Shown here: positions 1 to 64,000 of the stretch, one piece after another
Layout of the letters: every line of letters starts with the position of its first letter
How positions within the stretch are numbered: the first letter of the stretch is position 1
Notes under the pieces: model-generated
Database searches by the model: none
The model's input: only the letters and a program-made list of their open reading frames with translations
What the model was told of the DNA's origin: nothing
Program-made: the position numbers and the translations under genes
Source: Phormidesmis priestleyi BC1401
Lineage (GTDB): Bacteria > Cyanobacteriota > Cyanobacteriia > Leptolyngbyales > Leptolyngbyaceae
Assembly: GCF_001650195.1 (NCBI RefSeq)
Contig: NZ_LXYR01000019.1
Location: 1-64,000 of the forward strand
Direction of reading: 5' to 3'
Length of the DNA: 64,000 bases

Positions 1-125
1 ACTTTTTGTCGGAGGTCATCGCTGTAGGGGGCTGGCATCGCTCATTTGAGGGTCTCAACTTCTATAGTATGTCCTAACCTAACTGGCAACGGCTATACTT
101 AATTTGACAGACAGGCAATTTACAA

Positions 126-158
126 AAAAATCCCCCACCATCAAGGCAGGGGATTTTT
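126..158 (-). terminator. Rho-independent terminator after psaB
   Basis: Ten-base inverted repeat (AAAAATCCCC and GGGGATTTTT) around a 13-base loop, 28 bases past the psaB stop. On the minus strand the stem runs into a T-rich tail, as expected for the end of the psaAB transcript. It is nearly symmetrical, so it could also stop transcription coming from the left. Confidence 0.8.
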
Positions 159-186
159 GTTAGATATCTATAGCGTCAGTTCAGAC

Positions 187-2415
187 TTAGCCGAACTTAC
201 CCGCTGTAGACGCAATCAGGAAAGCTGCGTATGTGAGGATATAGCCAACTGTAAAGTGAACCAGACCTACCAAGCGACCTTGCACGATCGACATAGCAAC
301 GGGCTTGTCCTTCCAGCGAATCAGGTTCGCAAGAGGAGTGCGCTCGTGCGCCCAAACCAGGGTCTCGATCAATTCTTGCCAGTAGCCTCTCCAGGAGATC
401 AAGAACATGAACCCCGTTGCCCAGACCAAGTGACCGAAAAGGAACATCCATGACCAGACAGCTAAGTTATTCATCCCATAAGGGTTGTAGCCATTGATCA
501 ACGGAGCCGAATACTGCCACAGATAGTCACGCAGCCAACCCATTAGATAGGTTGAGCTTTCGTTAAACTGAGCCACGTTTCCTGACCAAATTGCCAGATG
601 CTTCCAGTGCCAGTAGAAGGTCACCCAACCAATGGTGTTCAGCATCCAGAACATTGCCAGATAGAAGGCATCCCATGCTGAGATATCGCATGTGCCGCCA
701 CGACCCGGACCATCGCAAGGAAAGCTATAGCCAAAGTCTTTTTTGTCGGGCATCAACTTGGAGCCGCGCGCATCCAACGCACCCTTGACCAAAACCAAGG
801 TGGTGGTATGCAACCCTAGCGCGATCGCGTGGTGAACCAAGAAATCGCCAGGTCCGATGGTGAGGAACAGGGAGTTTGTGCCACTGTTAATCGCTTCGAG
901 CCAGCCAGGAAGCCAGACGTTCCCGAAGGTGGGCCAAGCGGTCGAGGCAATGCTGGTAGGGTCTGAGAGCAGAGTGCTCATTCCATACAGCGCCTTACCC
1001 GAAGCAGCTTGAACGAACTGTGCAAACACAGGCTCAATCAGAATCTGCTTTTCAGGCGTTCCAAACGCGACCACTACGTCGTTGTGAACGTATAAACCGA
1101 GGGTATGGAAGCCCAAGAACAGAGACACCCAGCTTAAGTGCGAAATGATCGCTTCTTTGTGCTGGAGAACCCGATCGAGCACGTTGCCCTTGTTGGCATC
1201 CGGATCGTAATCCCGAATCCAGAAGATCGCTGCGTGAGCGAATGCGCCCACCATCAAGAATCCAGCGATGTACTGGTGATGGGTATACAGCGCAGCTTGA
1301 GTCGTGAAATCCTTCGCCATGAAAGCGTAAGGAGGCAAGGCGTACATGTGCTGTGCCACCAAAGAGGTGATCACACCCAACGCAGCCAGCGCCAGAGAAA
1401 GCTGGAAGTGCAGGGAGTTGTTGATGGTGTCATACAACCCTTGGTGAGGCAGATTAAACTGACCCTCTGACCTGCCGCCCACCAGACCCTTCTTGCTGTC
1501 CAGCATGTCTTTGATGCTGTGACCAATGCCGAAGTTGGTGCGGTACATGTGTCCCGCGATGATGAACAGAACCGCGATCGCCAGATGGTGATGCGCCATG
1601 TCCGTCAACCAGAGAGACTCGGTTTGCGGATGGAAACCACCTAAGAAGGTGAGGATTGCGGTTCCTGAACCTTGAGCCGTTCCAAAGATGTGGCTCGCAG
1701 TGTCAGGATTATCCGCATAAGCACCCCAGTTTCCGGTGAAAAAGGGAGCCAGCCCAGCAGGGTGAGGCAGCGTGGTTAGGAAGTTGTCCCAGCCGACGTG
1801 CTGACCGCGCGATTCAGGAATGGCAACGTGAACTAAGTGACCCGTCCACGCCAGTGAGCTAACGCCAAACAAACCCGCTAAGTGGTGGTTTAGACGCGAC
1901 TCAGCATTCTTAAACCAAGCCAAGCTCGGACGAAACTTGGGCTGAAGGTGTAGCCAACCTGCAAACAGCATGACAGCGGCTAGAGCGAGCAAGCCGATGG
2001 CACCTGCATAAAGGTCGCCGTTGGTTCGCATTCCGATCGTGTACCACCAGTGATACAGACCTGAATAAGAGATGTCTACCGGATAGTTTGCGCCACCTTG
2101 AGTAAACGCCTCTACCGCAGGCTTACCGAACTGAGGGTCCCAAATCGCGTGAGCAATGGGACGGACGTTCAGCGGATCTTTGATCCACTGAGGAAAGTTG
2201 CCTTGCCAAGCCACATGAAACTGGCTGCCCGATGCCCACAAGAAGATGATTGCCAAGTGACCGAAGTGAGTCGCGAAAAGCTTTTGGTAAAGCTTCTCTT
2301 CCGTCATTCCGTCATGACTTTCAAAGTCGTGAGCTGTAGCGATTCCATACCAAATCCGACGAGTTGTGGGATCTTGGGCAAGGTCTTGGCTAAATTTTGG
2401 GAATTTAGTTGCCAT
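187..2415 (-). CDS. psaB: Photosystem I P700 chlorophyll a apoprotein A2
   Basis: Encodes the 742-residue PsaB subunit, which with PsaA forms the thylakoid-membrane core heterodimer of photosystem I. It binds P700, the antenna chlorophylls and half of the ligands of the FX [4Fe-4S] cluster. The length is that of the family, and the protein has many hydrophobic helices rich in conserved histidines. The FX-binding loop ([12 protein letters not shown]) is present at about residue 560, with both cysteines intact. It lies 23 bases after psaA on the same strand, the standard cyanobacterial psaA-psaB operon, and is followed by a hairpin terminator. No anomaly was seen in the reading frame. Confidence 0.99.
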
Positions 2416-2438
2416 AAGTCTTTATGATTCCTCCTGGC

Positions 2439-4694
2439 TCAATCTAACGACAATGCACGAGCTAGGAAGAATGCCCAGGTTGTGACAATTCCTCCCAGGA
2501 GGTAGTGAGCAACGCCCACAGCCCGACCTTGAATGATGCTTAAAGCACGAGGCTGAATGGCAGGTGCAACTTTCAGCTTGTTGTGTGCCCAGACGATCGA
2601 TTCGATTAATTCTTGCCAGTAGCCGCGACCACTAAACAGGAACATCAAGCTAAACGCCCAGACGAAGTGGGCACCCAGGAACAGCAAGCCATAGGCTGAC
2701 AGCGCCGAACCGTAGGACGTGATCACCTGGGAAGATTGTGCCCACAAGAAGTCACGTAGCCAGCCATTAATCGTGATGGCGCTTTGCGCGAAGTTGCCGC
2801 CTGTGATGTGATCGACACTGCCATCAGCATTGACCGTTCCCCACACATCTGACTGCATTTTCCAACTGAAGTGGAAGATGGCGATCGACAGGGAGTTGTA
2901 CATCCAGAACAGACCGAGGAAGACGTGATCCCAACCAGAAACCTGGCAGGTGCCGCCCCGACCCGGACCGTCGCAAGGGAAGCGGAATCCCAAGTTTGCT
3001 TTGTCTGGAATCAGACGTGAGCTACGAGCATACAGCACACCCTTCAGCAGGATGAGAACCGTAACGTGGATGGTGAACGCGTGGATGTGGTGAACCATGA
3101 AGTCCGCCGTCCCCAGCGCGATCGGCATCATCGCAACCTTGCCGCCGACTGCGATCGTGCCGCCACCAAACGCATAGCTAGCCGGAGCCAGCGCGTTAGG
3201 AGCTGTGGAACCCGGAGCCAGCGTGTGCAGGTTCTGAATCCACTGAGCGAAGACAGGCTGAAGTTGAATTGCCGTGTCAGAGAACATATCTTGAGGGCGA
3301 CCCAACGCACGCATGGTGTCGTTATGGACGTATAGACCAAAGCTGTGGAAGCCCAAGAAGATACAAACCCAGTTGAGGTGAGAGATGATCGCATCGCGGT
3401 GACGAATCACCCGATCGAGCAGGTTGTTCTGGTTTACGACAGGATCGTAGTCTCGCACCATGAAGATGGCTGCGTGAGCGGCTCCACCGACGATGAAGAA
3501 ACCACCCAACCACATGTGGTGAGTAAACAGAGACAACTGCGTAGCGTAGTCAGTTGCCAAGTAGGGATAAGGAGGCATCGCATACATGTGCTGAGCCACG
3601 ATGATGCTCACGGAGCCAACCATTGCTAGGTTGATCGCCAGTTGAGCGTGCCAAGAAGTGGTCAGAACTTCGTACAAGCCTTTGTGACCTTCCCCGGTGA
3701 AGGGACCTTTGTGCGCTTCAAGGATTTCCTTGATGCTGTGACCAATGCCCCAGTTGGTGCGGTACATGTGACCCGCGATGATAAACAGAACCGCGATCGC
3801 CAAGTGATGGTGCGCTGTATCTGTCAACCATAAACCGCCTGTGACTGGGTTTAGACCGCCCTTAAAGGTGAGGAAGTCTGCATATTCACCCCAGTTGAGG
3901 GTGAAGAAAGGGGCCAGCCCTTTGGCAAAACTGGGATAGATGTCTGCCATCAACTGCGAGTTTAAGATGAACTCGTGGGGCAGAGGAATCTTATCTGCCG
4001 GAACGCCGCGATCGAGTAGCTCATTGATGGGTAGAGCAATGTGGATCTGGTGTCCAGCCCAGCCCAAGGAGCCAAGTCCAAACAGCCCTGAGAGGTGGTG
4101 GTTCAGCATCGACTCCACGTTCTGGAACCATTCCAGTTTAGGAGCGCGCTTGTGATAGTGGAACCAGCCAGCAAAGAGCATTAAGCCAGCCATCACCAAA
4201 CCGCCGATCGCGGTGCAGTAAAGCTGAAACTCGTTTGTGATGCCGGACGCGCGCCACAGTTGAAAGAACCCAGAGGTGATCTGAATTCCGTGGAAGCCGC
4301 CGCCGACATCAGCGTTGAGAATCTCTTGACCGAAGATCGGCCACACCACTTGAGCACTAGGCTTGATGTGGAGCGGATCAGCGAGCCAAGATGAATAGTT
4401 TGAAAAGCGAGCGCCATGAAAATACATGCCACTCAGCCAGATGAACACCACTGCCAAATGACCGAAGTGAGCACTAAAGATTTTCCGAGATACGTCTTCT
4501 AAATCGCTGGTGTGGCTATCGAAATCGTGAGCGTTGGCGTGCAGGTTCCAAATCCAGGTGGTGGTTTTTGGACCTTTAGACAGCGTGCGATCGAAGTGAC
4601 CTGGCTGTGCCCACTTCTCAAAAGAAGTAGGAACCGGATCTTTATCGACGATCACCCGTACCTTTGCCTCGCGCTCCGGTGGACTAATTGTCAT
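2439..4694 (-). CDS. psaA: Photosystem I P700 chlorophyll a apoprotein A1
   Basis: Encodes PsaA, the partner of PsaB in the photosystem I reaction-centre heterodimer, with the same FX cluster loop ([12 protein letters not shown]) near residue 580. The open frame extends upstream, but the start at 4694 ([11 protein letters not shown]) gives 751 residues, the normal family length, and is preceded by a purine-rich GAGGAGAG ribosome site on the minus strand. First gene of the psaA-psaB operon, with a leader of several hundred bases (see the 4695-5280 entry). Regulation by light is known for the family; the sequence shows only candidate sites. Confidence 0.99.
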
Positions 4695-5280
4695 CGAGAC
4701 TCTCCTCTCTTTAGACAAGGAACGAGGAATCCCCCAAATTAGGCTCCCTTCTGCCTTCAAACCGTTTGCGACCTAAGCCGCACGTTGACCTACACTCGAT
4801 AACTAGGTTCATGAGTCCAAAAGCCGAAGCTTTGTAACTGTGAGTGCAGTGTGAGCGATCGATTTGAGAGCGTGGGGTTTGTTCACAACTGGGGCAGATA
4901 TCTGCAATCGCTGTGAACACAGCCTTTGTGGGTTCTCACTAGGTCATTATAAGTCTTAGATGAAAGCGTTTTTGACAGGAGTTTACAATAATTCAAATTC
5001 GGTCAATGGTTGACGATGACTGGATTCTGACTTTTGACAACGCTTAAAAAGTCAAGCATCTGTTGATTAAATTTACATCCCTAAACAATTGGAAGAAAAC
5101 CTCAAATCTATAGAAGAAGATCGATACTTTATGTAACTCACTGTTAATATGCCTTCGCAAACCTGATGAGGGTTCGGCGCTCTGGGCATTTGTATCTAGA
5201 ATTTAGCAGAGAGGATTCGATGTTTTCCGCTATAGTTCCGTATGGATGGCTCAGTTAGATGTGATTAGGAGTGTTGCCTG
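4695..5280. other. psaA leader and divergent intergenic region
   Basis: 586 bases without a convincing gene between psaA (minus) and the lipoprotein gene (plus). On the minus strand it holds a TATAAT box about 250 bases before the psaA start. At 5131-5148 the minus strand reads TTAACA-4N-GTTACAT, similar to the HLR1 direct repeat bound by RpaB at high-light-regulated photosystem genes. The HLR1 reading is by eye and tentative; the element could serve either gene. Confidence 0.5.
4946..4951 (-). promoter_or_regulatory. Candidate -10 box of psaA promoter
   Basis: A perfect TATAAT on the minus strand (forward ATTATA), which would give a leader of roughly 245 bases before psaA. No good TTGACA lies at 17 bases; the nearest candidate is TGTCAA at a 20-base spacing. 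Long psaA leaders are known in other cyanobacteria, which makes the position plausible, but no start site can be read from sequence. Confidence 0.4.
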
Positions 5281-7209
5281 GTGTTTGGGATCAATCGCTG
5301 GCGTAGTGTTGCAAGAACGTTGTTCATCTCTGGACTGCTGGTTTGCGTTCTAAATTTGTGGGGGTGTGGCGGCAATTCGCGCAGTGAGGCTCCTAAGACT
5401 CGCGCAGTCACGGCTCGGTCTGCCCCAAAAGCGGCTCCGGTCAAGCTAGCGGGCAAGATTTCCGAGGTTTCCCCGCCAGAAGTGATTCAAGAACTTCGCG
5501 CAGTGCTGGAACAATATGAGCCGCAAGTGACGATCGTGTCTCCTCGCCCCAGTGAGGTCTTGCAAGATGACACGATATCGGTTCGCCTGCAAGTCAAAGA
5601 TTTGCCTCTATTTAAGGATGAGAAACTGGGGCTAGGAACTCACCTTCACCTTTTCTTAGATAGCCAGCCTTATCAAGCGGTCTATGACGTGAGCCAGCCG
5701 ATCGTCCTTAAAGACCTATCACCCGGAACCCATACCATCCGCGCCTTTGCAAGTCGCCCGTGGCATGAAAGCTTTAAGAATGAAGGGTCGTATGCTCAAG
5801 CGACGTTTCATGTGTTCACCAAAACCCCTGACAACAACCCCAGTTTAGAACTACCGCTACTCACCTACAGCCGCCCGCAGGGTGTTTATGGCGCAGAGCC
5901 GATTATGCTGGATTTCTTCTTGACCAATGCGCCGCTGCATATCGTGGCTCAAGAAGACGAGAAAGACGATGTGGCAGATTGGCGGATTAAAGTGACGGTG
6001 AACGGCTCAGAGTTTGTGCTCGATCGCTGGCAGCCACTCTATCTCAAAGGCTTCACCCCTGGCAAAAACTGGGTTCAGTTGGAATATATTGATGAGAAGG
6101 GCAATCCGATTCAAAATGTCTATAACAACCTGGCTCGAAGCGTTACCTACACGCCTAATGGCAACGACACGCTTTCTAAGCTAGTCCGCGATGAGCTTTC
6201 GTTTGCTCAAGCTCGCAGCATTGTTGATCCCAACTATAACGCTGAGATACCCGAACCGAGTCCTGAGTCGTCTCCGATGCCGACTGTGGCTCCAGTGCTG
6301 CCGCCTCCAGAGGTAAAAGAACCCGCGACCGTGCCATCTCCTAAAATTGAGCCGTCAGAACCTCCCAAATCTGAGGAGCCGCAGCCTCTCAAGGAACCTG
6401 TTACGGAACCTAAAGGTGGGTTCTTCAATCGGTTCCGTCGCTCTACTGAACCTGCAACATCTCCTAGCTCCACTCCTGAAGCGATTCCGAGTATCTTACC
6501 CGACTCGATTCCGAGTATGTCACCCGCTCCAGTAGAGCCGATCGAAGAGCCTGCCCCTAAGTTAGAGGAAGAAAAACCTTCTGAAATCAAGGAGGCTCCG
6601 AAAGAAGGATTCTTTAACCGTTTCCGTCGTCCTGAAAGCCCAAAACCGTCTTCTGTGGTCACTCCTGAGCCAACGTTGAGTGTGCCATCTGAGCTTGTGG
6701 AGCCGATCGAAGAACCTGCACCCGAAATTCCAGAAACAACGGTTCCTGAAGTCACCGCTCCTAAAACGGAATCGAAGCCTAACTTTTACGATCGCTTCCG
6801 TCGCCCTGCTGAAACACCAAAGCCTTTACCAAAGGAGGCTCCGGCACCTTTAGAGAAAATTGAGGAACCCACACCTGAGCCAGCAGAAACGAAACCAACC
6901 GAATCTCCTAACCCTTTGCTTAAGACAGAATTGGAGCGTCGGTTGGGCATCCCGCTGACTTCACCAAAGCCAACCCCGATCGAGCCTAGCCCCCAAGCAG
7001 TCGAAGTCAAACCCGCCGAAGTAAAACAGCCTGAGATTAAACCCGTTGAACCTCAACAGCCTCGATCGTTTCAGCCGAGAAAACCTCCGAATCAGTTTCG
7101 TCGTCCTTCTGGTTCGATCAAGTCTCCTGAAGTTCCCATTAAATTACCCGAAACCTTAGAGGCACCTTCTAAAGAATCCACTCCTATCAAGGCAGTTCAA
7201 CCCGACTAA
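5281..7209 (+). CDS. Proline/glutamate-rich lipoprotein with FNRFRR repeats
   Basis: 642 residues from a GTG start that has AGGAG nine bases before it. Residues 1-30 are a lipoprotein signal peptide with the lipobox LWGC, so the protein is probably exported and lipid-anchored. Residues about 70-330 form a globular part containing an Ig-like stretch (THLHLFLD and following), of a type I associate with cyanobacterial hypothetical proteins. From about residue 330 to the end it is low-complexity Pro/Glu/Lys. This tail contains evenly spaced aromatic-basic boxes: FFNRFRR near 379 and 442, FYDRFRR near 501 and a degenerate NQFRR near 604. Function unknown. The boxes may bind an acidic partner, nucleic acid or the cell wall (inference). 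Divergent from psaA. Confidence 0.85.
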   Translation: MFGINRWRSVARTLFISGLLVCVLNLWGCGGNSRSEAPKTRAVTARSAPKAAPVKLAGKISEVSPPEVIQELRAVLEQYEPQVTIVSPRPSEVLQDDTISVRLQVKDLPLFKDEKLGLGTHLHLFLDSQPYQAVYDVSQPIVLKDLSPGTHTIRAFASRPWHESFKNEGSYAQATFHVFTKTPDNNPSLELPLLTYSRPQGVYGAEPIMLDFFLTNAPLHIVAQEDEKDDVADWRIKVTVNGSEFVLDRWQPLYLKGFTPGKNWVQLEYIDEKGNPIQNVYNNLARSVTYTPNGNDTLSKLVRDELSFAQARSIVDPNYNAEIPEPSPESSPMPTVAPVLPPPEVKEPATVPSPKIEPSEPPKSEEPQPLKEPVTEPKGGFFNRFRRSTEPATSPSSTPEAIPSILPDSIPSMSPAPVEPIEEPAPKLEEEKPSEIKEAPKEGFFNRFRRPESPKPSSVVTPEPTLSVPSELVEPIEEPAPEIPETTVPEVTAPKTESKPNFYDRFRRPAETPKPLPKEAPAPLEKIEEPTPEPAETKPTESPNPLLKTELERRLGIPLTSPKPTPIEPSPQAVEVKPAEVKQPEIKPVEPQQPRSFQPRKPPNQFRRPSGSIKSPEVPIKLPETLEAPSKESTPIKAVQPD

Positions 7210-7366
7210 CTTCGGGTTTAATATCAACGATAAACGGATGGTCTATGTTCAGGCTATCCGTAAACGTTCAACATCCTTAATTGGCGGCGCACCAAACATT
7301 CAAGAATATTCGCGGCTGAACTTTGAAGGGCTTTCATAAAAGATAGATTTGAGATGAGCGCGATCG

Positions 7367-8056
7367 TCAAGGTGAAGTCTCGCGAACGTTGGGGTTTAGA
7401 AACCTAGCGTCTACTAGCTGTTTTTGAATCGCGAGAACGGCGGCTTGAGTGCGATCGCGCACGTCTAACTTGTGCAGAATTGCATGGACGTGGACGCGTA
7501 CGGTTCCGGCTGAAATATAGAGAATATCCGCAATTTCTTGATTTGATTTGCCCGTCGCCACGAGCGCAAGAATCTCTTGCTCTCGCTTGGTGAGCGGATT
7601 ATCAGATGGATGAATTAGAGATGGCTCGTTTTGAAAAGCAGCTTGAATTTCGGTCGTTGCCGTTTGATCCCACCACGATGCCCCAGCCGAGACCGATCGA
7701 ACTGCCAGCATTAACTTCTCAGCCGGAATTCCTTTAAGACAATAGCCCTGTGCTCCTGCCGTGATCAGACGTGCGATGAGATTTTTTTCCGATCGCGAGG
7801 TCAGCACTAAAATCGGCAACTGAGGCTGCTGCTGTTTGATTTGTCGGCAGGCTTCAATGCCACCGATTCCAGGCAAGCCGATGTCTAACAGCACTAGGTC
7901 GATCGCGTGAGTTTTGGTCAACCCTACGGCGGTTTCCCCGTCTTCTGCTTCTGCGATAATCTCTAGATCGGCTTCCTGTTGCAGCCGCATTCGCAGACCT
8001 AGCCGGAACAATTCATCGTCTTCAGCTAATAAAATTCGCAAAATATCAGACTTCAT
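7367..8056 (-). CDS. NarL/FixJ-family response regulator
   Basis: About 229 residues. The receiver domain (residues 8-125) has the acidic pair EDD at its start, the phospho-acceptor aspartate in LVLLDIGLPG and the conserved lysine in CLKG. A LuxR-type helix-turn-helix follows near the C-terminus (LTKREQEILALVATGKSNQE). The frame is open further upstream, but the start MKSDILRI at 8056 is chosen because its ATG overlaps the TGA of the upstream kinase (ATGA), which implies translational coupling. Last gene of a kinase-kinase-regulator operon; it is probably a DNA-binding output for one or both kinases. Targets are unknown. Confidence 0.93.
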   Translation of the reverse strand: MKSDILRILLAEDDELFRLGLRMRLQQEADLEIIAEAEDGETAVGLTKTHAIDLVLLDIGLPGIGGIEACRQIKQQQPQLPILVLTSRSEKNLIARLITAGAQGYCLKGIPAEKLMLAVRSVSAGASWWDQTATTEIQAAFQNEPSLIHPSDNPLTKREQEILALVATGKSNQEIADILYISAGTVRVHVHAILHKLDVRDRTQAAVLAIQKQLVDARFLNPNVRETSP

Positions 8057-9141
8057 GGTCCTACCGATGCGGGCAATCGAAACCCAAAAATTGCCCCGTG
8101 AGGCAGTCGGTTCTCTGCCCAAATCGTACCACTGTGCGCCTCGATAATTTGTCGCGTTAGATATAAGCCCAACCCAGAGCCTTTGGCTTGTCGATCGCCG
8201 TCTCCTTGATAAAAGCGCTCAAACAAATAAGGCAGTTCTTCAGGCGTGATGCCCGATCCCGTATCGGTGACCTTCACAATTTGGTGCGAGACGTGAGACT
8301 CTAAAATAATCTCAACTTTGCTGCCTCTCGGAGCGTGATTAATGCCATTGGTGAGCAAGTTGGCAAACACTCGTTGAAGTTGAAGTCCGTCGCCAGTCAC
8401 CCACAGCGATCGACGAAAGTCTGAGTCGCCATAGTTTAACGTCAGGTGAACTCGTCGCGTCGCCGCTAAGTTTTGCAGGGTAGTGATTGCGTCTTCGGCT
8501 AGGATCGCCAGATTAACGGGTTCGAGGTGTAGCTGCAATCCTTCTGCGTCGTTTCGATACACGTCTAGCATCATTTCGACCATTTGGAGCGTGGTTTGAT
8601 GACTGCGCGTAATCATCTCCAAAATCGTTTGCTGAGTGGAGTTGACGACCCCAAATTCTGAGTGTTGAAAGGCTTTGAGAGTTTCGATCGCGCCTAAAAG
8701 AGGTGTTTTCAAGTCATGGGTCAGCGTCGAGACAAAATCTTCTCGCAGTCGAGCCAGTTGCTCTTGTGCCTGAAGGCGATTTTGCTGTTGAATGATCGCT
8801 TCTTGATAGTGACGATTGCGATCGCTCAAGATTGCGGTCACGATCAGCGCCAACACGGTGATAGCTCGATTTGCGATCGTCGCCATTGTGATACCATCCG
8901 TCGAAGGAAACCACAGATTAGATAACGTCAAAATCACAGCTACGATCGTCGTCTGCAAAATTTCTTTGCGGCTGAGATGAAACCCTGCCAGCACAATCAA
9001 CCCAATGTAAAGGTAGCCAAATACATATTCAGCCGGAGTGACATATTCTAACAGCAGCACGATCGCAAACAGAATCGCAATCAACCAGCGAATCGGACGG
9101 CGATCGATCATAGCGCTGAGAGTCGATAGATTGCGTGACAT
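8053..9141 (-). CDS. Membrane histidine kinase
   Basis: About 362 residues. The N-terminus carries about four membrane helices (residues 15-110) without a large periplasmic loop, then a coiled coil. The HisKA helix has the phospho-accepting histidine in THDLKTPLLG, and the ATPase domain has an N box (NLLTNGINHA), G1 (DTGSGI) and G2 (GSGLGLYL). All catalytic motifs are present, so it should be active. The start at 9141 (MSRNL) is an ATG; a TTG nine bases earlier is possible. It follows the other kinase by 24 bases and overlaps the regulator by four, so the three genes are one operon. The stimulus is unknown; the compact membrane sensor suggests detection within the membrane or of a small signal. 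Confidence 0.93.
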   Translation of the reverse strand: MSRNLSTLSAMIDRRPIRWLIAILFAIVLLLEYVTPAEYVFGYLYIGLIVLAGFHLSRKEILQTTIVAVILTLSNLWFPSTDGITMATIANRAITVLALIVTAILSDRNRHYQEAIIQQQNRLQAQEQLARLREDFVSTLTHDLKTPLLGAIETLKAFQHSEFGVVNSTQQTILEMITRSHQTTLQMVEMMLDVYRNDAEGLQLHLEPVNLAILAEDAITTLQNLAATRRVHLTLNYGDSDFRRSLWVTGDGLQLQRVFANLLTNGINHAPRGSKVEIILESHVSHQIVKVTDTGSGITPEELPYLFERFYQGDGDRQAKGSGLGLYLTRQIIEAHSGTIWAENRLPHGAIFGFRLPASVGP

Positions 9142-9165
9142 GGCGGACAAGAAATAGCACGATCG

Positions 9166-10368
9166 CTAAGATTCAGCAGGCATGACAATTTTGATAGGCA
9201 ACACAACCGTAAACGTCGATCCTACCCCAACTTTAGACGTGACTGAGATGGTGCCTTGCAATCGCTTCACCAGTCGATCGACGATCGCTAACCCCAACCC
9301 AGTGCTATCGATCGAAGGATTTGGGTCAGAAGGCTGCGCTCGAAAGAATGGCTCAAAGATTCGGGCTTGAACCTCTGGCGCAATGCCAATTCCAGTATCG
9401 GTAACGGTCACAACCCATTGGTCAGCATTAAGAGCACGACACGCCAACATCACACTGCCCGACTGAGTGTAGCGAATGGCATTGCTCATAAGATTAATTA
9501 AAACTTGCTGTAGACGAAACGAGTCTGTCAACACCTGAGGAAGCGTTGGGTCGCAGTCACATACGAGATCTAGTGTTCGCATTTCGGCTAACGGTTGCAC
9601 CACTTCTAGAACCGATTCGATCATGGGTGGCACGTCCATCCACGCCAATTGCAGGTCGGTATTGCCCGTCTCGTGACAAGAAAGCTCTAAAGAACTGTTG
9701 ATTAAGCGAAGCAATCGACGACCGTTTCGCACTACACGATCAATATGCTCCAAACTGGGAGCAGAGTCTCTCAACTCCGATCGTCGCTGTTGTTTCAAAA
9801 ATAGCTCTGAATAGCCAATAATCGAACTCAGAGGCGTTTTTAGCTCATGTGCCAGGTGAGAAATGTTATCTTGACCCGCCCGAATCAATCGACTCAGTTC
9901 TTGATTGTTAAGCATCAATTGGCTTTGCAGGCTTTCGAGTTCTTGCAGTCGCTGTTTCATATAGCTCTTAAAACACTGCGCGATCGCTTCATCAATGACC
10001 TGATCAACCAGCGCGAGCACCCGAAATATTTCTTTTGGCGTGGTTTTGACTAAATCTGACTGAAGATTTTTAAAGACGGTGGCTCGCAGGAGATGATATT
10101 CTCGCGCAATCTCAGTCGCATCAAAGCCCTGTTCAGCTCTGAGAGACCCATGAACTAAGCTTGCACGAATCACGGTCTGAGTATCGCTAATTTCAGAGCG
10201 CGACAAGATCGTCACCAGTGCCTTAAGAACATTTGGAATATGATCTCTAATCGCAGAACGAGACAGCGAATCGGCGCTTTTAATCTGCCGATCGTTGGAG
10301 ACGGCTTCTACCCATTGCTGAGTGATAATCTCGATTTTCTTGTTCAGCAGTTGACTTAAATCGAGCAT
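9166..10368 (-). CDS. Soluble histidine kinase with RsbRD-type N-terminal domain
   Basis: 400 residues, no membrane helix. Residues 1-130 are all-helical and resemble the RsbR/RsbT co-antagonist N-terminal domain (WVEAVSNDRQ, then LVHGSLRAEQGFDATEI). A short coiled coil leads to HisKA with the histidine in AHELKTPLSSIIGY, then a complete ATPase domain (NLMSNAIRYT, DTGIGI, STGLGLAI). First gene of the kinase-kinase-regulator operon. Two kinases with only one regulator suggest either integration of two signals or one kinase acting on the other. The gene could also pair with a regulator elsewhere in the genome. Confidence 0.92.
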   Translation of the reverse strand: MLDLSQLLNKKIEIITQQWVEAVSNDRQIKSADSLSRSAIRDHIPNVLKALVTILSRSEISDTQTVIRASLVHGSLRAEQGFDATEIAREYHLLRATVFKNLQSDLVKTTPKEIFRVLALVDQVIDEAIAQCFKSYMKQRLQELESLQSQLMLNNQELSRLIRAGQDNISHLAHELKTPLSSIIGYSELFLKQQRRSELRDSAPSLEHIDRVVRNGRRLLRLINSSLELSCHETGNTDLQLAWMDVPPMIESVLEVVQPLAEMRTLDLVCDCDPTLPQVLTDSFRLQQVLINLMSNAIRYTQSGSVMLACRALNADQWVVTVTDTGIGIAPEVQARIFEPFFRAQPSDPNPSIDSTGLGLAIVDRLVKRLQGTISVTSKVGVGSTFTVVLPIKIVMPAES

Positions 10369-10479
10369 GGGTAGGTAACCAAGAAATTGTCAAAAAAATG
10401 AGGAGCGATCATTAGTCTAAACAAACTAAAGATTACTTCGCACAAAAGATGGTCAATAGACCTCCTGCACGAATGCTTC

Positions 10480-10564
10480 GCCCTCACCCTAGCCCTCTCC
10501 CCAAGGAGAGGGGACAAGAGGTTTTAGCTTCCTTCGCCCTGGGGAGAAGGGTTGGCGAGGGCTT
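10480..10564. repeat. Interspersed palindromic repeat, copy A
   Basis: About 85 bases beginning CCCTCACCCTAGCCCTCTCC and ending in an imperfect inverted copy (AGAAGGGTTGGCGAGGGC). The same element occurs in the opposite orientation at 24224-24309. This type of CCCTCACCC/GGGTGAGGG palindrome is common between cyanobacterial genes. A 70-codon frame across it is not considered a gene. Confidence 0.8.
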
Positions 10565-10681
10565 GCCCCACTTCGTGAAGAGGGCTGTCCAGATCGACGC
10601 GGGAGGTCTAACTTGTAATATTCAGAAACTTCTCAGCAACAGGAATAGGGCAAAGTCGTGATCCCTGTTGCTTGCCCTCTA

Positions 10682-11806
10682 TCAGGCAGGAGTGGCTTGA
10701 GTGCGACGCTGAAGCAACTTTTGAATTGAGGCTTTTTCCAAGATTCCCACCAAGATTCCGTCATCACGCACGACTGTCAAAGTAGGAAGCTTCTTTTCCT
10801 CTAGCATTTTTGCCACTTCTAGCAGCGGTTGATAAGACTCGACGGTCAATGACGGCTCGATCGGCTTCATCAATGATTGAATCTGAAGATCAGCCCAACG
10901 CTCAACTGGGATAATTTGCAGGGAATCCACTGCCATCTCTCCAACCAGTTGCCCATCTGCATTCGTCACCAAAAACTTACGCCAGTTGTCGCGGCTGAGA
11001 ATCTGCTGATCGGCGAACTCTCTGAGCGAAAGCTGCGCCGACACGATCGGACTATCGGGAGTGACTGCATCCGCTGCCGTCAGTCCTGTAAATTGCTCTT
11101 GAATGCGGGCAGATTGACCTGCTCGACTCGCATTTTGCAGCAAGAACACCCCAATCAACAGATTCCAAACGCTGCCAAAACTCCCAGAAAGCACGATCGG
11201 CAGCAGACCCGACGCGATCGCGATCCAGCCAAAAAGCTGCCCTACCCGACTGGCAAACACGACTCCTTTATAAGGATTGCCTGTCACCTTCCAGACCAGC
11301 GCTTTGAGAATGTTGCCCCCGTCTAGCGGCAGCCCAGGAATCAAATTGAAGAGGGCTAACGCTAAGTTAACCGAAGCCAACAGACTAAGAATCGCAGTCA
11401 AAGGCGTGGTGGCTCCAGTGCCCAAGGCAAGTATGCTCAACAGCCCGAAGAGTAAGAGACTGACGATCGGACCTGCGATCGCCACCCAAAATGCTTCACC
11501 CGGAGTCTTCGATTCATTCTCTAGGCTGGCAAGTCCGCCAAACAAAAATAGCGTAATCGACTGCACCCCAATGCCCTGACGCAAGGCAACAAAGCTGTGT
11601 CCTAATTCGTGTGCCAACACCGAGCCAAACAGCAGCAGAGCAGTCATCAAGCCCAACAGCAAAGGCACTCCGCCTGCTAGCGCTGGAAACTGCGCCGCGA
11701 TGCCACTGCTATAACTCCAGGTAAACAGCCCCAGTACCAAAAACCAAGACGGGTTGACATAGAACGGAATGCCAAACAGTTGACCAATGCGAATATTGCC
11801 ATTCAT
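10682..11806 (-). CDS. Site-2 protease family (M50) membrane metalloprotease with CBS domains
   Basis: 374 residues, with about six membrane helices in residues 10-225. The zinc site HELGH lies in the second third of the first half (VLAHELGHSFVAL) and the third ligand is in NLIPGLPLDGG, both complete. Two CBS domains follow (residues about 235-365, ending in VGILEKASIQKLL). The layout is that of SpoIVFB-like/Rip3-like S2P proteases, in which the CBS pair senses adenine nucleotides and gates cleavage of membrane-bound regulators (family knowledge). Substrate is unknown here; anti-sigma factors are typical. The gene stands alone on its strand; a 10-base inverted repeat lies downstream near 10634-10671. 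Confidence 0.92.
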   Translation of the reverse strand: MNGNIRIGQLFGIPFYVNPSWFLVLGLFTWSYSSGIAAQFPALAGGVPLLLGLMTALLLFGSVLAHELGHSFVALRQGIGVQSITLFLFGGLASLENESKTPGEAFWVAIAGPIVSLLLFGLLSILALGTGATTPLTAILSLLASVNLALALFNLIPGLPLDGGNILKALVWKVTGNPYKGVVFASRVGQLFGWIAIASGLLPIVLSGSFGSVWNLLIGVFLLQNASRAGQSARIQEQFTGLTAADAVTPDSPIVSAQLSLREFADQQILSRDNWRKFLVTNADGQLVGEMAVDSLQIIPVERWADLQIQSLMKPIEPSLTVESYQPLLEVAKMLEEKKLPTLTVVRDDGILVGILEKASIQKLLQRRTQATPA

Positions 11807-11994
11807 AAAGTGACCTCTAAGTCAGTGGAGTCTTTACTCCTGGTCTATTAGCTTTGAGTGTAACGAAGTGTGAATAAACTTCTCAGGTTTCTGACAGCGT
11901 GAAAGCCGCCTAATCTGCGTTCGGTTGGGTGAAAAATCAGATCAGTCCGTCACCAGGCAAGATATGATACCGAAGGAGTCAACAGAAGCGAACA

Positions 11995-12324
11995 ATGGTA
12001 GAACGTCCCATCAAAAAATCTGAACGGCAGGCGGCACCCTCGTCTGAACCCTCTTCCCCAACGTCAGATTCAAAGCCTTCTGCTCCCCCAAAGCCTCAGC
12101 GCTCAGCAGGTCGCAGCGACGATCGTCCAGCAGGTCGCAGCGACGATCGCGCTTCAGGCAGAGGCAAGCGAGGCGCTCAAGACGACGAACCCAAGCAGAT
12201 GACAAATCCTGCTTTGATGCGAGGTCCCAAACCTGTGAAGGCTCCGATCGCGCCTGAGCCACAGCCAGAGGCGATCGCTGACGAAACCTCAGAAGAAACC
12301 CCAGTAGAGACGACTGAAGAGTAA
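11995..12324 (+). CDS. Small disordered conserved protein
   Basis: 109 residues, highly charged and rich in Ser, Pro, Arg and Glu; no membrane segment or signal peptide, and expected to be disordered. It contains a tandem duplication of eight residues (AGRSDDRP/A) encoded by a 24-base repeat with HIP1-like CGATCG, a conserved-looking NPALMRGPKP motif, and an acidic tail. The convergent c-di-GMP gene ends four bases after it. Function is unknown; the NPALMRGP block is the part most likely to be conserved. Confidence 0.7.
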   Translation: MVERPIKKSERQAAPSSEPSSPTSDSKPSAPPKPQRSAGRSDDRPAGRSDDRASGRGKRGAQDDEPKQMTNPALMRGPKPVKAPIAPEPQPEAIADETSEETPVETTEE

Positions 12325-12328
12325 TCAC

Positions 12329-14506
12329 TTAGAGCGTCTCAAGCCCTCGACCTGTGGGCAGCAGCCCTTGCGAAATGTTCTTGAAGGGATGATCTTCTCG
12401 AAGCAGTTTCTCAACGTCAGCGCTGCCCATAGGTTTAGAAAATAGATAACCCTGAGCATACTCGCACTTCAAAGCTTTGAGTTGTGCCAGTTGCTTTACG
12501 GTTTCGACCCCTTCAGCGACGACATCCATCCCCAAGTTCCACGCTAGGGTGATGATGGTTCGCACTAGCTCTAGTTTCTCGCCATCGACATCGACTCGAC
12601 TGATGAAGGAGCGATCGATCTTCAGCAAATCCATTGGGAACCGATAGAGATAGCTGAGCGACGAATAGCCCGTTCCAAAATCATCAACCGAGAGCTGAAT
12701 GCCCATCGCCTTAAGCTGCAACAGCATATCCATCGCGCTCTCCGTGTTTTCCATGATGGCGCTTTCGGTGATTTCTAGCTTGAGATGACGCGCATCTAGC
12801 CCGGTGTCATCTAGAATTTGGCAGATCTGCCCGATCAGACTAGGCTGAGAAAACTGGCGACTCGATAAGTTGACACTAATGCTCAATGGCGACCGATCAG
12901 AAAAGAGGGTATGCCAAGCCTTCATTTGCCGACAGGCTTCTCGCAGCACCCACTGTCCGATCGGAATGATCAGCCCCGTCTCTTCTGCCATCGGCACAAA
13001 TTCCGCAGGAGACACAATGCCCTGTTCGGAATGCTGCCAGCGCACTAATGCCTCAAAACCCATGATCTTCCCAGTTGCAAGCGCTACGATCGGCTGGTAG
13101 TAAAGTAGAAATTCTTGCCGATCGATCGCTCGCCGCAGATCATTTTCTAATTGCAGTAATTTAACGACTCGCGTGTGCATCTCGGTGTCAAACACTTCAT
13201 GACAGGCTTTGCCTGAGGCTTTGGCACGATACATCGCAATGTCTGCCCCTCGCAGCAGATCTTCGGGCAACTCATAGTGAGTCGTGCTCAACGTGATGCC
13301 GATGCTAGCAGAGGTAAACACTTCATGTCCATTTAAGTTGAAGGGAGTCGATAAAGTACGATGCACCCGTTCTGCAATTTTCTTAGCATCCTCTAGGTTT
13401 TGAATGCGTTCTAGCAGAATAGTAAACTCGTCGCCGCCCAGTCGAGAAACAGTATCTTCGTGACTCACACAAGCTTCGAGCCGTCGGGCGATCGCAATTA
13501 AAAGCTGATCGCCCATCAAGTGCCCCAAACTATCGTTGATCACTTTGAAGCGATCGAGGTCTAAAAACAGCACTGCAAACTGATGATCGGCACTTTGTCG
13601 AGAGCGAGCCACGGTTTGCCCCAGCCGTTCCATAAACAGGAGGCGGTTGGGTAAGCCTGTCAGCGAGTCGTGAAAGGCGTTGCGGCGAAGTTGTTCTTCC
13701 GCTTGCTTGCGCTCGGTCACTTCGCGCATGACGGAGACAAAGTGCGTCACCTGCCCCTGCTCGTTGCGGATGGGCACGGTATTGAGGTCAACCCAAAATG
13801 GGGTTCCATCTTTGTGATAGAGAATCAGTTCGGCTTTGACGGCTTCAAAGTTGAGCAGGCTAGTGCGAATTCGATCGAGTTCACTGACAGAAGTGTGGGT
13901 GCCGAACAGCAGTTTGGCAGATTTGCCGATTACTTCAGCCGAGGTGTAGCCTGTACCTCGCAAAAAGGCATCGTTGATGTAGACGATTCGTAAAGTTAAA
14001 GGATCTTCTGTCGGCTCTGACTGGGAGATCATGACAATCTCATTAGCATTGACCACAACCGATTCTAGAAGTCGCAGATATTCTTCGAGCCACTTGCGTT
14101 CAGTGATGTCTTTGACCGTGATCAGAGTGCCCGTCGATTCTCCTATGTGGGTGCAGAGCAGCGTGGCGTTGACTTCTGCCCAAAATTTTCTGCCGTCTTT
14201 GCGCTTGAGTTGTCCTTCCTTCCAGCCATAGAAGTTTTGGCGGTCTTGCTCAGACTGCCCGGTTTGAAACTGAAGCCAGCCTTCGATCGCCGAGAAAAAT
14301 TGATAGGCAGGCTTGCCCACCATTTCTGCCACCGAGCAGCCAACCAGCTTTGCCATGCGCGAGTTGACGTGCAAAACGCGATCTTCTAGGTCGGTGATCA
14401 CAACGCCATCATTGAGATTTTCTATAACCGTGCGAAGCAGCCAATCAGACGGGAGCGGCGTTAGGTTTGCTGTCGCCGACTCAGTTATAGAGTGTTCATT
14501 CGCCAT
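12329..14506 (-). CDS. PAS-PAS-GGDEF-EAL cyclic di-GMP protein
   Basis: 725 residues from an ATG at 14506 preceded by a strong GGAGGG ribosome site; a longer in-frame start at 14557 is less likely. Two PAS domains with PAC motifs (ending VKDITERK and MREVTERK, residues about 20-280) sense a signal. They are followed by a GGDEF domain with an intact RLGGDEF site (about 290-450) and an EAL domain (about 465-715) with GFEALVRW, DDFGTGYSSL and EGVET. Both catalytic cores look complete, so it could make or degrade c-di-GMP, possibly switching by the PAS signal. No membrane helix, so cytoplasmic. Convergent with the small disordered gene. Confidence 0.94.
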   Translation of the reverse strand: MANEHSITESATANLTPLPSDWLLRTVIENLNDGVVITDLEDRVLHVNSRMAKLVGCSVAEMVGKPAYQFFSAIEGWLQFQTGQSEQDRQNFYGWKEGQLKRKDGRKFWAEVNATLLCTHIGESTGTLITVKDITERKWLEEYLRLLESVVVNANEIVMISQSEPTEDPLTLRIVYINDAFLRGTGYTSAEVIGKSAKLLFGTHTSVSELDRIRTSLLNFEAVKAELILYHKDGTPFWVDLNTVPIRNEQGQVTHFVSVMREVTERKQAEEQLRRNAFHDSLTGLPNRLLFMERLGQTVARSRQSADHQFAVLFLDLDRFKVINDSLGHLMGDQLLIAIARRLEACVSHEDTVSRLGGDEFTILLERIQNLEDAKKIAERVHRTLSTPFNLNGHEVFTSASIGITLSTTHYELPEDLLRGADIAMYRAKASGKACHEVFDTEMHTRVVKLLQLENDLRRAIDRQEFLLYYQPIVALATGKIMGFEALVRWQHSEQGIVSPAEFVPMAEETGLIIPIGQWVLREACRQMKAWHTLFSDRSPLSISVNLSSRQFSQPSLIGQICQILDDTGLDARHLKLEITESAIMENTESAMDMLLQLKAMGIQLSVDDFGTGYSSLSYLYRFPMDLLKIDRSFISRVDVDGEKLELVRTIITLAWNLGMDVVAEGVETVKQLAQLKALKCEYAQGYLFSKPMGSADVEKLLREDHPFKNISQGLLPTGRGLETL

Positions 14507-14937
14507 AGATCCCTCCTCGGTGTCCTCTGCTTCTAGACAATGAAGAGTTGGACTCATCGCTCAAACTCGTTGAGCACGATGGCAAGCTGAATTGCGTTCT
14601 AAAATCTGGTTTACTCAAGGCGTTTAAGAGGGTTGTCAATCAGGAAACAAACTATTGCGGTCATTCAGCCAGAGGTTGCATTTCGATCGAGAGTGCCAAT
14701 CTCTGCATCTTTTCAAAGCTTTCGCTTATAGAACTTATTGTTTTAAGTTTGCCCAAAACTTTTGAGAAACTTGGGCGCAACGCGGAGAAGTTTTTCTGTT
14801 TGTAAAGTTTCTGTTAATCGAAGGGGTAGCCCCATGGCTACCAGTGGCTTTGAGTAACACGGGAGAGCTGGCTTCTACCGTCTACGTACCGTCAATGTAC
14901 TAATCTGGAGATCACAAAATCCTTATTTGTTCTCCTC
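14507..14937. other. Divergent intergenic region (c-di-GMP gene / proA)
   Basis: About 430 bases containing both promoters. A perfect 7-base inverted repeat GGTAGCC-CCAT-GGCTACC lies at 14825-14842, in the proA leader. A GTA-TAC pair near 14889 has nine rather than eight bases between its halves, so it is not called an NtcA site. No gene was seen. Confidence 0.4.
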
Positions 14938-16257
14938 ATGACTGTCTCGAACGCTGCTTCAAATCCCGTTGGTGAGATCTCACTGGTTGCGTTAGCCCAG
15001 AAAACACGCAATGCCGCCCGACAGTTGGGGACGCAGACTGCTGATGTGAAAAATCGGGCGATCGCCGCCATTGCTGAGGCGCTAGAAACTAATGCCACCG
15101 AGATTCTCGCCGCCAATGCCGCCGATTGTGCAGCCGCAAAAGCCGCAGAAATTTCCCCGGCTCTTTACGCACGATTAAAGCTGGATGAGGCGAAATTGAA
15201 AGCCGCGATCGCCGGAGTGCGCGATGTTGGTAGATTGACAGACCCGATCGGAGTTATCCAGATCAACCGCGAACTTGATGAAGGACTGATTCTTAAGCGT
15301 GTCACCTGTCCGTTAGGGGTGCTAGGCGTGATTTTTGAGGCGCGACCCGATGCCGTGATGCAAATTTCGAGTTTGGCGATTAAGTCAGGAAACGGCGTGA
15401 TTCTTAAAGGTGGGAAAGAGGCGATTCGTTCTTGTGAAGCTTTAGTGAAAGCAATTCATCAAGGATTAGCGCAAACGGAAATTGATCCGTCGGTGGTGCA
15501 ACTACTGACCACACGAGAAGAAACGCTAGAGTTATTAAAACTCGATCAGTTTGTGGATTTGATTATTCCTAGAGGGTCAAATTCATTTGTGCGATTTGTG
15601 CAAGACAATACGCGAATCCCAGTGTTAGGACACGCCGAAGGAATTTGTCATTTATATGTCGATCGCACTGCCAACATTCAGAAAGCAATCAAAATTGCAG
15701 TCGATTCTAAAACTCAATATCCGGCAGCTTGCAACGCGATCGAGACTTTACTCGTGCATCAGGCGATCGCGTCAGAATTTCTATTGGAAGCCGCGTCTGC
15801 ACTACAAGCCAAAAATGTAGACCTACGAGGCGATGAACGGACTCGCGAAATTCTCAACATCACTGCCGCAACAGAAGCAGATTGGATCACTGAATATAGT
15901 GACTTAACGTTAGCGATTAGAGTTGTGGATTCGTTGGAAGCCGCGATCGAACACATCAATACTTATGGGTCGCGGCACACAGACGCGATCGTCACTGAAG
16001 ACTTAACTTCGGCTCAAACCTTTCTGGCTCAAGTCGATGCGGCGGGCGTTTATCACAACTGCTCAACTCGATTTGCCGATGGGTTTCGCTATGGCTTTGG
16101 CGCAGAAGTCGGCATCAGCACCCAAAAAATGCCCCCTCGTGGACCAGTTGGCTTAGAAGGACTCGTCACCTACAAATATCAGTTAGTCGGCAATGGACAC
16201 ATCGCCGCCACCTATTCTGGAACAAATGCTAAACCCTTCACCCATCAGGATTTGTAG
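14938..16257 (+). CDS. proA: Glutamate-5-semialdehyde dehydrogenase (gamma-glutamyl phosphate reductase)
   Basis: 439 residues. It reduces gamma-glutamyl phosphate to glutamate semialdehyde with NADPH, the second step of proline synthesis, in the cytoplasm. The typical ProA blocks are visible: the substrate and cofactor region [10 protein letters not shown], the catalytic cysteine block [14 protein letters not shown], the HIAATYSG end and [18 protein letters not shown]. Length is normal or slightly long. The gene is monocistronic; proB is not adjacent, which is usual in cyanobacteria. A damaged nuclease gene follows eight bases later. Confidence 0.97.
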
Positions 16258-16265
16258 ATCGCTCA

Positions 16266-17063
16266 ATGTTTGACAACATCTGAAAATTCCTCGCCGAAAC
16301 CTTCTCGGCTGACTTCGCTACCTGGCTGCTGGGCGAATCGATCGAGCTAACCCAACTCAGCCCGTCAGAACTCTCGCTCGAACCCATTCGCGCCGATGCT
16401 CCAATTTTGCTGCAATCTGACGAAGTAGTTTTGCACCTGGAGTTTCAGACACAACCCAAAGCCGATATCCCGTTTCGCATGATCGATTATCGGCTGAGAG
16501 TCCATCGTCGCTTTCCTCAAAAGCAGATGCGCCAAGCCGTGATTTATCTACAGTCCACTAAGTCTGATCTCGTGCAGCAAAGCGCGTTCACTTTAGAGAA
16601 AACTCGCCACGAGTTTGAAGTGATTCGGCTCTGGGAGCAGCCAGCGAGTGCTTTTCTACAATCCCCAGGACTGCTGCCGTTCGCGGTTTTAAGCCAGGTT
16701 AGCGATCGCGCTCAAACCCTCCGACAAGTTGCTCAACTCATCGATCAAATGCCCGACCCACGAGCACAAAGTAATGTCTTGGCATCGACCTTCGTTCTCG
16801 CTGGTTTAGTATTAGAGTCAGAGGTCATTCAGCAAGTGTTGCGGAGAGACATCATGCAAGAGTCTGTCACCTATCAACTAATTAAATCAGAAGGTCGGGA
16901 AGAAGGTCGGGAAGAAGGTCGAGAAGAAGGTCGGGAAGAGGCTTTGCGACAGATTGTTGCGAACCTGACGAGAGAAGGAATGTCTCCTGATGTCATTGCT
17001 CGAATTACTGGCTTGACGATCGAGCAAATTCAACAGGTTCAACCTGCGATCGACCAGCCGTGA
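16266..17063 (+). pseudogene. Rpn-family PD-(D/E)XK nuclease with premature stop
   Basis: A recombination-promoting nuclease (Rpn/putative transposase type) frame. Reading from the ATG at 16266, codon 6 is TGA (16281), yet the same frame then continues without a stop for 260 codons to 17063. The 47 codons before the first usable downstream start look like the normal N-terminus of the family (FLAETFSADFATWLLGE, then LQSDEVVLHLEFQTQ with the E-x-Q nuclease signature). A four-fold GREE repeat from a 12-base unit lies at about 16891-16940, with a helical C-terminus after it. Either the TGA inactivates it, or a shortened 218-residue protein starts at TTG 16407 and lacks the N-terminal catalytic acid. 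Possibly a remnant of a multicopy family. Confidence 0.75.
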
Positions 17064-17200
17064 TGCTGTAGATTCAAAAATTCGTTGCCGATCGCTGACC
17101 AAACTCACCGATCTAACCCTCTTCCCAACGTAAGAATTTGTAATAAAAACGCTCATCAAATCAGATTAACGTAGCAAAAGATGCGGACTTTACCGATTTC

Positions 17201-17244
17201 GGATTTTGGATTCGAGAGTTTTGTGGCTTCTAAATCCAAAGTCC
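17201..17244. repeat. Imperfect inverted repeat upstream of ho1
   Basis: GGATTTTGGATT at 17201-17212 faces AATCCAAAGTCC at 17233-17244 (11 of 12 pairs). AT-rich GGATTTTGGATT palindromes of this kind are dispersed between genes in many cyanobacteria. It lies about 65 bases before the ho1 start, so it may be transcribed in its leader. Confidence 0.5.
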
Positions 17245-17308
17245 AAACTTCGATTGACCTTTGAGGCTTGACACGCCAGCAAACTACTTTAGTGTTGGGA
17301 AGTTTAGA

Positions 17309-18025
17309 ATGAGCAGTAATTTAGCAACGAAACTCCGCGAGGGCACCAAGAAAGCGCACACGATGGCGGAGAACACAGGATTTATCTCCTGTTTTTTGAA
17401 GGGCACGGTCGAGAAGAATTCTTACCGCAAATTGGTGGCAAATCTCTATTTCGTCTATTCAGCGATGGAAGAAGAGATGCACAATCATCGTGGTCACGCT
17501 GTTCTGGGCAAACTCTACTTTCCAGAGCTAGAGCGCAAAGCCAGCCTAGAGCAAGACCTCGCCTATTATTTTGGCGCAAACTGGAAGGCAGACGTTGCCC
17601 CATCTGAAGCGACTAAATTCTACATTCAGCGCATTCATGACATTGCTCAGACTCAGCCAGAGTTGCTGATTGCTCACCTCTACACTCGCTACATGGGCGA
17701 CCTGTCGGGCGGGCAAATTCTGAGGAAGATTGCTCAAAATGCCATGAACTTGTCCGACGAAGAGGGGTTGGCGTTCTACTCGTTTAAGCAGATTCCTGAC
17801 GAAAAAGCATTCAAAACCATGTATCGTCAACGGCTGAATGAAGTCGCAGTCGATGACGCGATGGACGATCGCATCGTCAACGAAGCCAACGACGCATTTG
17901 GCTTAAACATGAAAATGTTCCAAGAGCTAGAAGGGAATTTGATCAAAGCGATCGGCGTGCAGCTATTTAGCTTGCTGACTCGTAAACGCAATCGTGGCAC
18001 AACCGAGATGGCAACGGCTGAATAG
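17309..18025 (+). CDS. ho1: Heme oxygenase (biliverdin-producing)
   Basis: 238 residues from ATG 17309 (MSSNLATKLREGTKKAH); an upstream in-frame start is not favoured. It opens heme to biliverdin IX-alpha, iron and CO using ferredoxin, the first committed step to phycobilin pigments of the phycobilisome. The axial heme histidine sits in GTKKAHTMAENTGF, and the distal-helix block YTRYMGDLSGGQILRKIAQ is intact. The length matches cyanobacterial HO1. Monocistronic, separated from cobW by a strong hairpin. Confidence 0.96.
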   Translation: MSSNLATKLREGTKKAHTMAENTGFISCFLKGTVEKNSYRKLVANLYFVYSAMEEEMHNHRGHAVLGKLYFPELERKASLEQDLAYYFGANWKADVAPSEATKFYIQRIHDIAQTQPELLIAHLYTRYMGDLSGGQILRKIAQNAMNLSDEEGLAFYSFKQIPDEKAFKTMYRQRLNEVAVDDAMDDRIVNEANDAFGLNMKMFQELEGNLIKAIGVQLFSLLTRKRNRGTTEMATAE

Positions 18026-18063
18026 CTCCCTGCCTACCATTTCTCAGCCACTCGCGTTATTTT

Positions 18064-18118
18064 GAATCCTGGCGGCTTGATGATTTTCTGATTGAGAACC
18101 ACCAAGCCGCCAGGATTC
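18064..18118. repeat. Perfect 16-bp inverted repeat between ho1 and cobW
   Basis: GAATCCTGGCGGCTTG at 18064-18079 pairs perfectly with its reverse complement at 18103-18118 around a 23-base loop. It ends ten bases before the AGGAG of the cobW gene. There is no T run after it, so it is not a textbook terminator. It could end ho1 transcripts, stabilise their 3' ends, or control cobW translation. Confidence 0.75.
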
Positions 18119-18137
18119 TAGTTTGAAAGGAGACAAA

Positions 18138-19190
18138 ATGGCTGCAAAAATTCCAGTCACGGTGATCACGGGCTTTCTAGGGAGCGGTAAAACGACTCTG
18201 ATTCGTAACTTGCTGCAAAATAATCAGGGCAGACGCATCGCCGTTTTGGTCAACGAGTTTGGCGAACTAGGCATCGATGGCGACTTATTAAAGTCGTGCG
18301 AAGTCTGCCCAGAGGGTGAAGCAGAGCCGCAGTCCAACATTGTTGAACTGACCAATGGCTGTCTTTGCTGCACCGTTCAGGAAGAATTTTTGCCGACGAT
18401 GCTAGAACTTCTCAAGCGTAGAGATAGCCTTGACTGCATCGTGATCGAGACTTCTGGGTTGGCGCTGCCTAAACCGTTGATTAAAGCGTTTCGTTGGCAC
18501 GAGATTCGCAACGCGGCGACGGTGGACGGAGTAATCACGATCGTCGATTGTGAAGCGGTTTCGACGGGGACGTTGGCAAGCGATTTACAAGCGGTTGAAG
18601 CACAGAGGCAGGCTGACCCCAATCTCGATCACGAAACGCCGCTTCAAGAACTTTTTGAAGATCAACTAGCCTGCGCGGATCTCGTGATTCTCAACAAGAC
18701 CGATTTGGTGGATGATGACGTTCACGCTCAAGTCAAAAATCTGGTGCAGCGCGAACTTTCCAGAGCCGTGAAAATCGTCTCAAATGGTCGAAGTCAAACG
18801 CTCGACTCGGATGTGTTGCTTGGCTTTAATGCTGCCGTTGAAGATGACTTAGAAGCCCGTCCTAGCCATCACGATTTTGAGGAAGACCACGACCATGATG
18901 ATCAAATTGTCTCAACCCATGTGGTGTTGGATCGGGCATTTGACCCGTCGCAGTTAAAAGCACGGCTAGAAACGTTGGTGCAACAGCAAGAAATCTATCG
19001 CGTTAAGGGATTTGTTGCCGTCCCTAACAAGTCAATGCGACTGGTGATGCAGGGAGTAGGATCGCGATTTGAACAGTTTTACGATCGCCCCTGGCAGCCC
19101 GAAGAAGCGAGACAAACGCGCTTAGTTTTCATTGGTCGAGATCTGAGCCACGAGGCGATCGAGTCTCAATTAGTCGCGTTACCCGTCTAG
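18138..19190 (+). CDS. cobW: CobW-type G3E-family GTPase (metallochaperone)
   Basis: 350 residues from ATG 18138, which has AGGAG six bases before it. Motifs of the G3E P-loop GTPases are present: Walker A GFLGSGKTTL, switch region with the metal-binding GCLCC, and the guanine-specificity box NKTD. Between the GTPase and C-terminal CobW domains lies a His/Asp-rich metal-binding loop (SHHDFEEDHDHDD). Such proteins deliver metal ions, cobalt for B12 or zinc for other members, at the cost of GTP. The close similarity to cyanobacterial CobW annotation favours cobalamin, but a zinc-chaperone role cannot be excluded. No Zur box or cobalamin riboswitch was recognised upstream. Confidence 0.9.
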   Translation: MAAKIPVTVITGFLGSGKTTLIRNLLQNNQGRRIAVLVNEFGELGIDGDLLKSCEVCPEGEAEPQSNIVELTNGCLCCTVQEEFLPTMLELLKRRDSLDCIVIETSGLALPKPLIKAFRWHEIRNAATVDGVITIVDCEAVSTGTLASDLQAVEAQRQADPNLDHETPLQELFEDQLACADLVILNKTDLVDDDVHAQVKNLVQRELSRAVKIVSNGRSQTLDSDVLLGFNAAVEDDLEARPSHHDFEEDHDHDDQIVSTHVVLDRAFDPSQLKARLETLVQQQEIYRVKGFVAVPNKSMRLVMQGVGSRFEQFYDRPWQPEEARQTRLVFIGRDLSHEAIESQLVALPV

Positions 19191-19251
19191 AAGGTTTTGC
19201 CCTTGGTTGTGAAGTGGCTGAGGGCACTACTTCGGCATTAAATTCAAATCG

Positions 19252-19557
19252 TTAGAGCGTTTCACCACACTCATCCACAAGATAGCAAAGTGAGCGAAAT
19301 CTCAGCCCAACCAACTGATCGTAGAGCGGATTGATCTTGCACATCGGCGGAATGTGTGCAACTTTGCGACCGAAAAGATTGATGTCGCGCTCAAACGGGC
19401 ATTGAGCCGGAATCGCTTTGCAGATGAAATGAGCAAGCTTACGATCGTGAATTTCAACCCCATCTAACCACTGACGAATTGGGCTTAGTAAACCAAAACG
19501 CGGCGGGTTTAAATGATCAGAATGCAGCGATAAAAAAGTCAGTTCTGTATTAGACAT
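19252..19557 (-). CDS. Mo-dependent nitrogenase C-terminal-domain protein
   Basis: 101 residues from ATG 19557. Residues about 20-100 match the domain known as Mo-nitrogenase C-terminal (PF06967 type), with the blocks WLDGVEIHDRKLAHFICK, IPAQCPFERD and IPPMCKINPLYDQL. The domain occurs as small free-standing proteins in many cyanobacteria, including non-fixers, and no nitrogenase gene is in this window. The conserved cysteines (ICKAIPAQC, PPMC) suggest metal or redox binding, but function is not established. It stands alone on the minus strand. Confidence 0.8.
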   Translation of the reverse strand: MSNTELTFLSLHSDHLNPPRFGLLSPIRQWLDGVEIHDRKLAHFICKAIPAQCPFERDINLFGRKVAHIPPMCKINPLYDQLVGLRFRSLCYLVDECGETL

Positions 19558-19658
19558 AACGCTACCTTTGTGGTCTAGTTGAGTCAATCTTTTTGCGTTC
19601 ACGTGTTGAGACCGTAGTTAATGATTGACTCGTGTCTCACTAACAAGATACATACAGG

Positions 19659-19878
19659 AAGGTGGGTTTCCGTAAAGATAGGAATAGAATTGCCGAGCCA
19701 TTGATTAAAGTTCAGTAAATTATCTGAACTCAAGGCACCCAGGATGTCCTCCATGTAAGGGATGTGGTTTTTCTAAACTTTGATCCGATCGTGAATCAAA
19801 ACTGTTTAATACCATCCTTATCTCTATTAATAAAAGCTCTTATCAAAACTTAACAGTACCCAAAAGGGTAGTTTTTTT
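19659..19878 (+). ncRNA. Candidate small RNA (promoter-like start, terminator end)
   Basis: No frame fits here, but the plus strand has a TTGACT box near 19625, an ATACAT-like -10 seventeen bases later, a 6-base hairpin GTTCAG/CTGAAC within, and a clear terminator at 19857-19878. Together these outline a transcript of about 220 bases. No known RNA family was recognised. Confidence 0.3.
19857..19878 (+). terminator. Rho-independent terminator with no upstream gene
   Basis: Stem TACCC-AAAA-GGGTA followed by G and seven T on the plus strand. The nearest plus-strand gene (cobW) ends about 670 bases earlier, so it probably ends a non-coding transcript. Confidence 0.65.
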
Positions 19879-19925
19879 GGGATCAGAAAAACATATCTCT
19901 TTCGACATTCATCTTTCGGCATAAA

Positions 19926-19949
19926 CAAAAAACCTGCAAAATACAGGTT
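19926..19949 (-). terminator. Rho-independent terminator after crtH
   Basis: On the minus strand AACCTG-TATTTTG-CAGGTT is followed by TTTTTG, about 60 bases past the crtH stop. Confidence 0.7.
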
Positions 19950-20007
19950 CAAGTTTGTAATTTTGACTACCGATATCATGTGTTTCTGATCACAAATCAA
20001 AGCCGTT

Positions 20008-21549
20008 TTATAAACCTAAATCAACCGCAACTCGATGGGCGCAAGCAAACCCAGAAAATGCCACCGCGTTTAAGCCCTGACCCGGAAACGTGCTGTCACC
20101 TACACAATAGAGATTCGCGATCGCGGTTCGATTAAAGGGCATTCCCAGTAGTCCGGGCAGCTTACGAGCGGGGATCGGACCATAGGTGCCGTTGTCTCTT
20201 CCTAAAAATCGACGATGCGTTCTAGGAGTGCCGACTTCTTGATAATCTAAATGCTGGCTCAGATTGGGGAAGATGGCTTCTAGGCGATCGATCACTCGCT
20301 CCGCCGCCGCCTCTTTTTTGGCTTCATACTCGCTAGGCGATAGATTTTGCCAGTTTTCCATCCAACTCGGTGTGAAGGTGTGTATGATCTGACATCCATC
20401 TGGCGCAAGACTCGGATCGAGCAACGTCGGAATCGAGACAAAAATCGTGCCTTGCTCGGCTTCCATCGCGTTCCAGTTTTCTAGCAAAATGTGATGGCAT
20501 TCTGTTCCGATCGGAAGGGCTTCTGATTTGACTCCCAGATGCAAGCTGAGAAAACTCGAAGACTGCTGATAGCGCTGCTGCCACTTCTTTTCAGCGTTGG
20601 GCATCTCAGACGAGGGCACGAGTTTCTCAAAGGTATCCCAGCGAGTCGCGTTGGAAATAATTCGCTTTGCACGATACGTCTTGCCAGAGGCGAGGGTGAC
20701 TCCCACAGCGCGCCCATTTTCTAGCAAAATCTCGGTGACTCTGGCTTTATATTCGATCCGGCTCCCCGCGTTTTCTAAGCCTTCGACCAGCTTTTGAGCG
20801 ATTTGACCGACTCCACCCTTGGGATAATTGATGCCGCCATAGTGACGATCGCTGAACACCATTCCCGCATTGATCATCGGAGTCTTATTTGCCGGAACCA
20901 CTGACCAGCAATAGCACTCCATATCAATAAACTTCAGCAGCGCGGGGTCTTTAATAAATCGACGCGCAATATCTCCGGCGTTTTGGGGCAAATATTTCAC
21001 CAACCCCAAACAGGCGAGAGGATGCTGAAAAAACACCCGCGTCAAATAACCCAACTCTTCGAGCGACAGCAAATCCATCACGTTGAGGCAGTTAAACACC
21101 TTCCAACACTCGTCATAAAACTGTCGAATCCCCTTCTCTTCGTGAGGAAACTGCCCGATTAGTTCTTGTAAGAACTTTTCATAATCCTTGTGGACTTTTA
21201 GCTCTAATCCATCAGGCAAATGATAGTGAATCTGCACCGGATCGGGAATGGTTTCGATGCTCATGTTGACAGCATCTAGCGCACGAGTCAGCAAATTTGT
21301 CGTGCCCTGCTTGCCAAAGCCAAAAATCATTGATGCGCCGACATCAAAGCGATAGCCCGATTCACCATCTTGGGACGATCGCTCAAAATAACCCGCACTG
21401 CCTCCGGGGATTAAGTAGCGCTCTAGCACTAAAACGCTGGCTCCCTTTGCGGCAAGCTGAGTGGCGGTGACTAACCCACCAATGCCAGAACCGATGACGA
21501 TCGCATCGTATTCTGCGGGATATTGAGAAGGAGTTGAGACGGAAACCAT
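20008..21549 (-). CDS. crtH: Carotene isomerase (prolycopene isomerase)
   Basis: 513 residues from ATG 21549 ([15 protein letters not shown]). FAD-dependent CrtISO-type enzyme that converts poly-cis lycopene to the all-trans form in the plant-like carotene pathway of cyanobacteria. The dinucleotide fold is at the N-terminus ([18 protein letters not shown]), followed by [13 protein letters not shown]. The C-terminal FAD block is [22 protein letters not shown]. Length and all blocks match CrtH rather than CrtP/CrtQ desaturases. It is followed by its own terminator; ribD lies upstream on the same strand, about 110 bases away. Confidence 0.93.
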
Positions 21550-21657
21550 GAGAAATGATAATAGTGCCACTGCTCTTCAGTGTATCGGAATTGAGTATGC
21601 GGTAGGAGACGGGTGCTGTGAATCGTCTTCGCGATTAGCGCAGCGATCGGTGATGTC

Positions 21658-22779
21658 CTAGATTTCTCTTTTCTGAGTTGGTAGATAGCCTTCAATTAAA
21701 TAGTCTGTGTCGATCGCGCTCCACTTAACTCGCTCTAACGTCAGTGCTTGCGTCATCTCCACCAGTCCCAAGTCTCCCACGGGTGAAGGGGCAGCGCTGC
21801 CGCCAATAATTTTAGGTGCGATAAATGCCAGAACTTTTTGCACACAGCCATCCGCGATCGCTTGAGCTGCCAGAGTGCCGCCACACTCCCACAGCACAGA
21901 TGATAACCCTCGATTGTACAAATACGTCATTGCCTGAAATGGAGTCAGCGGATTTAACTCGACCACCTCAACTCCTTGCTCAATCAAGGTTTTCTGAACG
22001 TCTGGATTCGCTCCCAACTGGGTTAAAACGAGGGTCGGAGCCGTCTGCGTTTGCCAAAGATTCGCTGGCGTGGGCAGATTGAGCGATCGGCTCATCACCA
22101 CTCGTAGAGGATTATGATCGGCTACTCCATGCGTCGTCAAAAGAGGATTGTCTTTACGAACCGTGTTGCCGCCGATAATGATGGCATCACACGTCGATCG
22201 CACTTGATGAACTCGCTGCCGAGAGGCGGCTCCTGTGACCCAACTGCTGTGTCCTGTGGTCGCGGCGATTTTGCCATCTAACGTCATGGCATACTTCAAA
22301 ACGCCAAACGGACGGCGATGCAAAACGCAGTGGACAAATGCCTCGTTTAAGTCTTGACACGCTGCTGCTTCAACGCCGATCGTCACCTCGATTCCAGCTT
22401 CGCGAAGTCTAGAAATTCCTCCACCTGCCACTTTAGGGTTCGGATCGACCATGCCCACAACGACCCGCCGCAACCTTGCCGCCACGATCGCGTTAGAGCA
22501 GGGAGGCGTTCTCCCATAGTGATTACAGGGTTCTAAATTTACGAAGAGCGTGGCACCTTGAGCGCGATCACCCGCATCTCTCAAGGCAAAAATTTCGGCG
22601 TGAGGCTCTCCCGCTTTTGGATGAAACCCTTCGCCGACAATCTGCTGGTTTTGCACAATCACCGACCCGACTAAAGGATTGGGTGACGTGTGCCCTTGCG
22701 CTGTTTGAGCGAGTTCTAAACACCGTCTCATCATGACCTGATCGAACGCCGCTTGCTCGATCGGCGGGTCTGTGTTCAA
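21658..22779 (-). CDS. ribD: Bifunctional riboflavin biosynthesis deaminase/reductase
   Basis: 373 residues. The N-terminal zinc deaminase domain carries HAE (GEPHAEIFALRDAG) and PCNHYGRTPPC, both complete. The C-terminal reductase domain (about 150-365) has KYAMTLDGKIA and the substrate-binding block ending GGSAAPSPVGD. It makes the ribitylaminouracil intermediate of riboflavin. The longest frame begins with a TTG at 22779 that overlaps the stop of the upstream membrane-protein gene; an ATG at 22734 (MMRRCLELA) is an equally plausible start because many RibD proteins begin near there. Probably cotranscribed with the upstream gene. Confidence 0.94.
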   Translation of the reverse strand: MNTDPPIEQAAFDQVMMRRCLELAQTAQGHTSPNPLVGSVIVQNQQIVGEGFHPKAGEPHAEIFALRDAGDRAQGATLFVNLEPCNHYGRTPPCSNAIVAARLRRVVVGMVDPNPKVAGGGISRLREAGIEVTIGVEAAACQDLNEAFVHCVLHRRPFGVLKYAMTLDGKIAATTGHSSWVTGAASRQRVHQVRSTCDAIIIGGNTVRKDNPLLTTHGVADHNPLRVVMSRSLNLPTPANLWQTQTAPTLVLTQLGANPDVQKTLIEQGVEVVELNPLTPFQAMTYLYNRGLSSVLWECGGTLAAQAIADGCVQKVLAFIAPKIIGGSAAPSPVGDLGLVEMTQALTLERVKWSAIDTDYLIEGYLPTQKREI

Positions 22780-23312
22780 GACGATCGTGACGTAGTGGAA
22801 TATTGGCTCAGCACTTCTTGCCCCCAGCGCACCAGTTTTTCAGATCCTTCTATCATCAGCAAATAGTGTCCCCGGTTGAGGTGATGGCGATAAACGCTCA
22901 CCGTGTTGCCCTCACCGAGCAAGCCAAGCAGCCCTCCCAAAAAGGCTCCACAAAACCCGCTCATCGTGCCCACCACCGGAATTAGCAATAGAGGCTGCAA
23001 GCTTCTGAGATCGCTATAGCCGCGACTTTGAATTAAAACCAGCACAAACGCAACCAGTGAGCCGATCGTTCCCGCCACGATCGACAAACTGCGCGCTCGA
23101 CGCACGGCGATCTGCATTGGTTTAAGCAAGCCCACATGGTCAGGGTTGCTATAGCCTTTGCCGACGATCGCCAAATGTTCGGGAGAAATGCCGTAGTGGT
23201 GCAGCAAGCGATATGCCCGAAAAGCAGAGGCTTCATCAGGAAACATCGTGACTGCAAGATGAGTTTGTCGGCGCACCAAACCCGTTTTTCGCAAGAACCT
23301 GGTAACTGTCAC
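22776..23312 (-). CDS. Conserved protein with glycine-rich membrane hairpin
   Basis: 178 residues. The N-terminal part (residues 15-65) resembles the general-stress-17M-like fold (VTMFPDEASAFRAYRLLHHY, then GISPEHLAIVGKGY). Two membrane helices follow (about 75-100 and 107-135), the second Gly-rich (GAFLGGLLGLLGEGN), and then a short soluble tail (HHLNRGHYLLMIEGSEKLV). The architecture is common in cyanobacteria and usually described as hypothetical. The gene overlaps ribD by four bases, so they are translationally coupled, but a functional link is unproven. Confidence 0.78.
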   Translation of the reverse strand: MTVTRFLRKTGLVRRQTHLAVTMFPDEASAFRAYRLLHHYGISPEHLAIVGKGYSNPDHVGLLKPMQIAVRRARSLSIVAGTIGSLVAFVLVLIQSRGYSDLRSLQPLLLIPVVGTMSGFCGAFLGGLLGLLGEGNTVSVYRHHLNRGHYLLMIEGSEKLVRWGQEVLSQYSTTSRSS

Positions 23313-23489
23313 AAAGCTAGTTAGGAGAAATGGCTGTTTCTGTCTGAATTCTAAACCTTTGCCATCGATTTGCTAACAGTCAAACAGGGTAATTTAATTA
23401 TTTTTCACCCTTTATAACCTGCCCTTCTCTTTCCTCCTTTCCCGCTACCATTAGAAGTATCACAGTTTGATATTGATTAGGTTTAGTCT

Positions 23490-23801
23490 ATGCCTCCTCG
23501 TTGGTCTCGTATTCCCGATCGTAAAGACTCTGACTATCGTCGCCTAGACGATCGCATGACTTTCGCAACCCACGTTCCGCTCTTTGCGGCGGTCAATTCT
23601 GGGATCTGGTTCTTTAAGATTTTGAATCAGACAGACTGGTCTTGGGCAGTGTGGGTAACTGGGGTCTGGGCAGCCATTCTGCTGGCTCATGGAATTTATG
23701 TGTTTGCGATCGCCGATTATTCTGACCCGGTTGTCGCGACTCCAGCCCCAGCAACAGGGTTTAAACCCAGAGAAAAATCTGCGAAATCCTCCAAAGGATA
23801 G
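23490..23801 (+). CDS. 2TM-domain small membrane protein
   Basis: 103 residues. A basic N-terminus (RIPDRKDSDYRRLDDRM) precedes two membrane helices at about 25-45 and 50-73 (WAVWVTGVWAAILLAHGIYVF), followed by a lysine-rich soluble tail. This is the 2TM-domain type of small integral membrane protein, without known function. The ATG is preceded by AT-rich DNA without a clear ribosome site. The DUF3181 gene follows 30 bases later on the same strand and is probably cotranscribed. Confidence 0.75.
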   Translation: MPPRWSRIPDRKDSDYRRLDDRMTFATHVPLFAAVNSGIWFFKILNQTDWSWAVWVTGVWAAILLAHGIYVFAIADYSDPVVATPAPATGFKPREKSAKSSKG

Positions 23802-23831
23802 GGGGTGTCTGGGAAGCGTTAAGTGCTAGTA

Positions 23832-24176
23832 ATGAGTCATTCTATTGAAAACGGTTTGAATTTTGTTATGGCTGAATTAAGCACGTCTGAATCGATCGGG
23901 TCTTTGGCAGCCGACATTGGCAAAAACATCTATATTGATGTCGCAAAGTGGCACCTTTATCTGTCGGATGCCCATCTACATACCGTTCTGGCGGAAAAGC
24001 TATATCCTCTAGTCTCTGGAAAATCAGTTCAGGAAGACCAGGTGTTAGAAATCCTCCGCAACATTCCGGTTAAGTTGGGCGGCGGAAAGCGTGAGGTGCC
24101 CCTGATCGATTTGCTGCCGATGCAGTGTCAGGTCAATTTGATTGATCTCATAGAAGAGTTCCAGCGCAATCTTTAG
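23832..24176 (+). CDS. DUF3181 family protein
   Basis: About 114 residues from ATG 23832; a further ATG at 23868 (MAELSTSES) would agree better with family starts, and a GTG at 23823 is also in frame. The core IGKNIYIDVAKWHLYLSDAH, followed by LHTVLAEKLYPL, is characteristic of the cyanobacterial DUF3181 family, small soluble proteins of unknown function. No membrane segment. Downstream lies a palindromic repeat, which may serve as a 3' boundary. Confidence 0.82.
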   Translation: MSHSIENGLNFVMAELSTSESIGSLAADIGKNIYIDVAKWHLYLSDAHLHTVLAEKLYPLVSGKSVQEDQVLEILRNIPVKLGGGKREVPLIDLLPMQCQVNLIDLIEEFQRNL

Positions 24177-24223
24177 AGGTTGGTTGGGAAGGTTTGTGGC
24201 GTTTCTGAATGCAGATATGAAAT

Positions 24224-24309
24224 GCCCTCTTCCCCAACCCTTCTCCTAAAAGGAGAAGGGAGCCAGAACTCTTTTCCCCTCTCCTTTTGGGAGAGGGCTA
24301 GGGTGAGGG
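24224..24309. repeat. Interspersed palindromic repeat, copy B
   Basis: Reverse-complement copy of the element at 10480-10564: it ends GAGAGGGCTAGGGTGAGGG and has an inner hairpin (CTTCTCCT-AAA-AGGAGAAG). It separates two convergent genes, as such repeats often do in cyanobacteria. Confidence 0.8.
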
Positions 24310-24350
24310 TAAAATCTGTGCTTCATCGATCGATTCAGCAACGCCCCTAC

Positions 24351-26993
24351 TTATTGAGTCAGCGAGACGTTAACCGCCAGCTTTTGTCCTAATCGCAGCC
24401 ATGGCTGTTGAGAATCTTCTCGTAACGTTGGTAGCCACTGTAAATAGAGTTCTTGAGCTTGAGCAAGGCTGAGACTGAGGTGAAGCTGTTGACCGAGATC
24501 GAGCAGCCGTTCTAAACGCTGAATTTCTCTCTCTGCCGTCTCAGAATTCACCTCCTGCAAAAGATGCCAGAGCGATCGGCGAATCAATCGTTCTAAAATC
24601 TGTTTCGCTTCGAGGGCGGTCAGATTGCAGTGTAGATGGTGGGCTTCGGTGGCGATCGCTTCTAATTCGAGCAGGTAGTTTAGACTTGCGTCGAGACGAT
24701 CGCTAGCATCGCTGGTTTCTTGTTCGAGCGATCGCAGTGCCAATAACAACCGATGACTCAGGGCAATCTCCGCGGCAACCTGCAATTCTCGCGGCACGGG
24801 CAACTCATCGCGATGAAACGCCATCAGCACCCCATAATTATCTCGATAGACCTGCGTGTAAAGCTGGTCTAATCGAGTCAGAGTCTCTTGGGTTAATAGC
24901 TGCATAATCCGGTGCCGCTCTTCGGCAAACAGCGTCTGCAAATTGTAGGACTGATTGCCAAAAATCTGATTCATCACCAAGATGGTTTGCGCTGCGCTCC
25001 CTTGTTTGAGCGATCCCATCAGCGTTTCTTTAAGCGACGTATAGCCCCGTCGCCCTGCAAATGGCTGAATGCAGCAGTGAAAATCCCAACCGCCTAAGTG
25101 CAGCACGGCAAACGTGAGATGAGACGTTTCGCGAGTGATTTCTGACGTGAGTTGCAGTTGTCCGACGGCGAGAGTCAGCGATCCCATGCGCTGTAGCTGA
25201 TAGTCGAGTTGATGCGCGTCATAGCAATAGATTCGCTCTTCTGGGGTGTAAGGGGTGAAGAGTGAGCTAATGGCGTAGTGAGATGCGACCTGCTCAAAGC
25301 TGATTTGGGCAGAAATTACCAGTTGACGATAAACTTCAGCCCCGTTCTTAAACGAGTCTACGTTGCTAGGTGCCAATGCCAGCCGCTTGACAAACCCCTT
25401 CTCAAGCTGCACCCCGGCGACATCTCCGGCGAGTTCTAGCGCTCTAGAGGCATAGCGAAGAATTTGCGTTCCTTCGGGGCGCGAGAGTTCTTCAAAAAAC
25501 CAGCCGCAACTGGTATACATCAGCAGAGCGTGACGCTGCATTTCTAACAGTCGCAGTGCGTCGGTGCGATCGCCCAAGGTTAACTTGTGGGTTTGGTGCT
25601 GGGCTAAGAACCGATTCACGGTTGTAGAGCTACGATCGCGCATCACCTGAATGTATTCATCTCGCGCCAGCCAGGGATCGCGAAAAAATTTCTTCCCAGT
25701 GTCTTCGTAGACTTTAATTAACTGATCCCGTAGCCAGTCGAGAGCATCGCGCAACGGTCGCCGCCACTGCTGATTCCACGAGCCGCCGCCCCCGCAGCCA
25801 CAGTCATCTTGCCAGCGATCGACTCCATGAGCACAACTCCAAGCGGTGACGGGCTTGAGTTCGACTTCCCAAGTGGGAGGGGTGAGGCTGAGATAGTGAG
25901 CGAAGTTTGTCACTGTCCAGCCGCGATGCGCAAACTCATCCTCGAAGGCATAGGCGAGACATTTCTCAGTCCCGGCTTTGTGATGTCCAAAAGTTTCGCC
26001 ATCGGTCGCAACGGCAATTAGTTGAGCGGGACGGTGATCCCCACGCACAGCTTGACCCAATCGACTCGCCAGATTGTGAGAACTGCTGAGAGCACTGTCA
26101 AAACCCATGTCACGCGAGATCGGACCGTCGTAAAAGAAAATATCGAGATAGGGGGTCTCAGCTTCCAGGTTTTGAGAAGGCTGACTATTCTGATCTCGCT
26201 TCAGAAAGCATCGATAAGGACAGGTGGCATCGATTTGACTGCCGCCGACTTCGTTCCACTGCAGGTCAGATTCGTCGGAAGTGTCTAGAGGGCGGCAGCG
26301 CTGTGCCTGAGAGGGAGCCAGAATGATGAATCTGATGCCTTCGACGATCAGTGCTTCGACAGTTGCATAGTCAACAGCGGTTTCTGCCAGCCACATGCCT
26401 TCGGGATCGCGCCCAAAGTGCGATCGAAAGTCTTCTTTGCCCCACCGAATCTGAGTCCGCTTGTCGCGATCGTTTGCCAACGGCAGAATAATGTGATTGT
26501 AGACTTGCGCGATCGCGTTACCGTGCCCGTTGAGGCGTTCACAACTCTTGCGATCTGCCTCCAAGATGCGCTGATAGACTTCAACATCGTGTCGCTCGAT
26601 CCAACTCATCAAAGTCGGACCGATATTGAAGCTCAAATATTCGTAGTTGTTGACGATTTTGACGATATCGCCCCGATCGTTGAGCACTCGTGCAAAGGCA
26701 TTCGGGCGATAGCATTCGTGATGGATTCGCTCGTTCCAATTGTGAAAGGGAGCGGCGCTGGGCTGACGCTCGATCGCGTCCAAATAAGGATTCTCGCGGG
26801 GAGGCTGATAGAAGTGTCCGTGAACGGTGACGTAAACTCCGATCCCCGTCTTGAGAGAATTTTGCCTGTCGGGTAGCGCTAGCGGTTTATGGGCGGCGGT
26901 AAACTCATTCTCAGCGTTTTGGGGATCAGTGCCAACTTGACTGTATGGAGTAGCATCGAGCGTCATAAAAATACTCTCAAGATGAAGGGACAT
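24351..26993 (-). CDS. DUF3536 glycoside hydrolase family 57-type protein
   Basis: 880 residues. The N-terminal half has the GH57 catalytic-barrel features, starting VYVTVHGHFYQPPRENPYLD and continuing with the AFHNWNE-like block and ATDGETFGHHK, which carries probable catalytic or metal residues. The DUF3536 C-terminal half is helical. GH57 enzymes act on alpha-glucans such as glycogen (branching or amylase activity); the specific activity of the DUF3536 group is not established. ATG 26993 is the longest start; ATG 26966 (MTLDATPYS) is also possible and has a GAGAG nearby. No signal peptide, so cytoplasmic. Monocistronic. Confidence 0.88.
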   Translation of the reverse strand: MSLHLESIFMTLDATPYSQVGTDPQNAENEFTAAHKPLALPDRQNSLKTGIGVYVTVHGHFYQPPRENPYLDAIERQPSAAPFHNWNERIHHECYRPNAFARVLNDRGDIVKIVNNYEYLSFNIGPTLMSWIERHDVEVYQRILEADRKSCERLNGHGNAIAQVYNHIILPLANDRDKRTQIRWGKEDFRSHFGRDPEGMWLAETAVDYATVEALIVEGIRFIILAPSQAQRCRPLDTSDESDLQWNEVGGSQIDATCPYRCFLKRDQNSQPSQNLEAETPYLDIFFYDGPISRDMGFDSALSSSHNLASRLGQAVRGDHRPAQLIAVATDGETFGHHKAGTEKCLAYAFEDEFAHRGWTVTNFAHYLSLTPPTWEVELKPVTAWSCAHGVDRWQDDCGCGGGGSWNQQWRRPLRDALDWLRDQLIKVYEDTGKKFFRDPWLARDEYIQVMRDRSSTTVNRFLAQHQTHKLTLGDRTDALRLLEMQRHALLMYTSCGWFFEELSRPEGTQILRYASRALELAGDVAGVQLEKGFVKRLALAPSNVDSFKNGAEVYRQLVISAQISFEQVASHYAISSLFTPYTPEERIYCYDAHQLDYQLQRMGSLTLAVGQLQLTSEITRETSHLTFAVLHLGGWDFHCCIQPFAGRRGYTSLKETLMGSLKQGSAAQTILVMNQIFGNQSYNLQTLFAEERHRIMQLLTQETLTRLDQLYTQVYRDNYGVLMAFHRDELPVPRELQVAAEIALSHRLLLALRSLEQETSDASDRLDASLNYLLELEAIATEAHHLHCNLTALEAKQILERLIRRSLWHLLQEVNSETAEREIQRLERLLDLGQQLHLSLSLAQAQELYLQWLPTLREDSQQPWLRLGQKLAVNVSLTQ

Positions 26994-27805
26994 GACGCGA
27001 TCAAACGTCTAGGCAACCCGTGATTCTATCGGGGTCGAAACGATCGAGTCATAGAAGTTTTCAAAGAATTTGTTGGCGATGCTGTCGAAAATTTGCCTCG
27101 CTGTGAGGCAGCGTTTGTATCGGATAAGTCTTTTTTGGGCAAGATTGCAAACATTCCAAACCGTTTAAGCAGGGTTCTAAAAGTGGGATATCTCACCCTG
27201 AGTAGGCAGATGAGATTAACTGTGGAAGAAGCATTTCGGCTCTGATCAACGCTCAAAGCCAGAACTCCTAGGAACGAGGATTTATTAACGTGGGATGCCC
27301 AGAGGTCGCCCCCCAACCCCCAATCTGGGGGAGCCAGAGTTCAAAGTCCCCCAGATTGGGGGATTTGGGGGTGACCTTTAGGCAAGCTATCATCATGCAA
27401 GGCTGTTCAGAATACAGGTTACTTAATCCACGATCCTTAGCAGGTTGAGCGGAGTCAAAACCCATGCACACAAGTTGACTCTAGTCGCATCGGTCTACTT
27501 ATAGCGGAATTGAAAAGAGACCATAATCTGGCTGAAAGCTTAACGTTGCGGGGATCAGTTCATTCTGAGGGATAACACTGTTTTATCAATGGCTCAAAAA
27601 CCAACGCGCTACTTTGGAATGAAAAACTAGAGACTTGCACAATAGCTGATTGAATCGCAAATCCTATCCTGATTAAAGATTAGTTTAAGGTTTCATCCAC
27701 AGATTTTGAGAAGGGTTTACAGCGTGAAATAGACCAATGCGGAGGAGTCGCAACTTGCAAGTATCCTAGAGTCTGGTTATCGCCATTCACCTACCTGTAA
27801 TCTGA
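26994..27805. other. Long divergent intergenic region
   Basis: About 810 bases between the DUF3536 gene and cax. It contains the palindromic repeat at 27304-27376. No frame has the look of a gene, and no RNA gene was recognised. The promoter of cax must lie at its right end. Confidence 0.5.
27304..27376. repeat. Long G/C-block palindrome
   Basis: CCCCCAATCTGGGGGA on the left is mirrored by TCCCCCAGATTGGGGG on the right, with outer arms GGTCGCCCCCCAA and TTTGGGGGTGACC. The whole of about 73 bases can fold into one long hairpin with a small loop. This CCCCCAAATCCCCC-type element is a known kind of dispersed cyanobacterial repeat and is unrelated to copies A and B. Confidence 0.8.
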
Positions 27806-28924
27806 ATGTCCGTCAAAAATCTCGTTTTCATTGGGCTACTGTGCTTTGTTCCGGTCTCGATCGCTGCCCATTTCCTTCAGTGGGGATCGCTGATTGTCTT
27901 CATCACAGCAGGGCTTGCGATTCTTCCCCTCGCGGGTTGGATGGGCACCGCAACCGAAGAACTGGCAGTCGTAGTGGGTCCAACATTGGGAGGTTTGCTC
28001 AACGCAACGTTTGGCAACGCAACGGAGTTGATTATTGCTCTGGTTGCGCTCAACGCTGGGCTGATTGGTGTCGTCAAAGCCAGCATCACCGGCTCGATTA
28101 TCGGTAATCTGCTGCTAGTCATGGGACTCTCGATGTTTTTGGGCGGCTTGCGCTATAAAGAGCAGGAATTTCAGCCGATCGTGGCACGGGTCAACGCGTC
28201 GTCGATGAATCTGGCGGTGATTGCGCTACTGTTGCCCACGGCGGTGAACTACACCTCATCGGGGATCACAGACACCACGATTCAGAAACTTTCGGTTGCG
28301 GTCTCGGTGGTGCTGATTGCTGTGTATGGCTTAACGCTGTTGTTCTCAATGAAAACTCACTCCTATCTTTATGATGTGGGGATCGCTGAACAGGAGGTCG
28401 AAGAAATCGCGTCTGCAAATCTGGCTGGAGACGTGAAGGAGCACCAGATTAACGTCTGGCTGTGGGTTGGAGTGCTGTTGGCGTGTACTCTAATGGTCGC
28501 GATCGAGTCCGAACTGCTGGTCGATACGCTCGAAGTTGCCACCGCTAAGTTGGGGTTGACTTCGCTGTTTACAGGGGTGATTTTGCTACCGATCGTGGGC
28601 AATGCTGCTGAACACGCAACGGCGGTGACGGTTGCCATGAAAGGCAAGATGGATCTGTCTGTCTCGGTGGCGGTAGGATCAAGTTTGCAGATTGCGTTAT
28701 TTGTGGCTCCGGTGCTGGTGATTGCGGGATGGCTGCTGAACAAGCCGATGGATTTGAACTTCAATCCATTCGAGCTGGTGGCGGTTTCGGTAGCGGTGTT
28801 GATTACCAACTCGATTAGCTCAGATGGGCGATCGAACTGGCTCGAAGGAACGCTACTCCTTGCGGCTTACCTGCTGTTGGGGTTCGCGTTTTATTTCCAT
28901 CCCGTCATCGATGGAATGGGTTAA
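27806..28924 (+). CDS. cax: Calcium/proton exchanger (CaCA family)
   Basis: 372 residues with about eleven membrane helices. Both alpha-repeat signatures of the CAX antiporters are present: [13 protein letters not shown] near residue 70 and [16 protein letters not shown] near 270. It uses the proton gradient to export or sequester Ca2+ (or other divalent ions) across the plasma or thylakoid membrane. Length is normal. It converges on trmFO, and the two genes share the four bases TTAA, each using part as its stop. Confidence 0.95.
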
Positions 28925-30306
28925 GCCTCGATCGCGGCGGACATTTCTCGGTATCGGATCTGGGATTGATGGCTCCAAGTGGCAAGGTCAGCGAGAGCAC
29001 GATCGCGATAGACCCCATACCGTTCTTGCTTGTTGCGAATTTTCTGCGGCAGGGCGGGCAAAATCCCAAAGTTGGGGGGCATCGGCTGAAAGTGCTTGGG
29101 CGACGCAGAACTGATGAAGTCAAACAGCGATCCCATCATAGTCGTGACGGGAAGTGAGACGGTAGGCAACCCCAAAGCAACACGAGCCGCATTCGTGCCT
29201 GCCAGCCAACCTCCAGCCGTCGCAGCCGTATAGCCCTCAGTGCCACAGAGTTGCCCGGCGGCGAGCAAGGTCGGACGTTGTTTGAATTGCAGAGTGGCGT
29301 GCAAAAGTTCGGGAGAGTTGATAAAGGTGTTGCGGTGCATTACGCCCATGCGGACAAATTCGGCATTCTCTAAACCGGAGATCAGTTTGAACACGCGCTT
29401 CTGTTCGCCCCACTTGAGATTGGTTTGAAAGCCGACCATATTCCAAAGCTGTCCGCCTTTGTCTTCTTGACGCAATTGCACGATCGCATGAGGTCGGTGA
29501 ATCTGATTTTCGGGAGCGCGGAAGTCGCCGTTGCGCGCATCAAATAAGCCGACGGGCTTAAGCGGTCCATATCGCATCGTGTCTTCGCCGCGACGTGCCA
29601 TTTCCTCGATCGGCAAACACGCCTCAAAAAACTTTGCGGTTTCTCGTTCAAAATCTTTGAGTTCTGCCTGTTCCGCCTGCCCCAGTTCTCGCCAAAAGTG
29701 CAAATATTGCTCTTTGTTCATTGGGCAGTTGAGATAGGCAGCTTCTCCTCGATCGTAGCGAGATGCCAGAAATGCTTGATCAAAGTCGATCGATTCGCCG
29801 ACCACGATCGGACTTGCGGCATCAAAAAAACTCAGATACTCCATGCCTGTAAATCGATGCAGATCTTCCGTCAAAGCTGGACTGGTGAGCGGTCCCGTGG
29901 TGAGAACGACGATTCCATCTGGGGGAATGTCAGGAAGCTCGCCTCGACGCAACTCGATTAAGGGATGAGTGGCGAGGGTGTCGGTCAGGTCTTTGCTGAA
30001 CTGGGCACGATCGACCGCCAATGCTCCACCAGCGGGAACTTGGTGTTCGTCGGCTTTGCCAATCACGATTGAGCCTAACCGCCGCAGTTCTTCATGCAGC
30101 AACCCAGAAGCGCGATCGGTGGCTTGCGCTCCAAACGAGTTGCTGCACACCAATTCGGCTAAATGCTCACTGTGGTGGGCTGGGCTGAGTCGCTGAGGGC
30201 GCATCTCGTGCAAAATCACAGGCACGCCTGCCTGAGCGATCTGCCAAGCAGCTTCGGTGCCTGCAATTCCTCCGCCAATCACCTGAATCGGTTGCAAATC
30301 TGTCAT
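28921..30306 (-). CDS. trmFO: Methylenetetrahydrofolate-tRNA-(uracil-5-)-methyltransferase
   Basis: 461 residues. FAD/folate-dependent enzyme that makes 5-methyluridine at position 54 of tRNA. The N-terminus has the FAD fold [20 protein letters not shown] followed by HEMRP and the [12 protein letters not shown] block, all typical. The FAD-binding C-terminal region includes [20 protein letters not shown]. Length is normal for the family. It overlaps cax at the tail; hisH lies divergently about 140 bases away. Confidence 0.96.
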
Positions 30307-30445
30307 AGTTTCTGAGCGAAATCGTTTTCTACCCTTTCTAGGATACGAGAGAGGATGAAGGAGTAGATCGGATTTATCAAAAGCTGAGGGGCGATCGACG
30401 AACCAACTACAATTTTAAAATAGTCAGCGATCGAGGGTCAAAACA

Positions 30446-31093
30446 ATGCCAGTCATTGCAGTAGTGGATTATGACATGGGAAACCTGCACTCGGCTTGCA
30501 AAGGGCTAGAGAATGCGGGAGCGACGACTAAAATTACGGATTCTCCACGAGAGATTGAGCAAGCAGACGCGATCGTGCTTCCGGGGGTGGGTGCTTTTGA
30601 TCCGGCAGTGCAGCACTTACGATCGCGCCATTTAGAAGAACCGATTAAGCAGGCGATCGCGAGTGGAAAGCCTTTTCTGGGCATTTGTCTCGGCTTACAA
30701 ATTTTGTTTGACGCGAGTGAAGAAGGCACCGAACCCGGACTAGGTATCATTCCCGGCAAGGTGAAGCGATTTCGTCACGAACCTGGAATCACGATTCCGC
30801 ACATGGGATGGAATCAATTAGAGTTGAGGCAACCTGACTGTGCGCTTTGGCATCAGCTTCCTGCCGATCCCTGGATGTATTTTGTCCACTCTTACTATGT
30901 CGAGCCATCTGATCCGCAGATTCGAGCCGCGACGATCACACATGGAAGTCAAACCGTCACGGCGGCAGTTGCCCATAACAATTTGATGGCAGTCCAATTT
31001 CACCCCGAAAAATCTTCGACAGGTGGGCTAAAAATTCTGTCTAATTTTGTTCAATTAGTCCTTGATCGTCAGCTACTAACCGCAAAGTTATGA
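30446..31093 (+). CDS. hisH: Imidazole glycerol phosphate synthase, glutaminase subunit
   Basis: 215 residues, class I glutamine amidotransferase. The nucleophile cysteine is in FLGICLGLQILFD, and the His-Glu pair in AVQFHPEKSS. It supplies ammonia to HisF for imidazole glycerol phosphate formation in histidine synthesis. Length is normal. Its stop overlaps the rsmD start (ATGA), so the pair is translationally coupled; hisF is not nearby. Confidence 0.97.
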   Translation: MPVIAVVDYDMGNLHSACKGLENAGATTKITDSPREIEQADAIVLPGVGAFDPAVQHLRSRHLEEPIKQAIASGKPFLGICLGLQILFDASEEGTEPGLGIIPGKVKRFRHEPGITIPHMGWNQLELRQPDCALWHQLPADPWMYFVHSYYVEPSDPQIRAATITHGSQTVTAAVAHNNLMAVQFHPEKSSTGGLKILSNFVQLVLDRQLLTAKL

Positions 31094-31641
31094 GTTTGCG
31101 AATTTATGGCAATCGACTGATCAAGACTCTTCCTGGACAAGACACTCGCCCGACCTCTTCGCGAGTGCGAGAAGCCTTGTTTAACATTTGGCAAGGCACG
31201 ATCGCACACTGCCGATGGCTAGATCTATGTTCTGGAAGCGGCTCAATGGGCGCAGAAGCGTTGTGTCGAGGTGCCTCTGTCGTCGTGGGAATTGAGCGAT
31301 CGAGCCGTGCTTGTGCAGTCATTCAGCAAAACTGGCAGCAGGTCGCAAAACCCGATCAGGTTTTTCAGATAATGCGAGGTGAAGTGATGCAACGGTTAGA
31401 CAAACTATCTGGGCAGACGTTCGATCGCGTCTATTTCGATCCGCCTTATACGAGTGGGCTATATCAGCCTGTGTTAGAAGCGATCGTTCGTCATCAGCTA
31501 TTAGCCCCCCAGGGAGAACTCGCTGCCGAACACAGTCCAGGAGATTTGAGTGACGAGATTCCCGGTTTAGAGATTTGTCGTCAAAAGAGTTATGGAAACA
31601 CAGCCCTGACGTTTTATCGAGCGATCGAGACTTCACATTAA
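31090..31641 (+). CDS. rsmD: 16S rRNA (guanine(966)-N2)-methyltransferase
   Basis: 183 residues. SAM-dependent Rossmann methyltransferase with the SAM loop [19 protein letters not shown] and the catalytic FDPPYTSG. It methylates the 2-amino group of G966 in the small ribosomal subunit. The N-terminus MSLRIYGN, then [14 protein letters not shown], is characteristic of RsmD. Four-base overlap with hisH; convergent with moaC, sharing TTAA as stops. Confidence 0.94.
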
Positions 31642-32174
31642 TCTGTAGTTTTGCGCCTGCTAACTTGATAGTCGCCTGACTTGCCTCCCGTTTTGCTCAC
31701 CAAATGAATTTGCTCAATCTGAATCGATTTTTCTAGCGCTTTTGCCATGTCGTAGAGCGTCAAGGCTGCGATAGAAACCGCCGTGAGTGCCTCCATTTCG
31801 ACTCCGGTTTCTGCTTTGGTCTTGACCTCGGCTCGAATCTGATATCCCGGTAAATCTGGATCGGGGGTAATCACCACTTCGACTTTTTGCAGCATCAGAG
31901 GGTGACAGAGCGGAATCAGATTTGCGGTCTGCTTGGCTGCCATGATTCCCGCTAGTCTTGCAGTCCCCAACACATCGCCTTTAGGAGCGTTGCCTGTAGC
32001 GATCGTGCTCATCGTCTCTGGCAACATTCGCACCTGCCCCACTGCCACCGCCTGCCGAACCGTCACCGACTTAGTAGACACGTCCACCATTTGCGCCTGC
32101 CCGTCAGTGTCGAGATGACTCAGAGACGGTTCAGAAATCGAATTTTCAGAAGAAATCGAAGAATTCTTTGTCAT
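31638..32174 (-). CDS. moaC: Cyclic pyranopterin monophosphate synthase
   Basis: 178 residues. With MoaA it turns GTP into cyclic pyranopterin monophosphate, the first step of molybdenum cofactor synthesis. The conserved [20 protein letters not shown] begins near residue 19, and [10 protein letters not shown] and the [12 protein letters not shown] block are present. The first 18 residues are extra Ser-rich sequence, so a slightly later start is possible. No other moa gene is adjacent. A tRNA gene starts on the other strand about 40 bases away. Confidence 0.95.
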
Positions 32175-32213
32175 CTGGTGCGTAGTAATAGTATGATGAT
32201 CTTATCAACGCAA

Positions 32214-32287
32214 GGGCTTGTAGCTCAGTGGACTAGAGCACGTGGCTACGGACCACGGTGTCGGGGGTTCGAATCCCTCCTAGCCCG
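32214..32287 (+). tRNA. trnR-ACG: tRNA-Arg (anticodon ACG)
   Basis: 74-nt cloverleaf. The acceptor GGGCTTG pairs with CTAGCCC except one T-T mismatch. The D arm is GCTCAGTGGACTAGAGC, and the anticodon stem CGTGG/CCACG encloses the loop CTACGGA with ACG. The T arm reads GGGGGTTCGAATCCCTC. No CCA is encoded. A34 would be edited to inosine by TadA to read CGN codons. A strong terminator follows seven bases later. Confidence 0.95.
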
Positions 32288-32293
32288 TCATAA

Positions 32294-32328
32294 AGAGGAG
32301 ACGTTATTAGTGCGTCTCCTCTTTTTTT
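32294..32328 (+). terminator. Rho-independent terminator after tRNA-Arg
   Basis: Perfect 10-base stem AGAGGAGACG/CGTCTCCTCT with a nine-base loop, followed by seven T. Confidence 0.92.
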
Positions 32329-32406
32329 GCAGAAATCCAAAAAATCCCCTTGCTTTAGACATTGGAGCAAAGGGGAGAGGACGTTGAACGGTTTGGAGTC
32401 CGGTGT

Positions 32407-33054
32407 TTATCGAACGGTGGTTGGTTCAACATAGGTGGTGACATTCCGAGGGCTGCGAGCGCCAACAGCAGCACCAATCAATGATGCAACTAAGCCCAGC
32501 AGCGAACCTAAGACAAACGACCAGCCACCCTTGGCTACACCGCCTGCAATGTCGCGAGTGTTTTGAGCCGTGGGGCTAGGAATCGTGGTTGGATTGACGT
32601 TGGGAATGCCAGTCTGAGGTAGAGCGCCTCCTGCAATGTTAGAAGCCGACGACGCAGCTAAACCAAACGCTCCCGTTACGCCGCTTGTGAGTAGCCATGC
32701 GCTCAAAGCAATGGTAGTTGCCCATAAGATTGCTCCATTGAGTAGCGCCGTGTTGCGATTCATCGGACCGCAAGCCCGCGCCATTACCCAGCTACCAAGA
32801 AAAAGCGAAACCAACAAGCTTATAATCGCCCACCAGGTTGCAGCTTGACCGATATCTCCTAAGTCAGTTCTAGGAGCGCCAGAGTTGGCGATCGAAGTTG
32901 CACCAATGGCAGCACCCAACGCGCTTAAAATCAGTTGAGAAGCCAGCGCGACAAAAAGACCAGAGATGATCGGACCCCAACGGACGCGATCGTGATAGTC
33001 ACCAACGGGTTGAACGATAGTCTGGTCAGCCACAGGTCTATTAGCATAAGCCAT
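32407..33054 (-). CDS. Conserved membrane protein, four-helix type
   Basis: 215 residues from ATG 33054, which has GAGGAG nine bases before it. After a soluble N-terminus (MAYANRPVADQTI, then DRVRWGPIISG) there are four hydrophobic helices: about residues 28-53, 70-92, 105-130 and 170-200. The first and last are Gly/Ala-rich (ILSALGAAIGA; GLVASLIGAAVGA). A Thr/Pro-rich loop separates helices 3 and 4. The WGP-start membrane family is known from bacteria as hypothetical, and no function is assigned. It stands alone. Confidence 0.78.
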   Translation of the reverse strand: MAYANRPVADQTIVQPVGDYHDRVRWGPIISGLFVALASQLILSALGAAIGATSIANSGAPRTDLGDIGQAATWWAIISLLVSLFLGSWVMARACGPMNRNTALLNGAILWATTIALSAWLLTSGVTGAFGLAASSASNIAGGALPQTGIPNVNPTTIPSPTAQNTRDIAGGVAKGGWSFVLGSLLGLVASLIGAAVGARSPRNVTTYVEPTTVR

Positions 33055-33335
33055 ATTGATTAGCTCCTCAAGGCGATAGTTTTTTGCAAAGGAATTACAT
33101 TTGAGAATCAATATAAACCCTGTTCAGTTTGGGTATCTCTACCAGTGGAGTGAGTGTCAGAGTCTATCGTTAGGGTGAATTGAGCGAGGGAAGCAGCATT
33201 TCTGAGATCGTGCAATTCCCTACTTTCCTTTAGTGCGCGAGGATAATAAGCTGATAGATTGTCTTGCTGCGTGAATTGACATTAAATTCATCTCTATATA
33301 ATGCAAACTGCGATTCAATCCCTTCCTCACAACTC

Positions 33336-34448
33336 ATGATCCACAGCGCTAAAAACTCAAAGGTCTGTTGGCGATCGACGTTCATTTGCTGTCTGATCGG
33401 AGCGACTTTTACGGTGTCACCTCAAGGAGTCTATGCTCAAGCAACCAACCTTCAGAGCGGTCAGACCAAGCAGGAGCTAGATAACCTGCTCAAAAAAGGG
33501 CGTGAGCTAGTGGATGCTAAAAACTGGGCAGGTGCGCTGCCGATGTTTCAAAGAGCCGCCGCGCTGGATGAGAAAAACCCTCGAATCTTCTCTGGAATTG
33601 GCTACATCCAAGCACAGGCGGGCAACTTTCAAGAAGCGATTAGTGCCTATCAGCAAGCGATCGTGCTTGATCCCAATAATTCTGATTTTGAGTATGCCCT
33701 GGGCTTTAGTTTAGCGAGTGCTGGAAATGACCAATCGGCAGTAACAGCCTATCGACGCGCCTCTGAACTAGATGGCAAAAACTTGAACGCTCATCTCGGT
33801 TTAGGGACGGTTTTATTTCGGCAAGGTCGCCTTGATCAAGCGCTAGCAGCTTATCGAAAAGTGATTGCGATCGCACCCAAAAATGCGGAGGCATACGAAA
33901 TGATCGGCTTGATGCTGCTGCAAAAAGAGCAGTTTGACCAAGGGGTCAGCGCTCTCCAACGAGCCGCAGAATTGAACCCTCGCAGCAGCAGCATTCAAAT
34001 CAATTTGGGGATTGGTTGGCTGAGTCAGGGCGATCGTCAAGCTGCATTAGCTGCCTTTACCCGTGCGGTCAAACTTGATCCCAGCAATGGCAAGCTGCAT
34101 CTGCAAACAGGCAAAATTCTTCAAGAAGTTGGAGACACGACTGGAGCGTTGGCAGCGTACCAACGAGCCGTTAATGTCAATTCTCAATCGATCGAGGCTC
34201 AGTTAGCGCTGGCAGATCTGGCGATCGAGCAGCAAGAATTTATTCGAGCGATCGTGGCATATCGGGAGGCAGCTCGGCTTGATCCCCAAAATGCTCGCGC
34301 TTATTATCAGTTGGGGATCGCCCTCAAAGCTCGCGGTCGTCGAACAGAAGCGATCACAGCCCTCCAAGAAGCCCAGGCGTTATATCAGCAGCAAGGCAAA
34401 CCAGACGAGGCTAAGAAGGCTGAGTCTGCGCTGAAGGATTTGAGGTGA
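33336..34448 (+). CDS. Exported tetratricopeptide-repeat protein
   Basis: About 370 residues from ATG 33336 ([13 protein letters not shown]). A signal peptide (hydrophobic [13 protein letters not shown], cleavage after VYAQ) leads to about nine TPR units of 34 residues, with recurring A...A...Y..A..LDP signatures (for example [20 protein letters not shown]). It probably works as a protein-binding scaffold in the periplasm or thylakoid lumen. Its 3' end overlaps ispD on the other strand by 38 bases, an unusually long tail overlap. Confidence 0.88.
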
Positions 34449-35154
34449 GAGTCGATCGCTGTCTGAGAATAAACTCAGCGATCGCCAAGTCTACCGGAGT
34501 CGTCACTTTTAAATTCGTTTCTTCACCTTCGACGATCTGCACGGGGAGACTGCACCGCTCAAACAGGGCGGCATCGTCGGTGACTTCCCAGCCATTCTGT
34601 CGTCCTTCTTGATGACATTTTTTAAGCAGCGGCACTGAAAAACCTTGAGGCGTTTGTGCTGCCCAAAGCTGACTGCGATTGGGCGTGCTTTCAATCAGCC
34701 CCGCGTCACCAACGACTTTAATGGTGTCCTTAATGGGGACGGCGGCGATCAATCCTGGGCAGGTTAAGACAGCTTGAGCACAGCGATCGAACAAGTCCGG
34801 CGTGGCTAAACATCGCGCTCCATCGTGAATCAGGACATGTTCGGCTTGGGGAGGAAGCGCTTGCAATCCGCTGTAGACCGATTCTTGTCGCGTCGAGCCA
34901 CCCTGAATGAAGTGAACGGGCTTTGTTAGAGAAAGCTGGGTGACGATCGCCCTGAAATCATCCCAATCGCTCGGCTGCCCAATGATGCCAATCCAGCAAA
35001 TTTGGCTCGAAGCGTCTGCGGCTAATAGCGTCCAGGCGAGAAGTGATTTTCCAAGCAGAGTCAGCAGCAGCTTGTTGCGGGAGGCTTTGCCTTGGCTTTG
35101 CCACGCGCTGCCCATTCGACGACCTGACCCGGCGGCTGGTATGAGTAAGTACAC
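34411..35154 (-). CDS. ispD: 2-C-methyl-D-erythritol 4-phosphate cytidylyltransferase
   Basis: 247 residues from a GTG at 35154 with AAAGGAAC before it; a longer frame to 35238 has no such support and would add 28 atypical residues. IspD attaches CMP to MEP in the non-mevalonate isoprenoid pathway. The nucleotide-binding start is [16 protein letters not shown], and [16 protein letters not shown] and the TDDAALFE block are present. Its last 12 or so codons overlap the convergent TPR gene, and a C-terminal tail of about 15 residues looks non-conserved. Confidence 0.94.
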
Positions 35155-35327
35155 AAATTGTTCCTTTAACTTTAGAGTTTGGGCGTTGATTAGAATCTGG
35201 ATTACACGCAATTCCTCAAGGGCTGCTCTAAAATTCAATCAATTCAAAATCCCAAAATCGTTTGACTAGGGATATCTTCCCCTAGAATAAGAGCGAATAT
35301 AGCTTTAAGAAGCGTAAAGAAACGATT

Positions 35328-36290
35328 ATGCGAATTCTTACCCTTGTCCCTGGTGGAATTGGGGATCAAATCCTATTTTTTCCGACTTTAGATGATCTGA
35401 AAAAAACCTACCCTGACGCGCAGATTGATGTTGTGGTTGAGCCGCGATCGAAAAGCGCCTATCGGGTTTCTAAGTCGGTTCATGACACGATTTTGTTTGA
35501 TTTTAAGGGCAGCAATAGTTTGGCAGATTTTGGCAATCTTTTGGGGGTGATGCGCGATCGTGAATACGACATCGCCATTTCATTAGGGCAGCGCCGCGCG
35601 GTTGGGTTTCTGCTGTGGCTAACCGGGATTCCGACTCGCGTTGGCTATGGGGGCGGCGGCGGAGATCTGTTTCTGACGAATGCCGTTCGGCTCGATCAAG
35701 ATCAGTATGCGGCAGCGATGTATCACGACTTGCTAAAGGGGTTGGGCATTGACAAGCCGTGTCCAGAGTTAGCGGTGAGTGTGCCTGCTAAAGATTTGGA
35801 GTGGTCAGACAACGAGCGCAAGCGGCTAGGAATTCAAAATGGCGGCTACGTGTTGATTCATGGCGGGTCGAGTCAGCTTGCCCAGATGAAAGGCATTGAC
35901 AAGATTTATCCCGTCGAGAGTTGGAAAGCCATTATTCAAGATTTTCAGCAAAAGCAGCCAGATTTACCGATCGTCGTGGTCAAAGGTCCTGATGATGGTG
36001 CGTTTGTTGCCAATCTGCTGCAAGCTGCCCCCAAACTTAAAGTCACGGCTCCCAGCAATGTGGGTGAACTGGTAGCAATGATTGCTGGAGCGAGTTTGAT
36101 GCTCTGTACAGACAGTGCCCCGATGCACTTAGCGGTTGCGGCTCAAACTTTTACCCTAGCGCTGTTTGGTCCGACTGATCCCGATAAACTGTTGCCGAAG
36201 AGCGATCGGGTCGTTGGCATTAAGTCTCCGACAGGGAACATGGCAGATATCTCACCGCAAACTATTCTCGCTAAAGTCTGGGGTGGCTAA
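35328..36290 (+). CDS. Glycosyltransferase family 9 (heptosyltransferase-like)
   Basis: 320 residues, soluble GT-B fold. The N-terminus MRILTLVPGGIGDQILFFPT and the C-terminal CTDSAPMHLAVAAQTFTLALFGPTDPDKL block are typical of ADP-heptose:LPS heptosyltransferases of GT9. It probably adds a sugar to lipopolysaccharide core or a related glycan at the inner face of the membrane; true donor and acceptor are unknown, as cyanobacterial LPS often lacks heptose and KDO. It is followed after four bases by gmhB, which supports a heptose link. Confidence 0.9.
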   Translation: MRILTLVPGGIGDQILFFPTLDDLKKTYPDAQIDVVVEPRSKSAYRVSKSVHDTILFDFKGSNSLADFGNLLGVMRDREYDIAISLGQRRAVGFLLWLTGIPTRVGYGGGGGDLFLTNAVRLDQDQYAAAMYHDLLKGLGIDKPCPELAVSVPAKDLEWSDNERKRLGIQNGGYVLIHGGSSQLAQMKGIDKIYPVESWKAIIQDFQQKQPDLPIVVVKGPDDGAFVANLLQAAPKLKVTAPSNVGELVAMIAGASLMLCTDSAPMHLAVAAQTFTLALFGPTDPDKLLPKSDRVVGIKSPTGNMADISPQTILAKVWGG

Positions 36291-36294
36291 CGTT

Positions 36295-36879
36295 ATGGCA
36301 CGACCTGCCGTTTATCTCGATCGAGATGGCGTTCTAAATCAAGAAGCGGGATACATTCACCACGTCGAAGACCTGCACTTAATTCCGGGCGTTGCCCAAG
36401 CGGTGCGGCACCTCAATGATGCGGGGCTGTTTTGCTGTCTTGTCTCTAACCAATCAGGACCAGCGCGAGGATATTATCCCGATCGTCACGTTCAGGCACT
36501 GCACGATCGGCTGTGTCACCTGCTCGACGCCGAAGCGGGAGCGCGATTAGATGCCCTTTATTATTGTCCGCATCTTAGCCCTCCTGAAGGCGGCACTCAG
36601 GCAGAATTTACGCGCTGGACGACGTGGCGCAAGCCCAACACGGGGATGCTCGTCGCGGCTGCTTGGGAGCATGATTTGGACATCGCTCAAAGTTTTATGG
36701 TGGGTGACAAAGCCACCGATATCGATATGGCACACAACGCTGGCTGTGTAGGAGTTTTGGTGCAAACGGGATATGGAGATCGAGTCCTCAGTGGCGATTA
36801 TCAACATCACGCTAAACCGGATTATATTACTGCCGATTTAGCCGTTGCCGTAGACTGGATCTTGCAAAAAAGGGGTTAG
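36295..36879 (+). CDS. gmhB: D-glycero-D-manno-heptose 1,7-bisphosphate 7-phosphatase (HAD-IIIA)
   Basis: 194 residues from ATG 36295; a longer frame from 36166 lies within the glycosyltransferase and is rejected. HAD motifs: nucleophile DRDGVLN, second motif [10 protein letters not shown], and [14 protein letters not shown]. Zinc-binding Cys/His occur in [12 protein letters not shown]. It dephosphorylates heptose bisphosphate in ADP-heptose synthesis, matching the upstream GT9 gene. A histidinol-phosphatase role is a second possibility. It shares the stop bases TTAG with convergent panB. Confidence 0.9.
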
Positions 36880-37664
36880 GGACTGTCAGAGGGTGGAAAT
36901 TGATGCGATCGCACCTCTCCCGAATAATCTTGAACGGCTTGAGTGATCAATTCGTGCAGATTGACATAGGATTTTGCAAACGGGGGTTTCCAGGTGCCCA
37001 AACCCAACACGTCGGTCGTCACCAACACTTGACCATCACAGTGAGCGCCTGCCCCGATGCCGATCGTCGGAATCGTCAGCTTTTGAGTAATTTGCAGCGC
37101 TAAGTCAGACGGGACGTGCTCGATGACGATCGCAAATGCCCCGGCTTGTTCGAGGGCGATCGCTTCTGACAAAATGCGTTCTCCGTCTTGGGGAGATTTG
37201 CCCTGCTGCCGAAACCCTAGCTGCTGAACCGACTGTGGAGTCAGCCCGACATGCCCCATAACCGGGATTCCTGCCCGAACCAGATGGGCGACCGTCTGAG
37301 CGATCGCCGGATAGCCTCCTTCTAGTTTGACTGCCTGTGCCCCCGCTTCTTTGAGCGCCCGACCTGCGGAATGAATGGCTTGTTGAATGCTTTCTTGATA
37401 GCTGAGAAAGGGCAGATCCACGACGAGCAATGCCTGTTTGACCGCCCGACGAACAGCTTTGGCGTGGTGCAGCATTTCATCAAGGGTGACAGGCAGCGTC
37501 GTCTCGTAGCCTAACGCCACCATTGCCAGCGAATCGCCCACCAAAATCACGTCTACGCCTGACTGGTCTAAAATTTGAGCAAATATATAATCCCAGGCGG
37601 TGAGGGCAACGATCGAGCGTCCCTGCTGCTTCCACTGAATCAACTGCTGGGGCGTAACTGACAT
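36876..37664 (-). CDS. panB: 3-methyl-2-oxobutanoate hydroxymethyltransferase
   Basis: 262 residues. It adds a hydroxymethyl group from methylene-tetrahydrofolate to ketoisovalerate, the first step of pantothenate (coenzyme A) synthesis. The blocks [37 protein letters not shown] and [18 protein letters not shown] are all present; length is normal. Monocistronic; convergent with gmhB. Confidence 0.96.
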
Positions 37665-38014
37665 ATTGGTAACGGACGGGAACGAAGGAAAGTAAGTCTA
37701 TCTTACTCATCTTCGGTCATGGGTGAGAATTCAGACTGACTCTCTTAGGGCAATCGTCCAGACCGTTTTGGCAAGAAATCTACCCATCCTCTAGAGAACT
37801 GAATAGAAAAAACAATCACTCAATGGATAGCGATGGAAGAAACTGTAAAAGGTTGATGTAGACGATTTCGCAGACCAGATCCTTGGGCACAAAATGGTGC
37901 CTCTTAAGGTAATAGGAAAACGACTGACCAGAGAGTAGAGTGTAATCAAGCAAAAGATTTCTCGCTTGACGGCTCTGTTACTTCTCCACACCTGACACTG
38001 CAAATTCTTGCTTT
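37665..38014. other. Divergent intergenic region (panB / lipoprotein)
   Basis: 350 bases with no convincing gene or RNA. It must contain the promoters of panB and of the lipoprotein gene. A few short frames are out of keeping with neighbouring composition. Confidence 0.4.
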
Positions 38015-38683
38015 ATGGCAACCCTGCGATCGCTCCTGCTCATTGCCTCAGCGCTAGGCGTTCTGGTCAACTTGTCTGCGTGCACAGTTCCCAAAAGTTC
38101 AGAAAAGCCACCATCCACGCCCCCAGCCTCGACAGTGCAACTCGATACAACGGTTCGACGACCTAGTAAAGTTCGGCTTGACTTTCGTGAGCAGAAGCCA
38201 GGAACCGAAGCCCAATTGCAAGTCGAGCAACAAATTCGGCAAGAACTGCTCGAAAAACAGGCTGAACTCAAGCAATCTAGCAACCAGACTACGATTAGCA
38301 CAAAGCGCATCTCTGAAGAAATCGCAGCCAATGAAACTGCCCTCAAACGCAGCGATGCGGCGATCGCGTCCTTGTTTGAGAAAACAGTCTTGACTGAAAA
38401 GAATTTAGCGGAAGCTTATGCAGAAACGACCTCTAACTCAAATACGTCTAGTATCGGCTTGAAATTTGATGCAGACGGAAGCAAAAAATTTACAGCACTG
38501 ACAAAAAAATTAGCCGGAACTGGACGCACCATCGGCATCTTTCTGAATGAGCGTTTAGTTAGTTTCCCAACCGTCGCTTCTGAATTCGCTCAAACTGGGA
38601 TTACTGGTGGAACCGCCGTGATTGCAGGAAAATTTAACGCCCAAGAAGCCAAGAGGTTAGCCGCTCAACTTAGAGGAGATTGA
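38015..38683 (+). CDS. Lipoprotein with SecD periplasmic-head-like domain
   Basis: 222 residues. A signal peptide ends in the lipobox LSAC at about residue 24, so the mature protein is lipid-anchored outside the plasma membrane. A Pro/Ser linker and a coiled-coil stretch follow (about residues 65-115). Residues about 120-220 align by eye with the P1 head of SecD: VLTEKNLAEAYAE, then GLKFDADGSKKFTALT, GRTIGIFLNERLVSFPTV and ITGGTAVIAGKFNAQEAK. It has none of the SecD membrane helices. In SecDF the head helps pull exported proteins through; a free head-like lipoprotein could assist folding or release of exported proteins, which is inference. No operon partner. Confidence 0.78.
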   Translation: MATLRSLLLIASALGVLVNLSACTVPKSSEKPPSTPPASTVQLDTTVRRPSKVRLDFREQKPGTEAQLQVEQQIRQELLEKQAELKQSSNQTTISTKRISEEIAANETALKRSDAAIASLFEKTVLTEKNLAEAYAETTSNSNTSSIGLKFDADGSKKFTALTKKLAGTGRTIGIFLNERLVSFPTVASEFAQTGITGGTAVIAGKFNAQEAKRLAAQLRGD

Positions 38684-38772
38684 CCCAAAGTTTCCTCTGA
38701 GCGATCTTCTAATCTCACTGCATTTGTTTAATTCAATCCTCTAGAAAGGCTCGAATTCCGTCCACAGTAATG

Positions 38773-39900
38773 TTAGGGGTTGCTTTTGCTGAAGGTGAAA
38801 TGAGGTTGACTTTGATAGGTGCTGAGACTCACCCACGCTAACCCATCAGTGGTGCCAACCCAGAGTTTGTTTCCCGTGTTAGGAGACAGTGCGAGAATCT
38901 GACTCGACGGCAAACTGCCCACCTGACCGACGATCGCGCCATTGTAAGGATTGAGGCGAAAGAGTCCATTGTTGGTGCCAACCCAAAGGCTGCCTATGTC
39001 GTCAAAGCGGGCTGAGAGAACGTTGCGCCCTCGTAGTTGGGTCACCGATCGCTGAATTTGCGCCGATCGAGTCTTGACTTCTAGCAAGCCACCGAGGGTG
39101 CCTGCCCATAGCGATCCTCTAGAGTCGAGGGTGAGCGCTTGCACGACCCCTCCCGGAATATTTGAAATTTGATTCATCACCCGCGCACTCGCCGTATTCA
39201 CCTGCACCAAGCTTTCCAGCGTTCCGACCCAAAGCTGACCGTCTGCGTCTAAACTCAACGCATTTGCACTCACTCCGGGCAAATTTTTGAGCGTCGTCAT
39301 CAGCAAGCCTTGATCAGGACTAATCAGCGCTAATCCTTGGTCAGTGCCGACCCACAAATAGCCTCGCTGATCAATCAGCAGCGACAAAACCCGATTAGAC
39401 GGCAGCAGGAAGTTTTGGGCAGTCACTTCATTCGTTCGGGGATCGACGCGCAAGAGTCCCTCATAGGTGCCGACCCAGATTCGTCCCACTTTGTCTTGAG
39501 CTAAGGCTCCGATCGTGCGATTTGGAATCGCGACCCGACTCAAAATTTTGCCAGTGTTGGGGTTGATTTTGGCTAAACCTTGCCACGAGCCAACCCAAAG
39601 ATTGCCCTGATAATCGGGCTGAAGGGCACTCACCCGATAGTCTTCGCCGATCGATCGGTCTTCTTGCTGTCGCTGACTCGGCAGCGGAGGAGCGAGAGGA
39701 GGAGGGGCAGCCGGAACATAAGTCGGCGGTTTTTGAGGAGCGGACACAGACTGCGCGATCGTACCTTTGAAGCGAGGAGACTCTGCAACGGCAACTCCTA
39801 AAGTAGACACGCTCAACACGGCGATCGCGCTTACCCCGATTCCTAAAGACTTGAGAGAAATCGACAAATTAAACCTTCTCACAGACATTCCTCGCAGCAT
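38773..39900 (-). CDS. Exported ligand-binding beta-propeller (two-component-regulator propeller type)
   Basis: 375 residues (or 371 from ATG 39888, MSVRRF). N-terminal signal peptide (GIGVSAIAVLSVSTLGVAVA), a Pro-rich linker, then seven to eight blades each with the pattern LxxDxxGxLWVGTxxGL (for example DQRGYLWVGTDQGLALI). This is the reg-prop repeat seen in sensor parts of hybrid kinases, here without a kinase. It may bind a ligand or polysaccharide outside the cell. Function is unknown. No kinase or partner lies next to it. Confidence 0.85.
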   Translation of the reverse strand: MLRGMSVRRFNLSISLKSLGIGVSAIAVLSVSTLGVAVAESPRFKGTIAQSVSAPQKPPTYVPAAPPPLAPPLPSQRQQEDRSIGEDYRVSALQPDYQGNLWVGSWQGLAKINPNTGKILSRVAIPNRTIGALAQDKVGRIWVGTYEGLLRVDPRTNEVTAQNFLLPSNRVLSLLIDQRGYLWVGTDQGLALISPDQGLLMTTLKNLPGVSANALSLDADGQLWVGTLESLVQVNTASARVMNQISNIPGGVVQALTLDSRGSLWAGTLGGLLEVKTRSAQIQRSVTQLRGRNVLSARFDDIGSLWVGTNNGLFRLNPYNGAIVGQVGSLPSSQILALSPNTGNKLWVGTTDGLAWVSLSTYQSQPHFTFSKSNP

Positions 39901-40022
39901 CGGGAGTTGAAGATTTCAAACGTCTAACTCCAGCAAATTTCATGATGCCCATGATACTGCTACAACGTCAGGAGATCACAATAATTTCGCTTGTGAACTA
40001 TCAATCTGTTATCCAAACAAAA

Positions 40023-40048
40023 AGGGATGAGACCTAACTCCCATCCCT
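40023..40048 (-). terminator. Rho-independent terminator
   Basis: On the minus strand AGGGATG/CATCCCT with a 12-base loop, followed by TTTTTG. It most probably ends the transcript of the small membrane-protein gene at 40287-40538, leaving a 3' untranslated part of about 240 bases. Confidence 0.65.
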
Positions 40049-40100
40049 TCACGACTCATCATTGAATTGGTAGAAGAACGGCAAAGGTGAAAATGAACTC

Positions 40101-40337
40101 ATGCCCAGACACGATATTATTGAGCGCGACTTCAGCAGGCAGGCTCAAGTCTTGGACTCGATCGTGGGCAATCTCTCTACCGAGCTTGATGCTGGGCGAT
40201 CGCTCAGCATCAAGCTGAAAAACTCAGTATCTCCCAAAGAAATTTGGCGGACGCTGGCTCTTCTTGTTGAAAATAAGCCTTGTGTCTCAGCTACTCTGTG
40301 GTGGACTACTGAGGCGAAACTTTCGACCCAAAAATAG
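40101..40337 (+). CDS. Doubtful 78-residue hypothetical protein
   Basis: An open frame of 78 residues (MPRHDIIERDFSRQ start) with a charged N-terminus and a long helix-like middle part. It overlaps the end of the minus-strand membrane protein gene by 51 bases and contains the 34-bp palindrome. No family was recognised. It would be antisense to the 3' untranslated region of the minus-strand gene. It may be a genuine small gene or chance. Confidence 0.3.
   Translation: MPRHDIIERDFSRQAQVLDSIVGNLSTELDAGRSLSIKLKNSVSPKEIWRTLALLVENKPCVSATLWWTTEAKLSTQK
40183..40216. repeat. 34-bp palindrome centred on HIP1
   Basis: AGCTTGATGCTG and CAGCATCAAGCT are perfect arms around G-GCGATCGC-T, so all but one base pair of the 34 match. 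The centre is the HIP1 octamer. It is much longer than ordinary HIP1 sites in the window. Confidence 0.8.
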
Positions 40338-40538
40338 AACAACAACTTGCAACACCGCGACTACAATCAGCCCGTGACCCGAAAATTTGTGGAGGAATTC
40401 AACCGAGCTTGCATTGGTTGAAGCGCCGCCGGACAGTAGACTACCCGTAATCCCTGCTAGCAGAGCGAGTGAGAAAGCAGCCATCACCAAAAACGTTGCG
40501 CCGCGTTGCAGTGCATACTGATATTCTGAGGTTGTCAT
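40287..40538 (-). CDS. Small two-helix membrane protein
   Basis: 83 residues (MTTSEYQYALQRG start). Helix one is at about residues 14-35 (FLVMAAFSLALLAGITGSLL) and helix two at about 53-70 (GLIVVAVLQVVVLFLG), separated by a Ser/Asn loop. The protein ends in a Pro/Ser tail. Not recognised. The nearby terminator on the same strand supports its transcription. Confidence 0.6.
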   Translation of the reverse strand: MTTSEYQYALQRGATFLVMAAFSLALLAGITGSLLSGGASTNASSVEFLHKFSGHGLIVVAVLQVVVLFLGRKFRLSSPPQSS

Positions 40539-40626
40539 GAGCGGCTCACAGGATTATGGAGTGCTGGATTCATATCAGGATTGAAAGGGAGTCAGCTAAA
40601 TAGACACGCTTTACCTGAATCTTGGT

Positions 40627-41151
40627 CTATTTATGACCGCCGAACCATTTAGAAGCGATCGCGCCCAGCGCTGCCCCGACCATCGGGTTGCTGAGAAACT
40701 TCATCATCGCAGGCTGATCTGCCAACACTTCTTGGAAGATGTCTGGGTGATTGTGGTAGGTAAATGCTGCCAGTTTGCTGACATCATCGGCATTCATGTG
40801 ACCAGGGTTGTGAGTCGAGAGTCCTAGTTGCTTTTCCAGGTCGCGATCGTGCAATCCCCGTTTTTTGAGTTGATTAAAGAATTCTTTGGCAACATCATTC
40901 CGCTCATTGGGTTTGATTTGGGCGATCGCCTTTTGCAATTCGGGTTCCATCTGGCTTGAAGGAATCCGATCGGGGTGAAACGATTTGCCAAATAATTGTC
41001 GCCGTTCTTCTTTCGACGATCGTTGAGCAAAATCGTCAAAGTTTTGATAGTTCTCTACCGAATCAGTGGGGATAACATCGTCCGCAGATTCTTTATCTCC
41101 ACGAGCCAAGTCTTGCATAACCTGACGTTTGTAATCATCGCTGCTGGGCAT
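40627..41151 (-). CDS. Conserved soluble protein of unknown function
   Basis: 174 residues (MPSSDDYKRQVMQDL start). Hydrophilic and helical with an acidic N-terminus; the C-terminal 50 residues include a helix LAAFTYHNHPDIFQEVLADQ and a Gly/Ala-rich end (MVGAALGAIASKWFGGHK) that could be weakly membrane-associated. I know similar proteins only as hypothetical. It lies in a run of small stress-type genes on the minus strand (lipoprotein and CsbD upstream), with about 50 bases to the next, so cotranscription is possible. Confidence 0.72.
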   Translation of the reverse strand: MPSSDDYKRQVMQDLARGDKESADDVIPTDSVENYQNFDDFAQRSSKEERRQLFGKSFHPDRIPSSQMEPELQKAIAQIKPNERNDVAKEFFNQLKKRGLHDRDLEKQLGLSTHNPGHMNADDVSKLAAFTYHNHPDIFQEVLADQPAMMKFLSNPMVGAALGAIASKWFGGHK

Positions 41152-41199
41152 TTTAGTTAAACTCCTGTGTCGTCGTTTTTCAGTTAGAAACAGCGTTTT

Positions 41200-41640
41200 T
41201 TAGCTGCTTGTTCCATACTGAATTTGCTTGGTGCTGTTATCATATTTTGCGGTCAAAACTAACTGTTTGTCAGGGGCATACATTAAAACAGTTAAGTCAC
41301 GATCGGGCGCGTTCTTCCGAAAGCCTTGAACTAACGATTTTGCCAAAGTACGAACTTCGGTAGGACGAACTTGAGGCGAAATCACAACCCCTAGTTTATC
41401 GCTCCCTCGAACATAAGCATCCTGGACTAGCCCATGACCTGTTTGCACGACCCACTCCCCAAAGTTTTGCCCTTGCTTGGTAGTGCCTCGCTCGATCTGT
41501 CCATAGCTCTGCGTACTGCTGACTGCTGGTCTATCAACAGTTTTAGCGGTTACGGCAGTGCCTCCGCAGGCAGTAAGGGTTAGAGATAGAACGAGTGTTA
41601 AAGCAATGAGAGCCTTACGAAAATAATGAGGTAGACTCAT
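41200..41640 (-). CDS. Small lipoprotein of unknown function
   Basis: 146 residues. Lipoprotein signal (LIALTLVLSLTLTACGG) with the cysteine at about residue 25. The mature part is a small mixed fold (about 60-146) with YGQIERGTTKQGQNFGEWVV and a C-terminal strand pattern (RDLTVLMYAPDKQLVLTAKY). No family recognised. An 'AGGAGG' type ribosome site is visible just upstream (forward CCTCCT after 41645). It lies between the conserved soluble protein and csbD on the same strand. Confidence 0.75.
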   Translation of the reverse strand: MSLPHYFRKALIALTLVLSLTLTACGGTAVTAKTVDRPAVSSTQSYGQIERGTTKQGQNFGEWVVQTGHGLVQDAYVRGSDKLGVVISPQVRPTEVRTLAKSLVQGFRKNAPDRDLTVLMYAPDKQLVLTAKYDNSTKQIQYGTSS

Positions 41641-41696
41641 TAAAACCTCCTGTTAAATCTGTAATGAAGTGAATAATATCTGGCTCTTCTAAACAA

Positions 41697-41735
41697 AAAT
41701 GGGTCTAGATAACTCAAGGTTATCTAGACCCATTT
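41697..41735 (-). terminator. Rho-independent terminator after csbD
   Basis: Perfect 13-base stem GGGTCTAGATAAC/GTTATCTAGACCC with a five-base loop, extended by AATG/CATT. The minus strand continues TTTTTG. A very stable structure ending the csbD transcript. Confidence 0.85.
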
Positions 41736-41744
41736 AAGAGTTAG

Positions 41745-41933
41745 TTACGCGTTATCGACGACATCTTTGACACCATCTTTCACGTCTTCCTTAGCGTTGC
41801 GAGCAGCGGCTTCGGCTTGCTTGGCTTTGCCTTCGGCTTGATCGCCAACATCACCTGTCACATTTCCTAAAGCTTCTTGCGCTTTACCTTCAATATTTTT
41901 GCCTGCTGCCTTAGCTCTATCTTCTAAACCCAT
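41745..41933 (-). CDS. CsbD-family small stress protein
   Basis: 62 residues from ATG 41933, preceded by AAGGAGT; a longer frame to 41993 is rejected. The sequence is Ala/Lys/Glu/Gly-rich with the CsbD pattern (DRAKAAGKNIEGKAQEALGN). It is hydrophilic and disordered or helical. CsbD was described as a general-stress gene in Bacillus; its action is unknown. It has its own terminator, and a palindrome 43 bases upstream may be its operator. Confidence 0.88.
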   Translation of the reverse strand: MGLEDRAKAAGKNIEGKAQEALGNVTGDVGDQAEGKAKQAEAAARNAKEDVKDGVKDVVDNA

Positions 41934-41975
41934 GATAGACTCCTTACTTTTATCTAGTTGATTAGGTTTGCAAAC

Positions 41976-41991
41976 GGTAAACTGGTTTACC
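41976..41991. promoter_or_regulatory. Palindrome upstream of csbD
   Basis: Perfect 16-base palindrome GGTAAAC-TG-GTTTACC, 43 bases before the csbD start: a candidate operator for a dimeric regulator. Confidence 0.4.
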
Positions 41992-42255
41992 ACCTACCCT
42001 TACAAAGATAGAGGAGAGCTTTAGATTAAGCACTCTCCCAGAAGTTGTATTAGTGATTACAGTTTTAATTTAGATCTCTACTAAATGGACGATTGTGGCT
42101 TTGAAAAGCATTGCAAAGCGGGTTAAATAAGTTGTCTCGATCGACCCCTGCTCGATCGCCCCATCGCTCTTTCTTGAATTGCCAGGAAAAATCTCAAATA
42201 CTATGAATATCTAAGGGTCTTGATAAAATGCCTTTATTTTTTTCCATAGCTGAGG

Positions 42256-43143
42256 ATGTTTGATTTGGATACTTTGCCGCAAGATTTGGCTGAAATTCTG
42301 GCGATCGCTCGCTCGATCGGGTGGGGCGCTGCCGAGATTCTCTTAACCGCGCAACGAACCTCATTTGGCGTCGAGCAAGCAGGTGAAAGTCCAGTGACAA
42401 CAGCGGATTTAGCCGCGAATCAATATATCCTCGACAATCTGCAAGCCACTTTAGGAATGCAGGATTTTGCCTATTTAAGTGAGGAAACCTTTCAATCACA
42501 GCCGATCGCAGCCCGCCTCGATCGCCCGTGGGTGTGGATTATTGACCCCTTAGACGGCACCAAAGACTTTATCAATCGCACCGGAGAATATGCCGTTCAC
42601 ATTGCATTAGCACATCAGGGTCGCCCTGTGTTGGCGATCGTTGCCTGCCCTGAACAAGACAAACTCTATTACGCAACGTTGGGCGGTGGCGCATTTGTCG
42701 AAACTCGCAAAGCCGGAGCCTCTCACACTCAGCCTGTTAAAGTCTCAACCAAAAATCAGCCCGAAGAAATGACGATCGTGGCAAGTCGCAGCCATCGCGA
42801 CCAACGATTTGACCAACTGATGCAGCAATTTCCTGGTAAAGATCAGCGTCAAGTCGGCAGTGTTGGAGGCAAAATTGCAGCGATCGTCGAACGGCAAGCC
42901 GATGTCTACATTTCTCTCTCTGGCAAGTCTGCCCCCAAAGATTGGGACTTTGCTGCCCCAGAGCTAATCTTGACCGAAGCGGGCGGAAAATTTACCCACT
43001 TTGACGGGTCGCCGTTGCTCTATAACCAGAAAGATGTGAGTCAGTGGGGCGGCATTCTCGTAAGCAATGGGCAGTGTCATCAGGCGTTGTGCGATCGAGC
43101 AGAGAAAATTCTGGCAGACATCGATCGTGAATCAGACCTCTGA
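42256..43143 (+). CDS. cysQ: Inositol-monophosphatase family phosphatase, CysQ-like
   Basis: 295 residues. Mg-dependent phosphatase with the metal-binding motif DPLDGTKDFINR near residue 97 and the second motif WDFAAPELILTEAGG near 235. The motifs and similarity by eye fit 3'(2'),5'-bisphosphate nucleotidase (removes PAP formed by sulfate assimilation) better than inositol phosphatase. It ends directly where the frame of the AAA pseudogene begins. The start at 42256 has no strong ribosome site. Confidence 0.85.
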   Translation: MFDLDTLPQDLAEILAIARSIGWGAAEILLTAQRTSFGVEQAGESPVTTADLAANQYILDNLQATLGMQDFAYLSEETFQSQPIAARLDRPWVWIIDPLDGTKDFINRTGEYAVHIALAHQGRPVLAIVACPEQDKLYYATLGGGAFVETRKAGASHTQPVKVSTKNQPEEMTIVASRSHRDQRFDQLMQQFPGKDQRQVGSVGGKIAAIVERQADVYISLSGKSAPKDWDFAAPELILTEAGGKFTHFDGSPLLYNQKDVSQWGGILVSNGQCHQALCDRAEKILADIDRESDL

Positions 43144-44087
43144 AGTCACAAGATTTCTGAGACGGAATTAACTTCTCATCAAATCCCTATCGACGAGATT
43201 GATTGCGTCCTCAATCTGTCGTTTGCCGTAGACAATTTTTTTGCGCTAATTTGCGGCTGCTACGATCTGCGTGCCGACAATGCTGCCTATTGCCGCTTGA
43301 CTTGGGCAATTCTCGGCGTTGCCACCCCTGCTGATTTGATTCGCGATCGCAGCCGCACCCCTTTTAATATTGGGCAAGCGATCGAGCTTCAAGGGTTTCA
43401 AGACTACGAAGTGTCTCCCCTGTCAGAAGGCTTAATGCAGGGTGGTTTTATTGTCATTGAAGAAAATTCAAAAGCATTGAAAACTCGTTCCCTCTTGTCA
43501 CAGCGTTGCTCCAATGGGAACGAAGCGATAAGCCTTTCAGAATTCCTCTGGCGACAATGAAACCACCCTGCCTGTCAGAAGGCTTAATGGGAGCCGTCAA
43601 CTATCCGAATGCAGTGCTGAAGACAATTTCGACGTGGACGAGCGGACAGCCATTCCTCACGCAGAAACTTTGTCAGTGTGTGGTGCAATCGAGTCAATCA
43701 GCCGTGCAGGAAACCCTAACTCTTCCTCTAAGCACCGAGGCTTTTTGGATTGAGCAAACTGGTGCGATCGCAGGTGATCGACAACGGCAGGCACAAGACA
43801 ACCCAGAGCATTTGAGAACGATCCGCGATCGGCTTCTACAAGACCAAACTCAAGCAGGTCGCCTATTGGGACTCTATCAACAAATTCTGCGACAAGACAA
43901 AACTGCCAAATCTCAACCCTCTTTTCTCGCGCACAACCCGTCCGAAGAAATCGAACTCTTGCTGTCAGGTTTAGTCGAGCTGTCGCAAGGGTCACTGCGC
44001 GTCAAAAATCGAATCTATGAGGCAGATCTGCGGCAACAGATGAAGCGGGTCATCAAAGAGCTAACTGAGATCTTGCACCTGAACTAA
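43141..44087 (+). pseudogene. AAA-like (AAA_35-type) ATPase fragment interrupted by an insertion
   Basis: Fragment of the cyanobacterial AAA-like (AAA_35-type) protein with no start codon. The frame is open from just after the cysQ stop (ISETELTSHQIPIDEIDCV and so on) to LSEGLM at 43437, where the 133-bp element and its repeat are inserted. After the second repeat the protein resumes in another frame (LSEGLMGAVNYPNAVL). Near 43755-43795 the expected LVRSQVIDN reads only in the +1 frame, so there may be further indels. The C-terminus ends in an unfamiliar tail. No P-loop is left, so it is not functional. Confidence 0.8.
43438..43570. mobile_element. MITE-like element with 18-bp terminal inverted repeats
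   Basis: 133 bases starting CAGGGTGGTTTTATTGTC and ending in its reverse complement with one mismatch. It is flanked by a 19-base direct repeat (CCTGTCAGAAGGCTTAATG) at 43419-43437 and 43571-43589. An inner hairpin TCGTTCCC/GGGAACGA lies at 43485-43523. It contains no gene, so it must have been mobilised in trans. The direct repeat is longer than usual for IS elements. Confidence 0.8.
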
Positions 44088-44099
44088 AACTCTCTCGTT

Positions 44100-44262
44100 T
44101 CTGGCATTCACCCGCCCGTGATTGAACATCACGGTCTACAGTGCGAAGTCTACTCAAGGGACTGAGAGAGGGTTTGAGGTTCAGTCCGTTTCAACGGACT
44201 TCGCAAGGCTAGCCCGGAATTCCATTCACAGGCGGGACAGAACCGCAGCGAATGGACGGGTG
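44100..44262. repeat. Hairpin-rich dispersed repeat candidate
   Basis: Non-coding stretch with two compact hairpins, CCGTGAT/ATCACGG (44116-44134) and AGTCCGTT-TC-AACGGACT (44183-44200), followed by a sequence of the kind often repeated in cyanobacterial intergenic DNA (GCAAGGCTAGCCCGGAATTC). Probably an old repeat element lying after the pseudogene. Confidence 0.5.
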
Positions 44263-44313
44263 CAAGATCTGAGCTAACCCAGGTGAAACCGCAGCGGCTT
44301 TTGTGGTGCTTAA

Positions 44314-44628
44314 TCAGCCTTGCACTGGGACTTGTGATCGTGTGGGAGCAGGTGCAGCGCTATTGGGTGACTGATTAACTAATTTCTCAATTAGGTGAGG
44401 AGGAGTCGCTTGACGAAAAGCCCCACAATAGTGCATCGTCAACACCGCTTTAAATGCCCAATGATTAGGCAAGACATCGCTGAAAGGGTTGGGTAATGTC
44501 TCAGCCCGATTTTGCACACAGGCATCTAAGATTTGTCGAGTCGTAGGTGGCGCTTGATCTGCTTTCGCGGGAGTGGCTAACCCTACGATCGTCAGCAATG
44601 CAGCACCCACTAAAGAGTTGATCTTCAT
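44314..44628 (-). CDS. Small secreted protein with S-layer-homology-like segment
   Basis: 104 residues from ATG 44628 (MKINSLVGAALLT). Signal peptide cleaved after AKA (residue about 24). The mature part contains NPFSDVLPNHWAFKAVLTMH, which looks like the first helix of an SLH motif (FxDVxxxHWA), and two cysteines (DACVQNR, HYCGAF). The C-terminal tail is Pro/Ser-rich. The role is unknown; SLH-like segments bind cell wall or outer-membrane partners in cyanobacteria. Confidence 0.72.
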   Translation of the reverse strand: MKINSLVGAALLTIVGLATPAKADQAPPTTRQILDACVQNRAETLPNPFSDVLPNHWAFKAVLTMHYCGAFRQATPPHLIEKLVNQSPNSAAPAPTRSQVPVQG

Positions 44629-45011
44629 CCGATAGTCCACACTTTTAAGATAGGCTCTTTCCTAGTTATAGCGAATCTCTGCAACGAATTGGAGACCCCT
44701 ACCCAGTCACTAAATATAAAGATAAAAGAAGCATTCTTGATTGGGAAGACGGTATTAAATTATTCACTCAAGGAATCGCTGTCAGAAGTGCTGAAGTTAG
44801 AGATGTCGATCGCCTCTACACAAGCTAAATTTGCAGATTCTTCAATCATTTTTTGGAGCATTTACCCTTGAGCAGTAGATAAAGATACTGCAAAGATACG
44901 GATAGGGAAGTATATTAGATTACCCAACAACTGACGCTTGAATCGAGTCCAATATCGGCAACTACTGGATTAATCTTTAGCTCTTAGTCAACCTCAAATC
45001 TTGAAGTAACG
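44629..45011. other. Intergenic region, no clear gene
   Basis: About 380 AT-rich bases between divergent genes. A 60-codon frame at 44689-44871 from a TTG has no ribosome site, no recognisable domain and unusual composition; it is not called. Confidence 0.4.
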
Positions 45012-45464
45012 ATGAAACGAACCTGGGTTATTGCACTGATAGTCACTTTAGTCACAGTCACGTTAATCGTGCCCCGCAATGTTCGCTTTTTAAAGAGACC
45101 AAGCACGCTGTCAAGGTGTCCAGAGGGCGCGATCGCCACATCCGATTCAACTAAAAAAATTCGCGCCTCTAAAATCATTGTCGAGCCGTGGGAAGGTCGT
45201 CACAACGTCTACGGCGTTTTTGTCTTACCTGCTGGATATGAAGCAAAATACTTTTTTGCCGTCAATGTTGACGAGTCAGATTCCTACTGCGGCACGATCA
45301 CGACAATCGACGAGCCAGCCTACGGAATTAGCATCAAGCCAGGAGAACGCATCGCGATCGGATATCTGAGAACTCGAACAGCGCTTTGGCTGTTGACCAA
45401 AGGCAAACAAGACGAGTTAACCCAACCCAACAACTGGTTATTAGGCACAAAGAAACAACGCTGA
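45012..45464 (+). CDS. Hypothetical exported or membrane-anchored protein
   Basis: 150 residues. One N-terminal helix (TWVIALIVTLVTVTLIV) is either a signal anchor or signal peptide. The remainder is a small beta-rich domain (about 55-150) with YGVFVLPAGYEAKYFFAVNV and GISIKPGERIAIGYL. Two cysteines (RCPEG, SYCGT) may form a disulfide. No family recognised. Followed by a hairpin at 45492-45522. Confidence 0.65.
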   Translation: MKRTWVIALIVTLVTVTLIVPRNVRFLKRPSTLSRCPEGAIATSDSTKKIRASKIIVEPWEGRHNVYGVFVLPAGYEAKYFFAVNVDESDSYCGTITTIDEPAYGISIKPGERIAIGYLRTRTALWLLTKGKQDELTQPNNWLLGTKKQR

Positions 45465-45491
45465 TCGCTACAAAATCCAAATCACGATTCA

Positions 45492-45522
45492 GATCCCCAA
45501 TTTCTTCGAGAAATTGGGGATC
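45492..45522 (+). terminator. Terminator-like hairpin
   Basis: GATCCCCAATTTCT-TCG-AGAAATTGGGGATC, 14 perfect pairs, followed by TTTGCTTTTG. It lies between convergent genes and could end either transcript, though the T tract favours the plus strand. Confidence 0.65.
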
Positions 45523-45556
45523 TTTGCTTTTGCCTTCACCAATCACTCAGCGGTCT

Positions 45557-48500
45557 CTAATCGAGGTGTAACTTGAGTTTCTCAGCCAGCAGCCTTACAT
45601 TCGGTTCTTGCAACATCCCCATGTGATTACCTGGAATCTCGTGAATCTCTACACCGCCAGTCGCAACTGCACGCCAGCCCGATCGAGGGTCGCCGTCAAC
45701 CCCGATGCTAAAGTTCTGATCTTTCGCGTGAAAGAAGACAATTCGCCCTGAATAAACTTGAGGAGTGTAAACACTACTCGCACTTAGGTTTTTTTGGGCA
45801 TAGAGAATGTCTTCTAAAAGCTGTGGGAATGGACGATCGAGGGTGCGATAAACCCACTGATAGACCCCTTTTGTCACCGAGCATCTAAGAGTCTGCTCTA
45901 ACCATTCTTCTTTGACCTTCTCTAACATTTGCGTTAGATTCATTTGCAAAAGCTGCTGAGAATAGGCGATGAAGCGCGATCGTAAGAGCAGCTTTTTAAC
46001 CATGACTGAAGGGGCAAACGTGTCTAACATTGACAGTAAGGCAACGTCTTGCCCTTGAGCCTGAAGCTGTTGAGCCATTTCAAACGCGATCGTGCCGCCA
46101 AACGATACGCCCGTCAGATGATAAGGACCTTGAGGCTGCACCATTTGCATCTGCTGAATGTAGTGCGCTGCAAGAGCTTTGACATCGTTGAGTGGAGCAT
46201 CGGGCTGGTCACTCAAGACAGCCAATCCATAAAGGGGCTGATCTGACCCCAAATGCTTTGACAAAGGGCGATAGAAATCAAGCCCTCTTCCTAAAACGTG
46301 AATCGCAAACAGAGGTCGCTTAGAGCCATTGGGTTGAATCGGAGCGATCGCCGAACCCGATATCGCCTTTTCTGGCTGCTGAAGCAACATCGCCTGCTGC
46401 TGAATCGTAGGAGCTTGAAAAATAGCCGCGATCGCCAGCCGTTGTCCCAAAGTTTTCTCGATTTGAGTCACCAGATTTACCGCGAGAATCGAATGCCCAC
46501 CCAACTCAAAAAAGTTGTCGGTGATGCCGATTTCAGGGACTCCTAAGGTCTGTTGCCAAATCTCGGCAAGCTGACGTTGAACTGAATTTTGGGGAGCCAC
46601 GAAGGTGCTAGTTGCGTCGGTGCGGTTGGCTTCTGGAGCGGGAAGAGCACGTCGATCGACCTTGCCGTTTTGAGTCAGCGGAATCACATCGAGAACCACG
46701 ATCGCAGAAGGCACCATATAGTCAGGAAGCATTCCTCGCAGAAAATTGCGAAGGTCGTGCGAGGTCGGAGTTTCGGCTGAATCGATGACAACATAAGCCA
46801 CTAACCGTTTATCTCCAGGCTGATCTTCGCGTGCCATCACCACTGAGTCAGCGATCGCCGGGTGTTGAGACAGCACGACTTCAATTTCACCCAACTCAAT
46901 GCGGAATCCCCGAATCTTCACCTGATGGTCAATGCGACCCAGAAACTCAATATTGCCATCGGGGAAGAACCGCGCCAGATCGCCAGTCCGGTAGAGCCGA
47001 GACGATAAATTTAGAGGATTTGCAATGAATCGTTCTGCGGTTTTAACCGGGTCAGTGTAGCCCAATGCCAAACAGTCGCCGCCAATGTAAAGCTCTCCGG
47101 TAACTCCGATCGGGCAGGGGTTAAACTCCGCGTCCAACACATAATATTGAGCGTTCTGAATCGGCTTGCCGTAGGGAATGCTTGCCCAGTGAGAGGCAAC
47201 GTCACCAATGCGGTAGAAATTTGACCAAACGGTTGCTTCAGTTGCGCCTCCCAGAGAGACGACTTCAACTCCTGGAAAGGTTTCTTTAAGCGCATCAGGC
47301 AACGTGACTGGAACCCAATCTCCGCTCATGAACACCAATCGGAGGGCGCTTTTCTGTGCCTTGATCGTAGAGAAAAACGGGGCTAATTGCTGCAACGCGG
47401 GTGGGGCAGAATCCCAAAAGGTGATCGGTTCAGTTTGCAAGATGGTGAGCATCGCCTGTGGATCTCGCACATCTTCACTAGAGACGACTCGAATCGAGCC
47501 ACCCGCCGCCAGCAGACCAAACACGTCATAAACCGACAGGTCAAAGCAGAGAGACGTGATGAAGAGAACTCGATCGCAGGCGTTCACATGAAAAGTGCGA
47601 TTCACCCACTCGATCAGGTTAATCACGGGCTTGTGTCGAACCACGACTCCTTTCGGCGTTCCGGTTGAGCCAGACGTGAAAATAATGTAAGCCGTATCGT
47701 CTGGGCTGTTCTGTCTAGGCAGATTATCAGTGGGCAACTGACCGAGATCAGATGGCTGCCAAACGTGTAGAGGAGTGGACAGTGCAGCGGGTTTGGTTGG
47801 CTCCGTGATCGCCATTATATCTAAACAGATCAGATGCTCCAAGTTAGGAAGCTGTGGCTGAAGTTCCCCAAAGGTCGATCGGTGAATGGGCTGCGAAATC
47901 ACACAGCGAACCGACAGCGACTCTAAAATCCACTGCACTCTGGCATTGGGAAACGTCGGCTCTAGAGGAATATATGCCCCGCCCGCTTTGAGAATCCCCA
48001 ACAGTGCAGGAATCATCTCTAAGCCGCGATTCATATACACGCCGACAAACGTGCCCGCCCCAACTCCCAGCCGTTTGAGATGGTGCGCGAGTTGATTCGC
48101 CTGCTGATTCAGTTCTCCATAGGTGAGAGAATGCGTTCCATAAACGATCGCGATCGCGTCAGGGTTCTGTTTAGCATTGACTTCAAACAGTTCATGCAAA
48201 CAGGTATCTTGAGCATAGTCGGCGGCGGTGTCATTCCAGTCTGATAAAAGCTGATGACGTTCGGAAACGGTCAGCAATGGCAACGCCGCCAGACGTTGAG
48301 ACGGGTTTGCCACCATGCCTTCTAACATTGTCTGGAGATGACCGAGCATTCGGGTGATGGCAGCGTGATCAAATCGAGTCCGATCGTAGGAAATCTTGAG
48401 CGATAACTCTGACCCCAAACACGCAATCAGCACAAGCGGAAACGACGGCTGCTCTAAAAGCCGAATCTCTCGATTTTGCCAACTGCCGCCCTGTTGCTGA

Positions 48501-49738
48501 AGCCGCTCGTTCAGGTCATAGGCTTCAAACATCACAATGCTTTCAAACAACGACACGCCTCGCGGAATGTCGCTCCAAGATTGCACTTGAACGAGAGGCG
48601 TATGCTCGTGAGGGCGAACGGCAACGTGCTGCGATCGCAACTCTTTCAGCCACAGCACCAGAGTTGTATCCGGGTCAACCTGAACTCGAATCGGCAATGA
48701 ATTGATCAACAGCCCAATCATTGACTCTGCACCCGCAACCGTGGATTTTCGGCACGCTCTTGTTGCCCCGAACACCACATCGGTTTCGCCACTATAGCGA
48801 CTCAACAGCAGCCCCCAAGCGCCCTGCACGATCGTGTTCAGCGTCACGTCAAACTCTTTGACAAGCGACTTAAGAGCGATCGTCAACTCGCCGGATAACC
48901 GAATCGCAGCTTCGTTGTGTCCGACTTCGGTTTGCACCTGGCTAGACGCTTGGGAAGAGAGCAGAGGAGTTGGGGTGGTAAACCCTTTGAGCAAGTGTTG
49001 CCAGAAACTTTTAGAGGCTAAAAAATCCTGCTGTCGAACCCACTCAATATAGTCGCGATAAGGGCGAGGACTTTCTAGCGATAACTCATCTCCTGTGCAA
49101 AATGCTGCATAAACCGCAAACACTTCTTGCAGCACGATCGGAAACGATCGCCCGTCTAACAGGATGTGATGAAACGTCCAGACAAACTGATAGTCAGCGT
49201 CGCCCACCCGAAATAGAGCAAACCGCATCAGAGGCTCACAGGTGAGTGACTGAGTGAGGTCAAGCCCCCGCTGTCGATCGCGCTTCAAGTAAGCAGTCAG
49301 ACGATCGGCTTGCTGTTGGGGTGAATCGCTCCGCCAATCTTGCTGCTCTAGCGGGAGTCTGACCCACTCATGTACGACCTGGATCGGCTCGTTGGGGCTG
49401 TCCCATAAAAAGCTAGTTCTGAGGATGGGATGGCGTTGGATGACGAAATTCAAGGCTTTGAGAAAGGTTTGCGCCCCGATCGCTTCGGGCAGACGGCACA
49501 CCATTTGCTCAATGTCGATGCCCGATCGAGGCTGATATAAACTGTGAAACAGCATCCCCTGCTGCATTGGAGATAGGGAGTAAGTTTCTTCGATCTCCCA
49601 TGATGCAGGCGCAGCTTGCTCAACCTGTATGCTTTCGATCGGTTGTTTTTTAGTTGTTGGGTGAGTCAGCGATTGATGAGGAAGCTCGGCTGATTGATTG
49701 GATAAAACTTTTTGACTAATTCGCGTAGGTAGTAGCAT
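45557..49738 (-). CDS. Single-module non-ribosomal peptide synthetase (C-A-T-TE)
   Basis: 1393 residues. The condensation domain (about 50-490) has the active-site HHILLDG at 190-196. The adenylation domain (about 515-1020) has TSGSTGTPKG near 691, GGATEATVW near 834 and NGKVDRRALP. The carrier domain has LGGHSI near 1081 (phosphopantetheine serine). A type I thioesterase follows, with GVSFGG near 1213 and the histidine in GNHMGML. By eye the specificity residues read D-L-Y-D-F-S-L-V-W-K, nearest in pattern to cysteine-type codes (DLYNLSLIWK) but with D for N. All domains look active. It could join an amino acid to an acyl or aminoacyl partner brought in trans, then release it. No NRPS, MbtH or tailoring gene is adjacent. 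Confidence 0.93.
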   Translation of the reverse strand: MLLPTRISQKVLSNQSAELPHQSLTHPTTKKQPIESIQVEQAAPASWEIEETYSLSPMQQGMLFHSLYQPRSGIDIEQMVCRLPEAIGAQTFLKALNFVIQRHPILRTSFLWDSPNEPIQVVHEWVRLPLEQQDWRSDSPQQQADRLTAYLKRDRQRGLDLTQSLTCEPLMRFALFRVGDADYQFVWTFHHILLDGRSFPIVLQEVFAVYAAFCTGDELSLESPRPYRDYIEWVRQQDFLASKSFWQHLLKGFTTPTPLLSSQASSQVQTEVGHNEAAIRLSGELTIALKSLVKEFDVTLNTIVQGAWGLLLSRYSGETDVVFGATRACRKSTVAGAESMIGLLINSLPIRVQVDPDTTLVLWLKELRSQHVAVRPHEHTPLVQVQSWSDIPRGVSLFESIVMFEAYDLNERLQQQGGSWQNREIRLLEQPSFPLVLIACLGSELSLKISYDRTRFDHAAITRMLGHLQTMLEGMVANPSQRLAALPLLTVSERHQLLSDWNDTAADYAQDTCLHELFEVNAKQNPDAIAIVYGTHSLTYGELNQQANQLAHHLKRLGVGAGTFVGVYMNRGLEMIPALLGILKAGGAYIPLEPTFPNARVQWILESLSVRCVISQPIHRSTFGELQPQLPNLEHLICLDIMAITEPTKPAALSTPLHVWQPSDLGQLPTDNLPRQNSPDDTAYIIFTSGSTGTPKGVVVRHKPVINLIEWVNRTFHVNACDRVLFITSLCFDLSVYDVFGLLAAGGSIRVVSSEDVRDPQAMLTILQTEPITFWDSAPPALQQLAPFFSTIKAQKSALRLVFMSGDWVPVTLPDALKETFPGVEVVSLGGATEATVWSNFYRIGDVASHWASIPYGKPIQNAQYYVLDAEFNPCPIGVTGELYIGGDCLALGYTDPVKTAERFIANPLNLSSRLYRTGDLARFFPDGNIEFLGRIDHQVKIRGFRIELGEIEVVLSQHPAIADSVVMAREDQPGDKRLVAYVVIDSAETPTSHDLRNFLRGMLPDYMVPSAIVVLDVIPLTQNGKVDRRALPAPEANRTDATSTFVAPQNSVQRQLAEIWQQTLGVPEIGITDNFFELGGHSILAVNLVTQIEKTLGQRLAIAAIFQAPTIQQQAMLLQQPEKAISGSAIAPIQPNGSKRPLFAIHVLGRGLDFYRPLSKHLGSDQPLYGLAVLSDQPDAPLNDVKALAAHYIQQMQMVQPQGPYHLTGVSFGGTIAFEMAQQLQAQGQDVALLSMLDTFAPSVMVKKLLLRSRFIAYSQQLLQMNLTQMLEKVKEEWLEQTLRCSVTKGVYQWVYRTLDRPFPQLLEDILYAQKNLSASSVYTPQVYSGRIVFFHAKDQNFSIGVDGDPRSGWRAVATGGVEIHEIPGNHMGMLQEPNVRLLAEKLKLHLD

Positions 49739-50545
49739 CGATAACTCCTGATAAACAGCATATAAATAGCGCTAGAGATGTTCTTAAAGTGGAAGACAGC
49801 AACCACAGACCGTTTGGGGTTAGCTAATCTAGGTTGAACTTCAAAGACTCAGTGAAATTTACTAGGCTGGTTAGTGCTAATTATTAGCAATTTGGAATTA
49901 GAAGCAAGTCGATGCCTCCTGCATTTCATTCAATCTTTAAATGCACCGATGGAAAATAGTGATTAGCTTTACTTGACTTTGGACAGAGATTATGTTGCTC
50001 TTAATCATCAGGCTATCTCTGCGATCGCTTCTCGGCGGTTGCAGAGTTTTCAGCCAAAGCGCGGTCTGCTGTGAAGAGCTACGTGAACTATCTGTAAATT
50101 TACTGGTTTAGCCTTGCGATCGTTGCTCAGAATCGAGTAGAACTGGGGTAGCTACTGAACGTTAAGCATAGGGATAGAGAATAGGCACCTGTGACTTCAG
50201 CGCGCTGTCAGCCGGGAGCAAAATGAATTTTTTTAGCCTAGTAAGGGTTTGAAGGAAACGTTTCTCGATCGGGTCACTTCTAATCGCTAACTATTGACCT
50301 AACCCCTTTTCAGAAGAGGATTAGGTCTTTTTTTATTTAGATATTCTTTGCCCAATCAATCCCTTACTTTTGGCTGAGGAGGCGATCGAGTCATCAGGCT
50401 AGGGTTAGTCTAAATGTCCGCGAAATACCGTGGTTTGATGACGTATTGTCAAACCAAACCACTTGTTGAGTTACTCCCATATCAACTTCCGCTGGATGAA
50501 TCGAAATTTGGTGCATTCCGCAGCACACCATTTCAGGAATTATTT
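49739..50545. other. Long intergenic region upstream of the NRPS
   Basis: About 800 bases. It includes the NRPS promoter (minus strand), a plus-strand terminator at 50296-50334 with no recognised gene before it, and GC-richer patches near 50030-50230. No riboswitch or RNA family was recognised. A frame from 50414 runs into the next gene but the real start is at 50546. Confidence 0.45.
50296..50334 (+). terminator. Orphan rho-independent terminator
   Basis: GACCTAA/TTAGGTC stem with an inner GC-rich part, followed by seven T. It is on the plus strand with no coding sequence before it, so it may end a small RNA. Confidence 0.6.
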
Positions 50546-51124
50546 ATGAACACAAAAAACAGTCGTAATTCAGTCAAGCTTCTGGCTGGCATTGTTGGAG
50601 TCTTAGGCATCAGCACCTTATTAGGTCTACCTTCACTTGCTTTGATTCGTTCTCAATCATCCCAGACTACTCAAAATCAGCCCCTTTTGTCTCAATCGAC
50701 AGGAGGCAGCACAGGCGGAGCGCCTAGTAGTGGCATAGGCTCAAGCGGTTCGACAACTCCGGGGGGAACGATAAACGGCGATGGGTTATCCAGCCCAAGC
50801 ACGGGGACGGGCACTTTTAGCCCAGGCACAGGCGCAGGCGGTTCGACCGGAGGAACTGGAACAATCGATACGACCACTCCGAGTACGGGGACGGGCACTT
50901 TTAGCCCAGGCACAGGCGCAGGCGGTTCGACCGGAGGAACTGGAACAATCGATACGACTACTCCAGGGGCGGGCACTTTGACTCCGAGTACAGGAACGGT
51001 CGATTCGACTGGAGGAACCGGAATAGACACCACCACTCCGGGCATAGGGACAACCAACACGACAACGCCAAGCACAGGGGGAACGACCAATAGAACGACA
51101 GGCGGCGTGAGAGCGCTTTGGTAG
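50546..51124 (+). CDS. Exported glycine/serine/threonine-rich repetitive protein
   Basis: 192 residues from ATG 50546 with AGGAA before it. Signal peptide (LLAGIVGVLGISTLLGLPSLA), then low-complexity Gly/Ser/Thr sequence without a fold. An 84-base tandem repeat encodes 28 residues (TGTFSPGTGAGGSTGGTGTI and on) twice, and the third unit is degenerate. Likely an extracellular or cell-wall-linked flexible protein or adhesin-like spacer. The L,D-transpeptidase gene follows by about 110 bases on the same strand. Confidence 0.72.
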   Translation: MNTKNSRNSVKLLAGIVGVLGISTLLGLPSLALIRSQSSQTTQNQPLLSQSTGGSTGGAPSSGIGSSGSTTPGGTINGDGLSSPSTGTGTFSPGTGAGGSTGGTGTIDTTTPSTGTGTFSPGTGAGGSTGGTGTIDTTTPGAGTLTPSTGTVDSTGGTGIDTTTPGIGTTNTTTPSTGGTTNRTTGGVRALW

Positions 51125-51235
51125 ACTCGTTAAATTTATCAATAGAAACGTAAGCTAACTGGCGCATTCCACATAAATGAAGTGCGCCACAGTGCTATGA
51201 GGCAATAGACGCTGAACGAATCAGCAAATCGCAAA

Positions 51236-51820
51236 ATGAGAAAATATTTATCAAAGCGATCGTATCTATTTTTTGTCGTAGCAGGTTCAGTTCTGGCACT
51301 GACAGCTCCACTGATTTTTAAACCTAAACCTTCTCTCGATCGGGTGGCTGAAGTTTCAAAACCTCTGCCGTCTATTTCATTCAGTCCAACGACTCCCCCA
51401 ACTCCTGCGCCTCAAATTGTTCCTGACTCTACGCCGCGTTTAGTAATCAGTCTCAGCAGTCGTCGCGTGGCGCTTTATTCGGGCAACACTCGGCTCAAGA
51501 GTTATCCGATCGCCGTTGGTCGTGAAGGCTGGGAAACGCCAACGGGCGAATTTAAAGTGATGGATATGCAGCAAAATCCTACCTGGATTAACCCATTCAC
51601 GGGCAAGACGATCGCGAGTGGCGATCCCAAAAATCCGTTGGGTTCTTATTGGATCGGGTTTTGGACGGATGGCAATAACTGGATCGGCTTTCACGGCACA
51701 CCAGAGGCTGGCTCTGTGGGTCAAGCGGCATCACACGGCTGCATTCGGATGTACAACCGCGATGTTGAAGCGCTCTTTCAAGAGGTGAGCCTTGGCACTG
51801 TGGTGCGCGTTGTGCCCTGA
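51236..51820 (+). CDS. L,D-transpeptidase (YkuD domain)
   Basis: 194 residues. N-terminal membrane anchor (LFFVVAGSVLALTAPLIF), a Pro-rich linker, then a YkuD domain (about 75-194) with the catalytic block SHGCIRMYNRD (His and Cys present). It forms 3-3 crosslinks in peptidoglycan or attaches proteins to it in the periplasm. The size is at the small end of the family but the domain looks complete. It may be linked to the neighbouring glycine-rich protein (inference). Confidence 0.92.
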   Translation: MRKYLSKRSYLFFVVAGSVLALTAPLIFKPKPSLDRVAEVSKPLPSISFSPTTPPTPAPQIVPDSTPRLVISLSSRRVALYSGNTRLKSYPIAVGREGWETPTGEFKVMDMQQNPTWINPFTGKTIASGDPKNPLGSYWIGFWTDGNNWIGFHGTPEAGSVGQAASHGCIRMYNRDVEALFQEVSLGTVVRVVP

Positions 51821-51994
51821 CTTCATGAAGTTATTAGAATTTACCAAAAGAGAATAATCAAGCTGTAACCTATGCAAGGGCACGATCGGCTGCTAAAAAA
51901 CAGATCGACTTGAGGTGGTAAACTGCCGTCTCTGACGTTGATCTGAGCGATTAGCACGGTCGTTCTGATCGCAATCTTGAACAAGGAAACAGGC

Positions 51995-53122
51995 ATGGTT
52001 TTACCCGGAAGTTATCACGCTAGCTTGACCGCAGGAATGGCAGCTCTGCAAGTCTTCTATAATCTCTCAACCGGATTGTGGAACTCGACAAACTGGTGGA
52101 ATTCAGCAAACGCACTAGAAACTACGATCGACTATTCTGCACTCACTGATGCCAGAACTTATCGAGGCAACATTTTCAACACGTTTGAAAAACATAAAAA
52201 CACTCGATTTCTAAATGAATGGTTTTATGACGATCAGGGATGGTGGGCACTCACCTGGATCAAAGCGTATGATTTGACGGGTGAAACTCGCTATTTGGAC
52301 ATGGCAAAGACGATTTTTGATGACATGAAGGGCGGCTGGGACTCAACTTGCGGCGGTGGTGTTTGGTGGCATAAAAAACGGCAATATAAGAACGCAATCA
52401 CCAACGAGTTGTTTTTGACTATTGCAGCGCGATTGCATTTAAGAACGCCTGGAGATAAAGGGGCAGGAAGTTATTTAGACTGGGCGCAACGAGAATGGAA
52501 ATGGTTTAAACAAACCAAAATGATTAACCAAAGAAATCTTGTGAATGATGGGCTGAATGATAGTTGCAAAAACAACGGGCAAACAACTTGGACCTATAAT
52601 CAAGGAGTTATTTTAGGAGGATTAGTCGATCTTTATAAAAGCACGAAAGATAAAGAGTTGCTGACTCAGGCACACGCGATCGCTCAGGCTGCGATCACTC
52701 ATCTTGCCCCCAATGGAATCTTAAAAGAGCCATGTGACCCCGTGAGTTGTGGCGACGATGCCCCGCAGTTTAAGGGCATCTTTATGAAGAACTTGGCTTA
52801 CCTGCACAAAACATCTCCTAACCCGAAATACAAGAAATTCATCACTGAAAACGCCCGTTCGATCGTGTGGCAAAGTCGAAATCATCTCAACCAATTTGGG
52901 TTTAGCTGGGCAGAGGAGTTTGATATTGCAGATGCGGCGCGGCAAAGTGCGGCGCTAGACACGTTAAATGCTGCATTCTCGTTAAGCAATCAGCGTCGGG
53001 CTGAAGGTGATCAGCATCAGGAAGCGATGACTGGCTCGATCAAGGACGATCTAATGGCGGATAGAGATAAGCAAAATGCTTTCAAGGACAGAAGAAAGAT
53101 TCAGCAAAAGCCCCCTTTTTGA
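51995..53122 (+). CDS. Glycoside hydrolase family 76-type protein
   Basis: 375 residues from ATG 51995 (MVLPGSYH) with AAGGAA before it. Alpha/alpha-barrel sequence with the GH76 block WFYDDQGWWALTWIKAYDLT (paired catalytic aspartates) and the WTYNQGVILGGL block. GH76 covers alpha-1,6-mannanases; relatives in fungi are wall enzymes. No signal peptide is visible, unusual for secreted family members. The last 45 residues are charged and probably disordered. It uses many AAA/AAC codons, slightly unlike its neighbours. It may be transferred; this is inference. Confidence 0.82.
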   Translation: MVLPGSYHASLTAGMAALQVFYNLSTGLWNSTNWWNSANALETTIDYSALTDARTYRGNIFNTFEKHKNTRFLNEWFYDDQGWWALTWIKAYDLTGETRYLDMAKTIFDDMKGGWDSTCGGGVWWHKKRQYKNAITNELFLTIAARLHLRTPGDKGAGSYLDWAQREWKWFKQTKMINQRNLVNDGLNDSCKNNGQTTWTYNQGVILGGLVDLYKSTKDKELLTQAHAIAQAAITHLAPNGILKEPCDPVSCGDDAPQFKGIFMKNLAYLHKTSPNPKYKKFITENARSIVWQSRNHLNQFGFSWAEEFDIADAARQSAALDTLNAAFSLSNQRRAEGDQHQEAMTGSIKDDLMADRDKQNAFKDRRKIQQKPPF

Positions 53123-53193
53123 GAGGGATTTAAGGAGATCTCGATCGCTGTGATCAAATGAAATCGAGAGCACAGATAGACCCTTAAACTAAA

Positions 53194-53222
53194 AGATCCC
53201 CGGTTTTTAAACCCGGGGATCT
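53194..53222 (-). terminator. Terminator-like hairpin between convergent genes
   Basis: AGATCCCCGG...CCGGGGATCT with a short AT loop. On the minus strand it is followed by TTTTAG; a few T only. It lies 15 bases after the 53237-53560 gene and 72 bases after the GH76 gene. Confidence 0.6.
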
Positions 53223-53236
53223 GAACAGGCAGTCAT

Positions 53237-53560
53237 CTAAGCAGATTTTTGAACGCGTCTAGAACTCGTTTTGCGAGTGCGAGGAGACGATAGTTTTTGA
53301 GCCGTCGCTAAATAGTGCTTTAGCGTCGAAGCTCGAATCTCAATGCCGTTGTCATTCAGAATCTTTGTCAACTCATCATAGCTATATCCCTTAGCGAGAG
53401 ATGCTTTTAGAGGCTCTCGAAGTTCGGCGATCGCTTCCCGTAGCGACACATTTTCTTGAGGCTTTTCGGGCAAATCTGCAAACAGTGATTCAATCTGATC
53501 AATTGCAGTTGCCTCAACTTTATTTGCGGCAATCGATTTTTTAGTTTTTGCGACCGTCAT
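53237..53560 (-). CDS. Small putative DNA-binding protein
   Basis: 107 residues. Lys/Ala/Glu-rich N-terminus, then a helix-turn-helix-like segment (KGYSYDELTKILNDNGIEIR, then ASTLKHYL) similar to small regulators on cyanobacterial plasmids and mobile DNA, and a very basic tail (SSPRTRKTSSRRVQK). Probably binds DNA. A perfect palindrome lies 15 bases upstream of the start, which suggests autoregulation. No partner gene adjoins it. Specific function unknown. Confidence 0.65.
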   Translation of the reverse strand: MTVAKTKKSIAANKVEATAIDQIESLFADLPEKPQENVSLREAIAELREPLKASLAKGYSYDELTKILNDNGIEIRASTLKHYLATAQKLSSPRTRKTSSRRVQKSA

Positions 53561-53575
53561 TTTTCAATATCCATC

Positions 53576-53585
53576 GTGATATCAC
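53576..53585. promoter_or_regulatory. Candidate operator, perfect 10-bp palindrome
   Basis: GTGATATCAC just upstream of the putative DNA-binding gene. Short enough to occur by chance, but its place suits an autoregulatory site. Confidence 0.3.
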
Positions 53586-53710
53586 AGTCTTATTCTAGTA
53601 TCTAAAGCCTATCTCGACACGATTAAACAACGTGTATTTTGCTCATTAACTTCGATGATCCTATCTTTGATAGCGTTGATGTTCGTTTTACTATCATTGG
53701 CTCCTATTGA

Positions 53711-55864
53711 TCATTTGTGAGATGCCGGAACCGCCAAATCTCCCAACTTTGGACTCCACCAACCTTTTGCAGTTTGAAAGTAAACCACATCTTGATGTCG
53801 GCGATCGTCCCGCGCTTTCGGGTTTGAGCAGCGCAGTAGCCGTTTATCTTGTCCCTCTTTTTGATAGGCATACTGCTCTAAACGCTGCTGGCAAACCGGA
53901 CATAGATGATCAGTTGTCTGAGGCTTGGTAGCTGTGTTTGAGGATTTGGGCTGAGGTGCTTCCCATCGCTTCGATCGATCTGACCAAAACAGCACCACGT
54001 TCTCGCAGCCCTCGACACATTTGAGAAAATACTTCTTTTTAACCTTGGGGCTAGGAATTTTAGCCAGTGGTTTTTCGCACTGGGGGCAGCGGGTGCGCGA
54101 GGTCTGGAGGTGCGTTTGAGGTCGCGGAGCCGGGTTGGTGGTCAGATGTTGAGGAATAACTCTCTGAGCCTGAAGCAGCGCAGGTTCAAAATAGGTTTCG
54201 TTCCAGTGAGTGAGATAGCGCTGCCAGTCTTGTTTGCCCTCAGCAATGTCATCGAGCGATCGTTCCATTTGCGCTGTAAATTCGGATTGCAATAGGTCGG
54301 GCAATGCATCTGCTAAGAAGCGATCGACATCCAAACCCAATACCGTTGGCTGTAATGCTCCTTTAATTACGTCCACGTAAAGACGCTCTTTTAACGTCAG
54401 AATCGTTGGCGCGTAGGTGCTGGGGCGACCAATTCCCTGCCGCTCCATGACTTGAACTAATTTGGGTTCACTGTAGCGAGGCGGCGGCTGGGTTTGTTTT
54501 TGCTCGTGGGCAGATTGTTTTAACGTCAATGCCTGAGCCACTTTGAGAATGGGCAGTTCGACATCTGCACTCAGGTTATTCCAATATTTGCTGTAGCCCT
54601 GAAACTCGATCACCTGCCCTTTTGCCTGCCAGAAAATCGTGCCCGATTGCGTCACAATGCAGGTTTGCCTGACTCGTGCAGATTGGCACTGCGTTGCCAT
54701 CGATCGCTTCCAAATCAACACGTATAGCGCAAATGCGTCGCTCGACAAATCTAGTCTGAGTTGGGCTGAGGCGCGATTGACATCGCTCGGACGAATCGCT
54801 TCATGTGCTTCTTGAGAGCCTTTAACTTTGCGGTGATGGGTGACTTTTTTAGGCACATTTTCAGCATCGTGTCCGACGAGCCACTGCCGCGCCTGGTCGG
54901 TGAATTCCTGGCTCAGTTCGACGCTATCGGTTCGCATATAGGTGATCAGTCCCGCTTCATAGAGCGACTGTGCCACCTGCATCGTTTTCTCAGGGCTGAA
55001 CTTGAGGCGAGATCCGGCGGCTTGCTGCAACGTCGAAGTCACAAAAGGCGGTGGCGGCGTGCGGCTAATGACTTTACCATCAATGGATCGCACCCGATGC
55101 GGAAATGCCTGAGCCTGCTGCACTAAGCGATCGGCATCTGCCTGACTCAACACGCGATGAGATTCTTGAGTTGGGCGCTCAGTCGGATTAGTCGCATCAT
55201 CAGCAGGTGACTCGTCATCAGTCGTCGTCTCAGTGCCGCGATAAAATGCCCGAAACCCTTCTGCGTAGTCAACCCACACATTCCAATAAGTCTGCGGCAC
55301 GAAGGCTTCGATTTGGCGTTCACGATCGCAGAGAATATGCAATGCCGCACTCTGCACGCGCCCCATTGATTTCGCGCCAATTTGCAACTGCCAAAGTAAT
55401 GGCGACCCTTTAAAGCCGACCAATTTATCGAGCACGGTGCGGCAAAGTCCGGCGTGAACCAGATTTTGGTTAATCGGTCTCGGTTGCAAAATGGCACGTT
55501 TCACCGCAGTCGGCGTAATCTCAGAATAAACGACTCGCTGCGGCTGTTTGAGATTTAACGCTTGCTGAATGTGCCACGCGATCGTTTCTCCTTCGCGATC
55601 GTCATCCGTTGCCAGCACCACGGTTTGAACTTGCCTCACCGCCGATCGCAATTGCTGAATCGTGTCTTTGCCGCGCTCACCCCGCGGCACAAATCGACAC
55701 TGCACTCGATCGCCATTCAAGTCAAAGCCTAGGGAATCAATGCCATCACTCGCCAACTCGCGGACGTGTCCCATACTGGCTTTGACGATCCAATCCGATC
55801 CTAAAATCTGGCTGAGTTTTTTGATCTTTCCAGGGCTTTCGACGATGAAGAGTTTAGTCGGCAT
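53711..55864 (-). CDS. topA: Type IA DNA topoisomerase
   Basis: 717 residues. TOPRIM domain at the N-terminus (KLFIVESPGKIKKLSQILGS, then the ATDDDREGE acid cluster), and the active-site tyrosine in LITYMRTDSVELS near residue 307. The rest of the core has GRPSTYAPTI. At the C-terminus are one CPQCEKPLAKIPSPK zinc-finger-like unit and a CPVCQQRLEQY unit. It relaxes negative supercoils. Shorter than the usual large cyanobacterial TopA (over 800 residues), so it may be the second type IA enzyme of the genome. Monocistronic. Confidence 0.92.
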   Translation of the reverse strand: MPTKLFIVESPGKIKKLSQILGSDWIVKASMGHVRELASDGIDSLGFDLNGDRVQCRFVPRGERGKDTIQQLRSAVRQVQTVVLATDDDREGETIAWHIQQALNLKQPQRVVYSEITPTAVKRAILQPRPINQNLVHAGLCRTVLDKLVGFKGSPLLWQLQIGAKSMGRVQSAALHILCDRERQIEAFVPQTYWNVWVDYAEGFRAFYRGTETTTDDESPADDATNPTERPTQESHRVLSQADADRLVQQAQAFPHRVRSIDGKVISRTPPPPFVTSTLQQAAGSRLKFSPEKTMQVAQSLYEAGLITYMRTDSVELSQEFTDQARQWLVGHDAENVPKKVTHHRKVKGSQEAHEAIRPSDVNRASAQLRLDLSSDAFALYVLIWKRSMATQCQSARVRQTCIVTQSGTIFWQAKGQVIEFQGYSKYWNNLSADVELPILKVAQALTLKQSAHEQKQTQPPPRYSEPKLVQVMERQGIGRPSTYAPTILTLKERLYVDVIKGALQPTVLGLDVDRFLADALPDLLQSEFTAQMERSLDDIAEGKQDWQRYLTHWNETYFEPALLQAQRVIPQHLTTNPAPRPQTHLQTSRTRCPQCEKPLAKIPSPKVKKKYFLKCVEGCENVVLFWSDRSKRWEAPQPKSSNTATKPQTTDHLCPVCQQRLEQYAYQKEGQDKRLLRCSNPKARDDRRHQDVVYFQTAKGWWSPKLGDLAVPASHK

Positions 55865-55937
55865 TTTAAAAAGAATGGATGGCAGAAACGCTGAGTAGAA
55901 CGTTCATACCATCCATTGTAAGGATTAACGGTTAAAT

Positions 55938-57590
<1,653 letters not shown>

Positions 57591-57682
57591 TTAAGCGGGC
57601 TTTTCTTTGATAGCTTACTTCGTTTAGCTACAGGTTTCAGAGGTCAGAACCGAGTCTTCATCTGAAACCTGAACCCTAAAAT

Positions 57683-57964
57683 CTATTTGTCAGGAGCGAC
57701 CCGATCTTTGAAGGATTTGCCCGCAGAGAAGGCAGGAACGCGAGTTGCTGGGATTTGCATCGTCTCACCCGTTTTAGGGTTACGACCTTCGCGAGCTTGA
57801 CGATCTCTGACTTCAAACGAGCCAAAGCCCACCAGAGTGACTTTATCGCCACTGGCAACCGCTTCTAAAATCGAGTCGATCGTCGCCGTCAAAATAGCAT
57901 CGGCTTCTTTCTTAGTGACGGAGGCTTTAGCCGCGATCGCGTCAACGAGTTCACCTTTGTTCAT
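57683..57964 (-). CDS. hupB: HU-family nucleoid protein
   Basis: 93 residues. HU/IHF fold: start MNKGELVDAIAAKASVTKKE, the strand VGFGSFEVRDRQAREGRNPK, and the DNA-binding arm end PATRVPAFSAGKSFKDRV. Bends and packs DNA. Full length. Monocistronic on the minus strand. Confidence 0.97.
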   Translation of the reverse strand: MNKGELVDAIAAKASVTKKEADAILTATIDSILEAVASGDKVTLVGFGSFEVRDRQAREGRNPKTGETMQIPATRVPAFSAGKSFKDRVAPDK

Positions 57965-58129
57965 AGAAATTTCCTCTCAAGACAACCGCCGCCATTGTAG
58001 TGCAGGGTTTCAGACGGGGCAAGTGTACTAAACTAAAAGTTGCGATTTCTGATCGTCTTCAAACCCAAGAATGTAACGGGTAGCACTCAGAATCGATATC
58101 ATTGTTCTGTATCGTTGAGTCACTGTGCT

Positions 58130-58909
58130 GTGCTGTCTATCGATCTCTTGACCCATTATCGCCGCCTGAGTCAGCAAGCGTTTACGATCGTAGACGTTGA
58201 GACGACAGGCTATCAGCCTCCTGAGAATCGAGTCATTGAGATCTCGGCGTTAAAAGCCAGCCTTCGAGACGGCATTCAGCATCAGCAAACGCATCTGATC
58301 AATCCTGACGTTTTGATTCCCCAAAAAATCGTTCGATTTACGGGCATTTCTCAAAGCATGATCGAGACGGCTCTGACTCCGGCTGATGTCTGGAAAGACT
58401 ATTTACCGTTGCTTAACACAGGCGTTTTGACCGGGCACAATCTTGAGTTTGATTACGCCTTCATCCGATTTGAGTATGAGCAGTTGCACATTCCGTTTTC
58501 TCGCCCTGCCAGTGAGCAACTCTGCACGGTGGCGCTGTCTCGATTGATGTTGCCCGATTTGCCCTCTCGAAGCTTGCCCGATTTAGTGAGATATTTTGGG
58601 TTTCAGGTGGGTCGATCGCATCGTGCCGCCGCCGACACGCTCGCCTGTTGGCTTTTGGCAGAACATTTACTCAAAGAGATTCAAAATGAGGACGATCGGG
58701 CATTGTTGGCGAGATTTGCTCAAGAGTGGTTGCCGTTGAGAAAAGCGGCTGAGTTGCTCAATTGCTCGACCAAGATGGCTCAAGCCCGATTTGCCAGTGC
58801 CGAACTTGAGCCGCGCGTGTCTCGCCGCAGTGGGGTGTCGATGTATCGACGAGGCGCGATCGAGCAACTGATCACCCAAGATTCGGAAGAACAGCTATCG
58901 TTCTTCTAA
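58130..58909 (+). CDS. 3'-5' exonuclease, DEDDh/DnaQ type
   Basis: About 259 residues from GTG 58130; a longer frame to 58040 adds a non-conserved Cys/Ser-rich start. Exo I FTIVDVETTGYQPP, Exo II TGHNLEFDYAFI and Exo III HRAAADTLACWLL (H-x4-D) are all present, so it is probably active. The C-terminal part (about 190-259) contains a helix-turn-helix-like segment (LRKAAELLNCSTKMAQARFA) that may bind nucleic acid. It is like the DNA polymerase III epsilon exonuclease but has no typical clamp-binding region that I recognise. Monocistronic. Confidence 0.88.
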   Translation: MLSIDLLTHYRRLSQQAFTIVDVETTGYQPPENRVIEISALKASLRDGIQHQQTHLINPDVLIPQKIVRFTGISQSMIETALTPADVWKDYLPLLNTGVLTGHNLEFDYAFIRFEYEQLHIPFSRPASEQLCTVALSRLMLPDLPSRSLPDLVRYFGFQVGRSHRAAADTLACWLLAEHLLKEIQNEDDRALLARFAQEWLPLRKAAELLNCSTKMAQARFASAELEPRVSRRSGVSMYRRGAIEQLITQDSEEQLSFF

Positions 58910-59075
58910 AAGCGATTTCAGTCTGGTGAGGGTTTCGATCGTCTGTCATTCCTTCTTTTGTGAAGCTAACAGAAGAGCTAGGCAGGCAACGTAGAACTTT
59001 ACGTGTTTCTGAATTTTCTAGAAAAATTCGTCACAATATTAGATGCTTGTCCTCCGTACATTCATTTAAAGATCT

Positions 59076-59801
59076 ATGGAATACGTCTATATCCTGCAAG
59101 AAATTGATTTTGATGGCACACCAACAGGGCATTACAAGATTGGCAAAACCAAGGCAGGAACTGAAGCACGAAAACGTCAATATCAAGCGGGTAATCCTCG
59201 TTTCTTAGATCCATTTCACACTGTTGAAGTTACTAATTCGCAGACCGTAGAGACAGATCTGCATCATCGATTTAACTCCTATCGATTGAAAGGATATGGC
59301 GGCGGCGATGAATGGTTCAATTTTCACAGTGTAGACATGGAGAAAGTCGTCTCGATTATGAACGAGTACAACGAAACCCCAGCTTATGTTCCTCCCGAAC
59401 CTGTCTACTATCAGCAGAGTTACTCCTCGCCTGATTTTGAATTATCTGGTTTACTGACTAACCCAATCCTAGGTTTTGTACTTCTTTTAGTATTCTTATT
59501 AGTAGTAGTAGGTGGTAGTTTAAAGCCTGTTAATTTAGGCAACCAACCAAGTGGTAAAGAGAAAGCTCGGTGGAGTCAGCGTTCCTGTATTAATCCTAAT
59601 GGTTGTAGCGGGACAATTGATGCAAGTTCCACGGGTTATAAAGCCGCTAACGTGCGGGCTGCCCCCGATAAGAACAGCAAGTTAATTACCACTTTGAATA
59701 ATGGGCAAAAAGTTACGGTTTTTGAAGAATCAAATGGTTGGATCAAAGTCGAGCTAGATAGTGGTATTAAAGGTTGGGTAGCAAACAATCTCGTTAGATA
59801 G
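59076..59801 (+). CDS. GIY-YIG/T5orf172 nuclease-like protein with TM helix and SH3b domain
   Basis: 241 residues. The first 95 residues are a T5orf172 (GIY-YIG) domain: YVYILQEIDFDGTPTGHYKIG, then the arginine of EARKRQYQAGNPR, and DLHHRFNSYRLKGYGGGDEWF with the usual H and the terminal EWF. A Pro/Tyr linker leads to one membrane helix (about 130-150, GFVLLLVFLLVVVGG), then a bacterial SH3 domain (about 185-241: ANVRAAPDKNSKLITTLNNG, then GWVANNLVR). With the nuclease domain inside, the SH3b domain would face the periplasm. Function unknown: defence, DNA processing at the membrane or a regulatory role are all possible. Downstream lies the toxin-antitoxin pair. Confidence 0.82.
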   Translation: MEYVYILQEIDFDGTPTGHYKIGKTKAGTEARKRQYQAGNPRFLDPFHTVEVTNSQTVETDLHHRFNSYRLKGYGGGDEWFNFHSVDMEKVVSIMNEYNETPAYVPPEPVYYQQSYSSPDFELSGLLTNPILGFVLLLVFLLVVVGGSLKPVNLGNQPSGKEKARWSQRSCINPNGCSGTIDASSTGYKAANVRAAPDKNSKLITTLNNGQKVTVFEESNGWIKVELDSGIKGWVANNLVR

Positions 59802-59885
59802 TAGATAGAAGAACAAGCCAGCACAAGCAAATGACCGAGCGATCGCCCAATTTCTTCATAGAATTTACCAAATCCACTAGACTTT

Positions 59886-59907
59886 TGAACTGCTGCCCGA
59901 TCGAGCC
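59886..59907. repeat. 22-bp direct repeat, left copy
   Basis: TGAACTGCTGCCCGATCGAGCC; the identical 22 bases recur at 60600-60621. The two copies bracket the toxin-antitoxin operon. Confidence 0.85.
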
Positions 59908-59971
59908 ACCCACGACCCCACGAGCAACTGCCAGAATGGGCGAAAGAACCCTTAAAAATGGAGGATTCACT

Positions 59972-60205
59972 ATGACTTCACAGCTTCAACAAGTCATTCA
60001 TCTTGCTCAATCACTGTCTTTGGAGGAGCAGCTTGAACTACTAAAAACGTTATCTGCAATGATTCAGCAGCCCCATTCTTCCGATCAAACTACAACAGCA
60101 GACACAGAGTTTTCAGCAGAAAGCTTTCGCCAATCTTGGCAGCAAGCTGTGACTGGGCAAACCTTACCACTCTCCCAACTGTGGGAGGGAATCGACATTG
60201 ACTGA
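59972..60205 (+). CDS. Antitoxin of a RelE-type module
   Basis: 77 residues from ATG 59972, preceded by GGAGG; a longer frame to 59831 lies outside the repeat and is rejected. Start MTSQLQQVIHLAQSLSLEEQ, a helical region, then an acidic Gln/Thr stretch and a Trp/Leu end. Small, acidic and placed directly before a RelE-like toxin with a short overlap, it should be the antitoxin that neutralises it and represses the pair. Confidence 0.82.
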   Translation: MTSQLQQVIHLAQSLSLEEQLELLKTLSAMIQQPHSSDQTTTADTEFSAESFRQSWQQAVTGQTLPLSQLWEGIDID

Positions 60206-60566
60206 TTTACCCATCGTTGAGATTCGCCTCACGCCTGAATTTCAGCGTAAACTGAAAAATCTTGCAAAGAAATATCGCCAGGTTCCCACCGATCTTCAGC
60301 CTGTTCTTAAGCAGTTACAACACGGAGAGTTTCTAGGAGATCAAATCCCTGGCATTGGCTTCACGACAATGAAAGTGCGGATTAGAAACAGTGATACCCA
60401 AAAGGGTAAAAGTGGTGGCTATCGTCTGATCTATTGGATCTCATCCACTGAGTTAATCGTTTTGCTAGATATCTACTCAAAGTCTGACCAAGGAGATATT
60501 GAAGTAGATGAGATTCGGCAAATCATCAAAGGATTTAACATAACTTCTGAATCGACAGATCCTTAG
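60198..60566 (+). CDS. RelE/HigB-type toxin
   Basis: 122 residues from TTG 60198, overlapping the antitoxin by eight bases. RelE fold: IVEIRLTPEFQRKLKNLAKK, then GFTTMKVRIRNSDTQKGKSG, GYRLIYWI and LLDIYSKSDQGDIEVDEI. Expected to cut mRNA on the ribosome (or inhibit gyrase if ParE-like). No inactivating mutation seen. An ATG inside the first codons is absent, so the TTG start is the likely one. Cotranscribed with the antitoxin. Confidence 0.85.
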   Translation: MTDLPIVEIRLTPEFQRKLKNLAKKYRQVPTDLQPVLKQLQHGEFLGDQIPGIGFTTMKVRIRNSDTQKGKSGGYRLIYWISSTELIVLLDIYSKSDQGDIEVDEIRQIIKGFNITSESTDP

Positions 60567-60599
60567 AATTTTCTTCGCATATGGTTCTTAAACTGATTG

Positions 60600-60621
60600 T
60601 GAACTGCTGCCCGATCGAGCC
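60600..60621. repeat. 22-bp direct repeat, right copy
   Basis: Identical to 59886-59907. It lies 11 bases before the stop of the convergent photolyase gene. Confidence 0.85.
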
Positions 60622-60632
60622 TTGCCCTCACA

Positions 60633-62288
60633 TCACAACTCCAGCAAGCTTAACTGAATGCCTGCTTTTGGGTCTAGCGGCTGCACTTTAACTCGTGGAG
60701 AAGACTTGTGAGGAGTAATCTCAAGATTGGCGACAAACCAAGTGCGGAGATCTCTAGCTTGTTCTGAAGTCAAGCTATCCAGGTCGATCGCTGATGGAAA
60801 TAAGTCTCGATCGTCCTGTTCTGCCCAACTAATCTCACTCGCGAATCGCTCAGAGCCAAACGGCACGAGAGACTTAGGAAGGCGCGCCAACTGGGACAAC
60901 ACATTTTCTTGCTTGAGAAATCCTTGACGCTGATGTTGCAGTTGCTGCACTCGCTGATGCCGTGCCGCTTTGTAGTTCAAAATTGGGGTCGGATATCCCT
61001 TGATGCGAGGAGGCAACCCCAACGCTGCCGCAGGGAGGTGAGCCAGTTCGGGCACCCAGCGTTTAATGAAGGTGCCGTCAGGGTCGCAGCGATCGACCGC
61101 CGTTTGTTCTGGGTTATAAATGCGAGTCCAGCTTTTGTTGGCGCAGTGAGTCACCCCGGCTTGCATCGCCCATTGATAGTGATCGATCGGGCAATCTCCG
61201 TCGATTAAATGTCGCATGAAGTGCAAGGCTCCATAGCGCCAGTCGATGCCTAAAAGATTGCTTAAAAAACTGGCATGAATCGCACGAGAGCGAAAGTTCA
61301 TTTCTTTCCAGCCGCCTGTCGCGAGTAGACATCGGGCTGCGGCATCGACGATCGGAAATCCCGTTTCGCCAGTTTGCCACGCTTGATAGAGTTCTTCGTT
61401 AAACTGCCAGCCTTCGTCATCAAAGATGGTGTAGAGCGATCGCAGTTCTAATTGCGGCAGATAGCGAAATCGTTGCGTGAATCCGCTGCCCCAGCGCAGG
61501 CGACTGATCAGTTGTTTCGCACTGCGCTGAATTCGACGATCGTCAGAAGCCTTTAAAGGTCGCACTGCCTGATAGCATTCTCGCGGAGAAATCACGCCAA
61601 ATTTGAGATAAGGACTCAACCCCGTCGTCGCATCTCCACTCGGATAGGACAGTTGCCAATAGTAGCGATCGACCTTTTCGGTCAGAAATTCTTGCAGCAA
61701 ATCACGAGCCGCTTGAGTGCCACCGGGCGGAATCGGTTTTTTGTCGGGCAACAATCCTAAATCGGTGAGGGTCGGCAACGGTTCGCCCAGCACATCGTCG
61801 GGGGTTTGAATGCGGCTCGGAGTCGGCACCATTTCGGCACTCATCTCAGTAAACCAGTGCTTGCGATAGTGCGTATAAGGAACGAGATCATTCAGTCCCG
61901 CGATCGGCTCGAACCAGCGAATCTTAAGATCCTGTTCGGCTAAGACTCGATTTAGCCGCGCATCTCTGACGCGTCCATAAATCCGCTCGTAGTCAAGGGA
62001 GGCATAAATGCCGTCTGCCTGAGTCTCGCGAATCAGTTGAGGCAGCACCTCGATCGGATCGCCAAATCGCAAAATCAGTCGTCCGCCTCGTTGACGAAGC
62101 TCTTGATCGAGCGAATTCAGACTCGCCAACATGAATGCGACTCGCGCTGAACTGGTTTCGGGGTGATGCAAGAGAGCACGATCAAACACAAATACTGGAA
62201 TCACTGCACCGCGAGACACGGCTCGATATAAAGGCGCATGATCCGCAATGCGTAAATCCCGGCGAAACCAAACGATCGTGCGGTTCAT
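60633..62288 (-). CDS. Cryptochrome/photolyase family flavoprotein, divergent
   Basis: 551 residues. The N-terminal antenna-binding alpha/beta domain starts MNRTIVWFRRDLRIADHAPL. The C-terminal FAD domain (about 200-470) has the block GETGFPIVDAAARCLLATGG, then HASFLSNLLGIDWRYGALHF and IDHYQWAMQAG, with SWTRIYNPEQTAVDRCDPDG. These deviate from class I CPD photolyases (no ELIWREFY; WTRIYNP for the usual FRIFNP), so it belongs to another branch of the family. It may repair DNA or be a light sensor. A charged C-terminal extension of about 80 residues is unusual. Confidence 0.85.
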   Translation of the reverse strand: MNRTIVWFRRDLRIADHAPLYRAVSRGAVIPVFVFDRALLHHPETSSARVAFMLASLNSLDQELRQRGGRLILRFGDPIEVLPQLIRETQADGIYASLDYERIYGRVRDARLNRVLAEQDLKIRWFEPIAGLNDLVPYTHYRKHWFTEMSAEMVPTPSRIQTPDDVLGEPLPTLTDLGLLPDKKPIPPGGTQAARDLLQEFLTEKVDRYYWQLSYPSGDATTGLSPYLKFGVISPRECYQAVRPLKASDDRRIQRSAKQLISRLRWGSGFTQRFRYLPQLELRSLYTIFDDEGWQFNEELYQAWQTGETGFPIVDAAARCLLATGGWKEMNFRSRAIHASFLSNLLGIDWRYGALHFMRHLIDGDCPIDHYQWAMQAGVTHCANKSWTRIYNPEQTAVDRCDPDGTFIKRWVPELAHLPAAALGLPPRIKGYPTPILNYKAARHQRVQQLQHQRQGFLKQENVLSQLARLPKSLVPFGSERFASEISWAEQDDRDLFPSAIDLDSLTSEQARDLRTWFVANLEITPHKSSPRVKVQPLDPKAGIQLSLLEL

Positions 62289-62397
62289 AAACTCCGATTC
62301 ATCCGTACTTCTCTATTATCGATCTTCTAGATCGAAATCAGGCGCTAGACTTCCTTAAGAGCTTGATAGGATGAGATCAGGCAAAGCGGAGCGGGTT

Positions 62398-63597
62398 ATG
62401 AAGCGTGTCACAGACCAGACAGAACCAGAACGCCCAGATCATCCTGATGATTGGTCATGGCGGTTTTGGCAAGTGGTGCCGCTCTATCCCTACGGCAAGC
62501 GGCGAACGCTTCGCAAAGAAGTTGTTAAAGACACGATCTGGACGTTTGATCAGATTCAAGGGATCTTTTATGTGGTTGTGCCGATTCGGATGACGGTGGT
62601 GAAACTTGAAGCGGGAGGCTTGTTGGTGTATGCCCCGATCGCGCCCACTCCACAATGTATTCGGCTTGTCAGAGAATTGGTAGCAGACCACGGAGACGTA
62701 AAATACATTATTCTGCCGACCTCATCGGGGTTAGAACACAAAGTCTTTGTCGGACCGTTTGCTCGACAGTTTCCCAACGCCCAAATCTTCGTCGCCCCGC
62801 ATCAGTGGAGCTTTCCGGTCAACCTGCCGCTAAGTTGGTTGGGGTTTCCAGCAAAGCGGACTCAAACTCTGCCAGACGACAGCCGCAACGCCCCTTTTTG
62901 CGATGACTTTGACTACGAGATTCTAGACATCGATTTGGGGGCGGGTTCGTTTGGTGAGGTAGCATTTTTCCATCGACGATCGCGCACGCTGCTCGTCACT
63001 GATTCCGTCCTGGCGGTTCCAGAAGATCCGCCAGACATTGTTCAGCTTGACACCTATTCACTCCTCTTTCACGCCAAAGATCACGCCTCCGATCGGGTCG
63101 AAGATACTCCGTCTAATCGTCGCAAAGGCTGGTGGCGAATGGCTTTGTTTGCGTTTTATTTCCGCCCCAGCGCATTAGAACCTCTCGGACTCGGAGAAAT
63201 CTTGCGCGATGCTTCTAAAGCCTCCGATCGCTCCAAAAAAGCCTATTTTGGGCTGTTTCCATTCAAATGGCGAGAAAACTGGCAGCGATCATTTCAATCT
63301 CTGCGAGGAAACGGGAGACTATTTGTGGCTCCGATTCTGCAAACCATTATTCTCAACCGATCGCCAGAACAGACGTTAGAGTGGGCAGATCAGGTATCAA
63401 AATGGGACTTTGAGCGGATTATTCCGTGTCACTTAGAGTCTCCGATCTCGGCAACGCCTCAACAGTTTCGTCAAGCTTTCACGTTTTTAGACGATCAGGC
63501 GGCGGGAATGCTGCCGGAAGAAGACTTTAAGTTTCTCTGGCAGATCGAAGAACGACTCAACCGATCGGGGGTCACACCACCTAGAGGAAAGGTGTAG
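62398..63597 (+). CDS. DUF4336 family protein (metallo-hydrolase-like)
   Basis: 399 residues from ATG 62398, with GGAG a few bases before it. The first part (about 20-190) resembles a metallo-beta-lactamase fold: VVKLEAGGLLVYAPIAPTPQ, YIILPTSSGLEHKVFVGPFA and FFHRRSRTLLVTDSVLAV. Full zinc-ligand HxHxDH is not visible, so it may bind metal differently or not at all. The rest is an unknown domain with FYFRPSALEPLG and CHLESPISATPQQFRQAF. DUF4336 occurs in cyanobacteria and plants; function unassigned. Divergent from the photolyase. Confidence 0.83.
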   Translation: MKRVTDQTEPERPDHPDDWSWRFWQVVPLYPYGKRRTLRKEVVKDTIWTFDQIQGIFYVVVPIRMTVVKLEAGGLLVYAPIAPTPQCIRLVRELVADHGDVKYIILPTSSGLEHKVFVGPFARQFPNAQIFVAPHQWSFPVNLPLSWLGFPAKRTQTLPDDSRNAPFCDDFDYEILDIDLGAGSFGEVAFFHRRSRTLLVTDSVLAVPEDPPDIVQLDTYSLLFHAKDHASDRVEDTPSNRRKGWWRMALFAFYFRPSALEPLGLGEILRDASKASDRSKKAYFGLFPFKWRENWQRSFQSLRGNGRLFVAPILQTIILNRSPEQTLEWADQVSKWDFERIIPCHLESPISATPQQFRQAFTFLDDQAAGMLPEEDFKFLWQIEERLNRSGVTPPRGKV

Positions 63598-63693
63598 AGA
63601 TTTGCAGCATAACAACCAAGCGACAACCTTCACAACTCAACTAAACCAAATCGAGGCGTTCTGGAGCAGCGGCTAGCCAAAGCAACATGGTCA

Positions 63694-63999
63694 TCACTGC
63701 TGGAACCGCTCAAGCTCGTTTAGCAGGCTCTTGAAAGTAGGTTTGAGTGTAGAAAGTCCGACCAACTTAAAGTCATCGAAACCCTGCATAAGCTCTTTGG
63801 TCTCTTGATTTTCTGGGTCTTTGCTCAACTCAATGATACCTAGAGCACGATGAATACCGAATCCGATCTCAACAAGTTCAGCCGCCTCGTCAGATACCCA
63901 CTTGCACTCCCGTACGTATTCTTGTGCTATGAAGTTAGTTGATGTGATCTGGTCATGGGATTGAAAGGTGTCCGCAAATAGTCCATGTACGACTCTGTT
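63694..63999 (-). CDS. C-terminal end of a gene cut by the window edge
   Basis: Open frame with no stop from the window edge to TGA at 63694, about 101 residues of C-terminus; the start lies to the right of the window. Composition is that of a soluble, acidic helical protein (DQITSTNFIAQEYVRECKWV, then LVEIGFGIHRALGIIELSKD). Not recognised; no motif assigned. Confidence 0.6.
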   Translation of the reverse strand, partial: NRVVHGLFADTFQSHDQITSTNFIAQEYVRECKWVSDEAAELVEIGFGIHRALGIIELSKDPENQETKELMQGFDDFKLVGLSTLKPTFKSLLNELERFQQ

Positions 64000-64000
64000 T

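Follow-up and report, generated by a model that had tools for sequence, protein, structure and literature searches.

A predicted toxin-antitoxin pair behind a NACHT gene-end relic in Phormidesmis priestleyi: probable transposase-free insertion with long target duplication

The window analysed here, a contig stretch of 64,000 nucleotides from Phormidesmis priestleyi BC1401, contains near its right end a small two-gene unit enclosed by a short direct repeat. The pair is predicted to be a RelN/RelE-type toxin-antitoxin (TA) module, and no transposase gene is present in the unit. The toxin falls slightly short of curated cut-offs (RelE 25.6 of 27 bits, ParE 20.2 of 23, TIGR02385 27.8 of 27.9), its E values being 1.5e-5 for Pfam RelE and 2.7e-6 for TIGR02385, both slightly under cut-off. 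The left neighbouring gene, previously labelled GIY-YIG, encodes a T5orf172/MUG113 domain together with an SH3 domain. The features of the region are the following:

58040-58909, + strand: DEDDh-type exonuclease gene (RNase_T), left neighbour; convergent with and adjacent to the photolyase gene in relatives
59076-59801, + strand: gene for a T5orf172/MUG113 (GIY-YIG-like) and SH3 protein; missing from relatives' exonuclease/photolyase junctions
59878-59948, + strand: left relic of a NACHT gene tail (profile positions 24-95, 40.9 bits, E 2.7e-11)
59886-59907, + strand: left 22-mer, coding for ELLPDRA in the old NACHT frame (family consensus ELLRDRA)
59960-59964, + strand: GGAGG, resembling a ribosome-binding site in sequence, 7 bp upstream of the antitoxin ATG
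59972-60205, + strand: antitoxin gene, RelN-like, 77 aa (NCBIfam RelN antitoxin E 6.6e-12, below cut-off)
60198-60566, + strand: RelE/ParE-superfamily toxin gene, 122 aa, with an 8-bp overlap with the antitoxin gene
60597-60621, + strand: right repeat copy, 25 nt with 24 identical, containing the 22-mer at 60600-60621; read as a truncated second tail
60633-62288, - strand: DNA photolyase/cryptochrome-like gene, right neighbour, its stop codon 11 bp from the right 22-mer
62371-63597, + strand: DUF4336 gene; directly after the exonuclease gene in congener G001, where everything between the two is missing

The perfect 22-bp repeat reported in the preliminary description was recovered on both sides of the pair. 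Exact copies of the 22-mer TGAACTGCTGCCCGATCGAGCC lie at 59886-59907 and 60600-60621, and the extended repeat comprises 25 nt, of which 24 are identical (59883-59907 and 60597-60621, spacing 714). No additional copy occurs in the window even with up to 3 mismatches allowed, and the chance expectation across 100 dinucleotide shuffles is 0. In the whole 5.55-Mb genome, the sole further match, with 3 mismatches, falls within a substrate-binding gene of ABC-transporter type and appears to be a chance hit. With this as the only match elsewhere, the genome does not contain the 22-mer as a dispersed repeat, and an origin from a dispersed or HIP1-type repeat was discarded on the same ground; the proposed search for other TA pairs flanked by the 22-mer thus finds none in the genome. 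No long near-perfect inverted repeat was found at the borders of the unit.

The identity of the repeat emerged from a family-wide DNA search, in which short matches start at the left 22-mer and stop before the antitoxin gene, in genomes that are otherwise dissimilar there. The matched places are the 3' ends of large genes encoding NNH2-NACHT-HEAT proteins of approximately 900-1200 aa, and the repeat, read in frame as LELLRDRATNDPDEQLREWAQEQLK, corresponds to the conserved end of these proteins, a tail with 66% amino-acid identity behind a variable HEAT region at 23-39%. The sequence around the left 22-mer is a decayed, frameshifted version of the final ~100 bp of an immune-receptor-like NNH2-NACHT-HEAT (STAND ATPase) gene, with BLAST matches both to NACHT tails and to the array tails described below and with weaker similarity spanning from ~59853 to 59960. 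A single base is deleted after the 22-mer, which disrupts the former reading frame, and a stop is also present, marking this copy as a relic. The tail stands directly upstream of the antitoxin gene, and the alignment is continuous over the tail/RelN junction in two array loci (L229 and L201). Within the ~100-bp NACHT tail that came with the unit, these 22 bases have been preserved best. The block between the repeat copies, first described as holding exactly the antitoxin and the toxin, does contain both genes but also the rest of the left tail relic, from 59908 to ~59960. No NNH2-NACHT gene was found in the genome of the window or in its congener, with an identical search detecting one in G004 and in G023, and the donor NACHT gene is therefore not seen. 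Two other properties of the tail were considered and rejected: DNA-level constraint of the kind expected of an att-like site (synonymous codon identity 0.488 in the tail vs 0.461 elsewhere, with no clear excess), and carriage on plasmids, for which the search returned one Streptomyces HEAT protein only.

In relatives, the exonuclease and photolyase genes are convergent and close together (~12 bp apart in L021), and their junctions contain neither the T5orf172 gene nor the TA pair. No copy of the 22-mer was found in any relative's junction, and no relative shows the unit in place; the single-copy empty site that had been anticipated was accordingly absent from this locus, where the relatives' junctions hold zero copies. 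Since the empty junctions lack the 22-mer, either the unit arrived with its tails or it is the remnant of a local NACHT locus, and a target duplication of the present exonuclease/photolyase site can be dismissed. In congener G001, everything from the T5orf172 gene through the photolyase gene is missing, with 68 bp remaining between the flanking alignments (L157 3371-3438), so the photolyase, T5orf172 and TA genes were either lost from this congener or never present between its exonuclease and DUF4336 genes. In two loci (L072 and L080), another TA gene or pair occupies the exonuclease/photolyase junction, which suggests that this junction is a tolerated landing site. The genes at these two junctions, which belong to other genera, are AbrB/Phd-like, with an additional PIN gene in L072. 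Overwriting of the photolyase C-terminus by the insert was also considered and rejected, as its QLSLLEL ending is within normal variation.

Whether comparable modules elsewhere carry flanking repeats was assessed with RelE homologues from relatives, which were not selected on repeats and from which the window and the array were left out, by scoring direct repeats between upstream and downstream flanks (score of at least 35). Direct repeats of 30-105 bp flank 10 of 31 RelE modules, as opposed to 13 of 1480 random positions (0.9%) and 6 of 781 ORF-anchored controls (Fisher p 2.6e-12). The count of independent events is somewhat below ten, since two of these modules, from different genera, appear to share one insertion. 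In the module at G019:C66 the repeat copies are distant from the TA genes, and no relative had both flanks for an empty-site comparison. The repeat sequences are mostly unrelated to each other and, where examined, represent ends or inner parts of neighbouring genes. For the module at G006:C1:4.66 Mb, joining the two flanks through a single 105-bp copy gives a sequence that aligns without interruption to three congeners (75-83%); these congeners hold the empty site with a single copy of the target. That the window pair was inserted as a unit, with duplication of its ends and without a transposase, is supported by these precise empty sites at a sister module and by the lack of the pair in the relatives' junctions. 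The inserts consist of scarcely more than the TA genes (640-760 bp in eight of the ten) and show no terminal inverted repeats at their ends; insert termini shared among the ten were likewise sought, and none were found. As a separate observation, some RelE modules appear to split effector-type genes (L011 1184-1951, L014 1136-1929, L015 1119-1969), with the C-terminal part left as an independent ORF starting anew at the duplicated target.

A class-wide scan detected the NACHT tail in 94 of 390 genomes, and multi-tail arrays were identified in 17 loci from at least five families. In these arrays, an intact anchor gene encoding NNH2, NACHT and HEAT regions is followed by the succession NACHT tail - TA - tail - TA - tail, with one tail per TA module or small group of modules, reaching five tails in L202 and four each in L201, L203 and L229. 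The NACHT gene and its TA genes lie on one strand and are nearly contiguous. Nearly all genes in the 29 inter-tail intervals (19.6 kb) are TA-like and lie on the NACHT strand, a proportion that is descriptive because the loci were chosen for having several tails. Several of the genomes analysed are draft or metagenome assemblies. Pfam/NCBIfam matches among the 59 inter-tail ORFs include ParE (7), PIN (5, plus 2 PIN_3), HigB (3), RelN (3) and RAYT (2), as well as PemK/MazF, HicA, HicB, MntA and AF2212/VapB types. Later tails are flush with the preceding stop codon (median 0 bp), 19 of 28 lying within 15 bp compared with 13.5% at random, and the duplicated part measures ~40-135 bp and extends at most 12 bp beyond the tail start on the upstream side. 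Cassette tails resemble the tail of their own NACHT gene (0.82) more than those of others (0.71; permutation p 2e-4), although common descent, and not copying, may account for part of this likeness. A search of the open-access literature returned no description of TA arrays at the ends of NACHT genes.

Two further observations concern the array tails. A REP-associated Y1 transposase gene lies directly behind or near the NACHT tail in L201 (4420-4887), L205 (5403-5861), L219 (4505-4927), L232 (4904-5497) and L245 (5723-6214). Inserts of ~18-26 bp occupy the same point (GCG/ATCG) in non-NACHT tails (L201 5296-5315, 6147-6166 and 7209-7228; L207 9725-9744; the second tails of L236, L237 and L245) and differ between genera. 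A hidden attachment site in the ~24-bp inserts of L201 t2-t4, L207 t2, L236 and L237 was rejected on account of their position at GCG/ATCG, their varying sequence and their resemblance to small dispersed cyanobacterial repeats that target HIP1-like sites; they still show the common ancestry of L201 t2-t4.

The array geometry bears on the right copy of the window repeat, which is limited to 25 bp, does not match the tail profile alone and has no significant extension (left p 0.17, right p 0.80). The short length and the lack of extension would suit an origin in which the left copy alone is a NACHT relic and the right copy arose by a later short ectopic copy or conversion at the photolyase end. 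Such an origin nevertheless appears unlikely, as the right copy lies ~33 bp from the toxin stop, the offset predicted by the array geometry, so that tail position 1 would fall ~2-4 bp past the toxin stop as it does in arrays, and both 22-mer copies carry the same private base (CTGCCC instead of CTGCGC). The right copy would represent a truncated second tail, of which the part outside the 25-bp core is no longer recognisable.

Arrays of this kind could in principle grow by tandem duplication, in which unequal crossing-over or slippage duplicates the NACHT 3' end together with the adjoining TA genes, followed by loss and with no TA insertion at all. Some arrays may indeed have grown this way, for example L209, where tail and antitoxin form a 315-bp near-tandem duplicate at 90%, and the resemblance of cassette tails to the resident NACHT tail points in the same direction. 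As a general explanation, however, it is quite unlikely: successive cassettes belong mostly to unrelated TA families, the repeats stop within 12 bp of the tail start on its upstream side, and the empty-site comparison at a non-NACHT locus represents TA gain with duplication. An insertion sequence or transposon that made its own target-site duplication and has since lost its transposase would account for direct repeats around an insert, and several NACHT arrays do contain a Y1 transposase gene; yet the insert ends lack inverted repeats, the ten inserts share no conserved termini and barely exceed their TA genes (640-760 bp in eight), and the duplications, variable between 30 and 135 bp, are larger than nearly all IS target duplications, making this origin very improbable.

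TA genes are known as cargo of superintegron cassettes and pdif modules. A perfect short repeat at both ends, the lack of an internal transposase and the TA cargo would all be expected if the 22-mer were the attachment site of a trans-acting, integron- or Xer-like recombinase and the TA pair its cassette. This is nonetheless highly improbable, given that the genome contains no further 22-mer and the relatives' exonuclease/photolyase junctions none, that the repeat is a coding NACHT tail of which ~40 to 135 bp are repeated among arrays, and that the repeats of sister RelE modules are unrelated in sequence, with insert ends free of inverted repeats. The initial view of the 22-mer as a specific recombination site is thus replaced by that of a NACHT-tail remnant, which the empty junctions lack.

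Whole cassettes differ between otherwise orthologous arrays. Three loci of one genus, L201, L205 and L207, are orthologous (L201~L205 88% and L201~L207 84%, over >3.3 kb); among them, L205 has one additional RelN/RelE+tail unit between the NACHT and RAYT genes, and one cassette occupies the third place in L201 and the first in L207. Individual cassettes, together with their tails, also recur across genera and families (L202~L205 79%), and L204 and L231, from two families, share a cassette at 81.5% while their NACHT genes share 73%. Within the genus of the window, a MazEF pair in G001 adjoins a tail relic whose core equals the 22-mer at 21/22. By eye, a MazEF pair adjoining a tail relic in G001 (L188 1840-2450 and flanks, G001:C53) is additionally bordered by a ~65-bp duplicate of the start of the neighbouring haemagglutinin-type gene.

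The window unit is best explained, with a probability of roughly 80%, as an orphan 'tail-TA-tail' unit stemming from transposase-free insertion at a NACHT gene end with long target duplication. A RelN/RelE addiction module would have entered the 3' end of an NNH2-NACHT-HEAT gene with no transposase involved, leaving a second copy of ~100 bp of the gene end beyond the module. In many cyanobacteria, recurrent events at one gene end would have produced arrays of the form NACHT-tail-TA-tail-TA-tail, in which homologous recombination between tails may cause gain, loss or transfer of whole cassettes. The unit would then have come between the exonuclease and photolyase genes by relocation, or by loss of a NACHT gene residing there; the NACHT body would have been lost from the genome and the tails would have decayed until 22-25 bp remained identical on both sides. 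Parsimony favours insertion over precise excision as the direction, a staggered break might, for example, have captured a TA fragment and then been filled in, as the underlying DNA chemistry, and addiction would maintain the unit.

Insertion with long target duplication should leave a flanking repeat, derived from the target, and an empty site in relatives. The flanking repeat measures 25 nt here and 30-105 bp at the ten sister modules; its target origin is evident in the left copy, a NACHT 3' end, and in gene-end or internal duplicates at the sister modules; and the empty site, lacking at the window locus, is present in three congeners for G006:C1:4.66 Mb. Because relatives hold no copy of the repeat, the window unit is not classed as having been inserted first-hand where it now stands.

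For restriction-modification (RM) genes, insertion with long target duplication, on a scale of about 100 bp, has been described (Nobusato et al. 2000; Furuta et al. 2010; summarised in PMC3874152), and PMC3874152 gives the long, variable duplication pattern for RM systems only. The present case is similar to the RM case described there in involving an addiction pair, no transposase and unrelated targets, and differs in that type II/VII TA modules of filamentous cyanobacteria are concerned and that one gene end is reused to form arrays. In Microcystis aeruginosa PCC 7806, a TA module lies between two 152-bp direct repeats behind the orthocaspase gene MaOC1, likewise combining a ParE/ParD-like TA module, identical direct repeats and a caspase-type neighbour in a cyanobacterium; those repeats, however, begin past the MaOC1 stop codon and contain inverted repeats, and the passages on this locus report neither an insertion mechanism nor arrays (PMC7935541). 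Polymorphic toxin cassette arrays also combine gene 3' ends with exchangeable downstream toxin modules, as outlined in PMC3482391, whereas the pairs considered here are intracellular TA modules without secreted C-terminal toxin domains, and the NACHT frame is not re-fused to a toxin. Chromosomal integrons resemble the arrays in that TA and other cassettes follow an anchor with related repeats between them, but here the anchor gene's own coding end serves as the repeat and the inserts have no common termini; no integrase ORF was evident in the array intervals and no attC-like structure was seen.

It is conceivable, though doubtful, that NNH2-NACHT immune-type genes serve as platforms for exchangeable TA arrays, with the conserved tail that follows the variable HEAT sensor reused as homology by which genomes exchange whole TA cassettes, and with the NACHT protein and TA pairs working together; on such a platform, the TA pairs might act, for example, as effectors of a sensor or as addiction locks on it, which is equally tentative. 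How small TA pairs spread without a visible mobility gene is an old question, and cyanobacteria offer a readable record of it in near-TA-size inserts, duplicated target borders, empty sites in congeners and differing orthologous arrays. This record makes the insertion step directly testable and ties TA mobility to NACHT immune-type genes. Elsewhere in the window, tandem 84-nt repeats occupy 50790-51035, probably within a coding region.
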